Position numbers and translations under genes: made by a program | Assembly (NCBI GenBank): GCA_020060385.1 | Contig: JAGVAH010000082.1 | Span: 114,138 to 178,137 of the forward strand | DNA: 64,000 nucleotides | Origin: Syntrophobacterales bacterium | GTDB lineage: Bacteria; Desulfobacterota; Desulfobaccia; Desulfobaccales; 0-14-0-80-60-11 | Reading direction: 5' to 3' | Notes under the pieces: generated by a model | Databases searched by the model: none | What the model saw: the letters and a program-made list of their open reading frames with translations, nothing else | What the model was told of the DNA's origin: nothing | Part shown: positions 1 through 64,000 of the stretch, piece by piece | Numbering within the stretch: position 1 is the stretch's first letter | How the letters are laid out: each line of letters starts with the position of its first letter

Positions 1-1116
1 CATCATATCAACCTCCTGGGCTCCCTGGGGGAGAGCATGATCAGCAATTTCGACCCTCATCATTTTGATGTCATGCTGGGCATGGACCAAATGGTAGGGC
101 AGATCATGAGTCACACCGGAGGGCCCATCGGCAAGCCCCAACTAATCCTGGTGGGAGTGTGGCAGGAGAACCAGGACTGGCTGTGGCGACTATATCACCA
201 GGCAGGGGGGCAGTTGAGACAATGCGATCTTAAGAAGATAGACTTCCAGAACCTGCTGACCCAGATACCTGAAGATAAATTAGGGGCTTTTCATTATAAC
301 GAAGGTAATCCTTTGCCGCCTAAGTTCCACGATGTCTTAAACAAGATGGACGTATTGGGTTTGAAAGTGGCCAACATGGTGGGTTATATCAACCCTCAAT
401 TATACCTCTTCGCCTGCAATTATGGACGTTCGGTTAATCAGCATGACCTGGCGGTGATCAAGCACCTGGTCATGGAGAGGCTCTTTTTTAAATCCATTGC
501 CGGCCAGATTGCCGCGGTGGAGGATGCCTTCGCTTATACGGTACAGTCCCTGGCCCGGGCCGCCGAGGCCAATGATGAAGATACCGGCAATCATATTGTG
601 CGGGTGGGCGAGTACGCCGCAGTTTTGGCGGAGCATCTGGGGCTCCCGGAGAAATTTGTCCGGAACATCAGGATTCAAGCCCAAATGCATGATGTGGGCA
701 AGGTCCACATCCATCCGGATATCCTGCAGAAACCGGGGGCGCTCTCCCCTGAGGAATGGGAGGTTATGAAAAGACACCCCCTGGCCGGCGGCAAAATCCT
801 GGGAGATCACTCCCGCCTGAGTATGGCCAAGAATATCGCCTTAACCCATCATGAGCGGTGGGATGGCAGCGGCTATCCCTACGGCCTAAAAGGAGAAGAG
901 ATTCCCATTGAAGGCAGGATCGCCATCATTGCCGACCAATATGACGCCCTGAGAAATGCGCGGGTTTATAAGCCCGCGTTTGATCATCAGACTACTTTCC
1001 AAATTCTTGTGGATGGGGATGGTAGAACAAAGCCGGGCCATTTCGATCCAGAGATATTGGCAGGCTTCAAAGCCATGGCTTTTCGGTTTGAAGAGATTTA
1101 CGAGATGCTAAAATAG
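1..1116 (+). CDS. HD-GYP domain protein (putative c-di-GMP phosphodiesterase), 5' end outside window
   Basis: Frame stays open from base 1 upstream of the ATG at 37; motifs MHDVGK and [14 protein letters not shown]. Confidence 0.85.
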
Positions 1117-1179
1117 TCGTTACCATTAATTTCTCTGTGCCCCTCTCTGCTCTCTGGGCCTCTGTGGTAAAATCTTTTT

Positions 1180-1935
1180 ATGACCTCCCGGCAGACCCCC
1201 GCCATTGTCCTGCAGATCCGCGATTACGGGGAAGCGGACCGGCTGGTAAATTTCCTCACCCCCGACGGGGGCCGGGTCTCCGGCATCGCCAAGCACGCCA
1301 AGAAGAGCAAGCGCCGCTTTGCCAACTGCCTGGAGCCCCTGAACCGGGTGATCTTTCAGCTTTCCCCCCGGCCTCGGGGCGATCTGGAATTCATCCAGCA
1401 GGGAGAACTGGTCAACCCCTTCTCCCATCTCCGCCGAGACCTGCGGCGCCTGGCGGCCGGCGCGGTCCTGGCGGAACTGGCCGGGGAACTCTCCGCGCCG
1501 GTGGAAGCCACCGGCTCCATCTTTCAGACCCTGAACCAGGCCCTGGAACTGTTGGACGGCGGCGGCGCCCCGGACTCCCTGTTGCCGGCATTTTTCCTCC
1601 ATCTCTTGAAATTAGGGGGATACGGCCCCCGTTGGCGGGACTGTCGCCAGTGCGGCCGGGAGCCTGCGCCTCCCCTTTATTTCAGCATTTCCAAAGGGGG
1701 GGTGGTCTGCAGCTCCTGCAGGAACGCGGCCGCGGGGCCTATGCTGCCCCTTACTCCCGGGGTCTGGAAACTGCTGCGCCTGGCCCAGGACCTGCCCCCG
1801 GAAAAACTCCACCGTCTGCGTTTCCCCCCCTCCCAACGGGACCAGAGCCTGGCTCTGCTCCAAAAATTCTCTCGCCATCACCTGGGCCGGGACCTGAAGT
1901 CCTGGTCCTTCTGGGAGAAGATGACCCGGGGCTAG
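1180..1935 (+). CDS. recO: DNA repair protein RecO
   Basis: RecO-like N-terminus (IVLQIRDYGEADRLVNFLTPDGGRVSGIAKHAKKSKRRF) and C-terminal Cys pairs (CRQCG, CSSC). Confidence 0.9.
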   Translation: MTSRQTPAIVLQIRDYGEADRLVNFLTPDGGRVSGIAKHAKKSKRRFANCLEPLNRVIFQLSPRPRGDLEFIQQGELVNPFSHLRRDLRRLAAGAVLAELAGELSAPVEATGSIFQTLNQALELLDGGGAPDSLLPAFFLHLLKLGGYGPRWRDCRQCGREPAPPLYFSISKGGVVCSSCRNAAAGPMLPLTPGVWKLLRLAQDLPPEKLHRLRFPPSQRDQSLALLQKFSRHHLGRDLKSWSFWEKMTRG

Positions 1936-2443
1936 GATAATGTCCCGGTAATACCTTTCCAAAGTAGCGAAGTCCTTTCTCCCTCCCCCTTGAGGGGGGA
2001 GGGTCGGGGTGGGGGTGGCGTCTTTTTGACTGATTACAGGCAGTTTCCCGAAGTCGCCCCCCTCCCCCCGTGGGGCTGATCATTACCCATAAGTCGGATG
2101 AGGCGGAAAGAGCTAAGGGGATATTAAGGGATGCCACGTTTATACACCCCCCTCACCCTAACCCTCTCCCCCCCTTGGGGGGAAAGGCCCGCAAATGTTT
2201 AATATCTGCCATATGTTATTTTTTCCATATCAACTTGTGGGTGATGATCAGCCCCGTGGGGAGGGGGAGTTTTAGGAGGAGTCATTTTGTTAATTATTCC
2301 TGGGACGCGACATTGAGGCACCGGTCTTATACAGTCTTTCATCCCAATCCTTGCCTTGTCTGGCAAATATCAAGTTTTAAAGGAACTTGCCGATATTACT
2401 AAAAATAAGCATCATCACCCACCAACCCCATGCCGGGACGCCC

Positions 2444-3247
2444 ATGAAGACCAAATCCCTGTTTCTGGCTCTGCTTTCCTGCCTCTTCCTCCTTAACCTC
2501 AGCCTTGCCCCCCAGGCCCATGGAGCCCGGGTGTATCTGGTGGTGGACCACGGGGTGGAACAGGATGCGGAAGCCCAGGGCCGGGCCGCGGTCAACGGCG
2601 TCTTTGATTTTTTTCAAAGAATTTATGGGATAGGTCTACAAAGAGATCTACGCATCAAATTCTCCTGCGATAAACTCAACTATAAAAAGGCCATCCAGGA
2701 CTGGTACGGCGCCAGCGAGTCCCAAGCTCATTTAACGGCCAGCTCCTCCCTGGGTGTGCAGCGGCAGGGAGACCTAATAGTAAATTTAGGAGATATCAAC
2801 GGCGACTATCAACAGCTCTTCGTCCTCTGCCACGAGTTGGTGCATTTCTATCAGGCGCAGGAGAGCCTGGATAAACATGGGGCGTTAGGCTGGATGCTGG
2901 AAGGCACGGCTGACGCCCTGGCGGCTCACATTTTGGAGACCGTGGGCGTAAAAAACGCGAGGGGCTACAAAAGCTGTTGGATTGAAAATCTGAAAAAGGT
3001 TCGGGGTGTTCCCAGCCTGGAAAGCCTGCACACCCGCCAGGGACTGATGTCCGCCTGTTATACCTATGGGGGCCGGGTCACCTATGCAACTTCAGCCTTA
3101 GCGGTGATTACCCTGGTGGAGTGGCGGGGCTACCCGGCCCTGTTTACCTACTTCCGGGCCCTGAAAAATTGCAGTCCGGAAGATGCCTTTTACCAGGCCT
3201 TTGGCACCAGGGCCGGGGATTTCGAAAAACAATTCCGCCCCTTTTAG
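2444..3247 (+). CDS. Secreted putative zincin-type metallopeptidase
   Basis: Signal peptide MKTKSLFLALLSCLFLLNLSLAPQAHGA; HELVH zinc motif in CHELVHFYQAQ. ATG at 2444 preferred over the ORF-track start at 2387. Confidence 0.55.
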   Translation: MKTKSLFLALLSCLFLLNLSLAPQAHGARVYLVVDHGVEQDAEAQGRAAVNGVFDFFQRIYGIGLQRDLRIKFSCDKLNYKKAIQDWYGASESQAHLTASSSLGVQRQGDLIVNLGDINGDYQQLFVLCHELVHFYQAQESLDKHGALGWMLEGTADALAAHILETVGVKNARGYKSCWIENLKKVRGVPSLESLHTRQGLMSACYTYGGRVTYATSALAVITLVEWRGYPALFTYFRALKNCSPEDAFYQAFGTRAGDFEKQFRPF

Positions 3248-3470
3248 GGGCCCTCACTTCTCTTGGGGAAGACCGCAGCCACGGGGTTTCAGGCCCGGCC
3301 GGCCAGGCCCGCATTCCTTGCATGGGTTTTCCCGCCCTGGCTCATGCCCATTTTTTTCAAAGTCTTTTAAGATTAAGCACTTTAAAGGCTTGCCTTAATC
3401 ACGGAATTGCCTATTCTAGGGCCAGAGGTTTAACCCTGCGCCCCGGCGAGACGCCCCCGCCAGAAGGGAA

Positions 3471-4352
3471 GTGCTGGACATGCCGCAGCCTTTGACCTAC
3501 CAATCCTGGACCCCGGTGCTTTTGGTGGTCTTCTTTCTCCTCCTGGGGGCCCTGGAAAACCTCTGGCCCCTGCGACGCCTGAAACGCTCCTGGCCCCGGC
3601 GCTGGACCGTTAATCTGGCGGTCACCGCACTCTCCTTCGGGGTGGGTGCGGCCCTGGTGAGGCCCTTGGCCCTGGCTACAGCCGCTTGGGCCCAGTCCCA
3701 TTCCCTGGGTCTCTTCCCCTGGCTGGCCCTACCCTTCTGGGCCCAATTCCTCCTGGGTTTTTTGTGGATGGACGCCACCTTCTATTTCTGGCACCGGGCC
3801 AACCACGTCTTTCCCCTGCTGTGGCGCTTCCACAACGTGCACCACGTGGACCCGGACATGGACGTGTCCACCTCTTTCCGCTTTCATTACGGCGAGACCT
3901 TCTATTCCTCCCTCTTTCGCGTCTTGCAGGTATTACTGGTGGGGCTCTCTCCTTTTACCTATCTGGCCTATGAAGTCGTCTTCAACCTGGCCACCATGTT
4001 TCACCACAGCAACCTGGCCCTCCCCATCGACCTGGAGAGGCGGCTGAATAAGGTGCTGGTCACCCCCCGGATGCACGGCATCCACCATTCCGCGGTGGGC
4101 CAGGAGACCAACTCCAATTATTCCGTCATCTTCTCCTGGTGGGACCGGTTGAACCTGAGCCTGCGCCTCAATGTGCCCCAGAAGGAGGTGGTTATCGGGG
4201 TTCCAGGTTATCTCCTGCCCGGGGACAACCACCTCTGGCCCCTGTTGCTGCAGCCTTTTGAGCACCAGCGCCCCTACTGGCGCTGGCCCACCGGCCGGGC
4301 CAGTGTGCGCAAAATCGTGGCCGCGGCCGATCCCCATCATCTCCTCCCCTGA
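3471..4352 (+). CDS. Sterol desaturase / fatty acid hydroxylase family membrane protein
   Basis: Histidine clusters FWHRANH, RFHNVHHVD, HGIHHS between hydrophobic segments. Confidence 0.88.
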   Translation: MLDMPQPLTYQSWTPVLLVVFFLLLGALENLWPLRRLKRSWPRRWTVNLAVTALSFGVGAALVRPLALATAAWAQSHSLGLFPWLALPFWAQFLLGFLWMDATFYFWHRANHVFPLLWRFHNVHHVDPDMDVSTSFRFHYGETFYSSLFRVLQVLLVGLSPFTYLAYEVVFNLATMFHHSNLALPIDLERRLNKVLVTPRMHGIHHSAVGQETNSNYSVIFSWWDRLNLSLRLNVPQKEVVIGVPGYLLPGDNHLWPLLLQPFEHQRPYWRWPTGRASVRKIVAAADPHHLLP

Positions 4353-4524
4353 GCATCGCCCTTCTCTCGCCCCCGGATTTTTGGCCGTCACCTTGCCCCG
4401 GTTGGCCCAGACTCTTATCATAATTGGATAGGAGGCGGTTTTAGTGAGCAGAGGGCAGTGAAAAGGAGAAGGTCGGATAAATCTCGTTTTTATAACAAGT
4501 CTCAATCTAACGGCAATTTTTCTG

Positions 4525-4582
4525 GAGGGGTGAACCTTGTGTTCGCCCACCCTCGCAGGGCGAATACAAGATTCGCCCCTAC
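4525..4582. repeat. Dispersed hairpin repeat, GGGGYGAACCTNGTGTTCGCCC family
   Basis: Inverted arms; related copy at 28800-28859. Confidence 0.7.
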
Positions 4583-4667
4583 AGCTCAATGCCATTTCAA
4601 GGGGAAAGGTATTACTGCTCAACGCTCACTGACCCGGCCTTCCAAGTCTTGTCAAAGGAGATAAGCC

Positions 4668-5189
4668 ATGAGGCTGCAAGGCAAGCGCATTGCCATCCTG
4701 GTGGAGGATCTCTACCAGGATCAAGAGGTGTGGTATCCCTTGCTGCGCTTCCGGGAGGAAGGCGCGGCAGTGGTGGTGGTGGGCTCCGGCGCCGCCAAGG
4801 TGCATACCAGCAAATACGGCTACCCGGTGGAAGTGGATAAATTCGCCCCCCAGGTGCGGGCCGAACAGTTCGACGGGGTAATCATCCCCGGGGGCTACGC
4901 CCCGGATATCATGCGCCGCCATCCGGCCATGGTCGCACTGGTGCGGGACGCGGTGCAACAGGGCAAGATCGTGGCCGCCATTTGCCACGGGGGCTGGATG
5001 CTGGCCTCTGCCCAGGTTCTTAAAGGCAAGACGGTCACCTGCTTCTTCGCCATCAAGGATGATCTGGTGCACGCGGGGGCTGACTATGTGGACCTGGAGG
5101 TGGCGGTGGACGGCAATCTCATCACCTCCAGGAAGCCCGAGGATCTCCCAGCCTTCTGCCGTACCATCATCGCCGCGCTGGCAGGTTAA
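4668..5189 (+). CDS. DJ-1/PfpI family protein
   Basis: GGYAPDIMRR and nucleophile elbow AICHGGWMLASA. Confidence 0.9.
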   Translation: MRLQGKRIAILVEDLYQDQEVWYPLLRFREEGAAVVVVGSGAAKVHTSKYGYPVEVDKFAPQVRAEQFDGVIIPGGYAPDIMRRHPAMVALVRDAVQQGKIVAAICHGGWMLASAQVLKGKTVTCFFAIKDDLVHAGADYVDLEVAVDGNLITSRKPEDLPAFCRTIIAALAG

Positions 5190-5446
5190 ATCTTCCCGCC
5201 GGCCTGCCCCCTCTGGCAGCAAAACAGGTACAGCGGCTAAGCCTGGGACAGTGGCTCGAACATGTCCCAGGACTGACGCATGCTGGATTAAATATTTTCA
5301 CTAAAATTACCATCAGTTATCCTGCCTAGTCCCTGGCCGCGTCCTTGCAGAAGTGAGTTCCGGGAGCCGGAGAGCCAGGCTCCCGCATCTTCCTGACCGG
5401 GAGAGGGGACCTGGGGCCACTCTCTCCGGGGAGAGGAGCCGGGGCC

Positions 5447-6364
5447 ATGGAAAGAGGTCTCGGACTGGCGGCGGGCCGCGGCTACCAGTGGCTGGGCGCG
5501 GGAGAAGAAGGCCTGGACCGGGCCGTGGTGGCGGGGTTGATGCTGGACGCGGCCTTAAAGGCCGCGCCTGGGCCCCCTGACCCCCAGGCCTGGGGCCGCC
5601 TCCTCAAAATCCGGGTGCAGGAAGCGTTGCTCACCCATCTGGCGGGCCGCATCACCCTGGACCGCTTCCGGGCCTTAATCAGCAGCTTGAACCATTGTTT
5701 CCCCTTTTATCTGCCCCTCATCTCCCCTTTGGCGCAGCCCGGGCCCCCAGGGTCCGGCTCTCCCAGGCCTGCGGCTGCAGAGCCACCCTTTCCCGCCTCT
5801 TTCAACCGGTCGGTGCGCGTCCACCTGTTGGCCACAGCCCTGGCCCGGCTCCGGGGTATTCTCCCCCGGCGGCCCCATAGCAAGTTGCAGGCTGAGAAGC
5901 TGCTCCACTTCCTGGCGGGCACCCGGGGCTGCTGGTTCCGCCTCCGGGACTTCCAGGAGCGCTTCTCTCTGGAGCGCAAGACCGCCTGGGAATACCTGCA
6001 AAAATTTTGGCGGGCCGGGCTTCTTACCCACAACCAGGGCCGGGCTGCGTCGGTGCGCTACGCCTTGGCGGAGCGCTTTTTGCTGGTCCCGGGGGCAGCC
6101 CTCCGGGCCCATGCGGCCGCGGCCCTGGGGGACCTGGACCCCCGCCTGGGGGCCCGGGTGGCGGACTGGCTCATTGCCAGCGGCGGCGCCTCCTTCTGGG
6201 AGGAGGAATGGCGCCGCTTTCTGCCAGGGGCGCCTTTCCAGGAGATTCTGGACCGCCTCACCAACCCTGGTTCTCTCCTGGAGGTGGTGAGGGCCACTCC
6301 GGGGGGTAGCCGCCTCCTGCGGCTGCCCGCAGATTGGCGCCGCCACCCGGAGGCGATCTCCTAA
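5447..6364 (+). CDS. Hypothetical protein with possible winged-helix segment
   Basis: Long ORF in a gene-free gap; winged-helix-like FRLRDFQERFSLERKTAWEYLQKFWRAGLLTHNQ. Confidence 0.55.
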   Translation: MERGLGLAAGRGYQWLGAGEEGLDRAVVAGLMLDAALKAAPGPPDPQAWGRLLKIRVQEALLTHLAGRITLDRFRALISSLNHCFPFYLPLISPLAQPGPPGSGSPRPAAAEPPFPASFNRSVRVHLLATALARLRGILPRRPHSKLQAEKLLHFLAGTRGCWFRLRDFQERFSLERKTAWEYLQKFWRAGLLTHNQGRAASVRYALAERFLLVPGAALRAHAAAALGDLDPRLGARVADWLIASGGASFWEEEWRRFLPGAPFQEILDRLTNPGSLLEVVRATPGGSRLLRLPADWRRHPEAIS

Positions 6365-6679
6365 AGTCAACGGCCCCAGAGTGTCCAGCAGGGTAGACGT
6401 ACCGGCCTTTCCGGTTATCTTATTGGTATATGGTTACTTTTCCCAGGGAACCAGAATCTAGCCAAAATCTAACTTGCTCATTGGCAAGGAAATGATAATA
6501 TATCTCCAGGTCATTTCGACAACCCCTTGCATAGCTGGTCCCTGCAAGCCCTTACAACCATACCTGCATAATTAATCAATCCTGCAATTTTGAGAATCAG
6601 TGAAGCCATCTTGCCTGAGGCTGCGGGGCCGCAGATCAGTATTCAACCAAGAGACCTAGCAATAGGGAGGACTGTAACC

Positions 6680-7762
6680 GTGAACTACGATTTGCCGGAT
6701 ATCCCCTCTCCGGAATTGTGTGCCGGTAAAATCTTCGAGATCAGCGGCAATCGCCTGGAGCCGGAGTTGGCCGCGGAACTGCTGCCCAGAATTCTGCAGC
6801 ATAAATGGCTTATGTCGGAAAAGCTGGCCCGGGACGTGGGCCTGAAGGTGGCGTGCATCGATTTTCTGGAAAACATGGAGCAGGCCCGGGAAGAATACCT
6901 GGCCTATCAATATCACGATCTCCTTAACGAGATGGGCGCCCTGGCCATCAGTCCCCAATTATGGGCCACCATCTCCGATTCCCAACCCCCGAAGCAGATA
7001 GTGCAAAAGAGGATCATTCTGCCCCTAATCCGGGAGAATCTCTCGAAAAAGCATGGAGTTGTGCCTCCCAAGGCCATTATTTTCTTCGGACCTCCGGGCA
7101 CCGGCAAGACCCACTTTGCCAAGGCCATCGCCGGCGCCCTGTCCTGGTGGTTCATCGAGATCGCGCCCAGCATGCTCCTGGCGGACGGCAGCGAAAAGAT
7201 GGGAGCCAATCTCCGGAAGATCATGGAAAAATGCAGGAACTTGAAAGAAGTCGTCATTTTTATCGATGAATTCGAGGAGATTGCCGGGAGCCGGGATGAG
7301 GCCAGCCGCCTGGATAAATCCATTACCAACGAATTCTTGAAACAGGTGCCCTTGTTCAAAAGCCAGGACAACAATCTGCTCCTCATCTGCGCCACCAACT
7401 ACATCCGGGACCTGGACGCCGCACTGCTGCGGCCCGGGCGATTTGATTGCATTATTCCGGTGGGGACTTTGAACGAAGAAGAACGGGCCAATATCCTGGA
7501 ATACTACCTGGCCAAACTGAATACCGGGGAAGTGGACCTCAAACGGGTGATCAAGATGACCTCCCGGTTCACCCCCGCGGATATTGAATATCTCTTCCAG
7601 CAAGTGGCCCAGTTCACCTTCGAGCAGGAACTGGCCACCAGGCAGGATTACCGGGTGACTACGGACACTATCTTTGAGATTATCCCGAAAATCCGGGCTA
7701 CCCTGACTGACGAAATCATCGTGGAGTTCGAAAAGGATAGTATCACCTACTCCCGGTATTAA
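6680..7762 (+). CDS. AAA-family ATPase
   Basis: Walker A GPPGTGKTH, Walker B VVIFIDEFEE, sensor ICATN, arginine-finger region LLRPGRFD. GTG at 6680 or ORF start at 6590 possible. Confidence 0.85.
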   Translation: MNYDLPDIPSPELCAGKIFEISGNRLEPELAAELLPRILQHKWLMSEKLARDVGLKVACIDFLENMEQAREEYLAYQYHDLLNEMGALAISPQLWATISDSQPPKQIVQKRIILPLIRENLSKKHGVVPPKAIIFFGPPGTGKTHFAKAIAGALSWWFIEIAPSMLLADGSEKMGANLRKIMEKCRNLKEVVIFIDEFEEIAGSRDEASRLDKSITNEFLKQVPLFKSQDNNLLLICATNYIRDLDAALLRPGRFDCIIPVGTLNEEERANILEYYLAKLNTGEVDLKRVIKMTSRFTPADIEYLFQQVAQFTFEQELATRQDYRVTTDTIFEIIPKIRATLTDEIIVEFEKDSITYSRY

Positions 7763-7791
7763 ACTTGAGACCTCTGCAAAAGGCTGTTTTT

Positions 7792-7875
7792 TGTCATTCT
7801 GAACGGAGCGCAGCGGAGTGAAGAATCTAGAGTTTCCCCACGCTAGATTCTTCGGTCGCTTCGCTCAGAATGACA
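7792..7875. repeat. Dispersed inverted repeat, TGTCATTCTGANCGGAGCG...CGCTCAGAATGACA family
   Basis: Two head-to-head arms; same family at 40176, 44245, 49393, 61876 and split arms elsewhere. Confidence 0.85.
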
Positions 7876-7955
7876 AGATCGCGAGGCTGAAGCGGGCGAG
7901 ACGCCCGCCCTCCTTTTTTAACCCCGGGCTATACCACCAATGCCGCAGAATCAAT

Positions 7956-9740
7956 TCACCCCGAGGCCGCTTTCCGGAGGCGGATGGCCCCGGGGGTTAC
8001 TTCCACCAGCTCGTCGTCGTTGATGAACTCCATGGCCTGCTCCAGGCTGAACTGCCGGGGGGGCACCAGGCGCAGGGCCTCGTCCGCGCCCGCGGCCCGG
8101 ATATTGGTGAGCTTCTTCTCCTTGGTGATATTCACCCAGATATCTTCGGGCCGGGTATTTTCCCCCACAATCATGCCCCGGTAAACCGGGTCCCCCGGCT
8201 TGACAAAAATCGTGCCCCGGGGCTGCAGGTGGAAAATGGCATAGCCCACCGCCTTGCCGGGCCGGTCCGCGATCAAGGCCCCGTTGGGCCGGCCGCTGAT
8301 CTCTCCCGCGTAGGGCCTGAAACCCTCCAGAATGGTGTTCAAGAGCCCCGTGCCCCGGGAATCGTTCAGGAACTGGCCCCGGAAGCCGATCAAGCCCCGG
8401 GAGGGGATGGTAAACTCCAGGCGCACCCGGCCCGAACCGTGGTTGATCATCTTCACCATCCGCCCCCGGCGCGCGGCCATCTTCTCGGTGACGATGCCGA
8501 TGAACTCCTCGGGAATATCCACCACCGCGGTCTCCACCGGCTCTAAGAGCGAGCCGTCTTTTTCCCGGATGATGACCCGGGGTTTGGAGAGGGACAGTTC
8601 AAAACCTTCCCGGCGCATCATCTCGATCAGGACCGCGAGTTGCAGCTCCCCCCGGGCGCTGACCTTAAAGGCGTCTTTGGACTCCCCCGGCTCCACCTTG
8701 ATGGACACGTTGTACAAGACTTCCTTGTCCAGGCGCTCCTTGAGATGGCGGGAGGTGAGGAGCCTCCCCTCCTTACCGGCCAGGGGCGAATTATTCACGG
8801 AAAAGACCATGGAGATGGTGGGCTCTTCCACGGTGATGCCGGGCAGCGGCCGGGGGTCCTCCGGGTCCGCCAAAGTGTCGCCGATGAAGGCCGCGGGCAC
8901 CCCGGCCACCGCGGCCAGATCGCCGGCGGCGATGCTTTCCGGCTCGCTCCGGTCCAGGCCCTCGAAGCTGTAAATGACGCTGAGGTTGGCCTTCCCGGCC
9001 CTCTGCCCTGCTTTTAAGAGCGCCACTTCCTGGCCTTTTTTAAGCGCGCCGCCGACGATCTTGCCCACGGCGATGAGGCCCACGTAGTCGCTGTAATCCA
9101 GGCTGGTCACCAGAAACTGCAGAGGCCCGTCCGGGTCGTAGCGGGGCGGGGGAATGGCTGAGAGGATGGCTTCAAAGAGGGGCGTCAGGTCCCGCCCCTG
9201 CCCTTCCGGATCGGTCAGGGCGATGCCCGCCTTGGCGTTGGTGTAGAGCACCGGGAACTCCAGTTGCTCCTCGGTGGCGTCCAGATCGATGAACAGGTCG
9301 TAGATCTCGTCCAGCACCTCCTGGGGGCGCCGGTCCTCCCGGTCGATCTTGTTGATGACCACGATGGCCGGGAGCCCTTTTTCCAGGGCTTTTCCCAAAA
9401 CGAAGCGGGTCTGGGGCAAAGGGCCTTCGGTGGCGTCCACCAGGAGCATGACCCCATCCACCAGGTTCAGGGTGCGTTCCACTTCGCCCCCGAAATCTGC
9501 GTGGCCCGGGGTGTCGACGATATTGATCTTCACGCCCTTGTAGGTGATGGCCATGTTCTTGGCCATGATGGTGATGCCCTTTTCCCGCTCCAGGTCCAGG
9601 CTATCCAGGACCCGTTCCGCCACCTGCTCGTTGGCCCGGAAGATGCCGCTCTGCCAGAGCATGGCGTCCGCCAGGGTGGTCTTCCCATGGTCCACGTGGG
9701 CGATGATGGCGATATTGCGCAAATCGTCTCGAGTTTTCAT
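7956..9740 (-). CDS. typA: Ribosome-associated GTPase TypA/BipA
   Basis: [42 protein letters not shown]; full-length TypA-like C-terminus. Confidence 0.95.
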
Positions 9741-10277
9741 AAATCCTCGGCAAAATATGGGCCGCGTCCGGAGCGGCCTTTATCTCACTACTCCTTTTGG
9801 ATTGATAAGCAGACAGTATTTAGCTATCAGCTAACAAAAGGCAACTTACCTTGTCTTTTGCTAAAGACTAAAAGCTGAAGGCTGGTATGCAAAAATCCGG
9901 GCAGGACGGCAGGGAAACCCCTCCGTTTAATCTTGGCTGGCAAAATCTTGCGGCAAGTTCCCGGCAGTATTTATATGGAGTTTAACGTTTGCGCCCTTTT
10001 TGCGCAAGACAGCGAAAAAATCCGGAAGTTCTCCAAGCAAATTTTGGATACAGTGTTGATCATGATGAGTTTACCGCTAAACCTTTTTCACTGATTATGT
10101 TTACAATATATTTTTTTCTGAATTTGTGCTACCCTTCTTTCCCTGAGACAATTTTGGCAGCAAGGAAAGAACTTTTTCGAGATTAACCCCCCACTTAAGG
10201 GTTCCAGGACTTTTTTAACTGGGGGTGCCAAGATTGCCGCATAATCACCAGATGATTATACCAAAGGGGAGGTTGTC

Positions 10278-12119
10278 ATGTGGGACCTAACTGTCTCTAA
10301 CTATCCATCATGGCGTGGCGGGATTTTCTTTCCCGTGATTTTGGCGCTGGCTTTGAGCTTTTCCCTGGGGCCAGCCTGGGCTGGAGCCGATGAGGCCTAT
10401 GCCCATCTCCAAGAGGTGATGGATAAATATAATGATGTTTTTTACGTCTATTTGGGCCGGGATGAGGGGGGCAATCATTTTTTCCCCTCCGGCAAGATGG
10501 GGGACCTGGATGATCTGGCTATTAACACCAACTGGACTTCCGGCTGCCTAGAAGCCGATGCCCGCAATTGCAGTTGCACCAAAGTAGTATACACCCCCAA
10601 ACCAACCAGCGTGTGGGCCGGCCTTTACTGGCAGGAACCGGAAAACAACTGGGGAGGCATAGCCAACGCCGGTTATGATCTCCGGGGAGCCGACCGGCTC
10701 GTTTTCCGGGTCAAAGGAGAAAAAGCGGGTGGGGTGGTGGAGTTTTTTGCAGGGGGCCTAACCGGGGAACCCTTAACCAAGACCTCGATAACAGTAACTT
10801 TAACAGAAGACTGGAAAAAGTATGAGATTCCCTTGGATTCGAAAGACCTACGCCGGGTCATCGGCGGTTTCGGTTTTAGCGTGAGTAAAGCTAACTTCCC
10901 CTCCGGCGCCACTTTTTATCTGGACAACATTTATTATAACCAGGCGCGCCCCGATGACCTGAGGCTGCTGGTCAGCTATGAGACCTTTAATTTGGGGGGG
11001 GCCGATAGAACTTTTAAGAATTCGGCCTATGTCTATGATAATTCCCTGGCCTTACTGGCCTTCTTGGCCAGGGGCGGCAGTGATGATCTGAGGCGGGCGA
11101 GAATTTTGGCGGATGGTCTGGTGGCGGCCCAAAACCATGACCGGAAGTTTACCGACGGCCGCTTGCGCAACGGTTATAAGTCTGGGGATTTGATTTACTA
11201 TTACACGGACACAGCCCAACTCCCCGGATATTGGAATGATGATACTGACCCTCCACAATGGTACGAAGACCAATATGCCAAGGAAACCTACACCGGCAAT
11301 CTGGCCTGGGCCATGATCGCCCTGTTGCATTATTATAAAAAAATGGGAGGGGCTGCTTATCTGAATGCCGCGGTCAGGCTGGGCAATTTCATCGAGGCCA
11401 ATTTAAAGGATACCCGGTCTGCAGGCGGCTATAATTATGGCTACCGGTATGTAGCAGGTACCGATGATGTCTTTAATAAAGATCTGGTTAGATCCATGGA
11501 GCATAATATTGACCTGTATGTGGCCTTTAGATTGTTATATGAAATAACGAGCGAGGCCCAGTGGCTCAACCGGGCCCAGTATGCCAAAGTTTTTGTCCTG
11601 GCCATGTGGAGACCCGACAACCAACAATTCATCTGCGGAAAGAAGGCGGATGGTACCGATGATGAGAGATATGCGCTGGATGCCCAGGCCTGGGCCGCCC
11701 TGGCCCTTGACAGTTACTTAACGGCCGTTCGCCGGGCGGAGATCAACTTTTTTGCCACCGGCTGCGGCTTTCAAGGATTTGCCTTCAACTCCGACCCGGC
11801 TTTTAAAACCGGAGTCTGGTTTGAGGGCACCGCGTTTATGGTGTCCGCCCTTAACCTCAGCAATTTAAAGGCAAAGGCGGATTTTTCCCTGGGAGAGCTG
11901 CGCAGGGTCCAGATCAGCGCCCCGAACGCCAATGGGCTGGGGATCATTGCGGCCTGTCCTGACCTGGATACCGGTTTTAACTGGATTTATCCCACCCGTT
12001 TATACGTCGGCGCCACCGCTTGGTACATCTTTGCGGAAACCAAATATAATCCCTTCTGGGGCACGATTATTAAGGCAAAACCGACCACCATTCCTCCTTC
12101 TTTGTTATTACTAGAATAA
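10278..12119 (+). CDS. Secreted protein: carbohydrate-binding-like domain plus alpha/alpha-toroid-like region
   Basis: Signal peptide; Trp-rich N-terminus with LRGADRLVFRVKGEKAGGVVEFFAGG; repetitive helical hairpins with AWAMIALLHYYKKMG and AWAALALDSYL. Confidence 0.6.
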   Translation: MWDLTVSNYPSWRGGIFFPVILALALSFSLGPAWAGADEAYAHLQEVMDKYNDVFYVYLGRDEGGNHFFPSGKMGDLDDLAINTNWTSGCLEADARNCSCTKVVYTPKPTSVWAGLYWQEPENNWGGIANAGYDLRGADRLVFRVKGEKAGGVVEFFAGGLTGEPLTKTSITVTLTEDWKKYEIPLDSKDLRRVIGGFGFSVSKANFPSGATFYLDNIYYNQARPDDLRLLVSYETFNLGGADRTFKNSAYVYDNSLALLAFLARGGSDDLRRARILADGLVAAQNHDRKFTDGRLRNGYKSGDLIYYYTDTAQLPGYWNDDTDPPQWYEDQYAKETYTGNLAWAMIALLHYYKKMGGAAYLNAAVRLGNFIEANLKDTRSAGGYNYGYRYVAGTDDVFNKDLVRSMEHNIDLYVAFRLLYEITSEAQWLNRAQYAKVFVLAMWRPDNQQFICGKKADGTDDERYALDAQAWAALALDSYLTAVRRAEINFFATGCGFQGFAFNSDPAFKTGVWFEGTAFMVSALNLSNLKAKADFSLGELRRVQISAPNANGLGIIAACPDLDTGFNWIYPTRLYVGATAWYIFAETKYNPFWGTIIKAKPTTIPPSLLLLE

Positions 12120-12174
12120 AATGTGGGATTGATTGGGCTGGTGATCTCAGGCCTATCGCCGCAAGAGGTGTTTT

Positions 12175-13242
12175 ATGCAAATAGGGTTGCCGGAAACGGA
12201 GCTGCAGAAAACCATCGTCATCAGCGACATCCACATGAGCGATGGGCAGAATTACAGTTGGTTTCTTCCCCCCTGCCCGGAGGAGGTAATAGCCCTGCTC
12301 CACCGGGTGGCCAGCGATGCCAGTGTCGAAGAACTGGTGCTCCTGGGGGATGTGTTCGATCTCTGGCTCTATCCCCTGGACGTCGTCCCCTGGACCGTCA
12401 GCCAGATCATTGGGGGGAACCCGGCCATCACCCAGGCTCTCCGGCAATGCGTACAGAATATCGCCAACGTCTATTACCTGAACGGCAATCATGATCTGGA
12501 GGTCAAGGCTGCTGCTTTGCAGCCATTTAGCTCCGGCGGCAAGAGTATGCAGTGGATCACCCCGGAGTGGTATCAGGCGAAGCATCAGGGCCGGCGGCAC
12601 CTGGAGCATGGGCACGGGGTAGATATGTTCAATGGGCCGGATGACTCCGGGGATACCATCGGCGGTTATCCCTTGGGATTCTTCATTACCCGGCTGGTGG
12701 CCTCGGCCCCGGACAGGCGCGCCGCGGGGCAGGCGTTAAAAGAACTGCTCCAGACCCGGAGCGCGGCCTTAGGGGCTATGACCCTTGATGAAATCGATGT
12801 CCGGGCGCTGGGTCCGGAACTGGTGAGAGCCATTGTCGACCTCCTGGAGATCTATGCCGGGGTGGATGACATTACACCCATGAGATTCTCGGAACCGGAA
12901 TTGGACCAAAAATTTACGGTGGGGGATATCAAGAATCATTATGGCAGCCTGTTGGACACCTGGTTCAAGCGGTTCCCTAACCCTGTGGAATTAGCGAAGA
13001 CCATGGTGGTGACGGTTATTCCCACTGGGTTGAACTGGTATGCCCAGAAGCTGCTCTCCGGGTCGTCGCCCCCGAAAGTCGTGGTCATGGGCCACACCCA
13101 CCATGCCTTAACTGAGGGCGCCTATGACAACGATGGCTGTTGGTGTCTTTCCAGTTCCTGGGGCCACGGAGACGCGACCTCCAGCTACGTGGAGATAATC
13201 GGGGACCAGGCAACCCTGGTTTTTGGGAGGCAGCCGGGATAA
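12175..13242 (+). CDS. Metallophosphoesterase family protein
   Basis: VISDIHMSDG, LLGDVFDLW, LNGNHD, VVMGHTHHA. Confidence 0.9.
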   Translation: MQIGLPETELQKTIVISDIHMSDGQNYSWFLPPCPEEVIALLHRVASDASVEELVLLGDVFDLWLYPLDVVPWTVSQIIGGNPAITQALRQCVQNIANVYYLNGNHDLEVKAAALQPFSSGGKSMQWITPEWYQAKHQGRRHLEHGHGVDMFNGPDDSGDTIGGYPLGFFITRLVASAPDRRAAGQALKELLQTRSAALGAMTLDEIDVRALGPELVRAIVDLLEIYAGVDDITPMRFSEPELDQKFTVGDIKNHYGSLLDTWFKRFPNPVELAKTMVVTVIPTGLNWYAQKLLSGSSPPKVVVMGHTHHALTEGAYDNDGCWCLSSSWGHGDATSSYVEIIGDQATLVFGRQPG

Positions 13243-13614
13243 GGAGCCGGGGCGATGTGAAGGTAAATTCCCTGATTTTAATAGGGTGAGATTGTAAAGA
13301 ACTGCTAGTTATTATCCCTCCCCCAATTACCTCAACATCCTTATTCTAACGCCATACCGGACCCTGCAAATTGCCTTAATCACCCCATGGGGGTCCTTTC
13401 TACCCCTGCCAATCAATTCTCCGGGGACTGAGGGGGCAGGCAATTTTTTTTAAAAATCCACTAGATCCGGCCGGTTGATTAACAAAAACAGGGAGATTTA
13501 TGCTAACATGTGAAGTCCAAAAAATGGGACTGGAAAAGGGAATTTCTCAGGGTTACCCTCGAGGATAGCCTCCACCAGGCCGTTAAGGGTAAGGCTTGCC
13601 GGGAGAGTTGCTAG

Positions 13615-15267
13615 ATGAAAAGGGATAATATTTATTGTCCATTAAATCCCACTAGACTAATACCTGGTATAGTGATTGATTTCAACATCTATGTAAAATC
13701 TCCTATTAAAGGAACACATAAAGAAGAATATTCCCTTTTCCTGAGTCGCGGAGAAGTCTTTAATCCCGGCCATCTGGCCAAAATCAAATTTAAGCACTTT
13801 CATTCTGTCTATTATCACCGCGACGATGCAGCTAATGTAAAAGCTTACCTTGACCAAGATATTACTTTTGCAGGAGATATAAAAGATACCATCCAGGTAA
13901 TAAGTGCGGACCCGGCTTCAGCAATAGGCAAAGACAACTATATTCCTTTTAATATTAACGACCTGCACCCCGGCACAAAAATCACCTTTGATCTCTTTAA
14001 AAAAACCCCAATTCCCCAAGCGACGGATTACAGTTACAATATTATTATTTCAAGGGGAGATATGTGTCAAAAATCATTGACGGATGAGCTGAAGCGGAAA
14101 GAGGTTAAGTACCTTTATTTTCGCAAGCAAGATGGCGCCGAAGCGCTGCAATATCGTAACCTGGCCAGAAAAATGAAAGCAACCCTCCCGGACATTAAAT
14201 TTAATATTTCTCAGCAGACATTGGATGTTAGTCAAATTGCCACTGCCCCTGGTTTTGAGGAAGGTGAAGGTTATACTTCGCTGCCCCTACGGAATTTGAC
14301 TCCGGGATGGGAGGTTCCCTTTGACGTCTTTGTCAAGACCATCACCAAAGAGGTTATGAAACCTAAATTTATTAAATGTTGCGAACGGGGTGATGTTTTT
14401 CAGAAAGAATGGCGCTTAAAGCTGCAACAATTGGGGATCCCCTGTGTTTATTTATCCTTGCAAGACCTGGAAGAAGTTCAGCAATATCTCCACCAAAACC
14501 TGGAGATGGTCTTGAAGGATGAAACTCAAGATACCCTGGAGAAGGGAGTGCGGATTTGTGACGCCGCGCATATGTGGACTTTTAACTTCTTCCACTCGGA
14601 AGAGGCCCGTACGGTGAAACAGGTTAAAGAGGGTCTGAAATTTTTGGATACCTTGTTTGAGGTCATCGGCGCCGACCATCATAATTTTTTATCTTTAATG
14701 CAGATCAAATTCCACAGCTTCCATCTTTACACCCATTGTTTTAATGTCTGCTTATTGGGATTGGCCTTCGCCATCTTCCTGGGTTGGAGCTGGGAAAAAA
14801 TCCAGGAATTCGCCCTGGGGGCCCTGGTCCACGATATCGGTTTGACCAAGACGCCCCGGGACATCCTGGAGAAAAATGGCCCCCTCACTCCCGGGGAGAT
14901 GTCCCAGATCAGGCGCCATCCTCTGGACGGCGTGCGCCTGCTCCAGGCATCCACCAACCTGTCTTGGGAATCCTTGCAAATGGTCATGCAGCATCATGAA
15001 AATGGCGATGGCTCCGGCTATCCGGACGGCTTGAAAATCGAGGACATCCACGATTGGGCCAGGATTTTACGCATCCTGGATACCTACGAAGCCATGACCG
15101 CGGAGCGCCCCTGGCGCCCCGCCAAGGAACCTAAGGAAGCCTTGTGGGTCATGCGCAATGACTGGGAGAAGGGCAAGGTTTTCGACAAGAATTACCTGAG
15201 GACTTTTATCTTATTTCTGGGAGACATTTCTCTGGCCAAGGACCATCCTGGGTTAGGACGGCCTTGA
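13615..15267 (+). CDS. HD-GYP domain protein with repeated N-terminal domain
   Basis: LVHDIGLTKTPRDIL and HHENGDGSGYPDGL; three similar N-terminal segments. Confidence 0.85.
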   Translation: MKRDNIYCPLNPTRLIPGIVIDFNIYVKSPIKGTHKEEYSLFLSRGEVFNPGHLAKIKFKHFHSVYYHRDDAANVKAYLDQDITFAGDIKDTIQVISADPASAIGKDNYIPFNINDLHPGTKITFDLFKKTPIPQATDYSYNIIISRGDMCQKSLTDELKRKEVKYLYFRKQDGAEALQYRNLARKMKATLPDIKFNISQQTLDVSQIATAPGFEEGEGYTSLPLRNLTPGWEVPFDVFVKTITKEVMKPKFIKCCERGDVFQKEWRLKLQQLGIPCVYLSLQDLEEVQQYLHQNLEMVLKDETQDTLEKGVRICDAAHMWTFNFFHSEEARTVKQVKEGLKFLDTLFEVIGADHHNFLSLMQIKFHSFHLYTHCFNVCLLGLAFAIFLGWSWEKIQEFALGALVHDIGLTKTPRDILEKNGPLTPGEMSQIRRHPLDGVRLLQASTNLSWESLQMVMQHHENGDGSGYPDGLKIEDIHDWARILRILDTYEAMTAERPWRPAKEPKEALWVMRNDWEKGKVFDKNYLRTFILFLGDISLAKDHPGLGRP

Positions 15268-15353
15268 GGGGAGAGGGGTTTTTGCCAGTTAAAAGAGTCT
15301 TGCTGGGCCGCAACGTGTGGAGAAGATGGGGAGAGTTTAAATTCTCAGGGATA

Positions 15354-15494
15354 TCAGCGGAACCATCCCCGGGGTGCGCAGGTTTTTGTGACGGGGATAT
15401 GCTTGGTAAAGTTCGAGAAATAGAGATATGAACCAGTAAGGCCCAGGGCTAACAGCACCAGCATGCCCACCAGCAGCAACAAGTGTTTCTTCAT
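15354..15494 (-). CDS. Small single-TM protein (46 aa), below the ORF-track cutoff
   Basis: Hand translation MKKHLLLLVGMLVLLALGLTGSYLYFSNFTKHIPVTKTCAPRGWFR*; weak SD (GGAAG) upstream. Confidence 0.4.
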   Translation of the reverse strand: MKKHLLLLVGMLVLLALGLTGSYLYFSNFTKHIPVTKTCAPRGWFR

Positions 15495-16154
15495 TGCCAC
15501 TTCTTCCCATGGCAGGTCGTTGAAAAACTAAGAATCAGGGACTGCATCTCCCGTTCTCCAAAACCCGATGCGGGACAATTTCGTTGGTAGCCAAGATGAG
15601 GCGGCAGCATTGGTCACCAGGGCGGAAAAATAGTTTTTCCCCTCCTTCTTCCCGTCTCCACCCCGAAAAGTTTTCTTTTTCCTATCAATATCTTCGGGTG
15701 AAAGCTAGGATAGCACAAATTTTCCTTACAATGTATCTATTGCCAGGTTGCTCTACAGACCAGCTTCCCGGGGGAGCCGATTCTTCCGGGGAAATCATCA
15801 TGTAAAAATCTAGGGCAACCCTTAGACAACTAAAAGGCCCCGGCGCAACGCCGTTGCCACCGATTTCTCAGTACCCCTCAAATCAGAAAAGAGCGATTCC
15901 GGGCAGTCCCTGGCCTTTCTCTCCGGCCATTTTTTCATCTTGTTTCCCTCCTTAAGCACGGCAGGGAAGATCATTCCGGCATTTCTCCCGGCGCAGTGGG
16001 AAGTGCAGGGTTGGGCAACTTGGCGCTGCAGTCCATCCCGGAACTTTTTACTTGCTGCCGTTCTCCCCCAAGATCGGGGGAGCCGGCCTGGGGGCCTTGA
16101 CCTCCAGGACCTTTAGCTATCCGGGTGCTGCTGGGAAAATCGCCCCACTCCAGG

Positions 16155-16556
16155 CTAACCGGCGTCTTCAGGATTATTTTCCTGGGTACCCGGAGATTTC
16201 AAGGTTGGTGACGGGCATTTCGCCTTATAGAAAAAGGCAAAAGAGACCAGGATGCTCATGCCGGCCAGAATTAAGGCCAGGGATTTTCCCTGCCACAGCC
16301 CCAGAAACCAACGGTTGAAATCATCCATCATCACCCCGAACTTGCCCCCATAAACCTCCAGGTTATGCCGATAAGCTTTGGAATTCTCCGGCATGATCGG
16401 GTAAATGGTGCCATCCGCAATTTCGTAACCCAAAGCCCCGTAGGGAATATCTGCGGCCCGGTGATAAATTAAGGCCGCGCTGCCCAGACCCCCCACCAGG
16501 ATGAGGGCGCCCAGGAGGTTAAACCAGGTTCGTTGCTGAAGAATCTTCCGGTTCAT
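16155..16556 (-). CDS. Hypothetical membrane protein (two predicted TM segments)
   Basis: FNLLGALILVGGLGSAALIYH and SLALILAGMSILVSFAFFY. Confidence 0.55.
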   Translation of the reverse strand: MNRKILQQRTWFNLLGALILVGGLGSAALIYHRAADIPYGALGYEIADGTIYPIMPENSKAYRHNLEVYGGKFGVMMDDFNRWFLGLWQGKSLALILAGMSILVSFAFFYKAKCPSPTLKSPGTQENNPEDAG

Positions 16557-16797
16557 CTTGTCCCCGCCCCGGGGCTGGCGGCGGACCGCCCTTTTGCCAC
16601 CAGATTAGGTAAGAGTAGCCCATTCCTGTATTTTCTGGGGGAGGCAAACGATAATTGCTGGAAATAACAAGAGGTGCTTGGCAATTCCCCCGGGGAATCT
16701 TGGGGAAAGGCGTCCTGCGGCAGGGCCTTATTATTTTCCAGAGATTTCCCAACCTTAGTTACAAATGAGCACTAGCCTTAAAGAGGATAGGGGCTGG

Positions 16798-17007
16798 TTA
16801 CTTCCGGGCATAATTGCCCAGAAAAAAAAGGACGCCCCCGATAAAGAGGGCAATTAATCCGAATAACTTCTTTTCCTTGGGGTCGTCTGCATTATAAGAC
16901 TTATAAGCTGCGCACATCCCAAAATAAAGAGAACAAGGATGCTCACACCCATATTGATTGATCCTAAGACCTGGGAAATTTCTCGGCCCCTGCCTGGAGC
17001 CCCTCAA
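16798..17007 (-). CDS. Small hypothetical membrane protein
   Basis: C-terminal KKLFGLIALFIGGVLFFLGNYARK; start uncertain. Confidence 0.35.
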   Translation of the reverse strand: MRGSRQGPRNFPGLRINQYGCEHPCSLYFGMCAAYKSYNADDPKEKKLFGLIALFIGGVLFFLGNYARK

Positions 17008-17360
17008 GGTTAGGGTAAATAAATCCAGTTGATCCTGGGCCCTGCCTGCCGATCACCCTTTAACCATGCCATAATTTTCGGGGGAATATCAAGCCCTATT
17101 ACCTCCACTCCTCCGGCCAGGGGGCGACCTGAGGCGCCGCCTTCTAAAAATGTTGGGGGTCCCATTTCGCCTCCAGGGGGGAAGGAAAAAATTCATCTGG
17201 CGGCATCTGGGGAGGATTAACTATGGGTGTCGAGATCTCGGGCGCAGATAATAGACGCTATTGCCCAACTTTCTAATCTACCGAATTGTCTTTCTGAGCG
17301 GAGCGAAGAATCTGGTGTCGCGTCCCTGAATTACTGTGGCAATTAAAAGTGCGATATTTT

Positions 17361-17445
17361 ACCCCCCTTTTCTAAAGGGGGGTAAGGGGGGATTATATAA
17401 GCGCCTGATAATCCCCTCAAATCCCCCTTTAGAAAAGGGGGACTT
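17361..17445. repeat. Dispersed palindromic repeat (CCCCCTTTTCTAAAGGGGGG...CCCCCTTTAGAAAAGGGGG)
   Basis: Two hairpin arms around GATTATATAAGCGCCTGATAAT; related copy at 22872, half copy at 63830. Confidence 0.8.
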
Positions 17446-17657
17446 AAAATGCCTCGCAATCAAGAGGGGCGCAATTTATATCATACTATTTATGAGACGA
17501 GACACTGGAATTTTCGATGCCTAGACCCTTCGCCTGCGGCTCAGGGTGACAATAAAGATTCACAGCAAATTTAGGCAGATGTCAAATTAATCATGATGCT
17601 ACCAGACGTAGTAAGGTTAGCTGGAACCTTGAACTTTGAACCTGGAGCTTTGAACTT

Positions 17658-18536
17658 TTAATTCAGGGTCAGACTTTGGGCAATCCGGTCGAAGAGGGGC
17701 GTATAGCGGTGAAAGCGGGCCTCCAGTTCCCCGTCTCTTCTGGGGGATTCCACCCGACCTTGGATGGTGATCATTCTATGGCCCACCGGGAAGAGGTAAT
17801 TGGTGACCTTTATATGGGCATCCTTGGTGAAATCCTCGAAGGAAACGGCCACCACTTCCTTGCCGGCAATCCTGATGGGCCGGGAGGAGACCGCGCAATA
17901 CTTGCACCTGTAGCCCGCCAAAATGCCGTTGAACAGATCTTGCCGGAACCGTTCCGAGATTAGCGGGGACCGGGGCGGATCCGGGACCACTAACAAGATC
18001 ACGGCTTCCCGGCCTTTTCCCTGGTCGCTGGCGAACCTGACCAGGGCCCGGGAGCCTTCCGGAGGCTGCTGCCGCCAACCTTGGGGGTATCTCAGGCAAA
18101 AATTGAGGCCCAGGGCCCGGGGGTGGTCGGCGGAAAAAAACTGTTGGCCCTCCCCGGCGAGCAGGCCTCGCTCCCCGTCCCGGAGAGGCGGGCAAGAGGG
18201 CTTGCCAGAGGCGGAGGAGAGGGTCGGCTTCGGGGCAGCAGGCTCAAGGCCGCTGGCGGCGCGGTGGCTCAGATCATAAGCCACTTTCCCTGCCAGGACT
18301 ACCGCATAGATGAAAATGATGATGCCCACGAGACGCCAAGTCCTTGGCAAGCCGTGGAAAGATCCGGGCAACTGCGGGTGGGTTTTTGCCGGGGCTGCCA
18401 TGCCGTTCTCCGGGTTAGGTTTGCCAGCCGGGGGCGCTGACTGCTGAATGATAAATAGTCCATCGGCCGGTCCCCCCAATACTTTAACTTTCGGCCCGGT
18501 GCGTGCGGTTGCGGCCCCCCTCTCTCTGCTCCCCAA
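17658..18536 (-). CDS. Hypothetical protein with one internal TM segment
   Basis: TM segment LVGIIIFIYAVVLAGKVAY followed by a soluble domain; start uncertain. Confidence 0.5.
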   Translation of the reverse strand: MGSRERGAATARTGPKVKVLGGPADGLFIIQQSAPPAGKPNPENGMAAPAKTHPQLPGSFHGLPRTWRLVGIIIFIYAVVLAGKVAYDLSHRAASGLEPAAPKPTLSSASGKPSCPPLRDGERGLLAGEGQQFFSADHPRALGLNFCLRYPQGWRQQPPEGSRALVRFASDQGKGREAVILLVVPDPPRSPLISERFRQDLFNGILAGYRCKYCAVSSRPIRIAGKEVVAVSFEDFTKDAHIKVTNYLFPVGHRMITIQGRVESPRRDGELEARFHRYTPLFDRIAQSLTLN

Positions 18537-18617
18537 CTTTTAACCCCCCGGCGCAGTTGCGGCCGGCTCTGGCCGGACTTATGTTGTCAGGTTAGAAGAC
18601 AAGGAGGAGAAGGAACA

Positions 18618-19283
18618 ATGAAGATGATTAGACGGTCCTCCGGGGCCATGGGAGTTGTGGGTTTGCTCTTGGTGATCCTGATGTTGACGCCGGTGGCCAC
18701 CCCCAGCCGCAGCCGGGCCCAGGACCAACCTGCCGGACCCGGGGACCTCAAGGCCCCCCCGGGCACTCTGGACGCGGTCACCGCCATTCTCACCCGGCGC
18801 AGTATCCGGGATTATACCCCCCGTCCGGTCCCCGAGGAGACCATCAAGCTGTTGCTCACCGCGGGCATGGCCGCGCCTTCGGCCTTTGATGAACGCTCCA
18901 CCGAGTTCGTGGTGGTTAATGACCCTAAGATCCTCAAGGAATTTGCCAAGGTCAACCCCAACTCCAGGCAGCTCAAGAAGATGACCGTGGGCATCGTGGT
19001 CTGCGGCAACAAGAACAAGCAAAAGCATAAAGGCTTGGGATACTGGCAGTTGGACGGCGCGGCGGCCTCCGAGAACATCCTCATCGCCGCCCACGCCCTG
19101 GGGCTGGGGGCGGTGTGGACCGCGATCTATCCCTATCCGGACCGGATTCCCATGGTGCAAAAGCTGCTCCAGCTGCCCGAAGAGGTCATTCCTTTGAACA
19201 TCATTCCCATCGGCTATCCGGCGGAGCGGAAGCTGACCGGCAACCGCTTTGACCCGGCCCGGGCCCACTACAACCGCTGGTAA
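18618..19283 (+). CDS. Exported nitroreductase family protein
   Basis: AILTRRSIRDYTPRPVPEETIKLLLTAGMAAPSA and AALGLGAVW-type FMN motifs; N-terminal signal peptide. Confidence 0.85.
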   Translation: MKMIRRSSGAMGVVGLLLVILMLTPVATPSRSRAQDQPAGPGDLKAPPGTLDAVTAILTRRSIRDYTPRPVPEETIKLLLTAGMAAPSAFDERSTEFVVVNDPKILKEFAKVNPNSRQLKKMTVGIVVCGNKNKQKHKGLGYWQLDGAAASENILIAAHALGLGAVWTAIYPYPDRIPMVQKLLQLPEEVIPLNIIPIGYPAERKLTGNRFDPARAHYNRW

Positions 19284-19471
19284 ACAGACGCGGCTACCAG
19301 GCTGGATCGAGCTCAAGAGAACCCAAGCAAAAGCAAAGGGGATTGAGGGAAGGGACAGGGACCCAGTAGTGTCCGGTAGGGATTTTCCAGAAAGGCTGTC
19401 AGATTGAAGAAAAAAATGGCCGCGGGGCAAAACCTGGGCCTGCGCAGGCTGAAGCCGGTAGCAGCAAAAAC

Positions 19472-19565
19472 CCCCTCTCCCCTGCGAGGGGAGAGGGATG
19501 GGGTGAGGGGTGGCGTCTTTGGCTCCCCCCCTCACCCTACCCCCTCCCCCCAAGGGGGGAGAGGG
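19472..19565. repeat. Compound hairpin repeat of the CCCTCTCCCC/CCCTCACCC type
   Basis: CCCTCTCCCCtgcgaGGGGAGAGGG, then GGGGTGAGGGG pairing with CCCCTCACCC, then CCTCCCCCCaaGGGGGGAGAGG. Confidence 0.75.
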
Positions 19566-19717
19566 AAAAAATTTAAACATCAATTAGATAACTGACGAGG
19601 TGGAAAGCCTGTTTTGGAAACAGAAATCTCTTCCCTGCTTTAGCAAATATCCTGCCGGACACTACTGGGACAGACCCCTTTTTCCCCACTTCGGGTCTGT
19701 CCCTATTTTTTCGGCAA

Positions 19718-20353
19718 TTATTGATTGGGGTCCGGGACCACGCAGTAGCCCGACTCGCTGCCTTGATAGCAAGGCTGGTAATAGGTGCCTTGGTCATAGT
19801 AATACGTCTGGTTGTTGACCACCATGGGCTGGGCGGATACGGAGAGGGCGCCCACCAGGGTGCCCACGGCTAAAGCCCCGGCTACCCCCGCAGCCACGCC
19901 CCAGCCGGGACCATAGTAAGGTCCCCAGCCGCCACCGCCGTAAACGTTGACGTTCCTATTGTAATAGTAATTGTCGTGATAAGGGGGATGCGGCCCCGGA
20001 GGTCCCGGCGGGTGCGGCCCCGGAGGTCCGGGGGGGTGTGGACCCGGAGGTCCAGGATGCGGGCCGGGAGGGCCAGGATGGGGGCCGGGGCCAGGACCGG
20101 GATGCGGGCCAGGGCCGGGGCCGGGATGGTAGCCTCCCGAGTAGTGGGGCTCCGGCCGGAAGCTGCCGCCGCCGAAGCCGCCGCCATAATGACCGCCACC
20201 GCCATAATGGCCGCCGCCATGCATACCGCCACCGCCATGCATACCGCCGCCGCCGCCCCGGGCTTGGGCTTCCTGGGTAATGACGGGAAAGCCCGCCATT
20301 AATAGGGACAAGATAAATACCACCAGCAGGCGGGATAATTGCGCGAGCCTCAT
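19718..20353 (-). CDS. Exported Gly/His/Pro-rich low-complexity protein with glycine-zipper-like segment
   Basis: N-terminal signal; GGGGMHGGGHYGGG and GPHPGPP repeats; GVAAGVAGALAVGTLVGAL. Stop overlaps the neighbouring reading frame. Confidence 0.7.
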   Translation of the reverse strand: MRLAQLSRLLVVFILSLLMAGFPVITQEAQARGGGGGMHGGGGMHGGGHYGGGGHYGGGFGGGSFRPEPHYSGGYHPGPGPGPHPGPGPGPHPGPPGPHPGPPGPHPPGPPGPHPPGPPGPHPPYHDNYYYNRNVNVYGGGGWGPYYGPGWGVAAGVAGALAVGTLVGALSVSAQPMVVNNQTYYYDQGTYYQPCYQGSESGYCVVPDPNQ

Positions 20354-21222
20354 GACTGACCTCCCTTCTTCTGGCGCTTCCCCTTCTTGGGCGCCTTAAT
20401 TTCCCCCTGTTTTACCGGCATGAACTTGATCTGCTGGGCCCCGGCCGGCGGCGTAAAGGCAAACAGATCATCCCCGAATTTGGGGGGAAAATTCCAATCG
20501 GAGAAATAGGCGGTCCATTGGGGGGAAGCAGGACCCTTCCTGGTGACCACGATCTTCCGCACCACCGGCTGGTCCCCGGCTTCGATCCAGACCTGATAAT
20601 GGGCCTGCTTGCGGTCAAAGGCCAGATGATGGCAGGAGACGCCCTTGACCACATGCCGGCCCACGTACAGAGCATGGCCCATATCCTTGAGAACATGGTC
20701 ACAGAGCTTGTTGCTGCCCAACTCCGCCAGCCCCACCCGCAGGCCATAATCCTTGTAGGCCTGGTCCAGGGCCGCGTCGATATCGCCGCTCACCGCGATG
20801 CTGGCATAGTGGTTCTTATATTTGTCATAGAGAGTGAGGTTCTTGCCGTCGACAACGAGCAGTTTGCTTTCCAGATCGCCGTTCCCGTCCACCCGGAGCT
20901 TGTCGGGGCGGCGGACGGCCACCGCCACTTCCTGGCCGAACTGCAGTTTCTTGCCGCCGTGATAGACCCGGTCGTTGGTCACTTCGGCCTTGAAAGAGAA
21001 TTGCTGCTGTTTCTTGAGAAACTCACAAGTTTGCCGGAGTATCTCCTTGGGGTCAGGGATTTTGAGCTTGGTGGCCGCCGGGGCCGGGGCCGCGGCCTTG
21101 GGAGCCGGAGCCGGGGCCTTGGCCTGCCCGAAGCCGGCTACGGGAGCCGCCAGGAGGATGACCGCCAGCAGGCCCAAACTCCAGGATATCTTTTTGCTCA
21201 TCTCGTTCCTCCTCTTCATCAC
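20350..21222 (-). CDS. DUF2092-like exported protein
   Basis: Signal peptide; FSFKAEVTNDRVYHGGKKLQFGQEVAVAVRRPDKLRVDGNGD and VVDGKNLTLYDKYKNHYA. Start probably at MSKKISW. Confidence 0.75.
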   Translation of the reverse strand: MMKRRNEMSKKISWSLGLLAVILLAAPVAGFGQAKAPAPAPKAAAPAPAATKLKIPDPKEILRQTCEFLKKQQQFSFKAEVTNDRVYHGGKKLQFGQEVAVAVRRPDKLRVDGNGDLESKLLVVDGKNLTLYDKYKNHYASIAVSGDIDAALDQAYKDYGLRVGLAELGSNKLCDHVLKDMGHALYVGRHVVKGVSCHHLAFDRKQAHYQVWIEAGDQPVVRKIVVTRKGPASPQWTAYFSDWNFPPKFGDDLFAFTPPAGAQQIKFMPVKQGEIKAPKKGKRQKKGGQS

Positions 21223-21554
21223 CTGAACTTAATCAACGCCATCATGTCCCTTGCTGCTGCTATCTTTGATCCTTCTTTCCCCTTAACGGTTAAGCGGATT
21301 AGAAGGATGAGCTGTATTTTCCTAAAGTGTGCTTCCGCTTCCTGGGCAGGTCAGCTTCCGGGGCAGAAGATGAGGGATGCCGGTCTCGCATGGATATTCT
21401 TAAACTGCTCCAAGTTTAACACTGTTTGGGAGATCGGGGTAAGAGTTTATTTTGAGGGCAAATTGTCCCCCGCCCGCCTGCTTATTACCATTGACCCTGG
21501 AAGACCATTTGTGATAATTTGTACAGATCGCCTTGAAGAGGAGTTGAGGATTTC

Positions 21555-22856
21555 ATGATCCGCGACATTGAAAACGAAACCATGCCCCGGGAGGATCTCC
21601 GGGCCTTACAGCTTCAACGCCTGCAGGCCGTAGTGGAACGGGTCTATCATCTGGTGCCTTTTTACCGCCGCCGCCTGGACGAGGCCGGGGTGAAGCCCGA
21701 GGATATCCGCACCCTGGACGATCTGCAGCGGCTGCCCTTTACCACCAAGCAGGACATCCGGGATAATTACCCCTTCGGCCTTTTTGCCACCCCCATGGCC
21801 CAGGTGGTCCGCATCCACGCCTCCTCCGGCACCACCGGCAAACCCACCCCCGTGGCTTATACCCAACGGGACCTGGAGACCTGGGCGGAGTTGATGGCCC
21901 GGACCATGGCCTGCGCGGGCGCGCACCGGGGGGACATTATCCATAATGCTTACGGCTACGGTCTCTTCACCGGGGGGCTGGGTTTCCACTACGGCGCCGA
22001 GCGCCTGGGCGCGGCGGTGATCCCCGTCTCCGGGGGGCAAACCCGGCGGCAGATCATGCTCATCCAGGATTTTGCCCCCACGGTTCTCTGCTGCACCCCC
22101 TCCTTTGCCCTCTACCTGGCGGAGGTGGGCCTGGAAATGGGGGTGTCCTTCCAGGACACCCAGTTGCGGGTGGGCGTTTTCGGGGCCGAGCCCTGGAGCG
22201 AAGCCATGCGCCAGGAGATCGAAAACCGCCTCTACCTGGATGCGGTGGATATCTACGGCCTCTCTGAAATCATGGGCCCCGGCGTCTGCGTGGAATGCAT
22301 TGAAGCCAAAAAGGGACTGCATCTCTTTGAAGATCATTTTCTCCCGGAAATCATCGACCCCCAGACTTTGGAGCCCGTGCCCCCCGGGGAATACGGGGAA
22401 CTGGTGATCACCACCCTCACCCGGGAGGCCTTTCCCCTGCTCCGCTACCGCACCCGGGACGTCACTTCCCTGGATTACTCCCCCTGCATCTGCGGCCGCA
22501 CCATCGCCCGCATGCAGCGCATCCGGGGCCGCTCCGACGACATGCTCATCATCCGGGGGGTGAACGTCTTCCCCTCCCAGATCGAGTCCGTGCTCATGGA
22601 GACCCCGGGGGTGGCGCCCCACTATCAACTGATCGTGGACCGGGAAGGGCAGCTGGACACCCTGGAGGTGCACGTGGAAGTGGACGAAGCCATGTTCTCC
22701 GATGAGGTCAAAAAGATGGAGGCCCTGGCCAAGGGCATCCAGCGGCAGATCAAGGACTATTTCACCGTTTCCGTGAAGGTGAAGCTGGTGGAGCCCAGGT
22801 CCATCCCCCGGAGCGAAGGCAAGGCCCAGCGGGTCATTGACAAGCGGAAGATTTAA
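21555..22856 (+). CDS. paaK: Phenylacetate-CoA ligase family protein
   Basis: [51 protein letters not shown]. Confidence 0.92.
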
Positions 22857-22871
22857 TTTCCGACCCCAATT

Positions 22872-22954
22872 GACCCCCCTTTTCTAAAGGGGGGCGGGGG
22901 GATGAGCAGCGCCCTCATAATCCCCCTAAATCCCCCTTTAGGAAAGGGGGACTT
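22872..22954. repeat. Copy of the CCCCCTTTTCTAAAGGGGG palindromic repeat
   Basis: Same organisation as 17361-17445. Confidence 0.8.
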
Positions 22955-22978
22955 TAATACTTCACAAATGAGGAACTC

Positions 22979-23911
22979 TTGAAAAAATTATCACTTCTGG
23001 GACTTGCGCTTCTCCTGGTCTGTCTCTCCCTGCATACGGTGCACGCAGCCTCGGGCTTGCAGAAGATTTCAGAGAGCGTCTATGCTTATACCGATGTCCA
23101 GGGAGCCTCAGGGAAAAACAGTTTTGGGGCCAACGCCGGCATCATCGTCGGTCAGGACTGTATCGTGGCCGTGGATGCCCTGATGTCCGCCCGGGAGGCC
23201 CAGCGGTTCATCAAGGACATCAGAAAGGTCTCCAAGAAGCCGGTTAAATTTCTCGTCAATACCCACTACCACCTGGATCACTCCTTGGGGAATTCGGAAT
23301 TTGCCAAACTGGGCGCGGTCATCATCGCCCAGGAAAACGCCAAAAAGAATATGCAAAAATCCGGGGCGGGCATGCTTAAGTATGCCAAGCAGAGCGGCCT
23401 CACTGACAAAGACCTGGCGGGCACCAAGGTTGCCTTTCCCACCCTGACCTTCAAAGAGCGGGTCACCCTGGATTTAGGCAATACCCAGATCCAACTCCTT
23501 TACCTGGGTCCGGCCCACACCACCGGCAGCATCCTGGTTTATCTGCCTAAGGAGAAGGTCTTATTCACCGGGGACCTGCTCTTCACCAACTTCCATCCCT
23601 TCCTGGGGGAAGCCAATATGGAGGGATGGATCAAGGTTCTCGATTACCTCATGACCATTGATGTGGAGAAAATCATCCCCGGCCATGGTCCGGTCTCCAC
23701 TAAAAAGGACGTGGCTGATTTGAAAAAATATCTATTGGTTTTCGACCAGAAGGCCAAAGAGCTGACGGCCCAGTCCCAGGATCTGCAGGTCATCGTCCCG
23801 GCCATGAAGAAGGCCTTGCCGCCCCGGGCGCAGCTGGAGGCGCTGATTGGCAGAAATGTGCAAATGAAATATCTCCCCCAGGGGAAGCAGGCGCAGCCTC
23901 AGGCTAAATAA
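22979..23911 (+). CDS. Exported MBL-fold metallo-hydrolase
   Basis: Signal peptide; NTHYHLDHSLGN, GPAHTTGS, TGDLLF, PGHGPV; TTG start. Confidence 0.88.
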   Translation: MKKLSLLGLALLLVCLSLHTVHAASGLQKISESVYAYTDVQGASGKNSFGANAGIIVGQDCIVAVDALMSAREAQRFIKDIRKVSKKPVKFLVNTHYHLDHSLGNSEFAKLGAVIIAQENAKKNMQKSGAGMLKYAKQSGLTDKDLAGTKVAFPTLTFKERVTLDLGNTQIQLLYLGPAHTTGSILVYLPKEKVLFTGDLLFTNFHPFLGEANMEGWIKVLDYLMTIDVEKIIPGHGPVSTKKDVADLKKYLLVFDQKAKELTAQSQDLQVIVPAMKKALPPRAQLEALIGRNVQMKYLPQGKQAQPQAK

Positions 23912-24019
23912 GCCGCTTTCCCTGGCTGCATCAAGAAACTAAAAGAAAAGGCTCATCATCGGCAAATACCGGTTTTACTGGCCACTGACCACTGCCACTG
24001 GCCACTGTGGAGGCACCCC

Positions 24020-24451
24020 ATGAAAGTTGAGCAAATCTCGGTTTTTCTGGAGAATAAGGCGGGCCGGTTGGCCGAAGTCACCCGGGTTTTAGGGGATGGG
24101 GGCATCAACATCCGGGCCCTGTCCCTGGCCGACACCACTGACTTCGGCATCCTCAGGCTGATCGTGGACCAATACGACAAGGCCCGGGAACTCCTGAAGC
24201 AAAAAGGCTTCACCGTGGGCAAGACCGAAGTGGTGGCCGTGGAGGTCCCCGACCGTCCCGGGGGCCTGGGGCTGGTCCTCCAGATCCTGGCCCAAGCCGG
24301 CATCAACGTGGAATACATGTACGCCTTTGTGCAGCACAGCGGCAAGAACGCGGTGATCATCTTCCGTTTTGACAACCTGGATGATGCCATTACTCTCCTC
24401 CAAAAAGAAGGCATCCACATCTATAAAGGGGAAGAGGTTTATCGTCTTTAA
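24020..24451 (+). CDS. Tandem ACT-domain protein
   Basis: Two ACT-like halves: [29 protein letters not shown] and [26 protein letters not shown]. Confidence 0.9.
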
Positions 24452-24607
24452 CAGACTGCTAACCGGCAGGGGGAGGGCCCTCCATGCCGGGGGCCAGCGC
24501 CACTGGCTTTAGAAAAAAGGGAAAACGTTCAGAAGAGCCCGGATTCTCCTGGGTGAAGCAATAATAATAATATTGAGCGGCGCCATATCAGGCTAGGGAG
24601 GTTAAGG

Positions 24608-25768
24608 ATGAGAAGCAGAGGAATTGCGGTAATCTTGGTGTTCTTAATGGGTGTCTTGCTACTCGCGGCCGGCTGCGCCAAGGGCCCGGAAACGGAACCT
24701 TACGTGGTGGGCGGCATCTTTTCCATCACCGGTCCGGCCTCCTACCTGGGGGAGCCGGAGCGTAACACCATGGAAATGCTGGCCGCGTCCATCAATGCGG
24801 CTGGCGGCATCAAGGGCCATCCCCTGAAGGTGGTGATCTACGACGACGAGGGCGACGTCACCAAGGCCCGTCTCCATGCCGAGAAGCTGCTTACCAAGGA
24901 CGGCGCCATCAGCATTATCGGCCCCAGCCTGACCCATACTTCCATGACCGTCCTGGACATTACCCAAAAGGCCAAGCTGCCCTTGATTTCCTGCGCGGCG
25001 GGGGTGGGCATCACCGCGCCCGCGGATAAGCGTCAATGGGTCTTTAAAACCGCGCAGACCGACCAGATGGCGGTGAGCCGCATCTATCAATACCTCCAGA
25101 AGCAGGGCACCACCAAGGTGGCCATCCTCACCGTGTCCACCGGCTTTGGGGTCTCCGGCAAAGGGCAGCTTATCTCCCAGGCTCCCCAATACGGGATCCA
25201 GGTGGTGGCCCAGGAGGTCTTCGGGGAAAAAGACACGGACATGACCCCCCAGCTCACCAAGATCCGGGGCACCGACGCCCAGGTGGTTATCTGCTGGGGC
25301 ACCGGCCCGGCCCCGGCGCTGGTGGCCAAGAACATGAAGCAGTTGGGTCTGACCCTGACCTTGATCCAGAGCCACGGGGCCGCGTCCCAGAAATTCATCG
25401 AACTCGCGGGAGACGCGGGTGAGGGCATCCTCTTGCCCGCGGGCAAGCTGGCGGTTTATACCCAACTCCCGGACACCGACCCCCAAAAGGCGGTCTGCAA
25501 GGCCTATGCGGATCAGTACCAGGCCAAATTCAAGAAGCCGGTCTCCAGCTTCGGAGGCTATGCCTATGACGCCTTGAATATGCTGACCAAGGTCTTAAAC
25601 CAGAGCGGCAAGGACAAAGAGAAGATCCGCAGCGGTCTGGAAGGCATCAAGAACTACGTGGGCGTGAGCGGCGTCTTCAACATGAGCCCGGAAGACCACA
25701 ACGGCCTCACCCCGGCGGCCTTCGTGATGGTGAAGATCGACAAAGGCCAATTTAAGTTGGTTGATTGA
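24608..25768 (+). CDS. livK: Branched-chain amino acid-type ABC transporter substrate-binding lipoprotein
   Basis: Lipobox LLAAGC; type I periplasmic-binding fold (GGIFSITGPASYLGEPERNTMEMLAASINAAGGIKGHPL). Confidence 0.9.
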   Translation: MRSRGIAVILVFLMGVLLLAAGCAKGPETEPYVVGGIFSITGPASYLGEPERNTMEMLAASINAAGGIKGHPLKVVIYDDEGDVTKARLHAEKLLTKDGAISIIGPSLTHTSMTVLDITQKAKLPLISCAAGVGITAPADKRQWVFKTAQTDQMAVSRIYQYLQKQGTTKVAILTVSTGFGVSGKGQLISQAPQYGIQVVAQEVFGEKDTDMTPQLTKIRGTDAQVVICWGTGPAPALVAKNMKQLGLTLTLIQSHGAASQKFIELAGDAGEGILLPAGKLAVYTQLPDTDPQKAVCKAYADQYQAKFKKPVSSFGGYAYDALNMLTKVLNQSGKDKEKIRSGLEGIKNYVGVSGVFNMSPEDHNGLTPAAFVMVKIDKGQFKLVD

Positions 25769-25795
25769 TAGTTTTCGGTTTTCTGTTCCCTTTCT

Positions 25796-25840
25796 CCGGG
25801 GGTGAACCCGCTCTTGCTGCCGCCTTAGGTTCACCCCCGG
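25796..25840. repeat. Long hairpin (13-bp perfect stem) between livK and livH
   Basis: CCGGGGGTGAACC ... GGTTCACCCCCGG. Confidence 0.75.
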
Positions 25841-25904
25841 AAAACTGGGAAATTGCCCTGCATATTAACAACAGAAATCAGAAAACTGGAAACAGAAAAC
25901 TGTC

Positions 25905-26771
25905 TTGGAACTAGCCTCACTCCTCCAATACCTGATCTCCGGCCTCACCAACGGCGCCATCTATGCCCTCATTGCCCTGGGCTTTGTCATTATCTATCAC
26001 GCCACCACCATCATCAATTTTGCCCAGGGGGAGATGGTGATGCTGGGGGCCCTGTGCGCCATCAGCATTTATCATCACTATCCTTCCCTGCCCGTGGCCT
26101 TCGTGGGAGGCGTGGTTCTGGTAACCATTGTGGGCATTCTCTTCGAACGCCTGGCCCTGCGGCCGGTGAGGGACCCCAATCCCCTCACCCTGATCATCAT
26201 CACCGTGGGGGGAGCGGTCTTCTTAAAAGGGGTGGCCATGATCCTCTGGGGCAAAGAGGCCTACAGCCTCCCCTCTTTTTCCGGGGATACCCCCTTCCAC
26301 CTGGGGGGCGCCACCCTGCTGCCCCAAAACCTCTGGGTCATGGGCCTCACCGCCCTGGTGCTCCTGGCCCTGGAGTCCTTCTTCCGCCTCACCCTGACGG
26401 GCAAGGCCATGCGGGCCTGCGCCTACAACCCCCGGGCCGCCCGGCTGGTGGGCATTTCCCAGAGCCGCATGGTGCTGCTCTCCTTCGCGCTGGCCGCAGC
26501 CCTGGGCGCGGGCGCGGGCATCCTCATCGCCCCCTTGACCCTGGGCGTATATGACATGGGCACCATGGTGGGCCTCAAGGGTTTCTGCGCCGCCATCCTG
26601 GGGGGTCTGGGGAGCAGTTTCGGGGGCGTCCTGGGGGGCCTCATCCTGGGGGTGGCGGAATCCCTGGCCACCGGCCTGATCTCTTCAGGCTACCGGGATG
26701 CAGTGGCCTTTTTTATCCTGCTCCTGGTCCTCTTTATCCGGCCCCAGGGCCTGATCCGGGGCGGATCATGA
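25905..26771 (+). CDS. livH: Branched-chain amino acid ABC transporter permease LivH-like
   Basis: LISGLTNGAIYALIALGFVIIYHATTIINFAQGEMVMLGA; TTG start. Confidence 0.93.
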   Translation: MELASLLQYLISGLTNGAIYALIALGFVIIYHATTIINFAQGEMVMLGALCAISIYHHYPSLPVAFVGGVVLVTIVGILFERLALRPVRDPNPLTLIIITVGGAVFLKGVAMILWGKEAYSLPSFSGDTPFHLGGATLLPQNLWVMGLTALVLLALESFFRLTLTGKAMRACAYNPRAARLVGISQSRMVLLSFALAAALGAGAGILIAPLTLGVYDMGTMVGLKGFCAAILGGLGSSFGGVLGGLILGVAESLATGLISSGYRDAVAFFILLLVLFIRPQGLIRGGS

Positions 26772-27733
26772 ACCCCCGGCAATTCCTGAATCCCTGGGTT
26801 TTGTTCGGGGCCGCGGTCCTCCTGACCGCGGCCGCGCTGCACAACGACTACTATTTAACCCTGATCAACTTCATCGGCATCCACACCCTGCTGGTGGTGG
26901 GCCTCAATCTCCTCATGGGTTATGCGGGCCAGATCTCCCTGGGCCACGCCGCGTTTTTCGGCCTGGGTGCTTACACCTCCGGGATTTTGACCGCCACTTA
27001 CGGGGTCGACCCCTGGCTGGCCATGCTGGCGGGCATGCTGGTCTGCGGCCTCACCGCCTTTCTCATCGGCGTGCCGGCCCTGAAGCTCCGGGGCTATTAC
27101 CTGGCCATGGCCACCCTGGGCTTCGGCATCATCCTCTATATAGTTTTCAACGAAGCGGAATCCTGGACCGGCGGCCCCTCCGGCCTGACGGGCATTCCCG
27201 ACCTCTCCCTCTTCGGTTTTAAGCTGGACACCCCCAAACGCCTCTTCCTCCTCATCTGGCCGGTTTTGGGGGGCATTATGGCCTTGAGCGCCAACCTGGT
27301 GGATTCCCGCACGGGCCGTGCCCTGCGGGCCCTGCACGAAGGGGAGGCCGCGGCCCAATCCCTGGGGGTGAACACCTCCCGTTTAAAACTGATGATCTTC
27401 GTCTGGAGCGCGCTGTACGCCTCTCTGGCCGGGAGCCTCTACGCCCACACCCTCAACTTCATCGCCGCGGCCTCCTTCGGCTTCATGTTCTCCATCAAGC
27501 TGGTGACCATGGTGGTTTTGGGGGGCATGGCCAGCATCTGGGGGTCGTTCCTGGGGGCCGCGGTCCTCACCGTGCTCCCGGAGATGCTCACCATGTTCCA
27601 TGACTACGAAGTGATCATCTTCGGGGTCATCCTCATGGTGGTCATGATCTTTCTGCCCCGGGGCCTGGTGCGGGGGATCATGGACCTGTGGGAATTCCGG
27701 CGGTATAAAAAAGAGGGTGGAATTATTGGTTAA
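26768..27733 (+). CDS. livM: Branched-chain amino acid ABC transporter permease LivM-like
   Basis: GLNLLMGYAGQISLGHAAFFGLGAYT; 4-nt overlap with livH. Confidence 0.93.
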   Translation: MNPRQFLNPWVLFGAAVLLTAAALHNDYYLTLINFIGIHTLLVVGLNLLMGYAGQISLGHAAFFGLGAYTSGILTATYGVDPWLAMLAGMLVCGLTAFLIGVPALKLRGYYLAMATLGFGIILYIVFNEAESWTGGPSGLTGIPDLSLFGFKLDTPKRLFLLIWPVLGGIMALSANLVDSRTGRALRALHEGEAAAQSLGVNTSRLKLMIFVWSALYASLAGSLYAHTLNFIAAASFGFMFSIKLVTMVVLGGMASIWGSFLGAAVLTVLPEMLTMFHDYEVIIFGVILMVVMIFLPRGLVRGIMDLWEFRRYKKEGGIIG

Positions 27734-27848
27734 CCACCAAGACACAAAGACACAAAGAGTCACAAAGGAAATATTACTGCTTTGGCGTTTCACGCCAAAG
27801 CAGAAAAATATCTTGGTGAACCTTTGTGTCTTGGTGCCTTGGTGGTGA
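27733..27848. repeat. Palindromic repeat ACCACCAAGACACAAAG...GCTTTGGCGTTTCACGCCAAAGC...CTTTGTGTCTTGGTG..GGTGGT
   Basis: Long inverted arms with hairpin core; copy at 53871-53980. Confidence 0.85.
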
Positions 27849-27859
27849 TTCTTTTTACT

Positions 27860-28627
27860 ATGCCCATTTTGGAACTTCAGGACATCAGCCTGGCTTTCGG
27901 GGGCCTCCAGGCCCTGGATAAGGTCAGCTTTGCCGTGGGTGCGGGCACGGTGCAGGCGGTCATCGGCCCCAACGGCGCGGGCAAGACCACCCTTTTCAAC
28001 CTGATCACCGGTTTTTTGTCACCCCAGGCCGGCAAAGTTGTCTTCCAGGACCAAGAGATCCAGGGGCGGCCTCCCCATCAGGTGGCGCAGATGGGCATCG
28101 CCCGCACCTTCCAGTTGGTGCAGCTCTTCGACCACATGACTGTTCTGGAAAACGTCATGGTGGGCCGCCACCGCCTGAGCCGGGCCGGTCTCCTGGCCGG
28201 GGCCCTGCGCCTGCCCTGGACCAGGGGGGAGGAAAAGTCAATTAAGGAGCGGGCCTTGGAAGAGCTGGCCTTCGTGGGGCTGGGGGACCGGGCCCAGCAG
28301 CCCGCGGCTACTTTGCCCCTGGGATTAAAAAGATTGCTGGAAATCGCCCGGGCCTTGGCCGCGGAGCCCACCCTCCTGCTGTTGGATGAGCCCGCCTCTG
28401 GTCTGGACGCGGTGGAAACGGAGCGCCTCCAGGAGATGATCCTGGCCTTAAGGGACCGGGGCCTGACCATCCTCCTGGTGGAGCACGACATGGGCCTGAC
28501 CATGGAAGTGGCGGACCAGATCGCAGTCCTCAACTACGGCCAACTCATCGCCACCGGCACCCCCCGGGAGGTGCAGCGGAATGAGGAGGTGATTGCCGCG
28601 TATCTGGGCACGGATTGGCAGACGTAA
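27860..28627 (+). CDS. livG: ABC transporter ATP-binding protein LivG-like
   Basis: GPNGAGKTTLFNLITGF, LLLDEPASGLD, start MPILELQDISLAFGG. Confidence 0.93.
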   Translation: MPILELQDISLAFGGLQALDKVSFAVGAGTVQAVIGPNGAGKTTLFNLITGFLSPQAGKVVFQDQEIQGRPPHQVAQMGIARTFQLVQLFDHMTVLENVMVGRHRLSRAGLLAGALRLPWTRGEEKSIKERALEELAFVGLGDRAQQPAATLPLGLKRLLEIARALAAEPTLLLLDEPASGLDAVETERLQEMILALRDRGLTILLVEHDMGLTMEVADQIAVLNYGQLIATGTPREVQRNEEVIAAYLGTDWQT

Positions 28628-28742
28628 AAGAAGGTTTTCGGTTTTCGGTTTTCTGTTTTCGTTAAAAAACTGGTAGCGCAGGCGTCCCGCCGGGGCGGAA
28701 CAGGCTGGAAAGCCTGTTCCACCTATGGCAACTAAAGTATGT

Positions 28743-28765
28743 GTAGGGTGGGCAAGGCCCACCAT
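28743..28765. repeat. GTAGGGTGGGCAAGGCCCACCAT repeat (left copy)
   Basis: Inverted partner with one mismatch at 29745-29767. Confidence 0.75.
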
Positions 28766-28799
28766 CCTTCTTGAGTCTCAATCAAACAGACATTAAAAT

Positions 28800-28859
28800 G
28801 TAGGGGCGAACCTGGTGTTCGCCCAACCGCATCGGGGCGAACACCGGGTTCGCCCCTAC
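28800..28859. repeat. Dispersed hairpin repeat GGGGCGAACCTGGTGTTCGCCC...GGGGCGAACACCGGGTTCGCCCC
   Basis: Inverted arms; related to 4525-4582. Confidence 0.75.
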
Positions 28860-28874
28860 GAAAAACATCCTTCT

Positions 28875-28899
28875 CGTTCCCAAGTTGCACTTGGGAACG
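28875..28899. repeat. Palindrome CGTTCCCAAGttgcaCTTGGGAACG
   Basis: Perfect 10-bp arms; copies at 29182-29206 and 29241-29265. Confidence 0.85.
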
Positions 28900-28951
28900 T
28901 CATATTTTAGTCAAAGCTGTGCTTTGACTCCTTATATAATGGAAGTATCCG

Positions 28952-29167
28952 ATGAAAATAGAGGAGCTATTTCCCGACCTGCACCAGGGCAGCGCCATCC
29001 GCGGCTTGCGCCTCCGGGAGGGCCTGACCCATGAACAGCTCGCTAAGCTGCTGGGGATCAGGCGCACCAACCTCTCCGAGATGGAAAACGGCAAGCGCCC
29101 CATCGGCAAAAACATGGCCAAACGTTTGGCGCAAGTCTTGAAAACGGATTACAAGGTTTTTCTCTAA
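28952..29167 (+). CDS. XRE-family helix-turn-helix regulator (71 aa)
   Basis: IRGLRLREGLTHEQLAKLLGIRRTNLSEMENGKRPIGKNMAKRLAQVL. Confidence 0.85.
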   Translation: MKIEELFPDLHQGSAIRGLRLREGLTHEQLAKLLGIRRTNLSEMENGKRPIGKNMAKRLAQVLKTDYKVFL

Positions 29168-29181
29168 ACTTTCCGCTTTCT

Positions 29182-29265
29182 CGTTCCCAAGCTGTGCTTG
29201 GGAACGACTTGGCCGCCAAGCTGAGCTTGGCAGGCATTTCCGTTCCCAAGTATAACTTGGGAACG
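29182..29265. repeat. Cluster of three palindromes (CGTTCCCAAGctgtgCTTGGGAACG, GCCAAGctgaGCTTGGC-type, CGTTCCCAAGtataaCTTGGGAACG)
   Basis: Direct reading. Confidence 0.85.
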
Positions 29266-29283
29266 AGTGGAGGTCAGCCGATA

Positions 29284-29667
29284 ATGGACGACAGCATCTA
29301 TTATTGGGATTGGCTGAAGCATGAAGACAATCTTTTTACAAACAGGAATAATATATTACTAGTCGCAGAATCAATGACTTTCGCCGCAGTAGCCACCGTT
29401 CAGGCGGCCGACGCAAGCACCACACATAGTGTTCTTCTGGTTATTGCGGGCTTGTTCATCACGCTGATTTGGTTGCTTGCCAGTTGGAAACATCTATTGT
29501 CCACCGACCCCCCGCTCAAAAAAAAGTTAAGAGAAGCTGACCCAAGGAGAAAAGAATTCGATATTGCTAGGAATAAATGGTGGTCCAACCATTGGCTCAT
29601 TGGCTTCATATTACCCTTGGGCTTGTTGATTGTATGGGTATTATGGCTATACACGCTAACACATTAG
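29284..29667 (+). CDS. Predicted small membrane protein, possibly RipA-like
   Basis: TM segments around LLVAESMTFAAVATVQA, SVLLVIAGLFITLIWLLASW and WLIGFILPLGLLIVWVLWLYTL; ATG at 29284 preferred. Confidence 0.55.
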   Translation: MDDSIYYWDWLKHEDNLFTNRNNILLVAESMTFAAVATVQAADASTTHSVLLVIAGLFITLIWLLASWKHLLSTDPPLKKKLREADPRRKEFDIARNKWWSNHWLIGFILPLGLLIVWVLWLYTLTH

Positions 29668-29744
29668 GCCCGTAGGGTGCGTCTCACGCACCAATTATGG
29701 CGCGTAAAACGCGCCCTACACTGATCACTGGCCACTGACTATTA

Positions 29745-29767
29745 ATGGTGGGCCATGCCCACCCTAC
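29745..29767. repeat. ATGGTGGGCCATGCCCACCCTAC repeat (right copy, inverted)
   Basis: Reverse complement of 28743-28765 with one mismatch. Confidence 0.75.
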
Positions 29768-29771
29768 ACCA

Positions 29772-30509
29772 ATGCTGAAGATCAGAAACCTCTACGCCTA
29801 CTACGGCTCCCTGCCCGCGTTGAGCGGCGTCACCTGCCATGTGCGGGAAGGGGAGATCGTCACTTTGATCGGCGCCAACGGCGCGGGCAAGACTACCTTG
29901 CTCAACGCCATCTGCGGGTGTGTGCGCTGGCAGGGGGAGATCATCTATAACGGCGGCGTCCTCAGCGGCCGGGCCCCGGAGGAGCTGGTGGGCTTGGGGA
30001 TTTCCCAGGTGCCGGAAGGCCGCCAGCTCTTTGCGCCCATGACCGTGGCCGAAAACTTGGAGCTGGGGGCCTACCACCGCCATAGCCGGGTCAACCGCAG
30101 CGCCGTCGCCCTGGATCTGGAGCGGGTCTTTCGCCTTTTCCCACGTCTGGAAGAACGACTCACCCAGAAGGCGGGCACCTTGAGCGGCGGCGAACAGCAG
30201 ATGCTGGCCATTGGCCGGGCCCTGATGGCCCGCCCCCAACTGCTGCTCCTGGACGAACCCTCCCTGGGCCTGGCCCCCATCGTGGTGGAGCAAATCCTGG
30301 CCACCTTGAGGAACCTCTGCAAAGAAGGGATGACCATCCTCCTGGTGGAGCAAAACGCCCGGGCTGCGCTGAAGGTGGCCCACCGGGCCTACGTCCTGGA
30401 GACCGGGCGCATCATCTTGAGCGGCGCGGCCCAGGACCTGCTGGCCGACCGCCAGGTGACCCGGGCCTACCTGGGCCGGGATTACAAGGAATTTACCGAA
30501 GGCAGGTAA
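29772..30509 (+). CDS. livF: ABC transporter ATP-binding protein LivF-like
   Basis: GANGAGKTTLLNAICG, LSGGEQQMLAIGRALM, LLLDEPSLGLAP. Confidence 0.93.
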   Translation: MLKIRNLYAYYGSLPALSGVTCHVREGEIVTLIGANGAGKTTLLNAICGCVRWQGEIIYNGGVLSGRAPEELVGLGISQVPEGRQLFAPMTVAENLELGAYHRHSRVNRSAVALDLERVFRLFPRLEERLTQKAGTLSGGEQQMLAIGRALMARPQLLLLDEPSLGLAPIVVEQILATLRNLCKEGMTILLVEQNARAALKVAHRAYVLETGRIILSGAAQDLLADRQVTRAYLGRDYKEFTEGR

Positions 30510-30531
30510 GAAATAAAGACTTCACCACGGA

Positions 30532-30606
30532 GACACAGAGGACACAGAGATTCACAGAGAATATTCTCTCTGTGCCACCCTGTGCTCTCTGTGTCTCTGC
30601 GGTAAA
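30532..30606. repeat. Palindromic repeat TCACCACGGAGACACAGAGGACACAGAG...CTCTGTGTCTCTGCGGTAAA
   Basis: Inverted arms; related copy at 35638-35763; half arm at 1130-1171. Confidence 0.85.
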
Positions 30607-30628
30607 GAATTTAGGGGAGGTAAGAGCC

Positions 30629-31897
30629 GTGCGCCAGCCCGAATTTGAGGCCATGGACCGGGAAGAACTGGAACTGCTGCAGTTGGAGCGCCTCCAGTCC
30701 ACCCTGACCCGGGCTTTTCGCCAGGTGAAGTATTACCGCCGCCAGTTCGAGGGCCTGGGGCTGGGGTTGGACTCCATCCGGGAGCTCCGGGATCTGGCCC
30801 GGCTGCCTTTTACCACCCGGGAGGTCCTGTCGGAGAATTACCCTTACGGGCTCTTTGCCGTACCCCTCCGGGACATCGTCCGCATCCTCTCCTCCCCGGG
30901 CACCACGGAAAAGCCCCTGGTGGTGGGCTACGCCGCCCAGGACGTGAAGCTCTGGCTGGAACTCCTGGCCCGCCTGTACACCGCCGCGGGCGTGGGCCGG
31001 GAGGACATCGTGCAACTCATCCTGCCCCCGGGCCTGGCCAACTGGCGCCGGGACCTCCAGGCCGGGGCCGAATACCTGGGGGCCTCGGTGATCCCCGCGG
31101 CCACCCTCAATTTCGTTAAAGAACTGATGGTCATGCGGGACTACAAGACCTCGGTCCTGGTCACCACCCCCTCCCTGGCCCGCCACCTGCTCACAGTCAT
31201 GGACCGGCTCCATCTCTCCTCCGTGGAGTTGAGTTTGAAGAAGGCCCTGCTGGTGGCCGCGCCCCTGCCGGGGGAGGTCCGCCGGGAAATCGAGGAAGGC
31301 TTCCAGATCAAAGTGGCCACCGCCTACGGCATCACCGAGGTCATGGGGCCGGGCCTGGCTTTCAGTTGCGAGTTCAACCAGGGGTTTCATTTCTCCGAGG
31401 ACCATTTTTATCCGGAGATCGTTGACCCGGCCAGCGGCCAGGCGGCCCCGCCGGGCGCGTCCGGGGAACTGGTGATCACCACCCTGAGCACCGTGGCTTT
31501 TCCCCTGGTGCGCTTCCGGAGCGGCGACCGGGCCCACCTGGTTAAGGAACCCTGCCCCTGCGGCCGCAGCCTGGTGCGTCTGGGGGCCATCTCCGGACGG
31601 GTGGACGCCATCTTCTCCGTGGGGGGCATCAAGGTCCACCCGGACCAGCTCCGCTTGCTGCTCACCGCGGTCATGGGGGGGCACGCCCCCTCCTGCCGCT
31701 GGCAGGTAACCATCGAGGACGGCCTGGAAGTCCTGGATATCGACATTACCCTGGATGAAGCCATCTTCTCCGACGAAGTCAAGGCCCTGGAGGGCCTGGG
31801 TCGCCGGGCCCGGCGCCACCTCCAGGACCATTTGGGGATCAACGCCAGGATTACTTTGAAGGAGGCAGACTCGCCGGTGCAAAAAGGGGAAGGTTAA
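30629..31897 (+). CDS. Phenylacetate-CoA ligase family protein (second copy)
   Basis: Same domain layout as 21555-22856; ATP-binding loop reads LSSPGTTEKPLVVGYA; GTG start at 30629 behind GGGGAGG. Confidence 0.85.
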   Translation: MRQPEFEAMDREELELLQLERLQSTLTRAFRQVKYYRRQFEGLGLGLDSIRELRDLARLPFTTREVLSENYPYGLFAVPLRDIVRILSSPGTTEKPLVVGYAAQDVKLWLELLARLYTAAGVGREDIVQLILPPGLANWRRDLQAGAEYLGASVIPAATLNFVKELMVMRDYKTSVLVTTPSLARHLLTVMDRLHLSSVELSLKKALLVAAPLPGEVRREIEEGFQIKVATAYGITEVMGPGLAFSCEFNQGFHFSEDHFYPEIVDPASGQAAPPGASGELVITTLSTVAFPLVRFRSGDRAHLVKEPCPCGRSLVRLGAISGRVDAIFSVGGIKVHPDQLRLLLTAVMGGHAPSCRWQVTIEDGLEVLDIDITLDEAIFSDEVKALEGLGRRARRHLQDHLGINARITLKEADSPVQKGEG

Positions 31898-32058
31898 TTT
31901 TTTTAACAACCATCTGCATTTTTGGAGATTTTGACTTTATCAATATTTTATTCGACCAAAAGTTTTGTAATAAATAATTTTGCTGACGCCCATCTCAGCC
32001 CCGGCCAGTTAGGCGCGACGCAACACCTTTCATCAATAAGTTCCAGGATAATTAACTG

Positions 32059-32084
32059 GGTGGCCCGGGGGAGCCACCTTTTTT
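32059..32084 (+). terminator. Rho-independent terminator
   Basis: GGTGGC-loop-GCCACC followed by TTTTTT. Confidence 0.8.
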
Positions 32085-32146
32085 ATTGACAAAATTATTT
32101 ATTTTTAAATATTATGGCTGTATTAATTGCTTTCAAGGGGGGAGCC

Positions 32147-32989
32147 ATGAAAGTATTACGGGTAAAGTGGGTACTATTATTGTTGGTGGTTTTACTGGCT
32201 ATGCCGGGATTAGCCCGGGGGGAGATGTACGTTGAGGCCTACCTGGGAGGTATGCAAGGGGCGAACGCAGGCATGAACGCCACCAGCAACCATCCTGGCG
32301 GACTTTTTCAAACTGTGGAACAACATGATATTTCCGGGAAATTAGACCCGGCAGTCATCGGCGGCTTAAAAATCGGCACCTGGTTCGTCAAAGAAGGTTT
32401 CCTGGGGATGAATTACCCCGACTGGATGAAATACTTCGGCTTTTACCTGGATTTCAGCTTCCACCGCCTTAATTTCCGCAACCAATCAGGAAAGACCACG
32501 GCGTATGATAACTTTTTAAACATCCCCCGGGGTTCTGTCGGCACCACCAACCTTTTTTTCAGTGAAGGGACCGCGGCCACCCTGGCCTTTATGTTTGCCG
32601 GGCGTTATGGTTTCCTGCCGGACTCCGAGGTTCCTTTTGGGCGTCTCCAGCCCTATGTGGCGGTGGGTCCCGCGATCCTCTTCACCACCCAGCATCCCCG
32701 GCTCAGCAGCACCTCTTACTGGCTGACCATTGCCCCGCCTGTCCCTTTTCCCTACAGCCTCAAACCCCACTCCGACTCCTCGGTGAACATCGCCCTGGCG
32801 TTGGACGCCGGTATTCGCTATATGTGCTTGAAAAACGTGTCCCTGGATCTGTCCTTCAAGTACCGTTATGCTCGAGCCAATTACACTTACAGCTATGTCG
32901 ATCCTCTGGATGGAACCCAACAGGGCTTCTCTTTGAATCCTAATTATAATCTCTTCAGCGCCCAGATGGGCGCGGCCTACCATTTCTAA
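32147..32989 (+). CDS. Outer-membrane beta-barrel-like protein
   Basis: Signal peptide; MYVEAYLGGMQ start and terminal aromatic LFSAQMGAAYHF. Confidence 0.7.
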   Translation: MKVLRVKWVLLLLVVLLAMPGLARGEMYVEAYLGGMQGANAGMNATSNHPGGLFQTVEQHDISGKLDPAVIGGLKIGTWFVKEGFLGMNYPDWMKYFGFYLDFSFHRLNFRNQSGKTTAYDNFLNIPRGSVGTTNLFFSEGTAATLAFMFAGRYGFLPDSEVPFGRLQPYVAVGPAILFTTQHPRLSSTSYWLTIAPPVPFPYSLKPHSDSSVNIALALDAGIRYMCLKNVSLDLSFKYRYARANYTYSYVDPLDGTQQGFSLNPNYNLFSAQMGAAYHF

Positions 32990-33014
32990 AGGATAGTCCC
33001 AGAGAAATCGAGGA

Positions 33015-33040
33015 GGCGGCCTCCGGGCCGCCTTTTTTTT
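33015..33040 (+). terminator. Rho-independent terminator
   Basis: GGCGGCCtccgGGCCGCC followed by TTTTTTTT. Confidence 0.92.
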
Positions 33041-33209
33041 AAAAGATTTTTCTCCTCCCGGCCCTATCTTTTCCTTACTCCTCGGCCAATCTCTTCGGAA
33101 ACCCCCAAATTTTCTGATTTACCTCCCGGGAAAAATGACCTAATATACAAACTTCATAATCAGTTAAACCTGCATCACCAACTACCTGGCAGAAATTAGG
33201 AGGATAATT

Positions 33210-34343
33210 ATGACCGGTTTTCGCAGGATGGTGGTTTTAGTCAGCGTCTTTTTATTGGTAACCGGGGGCCTGGCCTGGGGGGCCGAGCCCATCAAGATGG
33301 GCGCAGTGATGCGCCTGTCCATCGGCTCGGAACATGGCATCCCCTGTACCCGGGGAGCAGAGATGGCCGTGGACGAAGTCAACAAGGCCGGGGGCATCAA
33401 CGGCCGCCAGGTTAAACTCATTGTGGAAGACGAAAAGGACTCTCCAGCAGCTGCAGTCAGCGCCGTGCAAAAACTCGTCAATGTTGACAAAGTCGTGGCC
33501 ATAGTGGGCCCCATGACCTCCGGGGCCATGATGGCCGCAGGCAAGACCGCGGATGACGCCAAAGTGGTAGCCGTCAGCCCCACCTCCACCACCCCCAAGT
33601 TGAGTGGCTATGGCGCTTATCTCTACCGTGGCTGCTCCCGTATCGACAAGCAGGCTGAAGTCCTGACCGATTACGTGGGCAAGAAATGGAAGCCCAAGAC
33701 CGTGGCCATCTTCTTTTCCAACGAACCCTACGGCAAAGGCTGCGCCGCACTCTTCGAAAAGTTCTTCGAGAAGAACGGCATAAAAGTGGTTGCCAAGGAA
33801 TCCTTCAACCGGGGTGCCCGGGACTTCAAGAGCGAGCTTACCAAGATCAAGGCCGCCAAGCCGGATATCCTCTTCATTCCCGGCTACACCCCGGAGACTG
33901 CGCCCGCCGCGGCCCAGGCACGGCAGTTGGGCATGAAGCAGAAAATTTTAGGGGTTTATGGCGATATGGACCCGGTTTATATCCAGTTGGCGGGGAAGGC
34001 CGCTGAAGGCCATGTCATCGGCGTGGAGTATGATGAGGGTTACAACACCCCCAAGAACAAGAAGTTCAAAAAAGACTATGAAGCGCTGGTGAAGAAAAAC
34101 AAAGATCCTTATAACATCATGTTCGCGGCCCTATCTTACGACGTTGCCTCCATGATTCTGGAAGGCATGAAGAAAAATGGCCCCACCGCCGAGGACATTA
34201 AGAAGTACCTGGATAACATGAAAGACTTCGACGGTGTCACCGGTAAACTATCCTTCAACAAGACCCATGACGTCACCAGGGCCGGCACCGAAGGCGTCTA
34301 TATCGTGGAAGTCAAAGGCGGCAAGTATGTCAAGGTGAAGTGA
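33210..34343 (+). CDS. ABC transporter substrate-binding protein, branched-chain amino acid type
   Basis: Signal peptide; IKMGAVMRLSIGSEHGIPCTRGAEMAVDEVNKAGGINGRQVKLIVEDEKDSP. Confidence 0.9.
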   Translation: MTGFRRMVVLVSVFLLVTGGLAWGAEPIKMGAVMRLSIGSEHGIPCTRGAEMAVDEVNKAGGINGRQVKLIVEDEKDSPAAAVSAVQKLVNVDKVVAIVGPMTSGAMMAAGKTADDAKVVAVSPTSTTPKLSGYGAYLYRGCSRIDKQAEVLTDYVGKKWKPKTVAIFFSNEPYGKGCAALFEKFFEKNGIKVVAKESFNRGARDFKSELTKIKAAKPDILFIPGYTPETAPAAAQARQLGMKQKILGVYGDMDPVYIQLAGKAAEGHVIGVEYDEGYNTPKNKKFKKDYEALVKKNKDPYNIMFAALSYDVASMILEGMKKNGPTAEDIKKYLDNMKDFDGVTGKLSFNKTHDVTRAGTEGVYIVEVKGGKYVKVK

Positions 34344-34410
34344 GGAAATGCCTTTGGGGAGGGGTTCAGCAGACTTGGCTACCAACCCCTCTCCCTGAAT
34401 TCCTTTTGTG

Positions 34411-34465
34411 CAAAAAAAATAGGGCCTAAATCGGAGCCAATGGCTGCGACTCAGGCCCTTTTTTT
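34411..34465. terminator. Bidirectional terminator between convergent genes
   Basis: AAAAAAAATAGGGCCT ... AGGCCCTTTTTTT. Confidence 0.8.
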
Positions 34466-34516
34466 GGGGGTGGGGAAGAAGAGCGGAGGGAGGGGGCTAA
34501 CCCTTTTTTTATCCCT

Positions 34517-34705
34517 CTACTTCTCCACCAGGATGACCTTGTGGTTCACCAGGTTGAGGCTCTGGATGGAGGCCTTGACAATTTTTTGTTCCCCGAAGAT
34601 GCTCACCAGTCTTAAGTTTTCCCCGTCCGGTTCGATGAGGTCCACGTCCGAGAGCAGCAGTTCTTCCTTGCCATCCTTCAAAATATAGGCCGCAGCTTCA
34701 CACAT
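34517..34705 (-). CDS. cooT: CooT-family nickel-binding protein
   Basis: MCEAAAYILKDGKEELLLSDVDLIEPDGENLRLVSIFGEQKIVKASIQSLNLVNHKVILVE resembles CooT. Confidence 0.75.
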   Translation of the reverse strand: MCEAAAYILKDGKEELLLSDVDLIEPDGENLRLVSIFGEQKIVKASIQSLNLVNHKVILVEK

Positions 34706-35117
34706 GGCTAATAATCTCCTTTAGGCGGTGGCTGACGATTTTTTCCACCAGGTGGGGCAGAGGCTCGGGAGAGAGACCCACGATCTCCACCTTCTCCTGG
34801 GTTAAAGGCAATAAAATCTTGGGCGCGGCCGCAGAGGCGATGGCCGCGGCCATCTTCGGGGTGACCTCCCCCATCATGGAGTTGGCCAGGACGATGGAGA
34901 GGCACCCCAGAATGACATCCACCTGGGTCACTGTCCAACAGATGGCGTTTTCGCCGCTCGCGCCCCGGTTGGCCCGGGCCTTCATCATCTGCGCGGTGGC
35001 CACCGCGTTGGTCCCTAAGGCGATGACTTCATGGTCTTCCTGGTAAACCTCTTTCAGGCGCTTGATGAGCGCGGCGCCGATGCCGCCCCCCTGGCCGTCA
35101 ATGACGCAGATCCGCAT
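34698..35117 (-). CDS. DUF3842 family protein
   Basis: MRICVIDGQGGGIGAALIKRLK, ALGTNAVATAQMMKARANRGASGENAI. Confidence 0.8.
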   Translation of the reverse strand: MRICVIDGQGGGIGAALIKRLKEVYQEDHEVIALGTNAVATAQMMKARANRGASGENAICWTVTQVDVILGCLSIVLANSMMGEVTPKMAAAIASAAAPKILLPLTQEKVEIVGLSPEPLPHLVEKIVSHRLKEIISHV

Positions 35118-35118
35118 C

Positions 35119-35610
35119 TTACCCCTTATTCAGGCCGAACTTCTCCCGGAGCTTGTGATAGACGATCTCCGGCACCATGCCTTCGATATTGCCTCCGTGG
35201 ACGGCGGCTTCCTTGAGGATACTGGAGCTCAGGAAAACCCACCGGAGGCCGGTCATTAAAAACACGGTCTCGATTTCCGGTTCCAGGCGGCGGTTCATCA
35301 TGGCCAACTGAAACTCGTATTCGAAGTCGGTGACCGCTCTCAGCCCCCGGAGGATGGCCCGGGCCTTCTTTTCCCGGGCGTAATCCACCAGCAGACCGGT
35401 GAAGGTGTCGATGGACACCTGGGGATGGTCCTGGAGGGAGACCCGGATCATTTCCATGCGCTCTTCAATGGTGAAGAGGCACTGCTTGGTGGGGTTCCAG
35501 GCCACGGCCACGATGATGTGGTCAAAAATCTTCAAGGCCCGCTGCAAGAGATCCAGGTGGCCGTTGGTGATGGGATCGAAGGAACCGGGGTATACTGCGA
35601 TGTCAGGCAT
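35119..35610 (-). CDS. coaD: Phosphopantetheine adenylyltransferase
   Basis: AVYPGSFDPITNGHLDLLQRA; RGLRAVTDFEYEFQLAMMNR. Confidence 0.95.
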   Translation of the reverse strand: MPDIAVYPGSFDPITNGHLDLLQRALKIFDHIIVAVAWNPTKQCLFTIEERMEMIRVSLQDHPQVSIDTFTGLLVDYAREKKARAILRGLRAVTDFEYEFQLAMMNRRLEPEIETVFLMTGLRWVFLSSSILKEAAVHGGNIEGMVPEIVYHKLREKFGLNKG

Positions 35611-35637
35611 GAGCCTGGTTTCTCCTAAAAAAGATTT

Positions 35638-35763
35638 ACCACAGAGGCACAGAGAACACAGAGGAGCATAGAGGTAATACTATTATGCTTTGGGGTTTTA
35701 CGCCAATGTATAATAACTTGTCTTCTCGGTGTAACTCTGTGATCTCTGTGTCTCCGTGGTGAA
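35638..35763. repeat. Hybrid palindromic repeat: ACCACAGAGGCACAGAG arms around core TATGCTTTGGGGTTTTACGCCAATGTATA
   Basis: Arms match the 30532 family, core matches 27733/53871. Confidence 0.8.
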
Positions 35764-35767
35764 GCAT

Positions 35768-36325
35768 TTATCCGCCTAACGCAACTTGATAAAAGGCCAC
35801 CTGGGTGTCGCCGTAGCGCCGCAACTCCCGGAGTTCCAGGGAGCCCGCGGCCTCCGGCAACCGGTCCCGGCGGCTGTGTTCCGCCACCACCCAGGCGCCG
35901 GGGTTCATGATCCCCGCGGCCTCCAGGGCTTGCAGCGCGGCCGCCGCCTTTTCCCCGCCGTAGGGCGGGTCCAGGAAGGCCAGGTCGAATTTCTCGCCTT
36001 TGACCGCCAATTTCTTTAAAGCCCGGAGCACGGGCAGGGGCAGCACCCGGGTCCGGGCCTCCAGGGCCAGACTCGCCAGGTTACGCCCCAAGACCTGCAG
36101 GGATTCCGGGTGGTCCTCCACAAAGACCGCGTTTTTGGCCCCCCGGCTCAGGGCCTCGAGGCCCAGGGCGCCGGTGCCCGCGAAGAGGTCCAGTACCCGG
36201 GCCTCCGCCACAGCGTCGCCCAGGATATTGAACACCGCCTCCCGGACCTTGGCCCCGGTGGGCCGCATCCGGCCCTTGACTGGCGCCAGGCGGCGGCCCT
36301 TGAGGGAACCGGCGATTATACGCAA
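35768..36325 (-). CDS. rsmD: 16S rRNA (guanine(966)-N(2))-methyltransferase RsmD
   Basis: MRIIAGSLKGRRLAPVKG, VLDLFAGTGALGLEALSRGA, FLDPPYG. Confidence 0.93.
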   Translation of the reverse strand: MRIIAGSLKGRRLAPVKGRMRPTGAKVREAVFNILGDAVAEARVLDLFAGTGALGLEALSRGAKNAVFVEDHPESLQVLGRNLASLALEARTRVLPLPVLRALKKLAVKGEKFDLAFLDPPYGGEKAAAALQALEAAGIMNPGAWVVAEHSRRDRLPEAAGSLELRELRRYGDTQVAFYQVALGG

Positions 36326-36445
36326 GAGACTGGTCCTTGGGGGCTGTCGGTGATTTGTAAGCAGTGATCGTTTTCCGTTTTCCGTTTGCTCAAACGGAGG
36401 CTGCTGTCTACTGCTTACTTGTTACTGCTCACTGTCCACTGACTA

Positions 36446-37468
36446 CTATTTCAAATAATCCTGAATCAAAATCTCCGCGATCTGCACCGCGTTGGTGGCT
36501 GCGCCCTTCCGAAGATTATCCGCCACCACCCAGAGGTTGAGGCCGTTTTTGATGGAAAAATCCTCTCGGATGCGCCCCACCAGGGTGAGGTCCTGGCCCG
36601 CGGCCTCCAGGGGCATGGGATACTGGTTCTTGGCCGGGTCGTCCACCACCTTCACCCCCGGGGCTTGGGCCAGTATTTTTTTGGCCTCCGCCACGGTGAG
36701 CTTCTTCTCCGTTTCCAGGTTCACCGACTCGGAGTGGCCGTAGAACACCGGCACCCGCACGGTGGTGGCCGTGACTTCGATGCTGTCGTCCCCCATGATC
36801 TTCTTGGTCTCGTGGACCATCTTCATCTCTTCCTTGGTGTAGCCGTTTTCCAGGAAGACGTCGATATGGGGGAGGCAGTTGAAGGCGATGCGGTGGGGAT
36901 AGACCTTTTTTTCCACCGGCTGGCAGGAAAAGAGGGCCCGGACCTGCGCGGACAGCTCCTCCACCGCCTTCTGGCCGGTGCCGGAGACCGCCTGGTAGGT
37001 GGAGACCACCACCCGCTTGATCCTGGCCGCGGCGTGCAAGGGCTGCAGCACCACCACCATCTGGATGGTGGAGCAGTTGGGATTGGCGATGATCCCCCGG
37101 TTGGTATACAAGGCAATGTCCTGGGGGTTCACTTCCGGCACCACCAGGGGGATCTCCGGGTCCATGCGCCAGGCGCTGGAGTTGTCCACCACCACCGCGC
37201 CCGCGTCCGCAGCCATGGGGCCGTATTCCTTGCTGATGGAACCCCCCGCGGAGAACAGGGCGATATCTATATCTTTGAAGGAGTCCTTGGTCAATACCTC
37301 CACCTGGATTTCCTTGCCCAGATAGGTGACCTTCTTGCCCAGGGAACGTTCCGAGGCCAGGGGAAACAACTGGGCCACGGGAAAGCGCCTCTCTTCCAGG
37401 CAGGCCACCATCTGCTGGCCCACCGCGCCGGTGGCGCCCACGACTGCCACTCTATATGAGCCACTCAT
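36446..37468 (-). CDS. asd: Aspartate-semialdehyde dehydrogenase
   Basis: VAVVGATGAVGQQMV, IIANPNCSTIQMV, VSTYQAVSGTGQKAVEEL. Confidence 0.95.
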   Translation of the reverse strand: MSGSYRVAVVGATGAVGQQMVACLEERRFPVAQLFPLASERSLGKKVTYLGKEIQVEVLTKDSFKDIDIALFSAGGSISKEYGPMAADAGAVVVDNSSAWRMDPEIPLVVPEVNPQDIALYTNRGIIANPNCSTIQMVVVLQPLHAAARIKRVVVSTYQAVSGTGQKAVEELSAQVRALFSCQPVEKKVYPHRIAFNCLPHIDVFLENGYTKEEMKMVHETKKIMGDDSIEVTATTVRVPVFYGHSESVNLETEKKLTVAEAKKILAQAPGVKVVDDPAKNQYPMPLEAAGQDLTLVGRIREDFSIKNGLNLWVVADNLRKGAATNAVQIAEILIQDYLK

Positions 37469-37577
37469 CTCTTTATAATTCTCCCATCGATACCGAGACT
37501 CTCTCAGCTTTCAGAAGCTTTCAGCTATCAGCTGTCAGCTAAAAGACGGTTACGACATTCAATTTTTATTTCTGTAA

Positions 37578-38303
37578 GTCATCCTAAGCGAAGCGAGGGA
37601 TCTCGTATTTTACTTTTATCGTGCTGCTGTGGGGCGTGCGGCTTTTTACGCTTCCCTACCAGCAGATGGTTGTGCGTTCCTTGCTATCCTTTTCCGTCCC
37701 TGCATAGAGAATGCCCAAGGCCCCATTCATTCTGGAAACGTGAAATCATTCTGAAGATGATCCCCAATCGGCTCACCACGGTGCCTCAGCACATCACACC
37801 AAGCAGACTGCGCTATGCGAAGATGCTGGCATAGGTTCTCGGGGGTGATGGCTTCCACCGCGTCGTATTTTGGGGAACCAAAATGCCGAAGTGAATCATA
37901 CACATCGATAAATTTCACAAAGTCGTCGGATACCGGATGCCCGAGTAACTGCTTGTAAGCTTGGCGAGGTGGTAGTACCCTGTCTCCAACGGGGTTAACG
38001 TTTTGGCCAATTAGTTGTGTGACGCTGGTTCCTGCCAGAATCAGGACGACCGCAGCATCGACCACGAAGTCATCCTCTGTGTAATTATCTTCACTTTCAA
38101 GTTTATCGTCATCTTCTCGCACTGAATAGCGCTCCCATTTCTGAAGGAGATGCTTAAAGCCATCAAGTGCAAGGTACCAGAAGTTACGCTGCAAATTGTT
38201 GACATTTGGTCCGTTGCTGTCACCGGATGCAAAATGTCTTCTCATCTTACTTCCTACGAAAAACCAAGAGATTCTTCGGTCGCTCCGCTCACTCAGAATG
38301 ACA
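37578..38303. repeat. Split arms of the GTCATTCTGAG repeat flanking a cargo ORF
   Basis: Left arm GTCATCCTAAGCGAAGCGAGGGATCTCG (37578-37605), right arm AAGAGATTCTTCGGTCGCTCCGCTCACTCAGAATGACA (about 38266-38303). Confidence 0.7.
37727..38245 (-). CDS. Hypothetical protein (cargo between leuB and asd)
   Basis: Well-behaved 172-aa ORF with SD AGGA before ATG; no family recognised. Confidence 0.65.
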   Translation of the reverse strand: MRRHFASGDSNGPNVNNLQRNFWYLALDGFKHLLQKWERYSVREDDDKLESEDNYTEDDFVVDAAVVLILAGTSVTQLIGQNVNPVGDRVLPPRQAYKQLLGHPVSDDFVKFIDVYDSLRHFGSPKYDAVEAITPENLCQHLRIAQSAWCDVLRHRGEPIGDHLQNDFTFPE

Positions 38304-38372
38304 AGAATGGCAACTTTTGGGTCTTATCCTTAAGCTGAAAGCTGAGCGCTGACCGCTGAAAGCTTTCTTTAA

Positions 38373-39437
38373 CTATATCAATTCCGTCGCGTACTTAGCA
38401 ATCAGGTCTCCCACCTGGGGAGTGGACATGCCCATCTTGCCCGCGGCCATGGACTTCAGGTCTTGGGACGCGGCCTTTTTGATGGCCCCGTCCACCGCGG
38501 CCGCGGCCTTGGCCTCCCCCAGTTGCTCCAGCATCATCTGCCCCGCAGCAATGGAGGCGATGGGGTTGACCACCTGGAGGCCGGTGTACTTGGGGGCCGA
38601 ACCGCCGATGGGCTCGAACATGGACACGCCTTCCGGGTTGATGTTCCCCCCCGCAGCCACGCCCATGCCCCCCTGGATAATGGCCCCCAGGTCGGTGATG
38701 ATGTCCCCGAAGAGGTTGTCGGTGACCACCACGTCGAACCATTCCGGGTTTTTCACGAACCACATGCAGGTGGCGTCCACGTGCGCGTAATCGGTGGTGA
38801 TATCCGGATACTGGGGGGCCATGGCCTCGAAGGCCCGGAACCAGAGGTTCGAGGCGTAGGTGAGGACGTTGGTCTTGGCCACCAGGGTCAGTTTCTTGTC
38901 CTTATTGCGCTTCCGGGCCAGTTCGAACGCGAACTTCAGGCAACGGTCCACCCCTTTCCGGGTGTTGATGGAGGTCTGCACCGCCACTTCGTCCGGGGTG
39001 CCGTGCTTGTGGAAGCCCCCCGCGCCCACGTACAGGCCCTCGGTGTTTTCCCGGACCACCGTGAAGTCGATGTCCTGGGGGCCCTTGTCTTTCAGGGGGC
39101 AGTCCACCCCCGGGTAGAGGACCACGGGCCTCAGGTTGATGTACTGGTCCAACTCGAAGCGGGCCCGGAGGAGGATACCCTTCTCCAAAATACCCGGGGC
39201 CACGTCCGGGTGGCCGATGGCCCCCAGGTAGATGGCCTTAAACTGGCGCAGCTCCCCGATCACCGAGTCCGGCAGGGTCTCCCCGGTTTTTTTGTAGCGC
39301 TCGCCGCCCAGGTCGTAGTAGTGGTAATCGAATTTGATATTTGCCGGTCCGGCCACCGCGTTCAGCACCTTGATGCCTTCAGCCACCACTTCCGGGCCGG
39401 TGCCGTCCCCGGGAATGACCGCGATGCGATAACTCAT
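38373..39437 (-). CDS. leuB: 3-isopropylmalate dehydrogenase family
   Basis: IAVIPGDGTGPEVVAEG, VVTDNLFGDIITDLGA, EPIGGSAPKY. Confidence 0.92.
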   Translation of the reverse strand: MSYRIAVIPGDGTGPEVVAEGIKVLNAVAGPANIKFDYHYYDLGGERYKKTGETLPDSVIGELRQFKAIYLGAIGHPDVAPGILEKGILLRARFELDQYINLRPVVLYPGVDCPLKDKGPQDIDFTVVRENTEGLYVGAGGFHKHGTPDEVAVQTSINTRKGVDRCLKFAFELARKRNKDKKLTLVAKTNVLTYASNLWFRAFEAMAPQYPDITTDYAHVDATCMWFVKNPEWFDVVVTDNLFGDIITDLGAIIQGGMGVAAGGNINPEGVSMFEPIGGSAPKYTGLQVVNPIASIAAGQMMLEQLGEAKAAAAVDGAIKKAASQDLKSMAAGKMGMSTPQVGDLIAKYATELI

Positions 39438-39937
39438 GCTCTCTTTGCCTCCAAATTTTTGCTGATATGGGCCATCAACCCGCCGTCCGCCAGCAATTCC
39501 TGCATGAAGGGGGGAATGGGCTGGCTGGAGAATTTTTTCCCGGTGCCCAGGTCGGTGATCTCTCCGCGGTCCAGGTCGACGCTGATTTCGGCCCCGGACT
39601 TGAGGGCCCCGGCTGCGTCCGGCGACTCCAGGATGAGCAGGCCCATGTTAAAGGCGTTGCGGTAAAAGATGCGGGCGAAGCTGGCGGCGATGACCGCGGC
39701 CACCCCCGCGGCCTTGAGGGCCACGGGCGCGTGCTCCCGGGAGGAGCCGCAGCCGAAGTTTTTCCCGGCCACCACGAAGTCCCCGGGTTTAAGCTTCTTC
39801 ATAAAATCCGGGTCCGCGTCCTCCATGGCGTGTTTCGCCAGTTCATCGGGGTCCGAAGTATTCAGATACCGGGCGGGAATGATCTCGTCGGTGTTGATAT
39901 CGTCCCCAAACTGATGCACTCTGCCTTTGAGTTCCAT
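39434..39937 (-). CDS. leuD: 3-isopropylmalate dehydratase small subunit
   Basis: HQFGDDINTDEIIPARYLN, GKNFGCGSSREHAPVAL; 4-nt overlap with leuB. Confidence 0.93.
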   Translation of the reverse strand: MELKGRVHQFGDDINTDEIIPARYLNTSDPDELAKHAMEDADPDFMKKLKPGDFVVAGKNFGCGSSREHAPVALKAAGVAAVIAASFARIFYRNAFNMGLLILESPDAAGALKSGAEISVDLDRGEITDLGTGKKFSSQPIPPFMQELLADGGLMAHISKNLEAKRA

Positions 39938-40175
39938 AACCGCCTTCCCCTGCCCCACTTTCCGGGCTCAGACTGAAATATATAATTTATCAACAATTCA
40001 GGAGAATTCAATAGAGAACCGCTTTCTTCTGCAGGTCTTGTGAAAAAAATCCCACACCCGGCCGCCCAATGTACCAAGAAATGATTCTCTTTTCGTTCCC
40101 CAGCCTTCTGGGTCTTTAGGCATAAAAAAATCCATCGTCAGGACACCAAGAAGCTATTGCAAAACCATTTTCCCT

Positions 40176-40247
40176 TGTCACCCTGAGCCGCAGGCGAAGG
40201 GTCTAGTTATTGAAATTACAAGATTCTTAGCTTCGCTCAGAATGACA
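40176..40247. repeat. TGTCACCCTGAGC...GCTCAGAATGACA inverted repeat
   Basis: Same family as 7792-7875. Confidence 0.75.
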
Positions 40248-40398
40248 ATTCGGCAGACCAGAAGGTTTGGCGCTAGCTTCTAATCCTGCTGCCAATTTGC
40301 CCCAAAAGCCCTTATATAACTAATCCTTTACAAATATGTCCATCGGTCTTATGATAATCTAAAATTATGTAAGATTAATGGAGCTTAGGGAGTAGACC

Positions 40399-43300
40399 AT
40401 GGCCCGTAAGAAAGAGTCCGGCACGTCCACCAAGACTCCAAAATCTCCTGGGACCAAGGGTCAAAAGAAGCCACCTCCGGACGCGGCCCCCGGCCTGAAG
40501 GGCGCCAAAACCAACCCGGGCAGGCGGCGGCAAACGCCCCCTCCCCCAGACGCTCCTGGTTCCCTGAACAACAAAACCGCTCCCCAATTAAGGAAAAAAC
40601 CCCGGTTCATCGTGGGCATCGGCGCGTCCGCCGGGGGCCTGGAGGCCTACTCCCAGTTTTTCGCCCATCTCCCCCCGGACACCGGCATGTCCTTTATCAT
40701 CGTCCAGCACCTGGACCCGGTGCACGAATCCATCCTCCCGGAGCTGATGGCCAAGATGACCCGCATGCCCGTGCAACAGGTCATTGAGGACCGGCCCATT
40801 GAGCCCAACGAGGTTTACGTCATCTCTCCCAACACCGACATCGCCGTCTCCCACGGGTCCTTAAAAATCACCACCCGGGGCGACAAACGCCCCTACCTGA
40901 CCATCGACCACCTCTTCCGCTCCCTGGCGGAAGACCAAAAAGACCACGCGGTGGGTATCCTCCTTTCCGGCACCTCCTCCGATGGCGCCTTAGGGATTGA
41001 AGCCATCAAACACGCAGGGGGCATCACCTTCGCCCAGGACGAAGCCACGGCCCGGTACTCCTTCATGCCCAACGCCGCGATTGCCACCGGCTGCGTGGAT
41101 TTTGTTCTCAATCCCGGGGAAATCGCCCAGGAATTGGGCAAGATCAGCCGCCACCCCTTCTGGACTTATTATCAAACCCCCTCCGCCGCAGACCTTCTGC
41201 CCGAAGCCGAAAAAGATCTGGAACCCATCCTCCTCCTCCTCCAAAAAGTCACCGGGGTCAACTTTACCCTCTATAAGCGCAGCACCTTGAGAAGACGCAT
41301 CATGCGGCGCATGGTGCTCCACAAGCTGGACAACCTGAAGGCCTATCTGAAATTTCTCAAGGAACAGCCCGGGGAAGTGGAAGCCCTCTACCAGGACGTG
41401 CTCATCAAAGTCACCGGCTTTTTCCGGGATGAAGGGGCTTTTGAGGTCTTGAAGAAAAAGGTCTTCCCGGAGATTGTCAAGACCAAAGACGCGGACGGCG
41501 CAGTCCGCTGCTGGGTTCCCGGCTGCTCTTCCGGGGAAGAGGCCTATTCCCTGGACATGAGCTGGCTGGAGTTCATGGGCGAGAAGGCCCCCACCGCGCC
41601 CATCCAGATCTTTGCCACCGACGTCAGCGAGGCGGTCATTGAGAAGGCCCGGGTGGGCATTTATCTGGAAAACATCGCTTCGGAGGTCTCCCCGGAGCGT
41701 CTCCGCCGCTTTTTCGTTAAGGTCGCGGGGGGGTACCAGATCAGCAAGACCATCCGGGATATGTGCGTCTTTGCCCGGCAGAACCTCATCCAGGACCCCC
41801 CGTTCTCCAAGCTGGACATCATCAGTTGCCGCAACGTCCTCATTTACCTCCAGGCCGCCCTGCAACGGCGCATCATCCCCATGTTCCATTTCTCCCTCAA
41901 CCCCGGCGGCTTCCTCATGCTGGGAGCCTCGGAGACTATCGGCACCTTCACCGAACTCTTCGGCCTCTTGGACAAGAAGTACAAGGTTTACCGCAAAAAA
42001 TCCGCCCTGGCCCAGGTGAAGCTGGACTTTCTGCCGCCCCGCTTTCCCCGGGAACACAAGCCTTTGATCAGAGGCCCGGTAAGGAAGGTGGAAGAGGCCT
42101 GGAGCAAACAGAACCTTTATGCGGAAGCGGACCGCCTCATCCTCAGCCGTTTCGCCCCCGCGGGGGTGCTCATAAATGAAGATATGGACATCCTCCAGTT
42201 CCGGGGCCAGACGGGCCCCTTTCTGGAACCCGCGCCCGGGGAGGCCAGTTTCAAGCTCATGCGCATGGCCCGGGAAGGTCTGCTCCTGGCCTTGCGGACC
42301 GCCACGTCCCAGGCCCTGAAAAAAAACGAAACCGTCAAGATCAAGGGGCTGCGGGTCGATTACAACGGCTCCTCGCGATTGGTGGACCTTGAGGTCATCC
42401 CCCTGAAACCCGGTCCCGCCAAGGAGCGCTTCTTTCTGGTGCTCTTCGAGGAATCCACGCCCCAGGCCGTCCCGCCCCCCGGCGAAGTTACGGCCGCGGC
42501 CACGGCCAAGAAACCCGGCCCCAAAGATAAGACCATCATGAGACTCCGGGAGGAACTGGCGGCCCTCAAAGAGCATCTCCAGGCGGTGATCGCCGATAAG
42601 GAAGCCACCAACGAAGAACTCCGGGCCGCGAACGAGGAAATCCTCTCTGCCAACGAGGAGTTTCAAAGCGTCAATGAGGAGTTGGAAACCGCCAAAGAAG
42701 AGTTGCAATCGGCCAACGAGGAGCTGACCTCCTTAAACGAGGAACTGCACGTACGGAACACCGAACTGACCCAGCTCAACAACGATTACAACAATCTGCT
42801 CTTGAGCAGCAACATCCCCATCATCATGCTGGGCCGGGACCTGCGCATCCGCCACATCACCCACCAGGCCCATGAAGTCTTCAACCTCATCCCCGGGGAC
42901 GTGGGCCGGCCCATCACCGACATCAAGTTGAACCTGGAACTGGAAGGACTGGAGGGACTGGTCCAGGAAGTCATCGACTCCCTGACCGTGAAAACCCAGG
43001 ACGTCCAGGACCGGGAGGGCCACTGGTACCGCCTCAGCATCCGCCCCTACTACACCGTGGACAAGAAGATCGAGGGCGCGGTCATCACCCTCGTGGATAT
43101 CAACGAATTAAAGCAGAACCTGCTCCGGCTCAATCAATCCCAGAGACTCGTTCAGGGAGTGCTGGCCTCCATGGGCGAGGCCCTCCTGGTAATGGACCGA
43201 GATCTGAATATCAAGATGGCCAACCAGGCCTTTTATAAGACTTTCCAATTGACCCCGGAGGAGACCATCGGCGCCCACCTCTGCGAGTTGGGAAAACGCC

Positions 43301-44187
43301 AGTGGGATATCCCGGAACTGAAACAACTTCTGGGAGATGTCCTGGCCCGGTCCGCCTCCTTTCAAAACTACCTGTTTGAGTATGATTTCCCGGGGGTCGG
43401 GCGCCTCACCCTGCTCTTGAACGGCTATCTCCTCAGCCAGGCGGAGTCCGCGGCCGGCGAGGACCTCATCCTCCTCACCATGGCCAACATTTCCGAACTC
43501 CAAAAAACCAGGGAATCCTTGAAAGAGGCGGAGACCCGCCGTCGTCTCACCTCCCGGCTCCTGGGTTCCCGGGAAAAGGAGTGCCCCATGCTGGCCTGGG
43601 AACTTAAGGACGTGCTCGAAAAAGACTTGAGCTCTGTGGATACCAATCTCCGGGACATCATCTATCAACTGGCCTCCCCCGGGGAGAAAACCTCCTGCGA
43701 GGAGGCCCTGACCCGGCTCAAGAAAATCACTGCGGCCTTACCGGGAATTTCCTGGGATGTACCCCCGCCCATTCTGAAGGAATTGGGATTTACCGCGGCC
43801 TTGAAAAACATGGTCAATGAATTCCGTATCTATTTCCAAATAGGCGCCTCCTACGAGATCGAAGAACTCGACCAATTTTTTGCCGGGGAGAGCCGGAACC
43901 TCATCTACCGGGTCCTGGAGGAGGCCTTCTTTAATATCGGCCGCCACTCCAAAGCCACCCGGGCCGAGGTGGCCATCAAAAAGAAAGACAACCAGGTCTC
44001 TTTCCTGGTGAAGGATAACGGCCAAGGCTTTAACCTGGCCCAGGTCCGGAAAAAAGGGGCGGAAAAGAAAGGGGCGGGCCTGGCAACCATGGAGGAGCGG
44101 GTAGCCCAGTTGGGGGGAACTCTGAAAATCTGGAGCAAAGAAGGCAAAGGCACACAGATCACGTTCTCCCTGCCGGTGAAAAAATAG
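40399..44187 (+). CDS. CheB-CheR-PAS-kinase-like fusion protein
   Basis: CheB: IGASAGGLEAY, VQHLDP, LSGTSSDGALG. CheR: VPGCSSGEEAYSLDM. Coiled coil NEELRAANEEILSANEEFQSVNEELETAKEELQSANEEL. PAS segments, then GHKL ATPase (NIGRHSKATRAEV, DNGQGF, GLATMEERV). Confidence 0.93.
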   Translation: MARKKESGTSTKTPKSPGTKGQKKPPPDAAPGLKGAKTNPGRRRQTPPPPDAPGSLNNKTAPQLRKKPRFIVGIGASAGGLEAYSQFFAHLPPDTGMSFIIVQHLDPVHESILPELMAKMTRMPVQQVIEDRPIEPNEVYVISPNTDIAVSHGSLKITTRGDKRPYLTIDHLFRSLAEDQKDHAVGILLSGTSSDGALGIEAIKHAGGITFAQDEATARYSFMPNAAIATGCVDFVLNPGEIAQELGKISRHPFWTYYQTPSAADLLPEAEKDLEPILLLLQKVTGVNFTLYKRSTLRRRIMRRMVLHKLDNLKAYLKFLKEQPGEVEALYQDVLIKVTGFFRDEGAFEVLKKKVFPEIVKTKDADGAVRCWVPGCSSGEEAYSLDMSWLEFMGEKAPTAPIQIFATDVSEAVIEKARVGIYLENIASEVSPERLRRFFVKVAGGYQISKTIRDMCVFARQNLIQDPPFSKLDIISCRNVLIYLQAALQRRIIPMFHFSLNPGGFLMLGASETIGTFTELFGLLDKKYKVYRKKSALAQVKLDFLPPRFPREHKPLIRGPVRKVEEAWSKQNLYAEADRLILSRFAPAGVLINEDMDILQFRGQTGPFLEPAPGEASFKLMRMAREGLLLALRTATSQALKKNETVKIKGLRVDYNGSSRLVDLEVIPLKPGPAKERFFLVLFEESTPQAVPPPGEVTAAATAKKPGPKDKTIMRLREELAALKEHLQAVIADKEATNEELRAANEEILSANEEFQSVNEELETAKEELQSANEELTSLNEELHVRNTELTQLNNDYNNLLLSSNIPIIMLGRDLRIRHITHQAHEVFNLIPGDVGRPITDIKLNLELEGLEGLVQEVIDSLTVKTQDVQDREGHWYRLSIRPYYTVDKKIEGAVITLVDINELKQNLLRLNQSQRLVQGVLASMGEALLVMDRDLNIKMANQAFYKTFQLTPEETIGAHLCELGKRQWDIPELKQLLGDVLARSASFQNYLFEYDFPGVGRLTLLLNGYLLSQAESAAGEDLILLTMANISELQKTRESLKEAETRRRLTSRLLGSREKECPMLAWELKDVLEKDLSSVDTNLRDIIYQLASPGEKTSCEEALTRLKKITAALPGISWDVPPPILKELGFTAALKNMVNEFRIYFQIGASYEIEELDQFFAGESRNLIYRVLEEAFFNIGRHSKATRAEVAIKKKDNQVSFLVKDNGQGFNLAQVRKKGAEKKGAGLATMEERVAQLGGTLKIWSKEGKGTQITFSLPVKK

Positions 44188-44244
44188 TTCCAGGTTCCTG
44201 GTTCAGAGTTCAAAGTTGAAACCTCTGCGAAAACCCTTCATCTA

Positions 44245-44330
44245 TCATTCTGAACGGAGCGCAGAGGAGTGAAGACCCCCGTTTCTTACAGAAACCTTTG
44301 TTGAGATTCTTCGCTGCGCTCAGAATGACA
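44245..44330. repeat. TCATTCTGAACGGAGCG...CGCTCAGAATGACA inverted repeat
   Basis: Same family as 7792-7875. Confidence 0.85.
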
Positions 44331-44547
44331 AACTCCCTGACCCCGGGTGCCGCTCCCCGAATCCCCCCTTCCCTTCCGGATCCCAAGTACAGCTTGGTAA
44401 CCGGATAATCATCACCCTCAAAATTTCCCTCCATTTTTCAAAGAATCGATGTATATTAAGCAGGCGGTTATCTCTGCGCCTTAAACTATTTTCAATTTTT
44501 CGATCATTATTCTTTCAATCGAAAACTGAAAGCCGGCAACAGTTTTA

Positions 44548-45357
44548 ATGCCTCCCCCTGAAAAAATCTTCGTTTACGAAATTCAAGGCAAGGTCAACCC
44601 TCCGTCCCACCTCACGGGCCCTGACTTCCTGGGTTGCTGGCGGGAAGGGGATTATTCCTACCTCTTTTTCAGCAACCCCAGGGAAGGACAGGTCCGGGCC
44701 TGGCTTCAGAAAACCGCTGCAGGCCTCTATTCTTCGGAGACCGTCCTCAATTACGCGGACTGGGAGGCAGGCCAGGCCCTGAAGCCCACCAGTGTGGCCG
44801 GTTTTCACCTCTGCCCCGTCTGGGAGGATCCCAGGCCCGCGGCCGGCGAGATCGTCATCCCCATGGAGCCGGGTCTGGCCTTCGGCTCCGGCTACCACCC
44901 CACCAGCCGCCTCTGCCTGAAGCTGCTGCGCCGGGTCTTCGAGACCGACCCGCCCCGGGAAGTCCTGGACCTGGGCACCGGCACCGGTATTTTGTCCCTG
45001 GCCGCCGCGGCCCTGGGCGCATGCCGGGTGGTGGCCGTGGAGTACAACGAGCTGGCGGTGCGCACCGCGGCCCGGAACGTCCGCCACCACCAGCGGCAGG
45101 AGCAAATTCTCCTCATCCAGGGGGACGCCCGGGATTTTGCCCACTTCCCCGGGGAGCTGGCCCTGGCCAACATCCACCTGGACGTGCTTCTGGACCTGGT
45201 GCAGATCCCGGAATTTCTCACCCGCAAGTGGTATATCTTTTCCGGCATCCTGGGCACCCAGATGGAGCGTTTTCGCGCAGCCCTGGCCGCCACCCCCCTT
45301 CAGGAAGTAGACGCGCTGGATGAAAACCTCTGGTTCGCAGTGCTGGCCCGGAATTGA
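44548..45357 (+). CDS. Ribosomal protein L11 methyltransferase-like (PrmA family)
   Basis: AFGSGYHPTSRLCLKLL, VLDLGTGTGILSLAAAALGA, LANIHLDVLLDL. Confidence 0.85.
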   Translation: MPPPEKIFVYEIQGKVNPPSHLTGPDFLGCWREGDYSYLFFSNPREGQVRAWLQKTAAGLYSSETVLNYADWEAGQALKPTSVAGFHLCPVWEDPRPAAGEIVIPMEPGLAFGSGYHPTSRLCLKLLRRVFETDPPREVLDLGTGTGILSLAAAALGACRVVAVEYNELAVRTAARNVRHHQRQEQILLIQGDARDFAHFPGELALANIHLDVLLDLVQIPEFLTRKWYIFSGILGTQMERFRAALAATPLQEVDALDENLWFAVLARN

Positions 45358-45760
45358 TGCTGGTCAATCCGACTGATTGAGCAGTATCAGGAACGCAGGG
45401 TTTCACTCCTGCCCGGGTTATCCGCGGCCCCCGGTCCGCTTCCAGGCCGAAAAGTTTCCTTTTTTTCCCTTAACTTCCAATCATCGAATTCCGATAAGTT
45501 TAAAGAATCTGCAACGGGATTAATGTGCAAATGGCTAGGCGGCTAGATCATGAATCCCGATTTTTTGACCCCACGGAGATTTCTACACCGTTACTTGCGC
45601 CACTTAGAGAAAATCAAAGCCGAACAAGAGAAACGCCGCTCCTTTCCCTCGTCCCTGCAGACCCCTCTCAGCTCCTTTCTCTGCGGTGGTTCTTGCTTTG
45701 CGCCCACGATGAACTCTCGGAGCGTACATATAAGTGGTTTTAATTAAAGGAGATTAAGCC

Positions 45761-47413
45761 ATGATTCAAGTAAGATTGTCTTCAAAACTCATGGGAGGAT
45801 TCCTCTGTGTGGCCCTCATCACCCTGGCCATAGGTTACCTGGGCTGGAGAGGGGTGAGCCAACTGACCGGCTATCTTAACCAGGTGGGCAAGCTGAGCCT
45901 GCCCAGCGTCCAAAATCTGGTGACCATCCAAAAGAATCTTGAAGCCTTTCGGGCTGCTCAGAACGCCTTGCTAAATCCCGGTCTAACCGCCGACTTGCGG
46001 GAACGGCAGTTCAACCGCATCGCCCAGGTCCGGGAAAATTACCAACAAGCATGGAAAGCCTATGACGCACTCCCCAAAGAGGGGGAAGCCGCCACGGTTT
46101 GGGAAAAGACGAAGTCGGCCATTACGGTCTGGAGAGATGAAAATAATAAGTTTCTAAATCTCGCCAAATCGCTGGAAAAAGAGGAGTCGGCCCATAAGGA
46201 AATTTTTGCGGCCATGAATAAACAATTGATGGAAAAGTGCCTACCCCGCCAGGAGGAGGCCATGGGGCTGATGGACCGTCTCGTCAAGCTGGGTACTGAG
46301 GATGCAGCCAAAAACATGTCACTGGCCGACTCCGAATCCGCCCGGACTAAGTGGCTTTCCGGAGTAGGCATGGTGGTTGGCTTTGTCCTGGCCTTGTTCC
46401 TGGGGACCATCTTGAGCCTGTCCATCACCCGGCCCATCAACCGCATCATCGGCGAGCTGAACGAAGGCGCGGACCAGGTTTCCGCGGCTTCCTCCCAGGT
46501 ATCCTCGGCCAGCCAGACTCTGGCCCGGGGCGCCTCAGAACAGGCCGCTTCCTTGGAAGAAACTTCTTCCTCCTTGGAGGAGATGGCCTCCATGACCCGG
46601 CAAAACGCCAGCAACGCCAGCGAAGCCAATGCCCTGATGCAGCAGACCGGCAAGGTGGTGGAGGATGCCGACCACTTTATGCAGGAACTCACCGTCTCCA
46701 TGGAGGATATCTCCAAGGCTTCCGATGATACGGCCAAGATTATCAAGACCATTGATGAGATTGCCTTCCAGACCAATCTCCTGGCCCTCAACGCGGCGGT
46801 GGAAGCCGCCCGGGCCGGGGAGGCCGGGGCCGGCTTCGCGGTGGTGGCCGACGAAGTGCGCAACCTGGCCATGCGGGCCGCAGAGGCCGCTAAAAACACC
46901 GCCCAACTCATAGAAGGCACGGTGGACAAGGTCAAGGGCGGCACCGACCTGGTGGCCAAGACCGGGGAAGCCTTCACTCAGGTCACCGCCAGCACCGTCA
47001 AGGTGAAGGACCTGGTGGCGGAGATTGCCGCCACCTCCCAGGAACAGGCCCAGGGAGCGGAACAGATCAGCAAGGCCGTGATCCTGATGGATACCGTGGT
47101 GCAAGCTAATGCGGCCAACGCCGAAGAGTCCGCCAGCGCCGCGGAGGAGCTCTTTGCCCAGGCGGAACAGATGAAGGGCGTCGTCGGCGGTCTGGTGACC
47201 CTGGTGTCAGGCGGTGATGGCAGCGGCCAGTCTGGTCAAGGCACCAAGCTGGCACTCCCGGGAGCCGGCCGCAGGTCCGGTGCGGCCATGGAAGCAGGTC
47301 GCGGCAGCCAACCGGTCAAGGCCCTGTCCCACCAGTCGGGAAACGGCAAAGCTCGCCACCGCTCCCCGGAGGAGGTCATTCCCCTGGACGGTAAGGATTT
47401 CCAGGATTTTTAA
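45761..47413 (+). CDS. Methyl-accepting chemotaxis protein
   Basis: Two TM segments; signalling tip [40 protein letters not shown]. Confidence 0.95.
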
Positions 47414-47672
47414 GGAACCGCTGACTGGAGCACTGTCTAAGAATGGCTCAACTCTGGCATTAATAAGCATTTGGGAAAAGCGACCTTAGACCCCCCATAA
47501 ACTTTTTCTTTTCCCCCTTCCCTCCAAGGGAGGGGGAAAAGGAAGGCCATTCCCCGGAAAACCCTGCCATTCCGGCCCACCCTCCCCCAAGACCGGGAAA
47601 GAAAAGAACGTAATCTTTTGTTAAGATAATCCCGGTAGGATAATATGGCACAACTTTGATCCTGGAGGAAAA

Positions 47673-48836
47673 ATGCCAAGGAAGATGATGCTGCTCCTGG
47701 CAGTGGGGTTGCTGCTCCTGGGTTCGGCGCCCCCCGCCGGCGCCGGGGAGCCCATCAAAATCGGGGCCTTGTATAACCTCACCGGGGACATGGCGCCCAT
47801 TGACGCCCCGGCCATGAGGGGGGTGCGGCTCCAGGCCAAGTTGATTAACCGGGCCGGCGGCTTGCTCAATGGCCGCCCGGTGGAAGTGGTGGGGATCGAT
47901 ACCCGCACCGATCTAAAGGCCGCGGCGGCCGCAGCCCGTGAGCTTTTATCCCAGGGCGTGGTGGCGGCCATCGGTTATGGGGACACCGATTATGTCCTGG
48001 CAACCGCACCCGCGTTCCAGCAGCAGGGCCTGCCTTTTGTCACCTCCGGGGCCACTCTCCCCGATCTGCCGGCCCTGATGGGGCCTTGTTTATTCATGGC
48101 TGCGTTTGGGGATGATGACCAGGCCGCGGCCATTGCCGCGTTTAGCTACAACCGCCTCAGGGTCCGGCGGGCGCTCATCTGGACCGATGCCACCATGGAT
48201 TTTGCCAAGGCCCTGGCCAAATATTTCCGCCGGGATTTTGTTCACGCGGGGGGCAAGATTATTCAGGAGGAATTCTTCTCCTCCCCCCAAGACTTCCCCG
48301 GCCTGATCGCCAAATTCCAGGCCGCGCCCGGGCGGGCGGACCTGATTTTTGTGGCCGCGGGCCCGGAGGTCGCGGCCCTGGCCGTCAAGCAGGTCCGGGA
48401 GGCCGCCATCGCCGTCCCCATTGCCGGGGGTGATAGCTTTGACAGTGAGGCCCTAATTAAGGTGCCCGGAGCAAAACTGGCCCATGATCTCTACTTTGCC
48501 ACCCACAGCTTTGAGTGCCAGACCCGCCCGGAAGTCCGGTCCTTCATCCGGGCCTACCGCCAGGAATACGGCCGCGCCCCGGAAAACGCCTTTGCCGCGC
48601 TGGGGTTTGACGCCCTGGGGATGCTGGCTGCGGCCATCAACCGGGCCGGGACCACCGCGCCTAGCTCCCTTGGCCAAGCTTTGGCGCAAACCAAAAATTA
48701 TCCTGGAGTTACGGGCAATATTTCCTACCGCCCCGGCCACGCGCCGCTGAAGCCCGTAGCCATCATGGGGGTGCGGCAGGGACTCCTCCAGTCCCTGTGG
48801 ACCTGCTCCCCCCAGGCGGCCAAGAATGAAAAATAA
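47673..48836 (+). CDS. ABC transporter substrate-binding protein, type I periplasmic-binding fold
   Basis: Signal peptide; IKIGALYNLTGDMAPIDAPAMRGVRLQAKLINRAGGLLNGRPV. Confidence 0.88.
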   Translation: MPRKMMLLLAVGLLLLGSAPPAGAGEPIKIGALYNLTGDMAPIDAPAMRGVRLQAKLINRAGGLLNGRPVEVVGIDTRTDLKAAAAAARELLSQGVVAAIGYGDTDYVLATAPAFQQQGLPFVTSGATLPDLPALMGPCLFMAAFGDDDQAAAIAAFSYNRLRVRRALIWTDATMDFAKALAKYFRRDFVHAGGKIIQEEFFSSPQDFPGLIAKFQAAPGRADLIFVAAGPEVAALAVKQVREAAIAVPIAGGDSFDSEALIKVPGAKLAHDLYFATHSFECQTRPEVRSFIRAYRQEYGRAPENAFAALGFDALGMLAAAINRAGTTAPSSLGQALAQTKNYPGVTGNISYRPGHAPLKPVAIMGVRQGLLQSLWTCSPQAAKNEK

Positions 48837-49338
48837 GCCATTCCCGCAGAACTTCGTGAAATTCAGTTTCTTCTTGCCAGGCACCCCCTTGGGCGTTCTG
48901 GTCTGCCATTGCAGCGCCCAGGGCCTGGCGGCCCTGACCTTTGCCGGGGAAGGGTCAGAGCCTGCGGCCTCCCCTCCGCCTGGTGATGCGGCTGCCTGGG
49001 TGGAGATACTTGCCCAGGAGATAGGCGACTATTTTCGGGGTATCCCCACAACTTTCTCCGCCCTGCCCCTGGACCTTCGAGGGACTCCCTTTCAACTGCG
49101 GGTCTGGGAGGAACTTAGAAAAATCCCCTGGGGCCGGACCATTTCCTATAAGGAACTGGCGGCCCGGGTGGGCAACCCCCTGGCCTGCCGGGCCGTGGGC
49201 CGGGCCAACGGCGCCAACCCCCTCCCCCTCATCATCCCCTGCCACCGGGTGATTGCGGCAGACGGCTCCCTGGGAGGCTACAGCTCCGGCCTGGCGCGGA
49301 AGCGCTGGCTGCTGGAGCATGAAGGGATAAAAATTTGA
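48826..49338 (+). CDS. ogt: Methylated-DNA--protein-cysteine methyltransferase
   Basis: Active site LIIPCHRVIAADGSLGGYSSG; 11-nt overlap with the upstream gene. Confidence 0.93.
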   Translation: MKNKPFPQNFVKFSFFLPGTPLGVLVCHCSAQGLAALTFAGEGSEPAASPPPGDAAAWVEILAQEIGDYFRGIPTTFSALPLDLRGTPFQLRVWEELRKIPWGRTISYKELAARVGNPLACRAVGRANGANPLPLIIPCHRVIAADGSLGGYSSGLARKRWLLEHEGIKI

Positions 49339-49392
49339 GGGGGGGGAGGGCCAAGACTACGACTTGAGAGCTCTGTGTAGGTCCAAATAATT

Positions 49393-49517
49393 TGTCATTC
49401 CGAGGGAGCGGAGCGACCGAAGAATCTAGGGCTGAAAACAGGCAAAAGCCAGGCAAACCGATGATGATTCTTCGAACTTTAGATTCTTCACTCCGCTTCG
49501 CTCCGTTCAGAATGACA
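49393..49517. repeat. TGTCATTCCGAGG...CGTTCAGAATGACA inverted repeat
   Basis: Same family as 7792-7875. Confidence 0.8.
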
Positions 49518-49634
49518 GTAAAGGACCTCCGCAGCAGTCTCGACTTTGGATTAAAGGATTGCTTTCCTATAGCTGAAAGCCGAAAGCTGACAGCTAATAG
49601 CCCTTAGCCCCCAACTCCACTCTTTTTCACTCCC

Positions 49635-50306
49635 TCACGGTTTGCAGCTGCGGCAGGGACTGAAGCCCTCCAGGTAGGCCTGTTTGAGGGAGGGGATTTG
49701 CATCCGGTTGGCCGGGGCAATTTTCTTGGCCAAAGGGCAGCCAGGGCGGTGGAAGCGCAGGCTGTGGCGGTTGGCCAGGTAGTAGGGTTCGTCCTGGTGC
49801 AGGGCCTTCTGCCAGATCCCCCGGCGGGCGTTCAAGGCCTCGGTTTGCGCGGCCAACAAGAGATCCCGGTAGCGGACGTTGGGGGCATGAAAATAGACCC
49901 GGGCCAGACCCTGGCGCAGCAGTTCCCCATTGATCAGGGTATTGGGGGGCAGGAACAGATAGGCCAGGAGCCGGCCGTAGTGGTCGTAGCGGAGGTGGTC
50001 GTATTCCAGGCGCACAACCTTCCCCTGGGCCAGGTGGGCCAAGAAGGCCTTGGACTTATGGGCCAGGAATTCTGCGGGCCGGCCTTCCCTGGCCATCTCC
50101 GGGGCGTCGAGGCCCAGGAGGCGCACCCGTTTGCCGCCAGCCAGGACCAGGGTGTCCCCGTCGATCACCTGGACGACCCGGGCCTGTGAGGGTGGACCTG
50201 GGGGTTGGGGGGCGCAGCCCCAGGCCAGGATGGCGGCCAGGAGGAAGAAAAGGAAGGCGGTTTTCTGTTTTCTGTTTTCTGTTTTCGGTATAAAGCCAGA
50301 TTTCAT
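49635..50306 (-). CDS. Thermonuclease-like (SNase family) lipoprotein with C-terminal Cys motif
   Basis: Lipobox LAWGC; VVQVIDGDTLVLAGGKRVRLLGLDAPE; C-terminal FHRPGCPLAKKI...GFSPCRSCKP. Start at MKSGF (50306) preferred. Confidence 0.85.
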   Translation of the reverse strand: MKSGFIPKTENRKQKTAFLFFLLAAILAWGCAPQPPGPPSQARVVQVIDGDTLVLAGGKRVRLLGLDAPEMAREGRPAEFLAHKSKAFLAHLAQGKVVRLEYDHLRYDHYGRLLAYLFLPPNTLINGELLRQGLARVYFHAPNVRYRDLLLAAQTEALNARRGIWQKALHQDEPYYLANRHSLRFHRPGCPLAKKIAPANRMQIPSLKQAYLEGFSPCRSCKP

Positions 50307-50431
50307 CAGGAAGCTAACAACCTCAGCCATCTTGTGTGGCGCTGCCTCAATAGCACTGCCTTATAACAGGCGAAAACCTTAGCTCAAGGGTTATTAAAGT
50401 CCCCCTTTGAAAAAGGGGGATTTATACTGGT

Positions 50432-50514
50432 TGCCAAAAGTTTTTTTCCCCCCCTCACCCTAACCCTCTCCCCCCGCTGGGGGGAGAGGGGATAAGAGGA
50501 AAGAACTTTTGGCA
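50432..50514. mobile_element. MITE-like element with TGCCAAAAGTT...AACTTTTGGCA terminal inverted repeats
   Basis: Near-identical inverted copy at 63916-64000; internal CCCTCTCCCCCC...GGGGGGAGAGGGG hairpin. Confidence 0.65.
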
Positions 50515-50673
50515 AATGCTATAGGGGCATTTTCAGGAGTTATTAAAATCCCCCCAGCCCCCCTTTTTCAAAGGGGGGTAAATCGCCGGTTGGCAATGCC
50601 AGGGCAAATAAGAATTGCATTGCCCCAGCCAACACCCATCTTTTACAGAAAACCGGAAACAGAAAAACGAAAA

Positions 50674-51609
50674 CTATCCCTTCAGTTTGTCCGCAAAATA
50701 AGGAATGGTGATCCTCAGGCCCTCCTGCAGGGGTACGGTGGGCTGCCAGCCCAGGCGCTCCTTGGCCCGGGAGATGTCCGGCCGCCGCCGCACCGGGTCA
50801 TCCGGCGGCAGGGGTTTGAAGACCAGGGGGGCAGAGCCGCCGGTGAGGGCCAGGACCTTGCGGGCCAAGTCCATGATGGTGAACTCTTCGGGATTCCCCA
50901 GGTTGACGGGCTCCGTCTGTTCTTCCTGATTCATCAGCCGCACCAGCCCATCCACCAGGTCGGAGACATAACAGAAGGAGCGGGTCTGCTGGCCTTCGCC
51001 GTAGATGGTGATTTCCTTCCCGGACAGGGCCTGGACGATGAAGTTGCTCACCACCCGGCCGTCGTTCAGGGCCATGTGGGGCCCATAGGTATTGAAGATA
51101 CGGGCGATGCGGATATCCACCCGGTTCTGGCGATGGTAGTCCATCATCAGGGTTTCAGCCACCCGTTTCCCCTCATCGTAGCAGCTCCGGGGCCCCAGGC
51201 AGTTGACATTGCCCCAGTATCCCTCCTTTTGGGGATGTTCCAAGGGGTCGCCGTAAATCTCGGAGGTGGAGGCCAAAAGGATGCGGGCCCGGACCCTTTT
51301 CGCCAGGCCCAGCATGTGCAAGGTGCCCAGGACATTGGTTTTAATAGTCTTCACCGGGTTGTATTGATAGTGCACCGGTGAGGCCGGGCAGGCCAGGTGA
51401 TAGATCTGGTCCACCTCCAGCATGATGGGGTTCACCACATCATGGCGGACCAGTTCCAAGCGGGGGTGATCCTTGAGGTGCATCAGGTTCTCCTTGGAAC
51501 CGGTGAAATAGTTGTCCAGGCAGAGAAGGTCGTGCCCTTGCCGCAACAGGAACTCCACCAGGTGAGAGCCGATGAACCCGGCGCCGCCGGTAACCAGGAT
51601 ACGGGCCAT
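50674..51609 (-). CDS. UDP-glucuronate decarboxylase / NAD-dependent epimerase family
   Basis: [41 protein letters not shown]; start at MARILV. Confidence 0.92.
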
Positions 51610-51886
51610 AACGCGTTTCCTCCCCATAAGATTCTTGCCCGTACATTGTAACCGCGCTTGCCTTTAAGGTAAATTCCCGATTGACAGGTCTGATTATTTA
51701 ACTAAGAATGAAAATGCTGCCAGCGATCGACTGTCAGCGATCAGTGTAAGGAAATTCAGGGAGTTGGCATCAAGTTTAATTAAACCCGTTTTCAGTGATG
51801 CCACCTTTATCATTGGCTTTTAACAGCTGCAAGCTGACCGCTGCAGGCTGATTGCTTTTTTTCCAGTTCGCCGCCGAGGCAGATTT

Positions 51887-52444
51887 ATGGAATTGACATA
51901 TAAGGGCAGGATAAAGAAATTTCCCCTTCTGGCCCTGGTGCTGCTGGCGCTGGCCGGCTGCCTTACTGACAACAAGGCCCAAGAAGAGAGGCGCCAGGAG
52001 ATTCAGGGCCTGAAAACCGAGGTTGCGGCTTTAAAGAAAGAAATCACCGCCTTGAAAGAACAGGTGAGCAAACTGGAGGCCGGCCAGCAGGAGATCCTGG
52101 GCTTGCTCAAGAAGCCTGCGGCTCCCCCGGCCGCAGCCGCCCCGCCTTCGGCCGCTGAACCCCTCACTGTCAGTCAACTCCTCCGGGAAAAGGAGCGCCT
52201 CCTGGGCGCCCGCATAACCGTCCGGGCCCTGCCGGGGCCAGTAGTGGTGCACCGCAAAACCCTGCTCTTGAAGGCCCCGGAAGGGGCGGTGGAGGTTTAT
52301 TTCGGCTCCCTGGCGGATATGAAGACCGTGAACCGCCTCACTTCCACCAGCCTGGATCAACCCCTCACCATCACCGGGGTATTGAGCCCTCCAGCCCGGG
52401 GAGGAGGCAATCTCAGAATTATCGCTGAGGTTGTAGAATTCTGA
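51887..52444 (+). CDS. Lipoprotein with coiled-coil segment
   Basis: Lipobox LALAGC; heptad-rich QEIQGLKTEVAALKKEITALKEQVSKLEAGQQEI. Confidence 0.7.
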   Translation: MELTYKGRIKKFPLLALVLLALAGCLTDNKAQEERRQEIQGLKTEVAALKKEITALKEQVSKLEAGQQEILGLLKKPAAPPAAAAPPSAAEPLTVSQLLREKERLLGARITVRALPGPVVVHRKTLLLKAPEGAVEVYFGSLADMKTVNRLTSTSLDQPLTITGVLSPPARGGGNLRIIAEVVEF

Positions 52445-53865
52445 ACCCTGCCGAGACCTCCACCCCCTGGCGCACCTTCTGCCGCCGCCTCTTTGCCAAG
52501 AAACCCGTGGGGCCGGGGGAAGCTCCCCCTAAAGGCGCGGCCCTGAGCCGCAGCCTCAGTCGCCTGGACTTGCTGGTCATCGGCGTGGCCCAGATCATCG
52601 GCGCCGGCATCTTTGTCATCTCCGGGGTGGGAGTGAAGATCGCCGGCCCCGGCATCATCCTCTCTTTTCTGGTGGCCGGCGGGGCCTGCACCCTGGCGGC
52701 CCTGTGCTACGCCGAGCTGGCTTCCATGCTGCCCCAGGCCGGGAGCGCGTATACTTACGCGTATGCCATCTTCGGGGAACTGCTGGCCTGGATCATCGGC
52801 TGGGACCTGATCCTGGAGTATGGCATGGCCGCCTCGGCCGTGGCCGCGGGCTGGTCTTTTTACCTCCAGGACCTGCTGGGGGGCTTCGGTCTGTCCATCC
52901 CCGTCTGGGCCAGCGGGCCCCCTATGAGCCTCCCGGGCCGGGTCATCAACCTGCCTGCGGCTCTGGTGGTCATGGGCTTCGCGGTGCTCCTGATCTTCCG
53001 CACCCGTCTCAACGCCATCATCGCCATGGGCATCGTCGTCGTCAAACTGGCGGTGATCGCCTTCATCCTGGTTTTGGGGGTGGGGTTGGTCAAACCCCAA
53101 AACTGGCTGCCCCTGATCCCCCATGGAGGCTGGAGTATCATCCAGGCCGCGTCCCTGGTCTTCTTTGCCTTCCTGGGCTTCGACGTGGTGGCCATCACCG
53201 CGGAGGAATCCCGCCACCCGGGCCGGGACGTGCCCTTCGGCATCATCGGTTCCCTGGCCTTGTGCAGCTTCATTTATCTGGCCGTGGCCCTGGTGTTGGT
53301 GGGCATGGTGCCCTATACCCAGGTGAACCCGGATTCCCCCTTTTCCACCCTCTTCCGGCAGGTGGGGATGTTTTGGGCCGCGGAGGTGGTGGGAGTGGGG
53401 GCCATGATCGGCATTACCTCCGTGCTCTACATGCTGCTGCTGGCCCAGCCCCGGGTGCTCTTCGCCATGGCCCGGGACGGGCTTCTGCCCCGCTGGGTGG
53501 CCGGACTCCATCCCCGCTACCGCACGCCTCACCGCATGACGCTCCTCTGCGGCGCGGCGGTGGCCCTGGTGGCCTCCCTCACTCCCATCGACAAACTGGC
53601 CTATTTGTGCAACATCGGCACCCTGTTCGCGTTTTTTCTGGTCTGCTCCGGGGTGCTGGTGCTCCGCTTCACCCACCCTACCCTGCCCCGGCCCTTCACC
53701 TGCCCTGCGGGCAAACTGGTCGCCAGCCTGGGTGCACTGGTCTCCCTGGGCCTGATGCTTTCCATGCCCGCCAGTTCCTGGTGGCGGCTGGGAATCTGGT
53801 TGGGGGCGGGACTATTGATCTATTTTCTCTACGGCTGGTATTCGAAGCGGTTCTCTAGTCGTTAA
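52441..53865 (+). CDS. APC-family amino acid permease (possible CTG start at 52441; GTG at 52507)
   Basis: IGVAQIIGAGIFVISGVGV, YAELASMLPQAGSAYTYAY; about 12 TM segments. Confidence 0.9.
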   Translation: MNPAETSTPWRTFCRRLFAKKPVGPGEAPPKGAALSRSLSRLDLLVIGVAQIIGAGIFVISGVGVKIAGPGIILSFLVAGGACTLAALCYAELASMLPQAGSAYTYAYAIFGELLAWIIGWDLILEYGMAASAVAAGWSFYLQDLLGGFGLSIPVWASGPPMSLPGRVINLPAALVVMGFAVLLIFRTRLNAIIAMGIVVVKLAVIAFILVLGVGLVKPQNWLPLIPHGGWSIIQAASLVFFAFLGFDVVAITAEESRHPGRDVPFGIIGSLALCSFIYLAVALVLVGMVPYTQVNPDSPFSTLFRQVGMFWAAEVVGVGAMIGITSVLYMLLLAQPRVLFAMARDGLLPRWVAGLHPRYRTPHRMTLLCGAAVALVASLTPIDKLAYLCNIGTLFAFFLVCSGVLVLRFTHPTLPRPFTCPAGKLVASLGALVSLGLMLSMPASSWWRLGIWLGAGLLIYFLYGWYSKRFSSR

Positions 53866-53870
53866 AGAAT

Positions 53871-53980
53871 AACCACCAAGACCCAAAGAACACCAAGATT
53901 CACCAAGAAAAGATTTATGCTTTGGCGTCTCACGCCAAAGCATAAAAAATGTCTTAATGTACCTTTGTGTCTTGTTGGTA
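53871..53980. repeat. Palindromic repeat ACCACCAAGACCCAAAG...TATGCTTTGGCGTCTCACGCCAAAGCATA...CTTTGTGTCTTGTTGGT
   Basis: Copy of 27733-27848. Confidence 0.85.
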
Positions 53981-53985
53981 AATTT

Positions 53986-55830
53986 TTACGAATCGGCTTT
54001 TGTCTCCAAGGTCTCCTTAGGCAGGCTGAAAAAAAACTTGGCCCCTTCCCCCACTTGGCCCTCCGCCCAGACCCGGCCGCCGTGGCGCTGGACGATGCGC
54101 CGCACCATGGCCAGGCCCATGCCGGTGCCTTCAAAATCTTTTTCCAGGTGCAATCTTTGAAAGGCCTCGAATAACTTGCCCACATATTGCATGTCAAAGC
54201 CCACGCCATTGTCCTGGACGCAATAGACGTATTCCCGGTCCTCCTCCCAACCGCTGATCTCGATGATTGCAAGGTCCCTGGTCCTGGTAAACTTAACGGC
54301 ATTGTCCAAAAGGCACCCCAGGGCCTCCCGGATCATCTCCCGGTCTCCCCGGGCGGGGGGCAGGGGATTAACCCGCATCTCAATTTTTCTCTCCGGCTTC
54401 CGTTCCTTAAACTCCTGGCTGAGGGCCTGGGCCAGGGGCCCCATATCTAAGACCCTGGTTTTTAATTCCCGGCGGGCCAAACGGGAAAGGGCCAACAGAT
54501 CGTCAATCAAGTCTCCCATTTTTTTGACGTCTGTTTGAATGTTATTGAGAAATCTTCTTCCTTCCCCATCCAGTTGGTCCCCGTATTCTTCCAGCAAAAT
54601 CTTGGAGAAACCGGCGATGCCCCGCAGAGGGGCCCGCAGATCGTGTGCCACCGCATAACTGAAGGACTCCAGTTCCTTGTTGGCCGCTTCCAATTGGGCC
54701 GTACGCCGGTCCAGCTCGATGACCCGCTGCCGCAGCTCCCCGGCGGTCTCTTTCAGTTCGGCATTCCGCTTTTCCAGGGAGTCGGCCATCTGGTCAAAGG
54801 CCTGGGCCAGGAGCCCCAGTTCTCCCACCTTGTATTGCAATCCGGCCCGCGCCGTCAAATCTCCTGCGGCCAGTTGGGCCGTAACGTCTCGCAATCTCCT
54901 CACCGGCTTGAGGATGAACAGCCCGGAGCCATACCAGGCCGCGGCCAGGGACAGGAGACCCACCAGGCTCAACCAGAAAAGGTTACGCCACAGGTTCTGA
55001 TTAACCGGACCCAAGGCCCTCTCCCGGGGGAGACCGATGGCCAGCAGCATATCCTCCCAAGGATGGGACAACCGTGCGAAGGCAAAGACGCGGGCATCCC
55101 CGGGCAATCCCACCCCCTCCGCCACCCCTTCATCCCGGGCGGCCATGGCTTTGATGAGGTCTTCCGGCAGCTTTTTGCCCACATATCTCAAGGGTTCGGG
55201 ATAACGGAAAAGGACCTTCCGGGTGGTGTCGGTTAAGGCCAGGGCCGCGCCGGACGGCAGATCACATTTGGCCAACAAGCCCCCCAGCCATTCCAGATTC
55301 ATCCCGGCCCAGACCAGCCCCTGGAAGCTGCCGGTATCGTCCAAGATGGGATACGACAACATCATGTTATACTTATAGCTGATGTGTCCCAGAACCGGTT
55401 CACCCACCACAAAGTCCAGGGTCCTTTTGGTTTCTTGAAAGAAAAAACTATTGGCATTGTTGATGCGACTTTTAGCCACCGGGAAGCTGGCAAAGACCCA
55501 ACCTGAGGAATCGCAAGCCCCCATGGAGGCGAAGTGGGGGGAATGCTCCATGAGCCCGGCAAACAAGGAGTTACAGGCCTCCCGGTCCCGGCGCTGCACT
55601 TGGGGCAAGCGGGCCAGGGTGGAGAGAAACTGCCGGGTGCTGTTAATTAAAGTCTCCTGGATGCTGGCCAGGTTCCTGGCCGCCACCAACTCGTCTCTCT
55701 GTAACTCCCGGATGGCCCGGTTTCTTTTTTCCAGGTAAGAATATAGGGTTAAGGCCAGGAGCGGCAAGATGGCCAGGAGGACTAAAAAGATGGCTCGAGC
55801 CCGCAAGCTCTTAAAAGAAAAGGGCGACAT
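53986..55830 (-). CDS. Membrane sensor histidine kinase (extracytoplasmic sensor, HAMP, HisKA, HATPase)
   Basis: SYAVAHDLRAPLRGIAGF H-box; DNAVKF N-box; GVGFDMQYVGKLFEAFQRLH; GTGMGLAMVRRIV. Confidence 0.93.
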   Translation of the reverse strand: MSPFSFKSLRARAIFLVLLAILPLLALTLYSYLEKRNRAIRELQRDELVAARNLASIQETLINSTRQFLSTLARLPQVQRRDREACNSLFAGLMEHSPHFASMGACDSSGWVFASFPVAKSRINNANSFFFQETKRTLDFVVGEPVLGHISYKYNMMLSYPILDDTGSFQGLVWAGMNLEWLGGLLAKCDLPSGAALALTDTTRKVLFRYPEPLRYVGKKLPEDLIKAMAARDEGVAEGVGLPGDARVFAFARLSHPWEDMLLAIGLPRERALGPVNQNLWRNLFWLSLVGLLSLAAAWYGSGLFILKPVRRLRDVTAQLAAGDLTARAGLQYKVGELGLLAQAFDQMADSLEKRNAELKETAGELRQRVIELDRRTAQLEAANKELESFSYAVAHDLRAPLRGIAGFSKILLEEYGDQLDGEGRRFLNNIQTDVKKMGDLIDDLLALSRLARRELKTRVLDMGPLAQALSQEFKERKPERKIEMRVNPLPPARGDREMIREALGCLLDNAVKFTRTRDLAIIEISGWEEDREYVYCVQDNGVGFDMQYVGKLFEAFQRLHLEKDFEGTGMGLAMVRRIVQRHGGRVWAEGQVGEGAKFFFSLPKETLETKADS

Positions 55831-55927
55831 GGGGCGGGCACCAGAAGATGGCGTTGATTTGGTTCAGTTGCCTAAGGCGTTTCTTGAAATTTAGTTATCC
55901 CACCCCCATTGTCAAGTACAGCCAGAT

Positions 55928-56494
55928 TCAAGGCGTATCTCCAGGGTCCTGGAGGTCAGACAACCTGAAGATCGCCTCCACCCGGGGAACCTCCCGGGCT
56001 ATGGCCTCCCGCCCCCCCTCCTGCCGGTCCACCAGGACCAGCACCTGCACCACCTCCAGGCCGAAGTCCCGGGCCGCGGCCACGGCCTTCAGGGTGGAGC
56101 CCCCGGTGGTGATTACGTCCTCCACGATCACCACCCTCTCTCCGGGCTGGACATCCCCCACCACCAGCCCGCCGGTGCCGTGCCCCTTGGCCTCTTTGCG
56201 CACGGTAAAGGCATTGATGGGGTTCCCTTGCAGATAACTGGTGAGGGCCACCGCGTGGGCGATGGGGTCCGCGCCCAGGGTCAGGCCGCCGATGGCCTGC
56301 ACCCCCAGGTCTTTGACCAGGTCATAAATGATTTCCCCCATCAGGACCAGACCATGAGCGCTGTGGGTCACCGGCCGGGCGTCCACGTAATATGGGCTCT
56401 CCCGCCCGGAGGCCAGCTTGAAGAGTCTCTCCGGACTATAGCGGAAGGATTTCTCTTGCAGCAGCTTCAGGAGCTCACGCTTTTTCTCAGGCAT
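55928..56494 (-). CDS. pyrE: Orotate phosphoribosyltransferase
   Basis: PRPP loop VVIVEDVITTGGSTLKAV; YYVDARPVTHSAHGLVLMGE. Confidence 0.92.
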   Translation of the reverse strand: MPEKKRELLKLLQEKSFRYSPERLFKLASGRESPYYVDARPVTHSAHGLVLMGEIIYDLVKDLGVQAIGGLTLGADPIAHAVALTSYLQGNPINAFTVRKEAKGHGTGGLVVGDVQPGERVVIVEDVITTGGSTLKAVAAARDFGLEVVQVLVLVDRQEGGREAIAREVPRVEAIFRLSDLQDPGDTP

Positions 56495-56563
56495 CGCCAG
56501 ACTCTCTCCTGTACCCGGTGCCAGGGGCCAGAAAAATATTTTTCCTGACCCCTGACCCCTATC

Positions 56564-56926
56564 TTACCGGCTTTGCCGGGTTTTCCAAAAAACGTAGGCC
56601 TTCCCCAATTGCCGGAGGATGCGCATCATCACCCACAGACCCGCGGCACCAATAAGGACTGCGATGGCCTTTTCATAAACCTCGGCCCCGCCTTTTAAGA
56701 ACATGCGCATTGCCAAGGCTGCGCAAATGCCGCCGCAGGCCAGGTCCCACAAAACCCTGCCCCAAAAGAGTTTGCCGCACTGATCGCAAAAGGCCCAGGT
56801 GGCCGTTTCCTTCTCGCAATGGACACAATATTTTTTGGGAATTTCCGGAGCCGGTTCTTGATTCTCACCGGAAAATCCTTCCTTCAGACGCGCCAGAACA
56901 CCCGGCTTTTTCTCCGCCATTCCCAT
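56564..56926 (-). CDS. Zinc-ribbon membrane-associated protein
   Basis: CVHCEKETATWAFCDQCG plus hydrophobic segments; start reset to MGMAEKKPG. Confidence 0.6.
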   Translation of the reverse strand: MGMAEKKPGVLARLKEGFSGENQEPAPEIPKKYCVHCEKETATWAFCDQCGKLFWGRVLWDLACGGICAALAMRMFLKGGAEVYEKAIAVLIGAAGLWVMMRILRQLGKAYVFWKTRQSR

Positions 56927-56936
56927 CCTCCAGCAG

Positions 56937-57476
56937 CTAAGGCAGCCTGCCTGTCTTGATAAGTTGCAGATACTCCCGGAGTGCGTCCCGGGTGGAGCTG
57001 AAGGCGATTTCCTCCCAGGGGATTTCCTCCGGGGCGAAGACCCTGGCCTCCAGGGTCTCATCCCCCGGGGCCAACTCCCCGGCAACGTAAGCGGTGAGAT
57101 AGGCCGCCACCACCGTGCGGCTCTGCTTATAGGAATAGATATTGAAAAGCCGGGCCACTTTCACCTCAAGGAGCGTCTCTTCCAGGGTTTCCCGGACCAC
57201 CGCCTCTTCCAGACGCTCCCCCACATCCACAAAACCCCCGGGCACCACCCAGAGGCCGTAACCCGGCTCGATGGCCCGGCGCGTCAGGACCAGGCCCTCC
57301 TCCAGGGGGACCAGGGCAATGACCGCCAGCTTGGGGTCAATATAAAAAACAAACCCGCAGTTTTTGCACACCAGACGGGGGGGCTCCCCCGCCTTGATGA
57401 TCCGTTCCTCCAGGCGGCCGCCGCACTGGGGACAGTATTTATAAGTCTCCACGCCAACCTGGTGCATAGAAGTCAC
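56937..57476 (-). CDS. NUDIX hydrolase with N-terminal zinc ribbon
   Basis: CPQCGG...CKNCGF; Nudix box GFVDVGERLEEAVVRETLEET. Confidence 0.92.
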   Translation of the reverse strand: MTSMHQVGVETYKYCPQCGGRLEERIIKAGEPPRLVCKNCGFVFYIDPKLAVIALVPLEEGLVLTRRAIEPGYGLWVVPGGFVDVGERLEEAVVRETLEETLLEVKVARLFNIYSYKQSRTVVAAYLTAYVAGELAPGDETLEARVFAPEEIPWEEIAFSSTRDALREYLQLIKTGRLP

Positions 57477-58696
57477 CGCTTTTCTAGGGCGGCCGCCTGC
57501 TGCCGCAAGAGACCGTTTTGCGTCAGGTAATCAAAAATAAGCCTGGCCGCCAAACGGTTGCCGGCCTCATTCCAGTGGCTGTCCCGGATTTTGTATAAAT
57601 CTTGGGAGGCCTCCTGTTGCTGAAAAGGTGCAAGCATATCCAGGCAGTATATATCATGATCCCGGCAATACTCCTGGAGGAATCGGTTAGGATAGGCCAG
57701 ATCAAAGTCATCCGCAGCCAGATGATAAGTTTGATAAATCTCTTGTCTCAATTTCTCGTCAACCTGAAACTGATCCGGGAAGATGGCGATTATCAGGGGA
57801 ATCTGCCGGCGGTCGCACCATTTCTTAATTTTCAATAATGGATCGGCACTCTTCTGCCATAGTTCGTCTAAATCGGCCTTCCTGCCTTTTTTAAAGATCC
57901 ACATCCGGTCTTTCTCGACATCAAGATAGGTCTGTTGAGAAAAACTCCCTTCCCGGTCCCCTGCTGTTTCCTTTCTCTCCTGGGCCTTTCTGCGTTTTTC
58001 CTGGGTAATGATTAATTTGCCTTTAACTACCTTATATACCCAAAAATTACGGAATTGCAGATAACCTCGCCACCGCCGCCAAGGGTCCAGGGGCTCCCTG
58101 ATGAAGGGGCCTCGATGCATGATAAATTCAAATTCCTCAAAGTCGTTCCCCACGAAAAAGCCCACCAGAACCAGATCCGGTTTCCAGGAATCCCCATATT
58201 TTTTCAGGACATGCCAGTAATAACCTGGCCCCACGGCCGGGATGCCGGCGTTGAGCACTTCGATATGCTTATAACCCGCAGCCTGAAAAGCCGCCGCGAG
58301 AAAATCGTGGTAATTCTTTTGGAGGTGACAGTCATTGGTGGCAAAAGAATCCCCCAGCCCCAGGATGCGGAACGCGCCCTTCTCCTTGAGAAAGGATTGT
58401 TCATGCAGATGTCCCTGGGATTTAAAATCAGTGAGATCCCCCACGATGCTGGTGTTTAATTCCAAAAATGCTGGTTGCGCCAGATGTAAATAAACTTCGA
58501 TCAGAACAATGACTACAAAAAAGGATACAAATACAATAAATAAATTTTGCAAATAATAGTGTACTTTATTCCTATATCTTTCTGGATATTTATGGGCTAA
58601 TAATAAACCTCCACCTATTAGCAGAAGCATGCCGATAAAAATAAAAATGCTAAAGAATAATGAAACTCCTAATAGAGTGAGAACTAGAAGCAACAT
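57473..58696 (-). CDS. SGNH/GDSL hydrolase-like membrane-anchored protein
   Basis: GLGDSFA block and DSHWNEAGNRLAA; N-terminal TM segments; 4-nt overlap with nudix gene. Confidence 0.75.
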   Translation of the reverse strand: MLLLVLTLLGVSLFFSIFIFIGMLLLIGGGLLLAHKYPERYRNKVHYYLQNLFIVFVSFFVVIVLIEVYLHLAQPAFLELNTSIVGDLTDFKSQGHLHEQSFLKEKGAFRILGLGDSFATNDCHLQKNYHDFLAAAFQAAGYKHIEVLNAGIPAVGPGYYWHVLKKYGDSWKPDLVLVGFFVGNDFEEFEFIMHRGPFIREPLDPWRRWRGYLQFRNFWVYKVVKGKLIITQEKRRKAQERKETAGDREGSFSQQTYLDVEKDRMWIFKKGRKADLDELWQKSADPLLKIKKWCDRRQIPLIIAIFPDQFQVDEKLRQEIYQTYHLAADDFDLAYPNRFLQEYCRDHDIYCLDMLAPFQQQEASQDLYKIRDSHWNEAGNRLAARLIFDYLTQNGLLRQQAAALEKR

Positions 58697-58733
58697 GTCG
58701 TGGCCAGAAATGATATAATTACATGTGCCTTGT

Positions 58734-59669
58734 TTATTCCAACTTGAAAGGCGCGGGGGTGAAGGTCAACACAAAGACCAAAATGGTGATGATCCCTAAA
58801 ATCTTGCGGCGCCGGTCCAAAGGCACCCAGTCAAAGGCCGGGGGTGGATGGCGCAGTCCCAGCAGGTAAAGGAGCAAGGCCCAGACCAGCCATCCCTGCC
58901 AGAAAAGCAGGCCAGTGACCACCAGCAAGCCGAGGCAGGCCAGGGAGATCAAACGATGGCGTTCGGGAAAGAGGGCATAGGAAACATGGCCGCCGTCCAA
59001 CTGGCCCACCGGAATCAGATTGAGCGCGGTGACCAGCAGCCCGATCCAGCCGGCAAAGGCCATGGGGTGCAAGAGGATGTTTTGTTCCGGGGACAGAGGC
59101 CCGAAGACCACCCAGGTCAAAATTTGGAACAGCAGGGGCTCACCCAGAACCAGGCCCTCGGTCCCCCCGGGGAGCACCTTCACCGTGGACAGCTTCAATC
59201 CCACCAGGATCACGGGAATGGAGACGGCCACTCCGGTCAAGGGTCCGGAGCAACCCACGTCCAGCAGGGCCCGCTTGTCCCGGATGGGGGAGCGGATGCG
59301 GATAAAGGCCCCAAAGGTGCCCACAATAAAAGGAAAAGGCGGGGCCGGAATGAAGTACGGCAGGGTGACGTTCAGATGATGCCGCCGGGACACCAGGTAG
59401 TGGCCCATTTCATGGGTGCCCAGGATCAGGAGCAGGGTAAAGGAGAAGGGAATCCCCTTATAGAGGTCCCCCGGATTAACTAGAGGGTTCACCCCTTGTT
59501 GCAGCGCGCCGGCGATGATGGTGGTGGCCAGGGTGGCCAGAAAGAGCACCACATGCAGCCATACCCGGGGAGGTGGGGGTTGGGGTTCCGGGAGAGGTTG
59601 CCGCTCAAAACCCCAGACCCTCTCCGGCTCGGGCCGGAGATCGAAGATGGGCCTGTCTTCGGGATTCAT
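58734..59669 (-). CDS. Site-2 protease family (M50) membrane metalloprotease
   Basis: LILGTHEMGHYLVSRRH zinc motif; LIPVGQLDGGHVSYAL. Confidence 0.88.
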   Translation of the reverse strand: MNPEDRPIFDLRPEPERVWGFERQPLPEPQPPPPRVWLHVVLFLATLATTIIAGALQQGVNPLVNPGDLYKGIPFSFTLLLILGTHEMGHYLVSRRHHLNVTLPYFIPAPPFPFIVGTFGAFIRIRSPIRDKRALLDVGCSGPLTGVAVSIPVILVGLKLSTVKVLPGGTEGLVLGEPLLFQILTWVVFGPLSPEQNILLHPMAFAGWIGLLVTALNLIPVGQLDGGHVSYALFPERHRLISLACLGLLVVTGLLFWQGWLVWALLLYLLGLRHPPPAFDWVPLDRRRKILGIITILVFVLTFTPAPFKLE

Positions 59670-60388
59670 GGCCGCCCTGCCCCGGTCTGCAGCGCAGCCG
59701 CTTCTACCGGAGTGAGAAAACGGTGCCCGCCCCGGGGCAGTCTTCCCAGCCTTAAAGGACCGTAGGCAATGCGCTTCAGTTTGAGCACCGGGTGACCCAC
59801 CTGGGAAAGCAGGCGCTTGACCAGATGATAGCGGCCTTCCCACACCGTTATTTCCAGCACGGTCTTCTCCGCTTCCCGTTTGCGCACCTGCACCTCTGCG
59901 GGCACCACCCGTCCGGCCACCTCCGCGCCCCTGGCCAGCCGCCCCAGGGTCTCCCGGCTCACCTCCCCGGCCACGGTCACCCGGTAGGTGCGGGGCACCT
60001 GGTAGCGGGGATGGGTCAGGCGCTGGGCCAGTTCCCCGTCATTGGTGAGGAGCAGTAAGCCGGTGGCGTCATAGTCCAGGCGGCCCACCGGATAGAGCCG
60101 GGGGCCCCCCTCCCCCAATAAATCCGTGACCACCCGCCGCCCCTGGGGGTCCTTGGTGGTGGAGAGGTAACCGTAAGGCTTGTGGAGCATCACCGTCACC
60201 AGGGCCTCCGGCCGCACCCGGCGGCCGTCCACCTTGACTAGGTCCTTCTCCGGGTCGATCTTGACCCCCAACTCCCGGACCACCTGGCCGTTGACCATCA
60301 CCCGCCCGGCTTTGATCATCTCTTCCCCGGCCCGCCGGGAAGCCACCCCGGCCCGGGAGAGATACTTTTGTAAGCGTTCTGCAGGCAT
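59666..60388 (-). CDS. rluB: Pseudouridine synthase, RluB/RsuA family
   Basis: S4 domain RLQKYLSRAGVASRRAGEEMI; VGRLDYDATGLLLLTNDGELAQRL. Confidence 0.92.
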   Translation of the reverse strand: MPAERLQKYLSRAGVASRRAGEEMIKAGRVMVNGQVVRELGVKIDPEKDLVKVDGRRVRPEALVTVMLHKPYGYLSTTKDPQGRRVVTDLLGEGGPRLYPVGRLDYDATGLLLLTNDGELAQRLTHPRYQVPRTYRVTVAGEVSRETLGRLARGAEVAGRVVPAEVQVRKREAEKTVLEITVWEGRYHLVKRLLSQVGHPVLKLKRIAYGPLRLGRLPRGGHRFLTPVEAAALQTGAGRP

Positions 60389-60499
60389 GGCAGGACGACC
60401 CAGAGAGGCGTTTTAGTAATCAATGGTCATTGATCAGTGATCAGTAAAAGAAGAACATCAGATCACTTTTGTTTATGATTACTGATCACTATCCCTTCC

Positions 60500-61546
60500 C
60501 TATCTCCACAACTGAATTTCCTGATGAAACCCCACCGCCTCTCTGACTTCCGCCATGGTGCGGCGGGCCTCCTCCCTGGCCTTTTGGTTCCCTGCCTGGA
60601 GGATGTCCATCACTTCCTGGGGGTGGGCCTCGTAGTAACGCCGCTTCTCCTGGATGGGCCCCAGGTTCTCCAGCAAGGCCTCCGCCAGCAGCAATTTACA
60701 TTCCACGCACCCCAGGCTGGCCGCCCGGCAGGACGCGGTGATCTCTTCCAGGCGCTTCCCCGGCAGATTCAAGCGGTGAAAGGGAAAGGCCAGGCAGCGG
60801 TCCGGCTCCCCCGGGTCCTTCTTAAAGGGCCGCTGGGTATCGGTGACCATCTGCCGCACCTTCTGGCTGATCACCTCCGGGGGGTCGCTCAAATAGATGC
60901 AGTTGTTATAGCTCTTGCTCATCTTGCGGCCGTCGGTGCCGGTGAGCTTGGGGATCTCCGTGAGGAGGGCCTCCGGCTCCGGAAAGATGGGCTTATACAG
61001 GAAATTGAAGCGCCGGGCGATCTCCCGGGTCATCTCCACGTGGGGCACCTGGTCCACCCCCACCGGCACCCCATGGGCCTTGTACATCAGGATGTCCGCG
61101 GCCTGGAGCACCGGGTAGCCCAGAAAGCCGTAAGTGGCCAGATCCTTGTGGGCCAGTTCCTGGATCTGGTCCTTGTAGGTGGGGTTGCGCTCCAGCCAGG
61201 GCACCGGGGTGAACATGCCGAAGATCAGGTACAGCTCGGCATGTTCCGGGATGGCCGACTGCACGAAGATGGTGCTCTTGTCCGGGTCCAGGCCCACGCT
61301 CAGCCAATCCATGACCATCTCCGGGATATAGCTGGCAATGGCCTGGGGGGATTCGTATTCCGTGGTGATGGCATGCCAGTCGGCCACAAAATAATGGCAC
61401 TGGTACTCTTCCTGGAGCTGCAGCCAGTTGTAGAGCGCGCCGTAGAAATTGCCCAGGTGCAGCTTGCCCGTGGGCCGCATGCCGCTCAGGATGCGTTGCC
61501 GTTTTTCGGTTTCTGGTCCGGGACCAGGTTTATCAGTGGACGCCAT
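60500..61546 (-). CDS. trpS: Tryptophan--tRNA ligase
   Basis: SGMRPTGKLHLGNFYGAL; GTDGRKMSKSYNN. Confidence 0.95.
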   Translation of the reverse strand: MASTDKPGPGPETEKRQRILSGMRPTGKLHLGNFYGALYNWLQLQEEYQCHYFVADWHAITTEYESPQAIASYIPEMVMDWLSVGLDPDKSTIFVQSAIPEHAELYLIFGMFTPVPWLERNPTYKDQIQELAHKDLATYGFLGYPVLQAADILMYKAHGVPVGVDQVPHVEMTREIARRFNFLYKPIFPEPEALLTEIPKLTGTDGRKMSKSYNNCIYLSDPPEVISQKVRQMVTDTQRPFKKDPGEPDRCLAFPFHRLNLPGKRLEEITASCRAASLGCVECKLLLAEALLENLGPIQEKRRYYEAHPQEVMDILQAGNQKAREEARRTMAEVREAVGFHQEIQLWR

Positions 61547-61642
61547 TCTCTTTCCTAAACTTAAAGTATTAACTAGCAGACAAAATTATCATTGGGGACC
61601 TTCTTTGGCAAGTGCAGGGGACAATATTCCCTGTCAATAAGC

Positions 61643-61668
61643 AAGGCCCGGCAGCTAGACCGGGCCTT
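61643..61668. other. Strong hairpin upstream of trpS
   Basis: AAGGCCCGG cagctaga CCGGGCCTT, 9-bp perfect stem. Confidence 0.6.
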
Positions 61669-61760
61669 AGCCCGCATTATTCATGAACTTTTCAAAATGT
61701 ACGACAACCCATTAACATTTTTAATTAAATTGAAAAGCCCAAAAAAGCAGAGTGTTTTTT

Positions 61761-61850
61761 GCGCAGGCTGGAAAGCCTGCGCCACCGGGTTCCTTGCCAC
61801 TTGGTGCATTATCCGGGTTAGGAGGCACAGGCTTTCCAGCCTGTGCCACC
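61761..61850. repeat. Inverted repeat GCGCAGGCTGGAAAGCCTGCGCCACC...GGCACAGGCTTTCCAGCCTGTGCCACC
   Basis: Related single copy at 28697-28720. Confidence 0.75.
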
Positions 61851-61875
61851 AAAGACTACCTTAAATCACTTCGAC

Positions 61876-62012
61876 ACCCCTGCGAAAGTCTCTTTTCTGT
61901 CATTCTGAGCGAAGCGAAGCGGAGTGAAGAATCTCGTATTTACGCTAACCAAGAGATTCTTCGGTCGCTCCGCTCCCTCAGAATGACAAATTATAAGAAC
62001 TTTCGCAGAGGG
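61876..62012. repeat. Full-length copy of the TGTCATTCTGAG repeat with outer CCCTGCGAAAG...CTTTCGCAGAGGG arms
   Basis: Two nested pairs of inverted arms. Confidence 0.85.
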
Positions 62013-62013
62013 C

Positions 62014-62274
62014 TCATTCCTGGATGGACTCCAAGTAAGAGCTTAAGGAGCCGAAATCCCGGGGGGCCTCCAGTTCGTTCCCGGATTTGAGGTCATGGAT
62101 AACCACCCGCACCGGCTCCTCCAGAGTGGTGGGAAAACTCTCGCCGGTGGCGTCATTGACGGTGATATAGGCGCGCTTGCCCTGGTGTTTGATCCATTTG
62201 GTAAAGGAGGCCTTGCCCGCGCAACTGGCCGAGAGATTGTAGCCATGTTCCTTCATCACTTCTTCAACGCTCAT
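62014..62274 (-). CDS. Hypothetical protein (86 aa)
   Basis: MSVEEVMKEHGYNLSASCAGKASFTKWIKHQGKRAYITVNDATGESFP; adjacent to and co-oriented with the enoyl-CoA hydratase gene. Confidence 0.7.
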   Translation of the reverse strand: MSVEEVMKEHGYNLSASCAGKASFTKWIKHQGKRAYITVNDATGESFPTTLEEPVRVVIHDLKSGNELEAPRDFGSLSSYLESIQE

Positions 62275-62285
62275 CTTTGCTCACC

Positions 62286-63062
62286 CTAACGTTCCTGCCA
62301 CTCCGGTTTTCTCTTCTCCAGGAAGGCCTTGACCCCTTCCTCCGCGTCCTGGGTGCTGCACAGGGCCGCAAACATGTCCCCCAGCATGTCTAACCCCTCG
62401 TGGTAAGGCATGTCCTGGGACCCATAGACTCCGGCCTTGCCCATCTGCAGGGCCAGGGGGCTTTTTTCCGCCAGTTTTTTGGCCCAGTCCAGGGTGGCTT
62501 CCTCCAGTTGCTCCGGGGGCACCACTTTGTTCACCAGACCCAGCCGCAGCATCTCCGGCGCGGGGATAATTTCCCCCAGGAGCACCATTTCCAGGGCCTT
62601 CTTCCGGCCCACGATCCGCACCAGGGGCGCGGCCGGCCCCAGACAGATGAGGCCCACGTTGATGGCTGTGGTCCCGAACTTGGCGTCTTCCGCGGCGATG
62701 GTCAGATCACAGGCAAAGGAGAGGCCCGCGCCGTTGGCCAGGGCGTAGCCTTTCACCGAGGCCATCACCGGCTTTTTCATGCGGGCGATGGTGTGGTTGT
62801 GCTCATCCATCAGGTGGATGAACTCCCGGTATTCCTTATTGGTTTTATTCTTGAATTCATCCAGGGAAATGCCGGTGGAGAAATGTTTGCCATTGGCGTC
62901 GATCACCACCACCCGCACTTCGTGGTCCTTCTCCATGTCCCGGAGCGCATCATTCAGCTCCCGGGCCAAGGGGACGTTAAAGGTGTTCATGGCTTGGGGG
63001 CGGTTTAGGGTAATGATGCCGATGCCTTCCTTTTTTTCCACCAGGACGTTGTTATCGCTCAT
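62286..63062 (-). CDS. Enoyl-CoA hydratase/isomerase family protein
   Basis: IITLNRPQAMNTFNVPLARELNDAL; SVKGYALANGAGLSFACDLTIAAEDAKFG. Confidence 0.92.
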   Translation of the reverse strand: MSDNNVLVEKKEGIGIITLNRPQAMNTFNVPLARELNDALRDMEKDHEVRVVVIDANGKHFSTGISLDEFKNKTNKEYREFIHLMDEHNHTIARMKKPVMASVKGYALANGAGLSFACDLTIAAEDAKFGTTAINVGLICLGPAAPLVRIVGRKKALEMVLLGEIIPAPEMLRLGLVNKVVPPEQLEEATLDWAKKLAEKSPLALQMGKAGVYGSQDMPYHEGLDMLGDMFAALCSTQDAEEGVKAFLEKRKPEWQER

Positions 63063-63094
63063 AAAGCACCCTCCTTGACTTATTCTCTAAAGAC

Positions 63095-63703
63095 TCAGGC
63101 TGGGCCTGGTTTCCTCAAGCTCTGGAGATAAAAACGGAGTTGCGCCAGGGTCTGCTGCCACACCGCCGCATCTTTGCTGGCGGCATACAGGGGCGCGGCC
63201 CCATTCAGGGAGATCATGATAAATCTGGCCGCGCCCTCGAGATTCAGCCCTGCCTTTAAAAGCCCCTGCTGCTCCGCCTCCGCCAGCCACTGGCGCAACA
63301 GGGCGGAGAAAGCCTGGAAGCCATTAAGGACGTGGCTGTTCATGGCCGCGTCCTGGCCGGAGAGTTCCACCAGGGAATTACAGAGAAAACAGCCCCCCTG
63401 AAAAACCCCCCCACCCAGGTAATCTTGCAGGTTATTGGTAATCACCCGGTCAAGGCGCTCCAGGGGGTCGGCAATCTCTCTGACGCCGTTAAACACCACC
63501 TTCTTCCAGATGCGGACGCATTCCTCGTAGACCGCGTACCAGATCTCCTCCTTGTTGCGGAAGTGGCCGTAAAGGCCCCCCTTGGTGAGCCCGGTGGCCT
63601 CCACCACATCGGCGATGGAGGTATGGAAATAGCCCTGCACCGAGAAAAGCTGCATGGCCTTGTCGATGATATATTGCCGGGTCAAGTCACCCTTGGTAGC
63701 CAT
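63095..63703 (-). CDS. TetR/AcrR family regulator
   Basis: IIDKAMQLFSVQGYFHTSIADVVEATGLTKGGLYGHFRNKEEIWYAVYEE. Confidence 0.93.
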   Translation of the reverse strand: MATKGDLTRQYIIDKAMQLFSVQGYFHTSIADVVEATGLTKGGLYGHFRNKEEIWYAVYEECVRIWKKVVFNGVREIADPLERLDRVITNNLQDYLGGGVFQGGCFLCNSLVELSGQDAAMNSHVLNGFQAFSALLRQWLAEAEQQGLLKAGLNLEGAARFIMISLNGAAPLYAASKDAAVWQQTLAQLRFYLQSLRKPGPA

Positions 63704-63723
63704 CCGCCAGCCCCTGGATATAT

Positions 63724-63743
63724 TATACCGACCAGTTGGTATA
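63724..63743. promoter_or_regulatory. Candidate TetR operator
   Basis: TATACCGACCAGTTGGTATA, 8 of 10 pairs symmetric, 21 nt upstream of the tetR start. Confidence 0.5.
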
Positions 63744-63829
63744 TTTTAGCCCCTAATGCTTGATTTAGTCAAGAATATTTCTTGGGGTAGTGCTAAATAT
63801 TAAGAAAACTTCGGATAGGTTGGTTTATA

Positions 63830-63892
63830 CTCCCCTTTCTTAAGGGGGGGGTCAGGGGAGATTATATAAGCACTTGATAATCCCCCTAAATC
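63830..63892. repeat. Half copy of the CCCCTTTTCTAAAGGGG repeat, right half missing
   Basis: Matches 17361-17428 then diverges at AATACGGTTCACTTATAGCATTTGCC. Confidence 0.7.
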
Positions 63893-63915
63893 CAATACGG
63901 TTCACTTATAGCATT

Positions 63916-64000
63916 TGCCAAAAGTTCTTTCCTCTTATCCCCTCTCCCCCCAGCGGGGGGAGAGGGTTAGGGTGAGGGGGGGCGGAAAAAACTTTTGGCA
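63916..64000. mobile_element. MITE-like element, inverted copy of 50432-50514 (reaches window edge)
   Basis: TGCCAAAAGTTCTTTCCTCTTATCCCCTCTCCCCCC...AAAAAACTTTTGGCA. Confidence 0.65.

Follow-up and report, generated by a model that had tools for sequence, protein, structure and literature searches.

The solved protein closest to the one described here is Bd1817 of Bdellovibrio bacteriovorus (PDB 3TM8, 3TMB, 3TMC, 3TMD), in which an N-terminal domain is combined with an HD-GYP domain. Bd1817 has one N-terminal domain, lacks the GYP tyrosine, and is inactive (PMC4159591, PMC8177086). DUF3391 HD-GYP proteins also carry a small N-terminal domain before HD-GYP, with a similar L-x-PG-x-x-I-type start, and the N-terminal domain of Bd1817 has been treated as DUF3391 (PMC12943098). 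Several input modules of one kind on a single c-di-GMP enzyme are found in RmcA-like proteins (PMC8846402), but these are PAS domains, and both the domain and the enzyme class are unrelated to those considered here.

We analyzed a stretch of 64,000 nucleotides (the window) from a Syntrophobacterales bacterium. It encodes a protein that shares with Bd1817 the N-terminal domain fold and its combination with HD-GYP, but that has three N-terminal domains, intact di-metal ligands, and the GYP motif. The gene, its upstream sequence, and the domains of the protein are as follows.

13460-13509, + strand: leader, 78% over 50 nt against the orthologue in sister genome G006; probably a promoter or 5' region
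13615-15267, + strand: gene for an HD-GYP protein with three Bd1817-type N-terminal domains; 550-aa open reading frame
13630-13872, + strand: domain copy 1 (A), aa 6-86; neither the G001 nor the G006 orthologue has it
13936-14193, + strand: domain copy 2 (B), aa 108-193
14269-14520, + strand: domain copy 3 (C), aa 219-302; adjoins HD-GYP and corresponds to the lone copy in paralogues and in Bd1817
14521-14718, + strand: helical connector, aa 303-368, with predicted helices H307-327, H334-351, and H355-367
14719-15222, + strand: HD-GYP domain, aa 369-536, with H374, H406-D407, H435, H460-H461, D489, and GYP at 468-470

Identity of the N-terminal domains

The preliminary description reported three similar segments in the N-terminal region, and these are real and colinear in the protein. 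Local alignment scores between pairs of copies are 101, 83, and 84, far above the means for shuffled sequences (22-24, maximum 51), and none of the 2000 shuffles per pair reaches any observed score. An HMM built from single-copy paralogues only, with the window protein left out, matches aa 6-86 (E 1.4e-12), aa 108-193 (E 1.2e-12), and aa 219-302 (E 5.1e-33). The best match of the same HMM to 996 shuffled sequences has an E value of 0.5.

Structure prediction gives the same picture. The AlphaFold model of the full protein (76 sequences, mean pLDDT 82) has an identical β-β-β-α-β-α order in each copy, a likeness that was judged by the order of elements and not by superposition. The predicted elements are:

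copy 1: E7-10 E25-30 E37-43 H51-59 E65-68 H69-80
copy 2: E109-113 E127-132 E139-145 H153-161 E166-170 H171-189
copy 3: E220-224 E238-243 E251-256 H264-272 E277-281 H282-301

Block pLDDT is mostly about 90 in the copies, and the linkers have low confidence (pLDDT <50 for aa 84-105 and much of 190-214). The 76-sequence alignment has hardly any rows over copy 1, so few relatives underlie its confident predicted fold. Copy 2 was also modeled by itself, from 87 domain rows, with a mean pLDDT of 91.

The domain had been described as unrecognized, which is correct insofar as it has no Pfam or NCBIfam model. Searches of the 550-aa protein with Pfam, NCBIfam, and PHROGs returned HD families only (the C-terminal HD-GYP matches HD_5 at E 3.5e-28 in Pfam), and Pfam gave no consistent match to 56 single N-terminal domain rows. 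A viral structure library also gave no match. The domain is nevertheless that of a solved structure, the N-terminal domain of Bd1817. When the domain profile alone was searched against PDB sequences, it matched Bd1817 residues 23-96 (E 3.4e-9), with the next sequence at E 0.09, and hhalign against the Bd1817 N-terminal domain gave 97.9% (E 5e-13). Via phmmer, copy 3 and HD-GYP align along Bd1817 residues 23-281 (E 2.2e-13); copy 3 stands directly before HD-GYP, as in the Bd1817-type arrangement. Five Bd1817 chains take the top five Foldseek ranks with the whole predicted model. With the copy 2 model, the best Bd1817 match has a TM score of 0.68, an rmsd of 2.3 Å, and probability 1.0, and Bd1817 chains are the sole probability-1.0 matches among the 50 listed.

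A rival view is that the domain is an ordinary DUF3391 (PF11871), present three times in what would then be a DUF3391 HD-GYP protein. It draws on the assignment of the Bd1817 N-terminal domain to that family and on the suggestion that unannotated N-termini of HD-GYP proteins are in many cases divergent DUF3391 domains (PMC12943098). One hhalign run against DUF3391 also gave a colinear match at 54%. That match did not hold up with deeper alignments and more shuffles: the deeper profiles gave 12-20%, compared with up to 39% for shuffled controls, and the Bd1817 domain itself gave 1.4%. At the Pfam cut-off PF11871 matches neither the 56 domain rows nor the Bd1817 fragment, nor does it match the domains of the window protein, and the same genome holds a separate, clear DUF3391 HD-GYP protein. 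We regard membership in DUF3391 as possible but lean against it. The three N-terminal modules are Bd1817-type domains, known from a solved structure though lacking a Pfam model.

Origin and distribution of the array

The preliminary description took the array to be internally triplicated, that is, one N-terminal domain duplicated twice within the gene. Three related copies in a row, with local alignments far above shuffles, are what such a history would leave, but the phylogeny contradicts it. The tree of 56 domains rests on 88 columns and is unsure in its fine branching. In it, the first domains of two-domain paralogues form a 7-row clade with copy 1 (100/99), and their second domains group with copy 2 (98/92). 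Copy 3 is placed among single-domain paralogues (98/87), grouping at 100/99 with its own orthologues. Forcing the three copies into one clade costs 152 log units and is rejected by the AU test (p-AU 1e-6), as are copies 1 and 2 together (p 3e-6) and copies 2 and 3 together (p 1e-64). We consider in-place triplication extremely improbable.

The HD-GYP tree agrees with the domain tree. There the window protein and its B-C orthologues group together (100/100) among the single-domain paralogues, separately from the A-B doubles. Together the two trees imply the joining of two parts, an A-B module and a C-HD-GYP gene; by this phylogenetic evidence, the first part (copies 1 and 2) derives from a two-domain paralogue and the second (copy 3 with HD-GYP) from a single-domain paralogue. 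A single-domain paralogue in the same genome (G000:C167:5566-6627), one of those of about 350 aa with one N-terminal domain, is 59% identical to the window protein over aa 183-536 and shares its copy 3 and HD-GYP lineage. The A-B part of a two-domain paralogue (G000:C9:10843-12111, 428 aa) aligns to aa 1-180 with 43% identity, but this protein has no copy C and its HD-GYP is of a different lineage.

Across the 7 genomes of the window's genus we identified 80 domain matches, which grouping by reading frame assigns to 61 genes with one domain, 8 with two, and one with three (that of the window); some frames are cut by contig ends. Domain copies number 6 to 16 per genome, so that this one HD-GYP subfamily is unusually expanded. 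In places, two to four Bd1817-type HD-GYP genes follow one another in tandem (G000 contigs C90, C167, and C130; G003:C143; G005:C509). In the phylum the domain is present in 25 of 148 genomes. Outside the genus, no frame with a match has more than one copy, and all these frames are 321-432 aa long except for one broken frame of 138 aa. More broadly, the Bd1817-type domain is a common single-copy partner of HD-GYP. Named relatives with the domain include MAGs filed as Desulfobacca acetoxidans, Syntrophales, and Deltaproteobacteria, as well as Desulfarculus, Desulfocarbo, and Candidatus Brocadiaceae. These came from the family alignment; a scan of named genomes with aa 1-305 alone confirmed none. 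We found no published report of the three-copy form in the open-licence literature searched, and this architecture is apparently new, whereas the domain itself was already known.

Orthologues in sister species

Orthologues in two sister genomes (G001 and G006) have copies 2 and 3 only. The G006 locus (contig C101) is syntenic with window positions 1180-9740, and there copy 1 is absent as a clean indel of ~340 bp behind the shared leader: the spacing from leader to copy 2 is 60 nt in G006 versus about 400 nt in the window. Part of the leader sequence is present in G001 too, and a search of other paralogues showed that it is not shared beyond the orthologues. Loss of copy 1 in the sisters, rather than its gain in the window gene, is favored though not proven by the tree, since one two-domain parent is the source of both copy 1 and copy 2.

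The region upstream of the gene also differs. At about 9900-13450 in the window, a gene without a Pfam family (10278-12119) and one for a calcineurin-like phosphoesterase (12175-13242) lie between TypA and the HD-GYP gene. Both are missing from the syntenic G006 locus, where TypA directly adjoins the orthologue.

Copies 1 and 2 could be decaying passengers left by the gene fusion, a reading suggested by the lack of copy 1 in two sister genomes and by the faster evolution of B relative to C. However, dN/dS for B is 0.18-0.19, a rough value given that synonymous change there is near saturation, and copy 1 is predicted to be well folded and retains the core pattern. The corresponding values are 0.12-0.15 for C and 0.12-0.20 across B, C, and HD-GYP. 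We consider decay unlikely; judged from these ratios, B, C, and HD-GYP are under purifying selection.

Catalytic domain and proposed function

By alignment with PmGH, from which the residue mapping was taken, all seven di-metal ligands are present (H374, H406, D407, H435, H460, H461, and D489), as is the GYP motif (G468, Y469, P470). The E185 position is occupied by H370, which places the protein outside the trinuclear E/D-T-G group (PMC4159591). The equivalents of D183 and K225 are absent, with S368 and L410 in their places. These two residues are essential in PmGH, a trinuclear enzyme and the only protein for which this was shown (PMC4159591). Only 3 of 76 members of the family (L001-L046 and L064-L123) retain the K225 equivalent. 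In the other 73, M, L, Y, R, or Q stands in place of the HDIGK lysine, and the metal ligands are retained; a Candidatus Brocadiaceae member (L114:2498-3484) keeps the K. The HD motif of Bd1817 in the same alignment is HDYGH, and Bd1817 has further losses, namely the GYP tyrosine and the last aspartate.

Phosphodiesterase activity of the window protein is thus uncertain: the D183 and K225 equivalents are missing although the metal ligands and GYP are intact, and Bd1817 is inactive but with those further losses. The HD-GYP domain might be a catalytically dead adaptor that binds c-di-GMP or partners without hydrolysis, with A-B-C as docking modules. The inactivity of Bd1817, its closest solved relative, and the absence of both equivalents point this way, and retention of all seven di-metal ligands and GYP, unlike in Bd1817, points against it. 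A dead adaptor is in our view a serious contender, if not quite the expected outcome.

Overall, we think it likely that this is a soluble A-B-C-HD-GYP signaling protein in which A-B was joined to C-HD-GYP and the extra heads serve in binding. A, B, and C would be beads on flexible linkers. Copy 3 and the following helices, which run into the connector, may be the original partner of the catalytic domain, to which they would couple. Copies 1 and 2 would be added modules that bind a partner protein or small ligand and so could broaden input or targeting. Two metals are probably bound by the HD-GYP domain, and its substrate or sensed ligand is probably c-di-GMP or pGpG; there is a real possibility that hydrolysis is weak or absent. 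We infer modular docking or sensing as the preferred mechanism. Deletion of DUF3391, the family to which the same paper assigns the Bd1817 domain, is reported to have left activity unchanged in some HD-GYP proteins (PMC12943098), which speaks against simple allosteric control.

A broader and more doubtful proposal is that the Bd1817-type domain, at most distantly related to DUF3391, serves as a module for input or docking and has been multiplied in one Desulfobacca-related genus, within HD-GYP proteins that have a shifted active site lacking K225. If so, single-, double-, and triple-domain proteins would be differently addressed receptors or phosphodiesterases for c-di-GMP or pGpG. A widespread, unannotated HD-GYP N-terminal domain is now tied to a solved structure, and the profile could be developed into a family model. 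Paralogues with one, two, and three domains, together with an orthologue in which just copy 1 is missing, form a natural deletion series for the role of this domain, also with respect to Bd1817 and DUF3391.

Gene neighbors of the window gene indicate no pathway, and those of the paralogue arrays are unrelated housekeeping genes or genes without a family. Elsewhere in the window, a second HD-GYP gene (37-1116, + strand) encodes D-T-G before the first metal histidine and presumably belongs to the trinuclear subgroup, unlike the three-domain gene. Positions 19718-20353 (- strand) encode a protein of low complexity in which Gly-His and Pro-His-Pro-Gly stretches are abundant.
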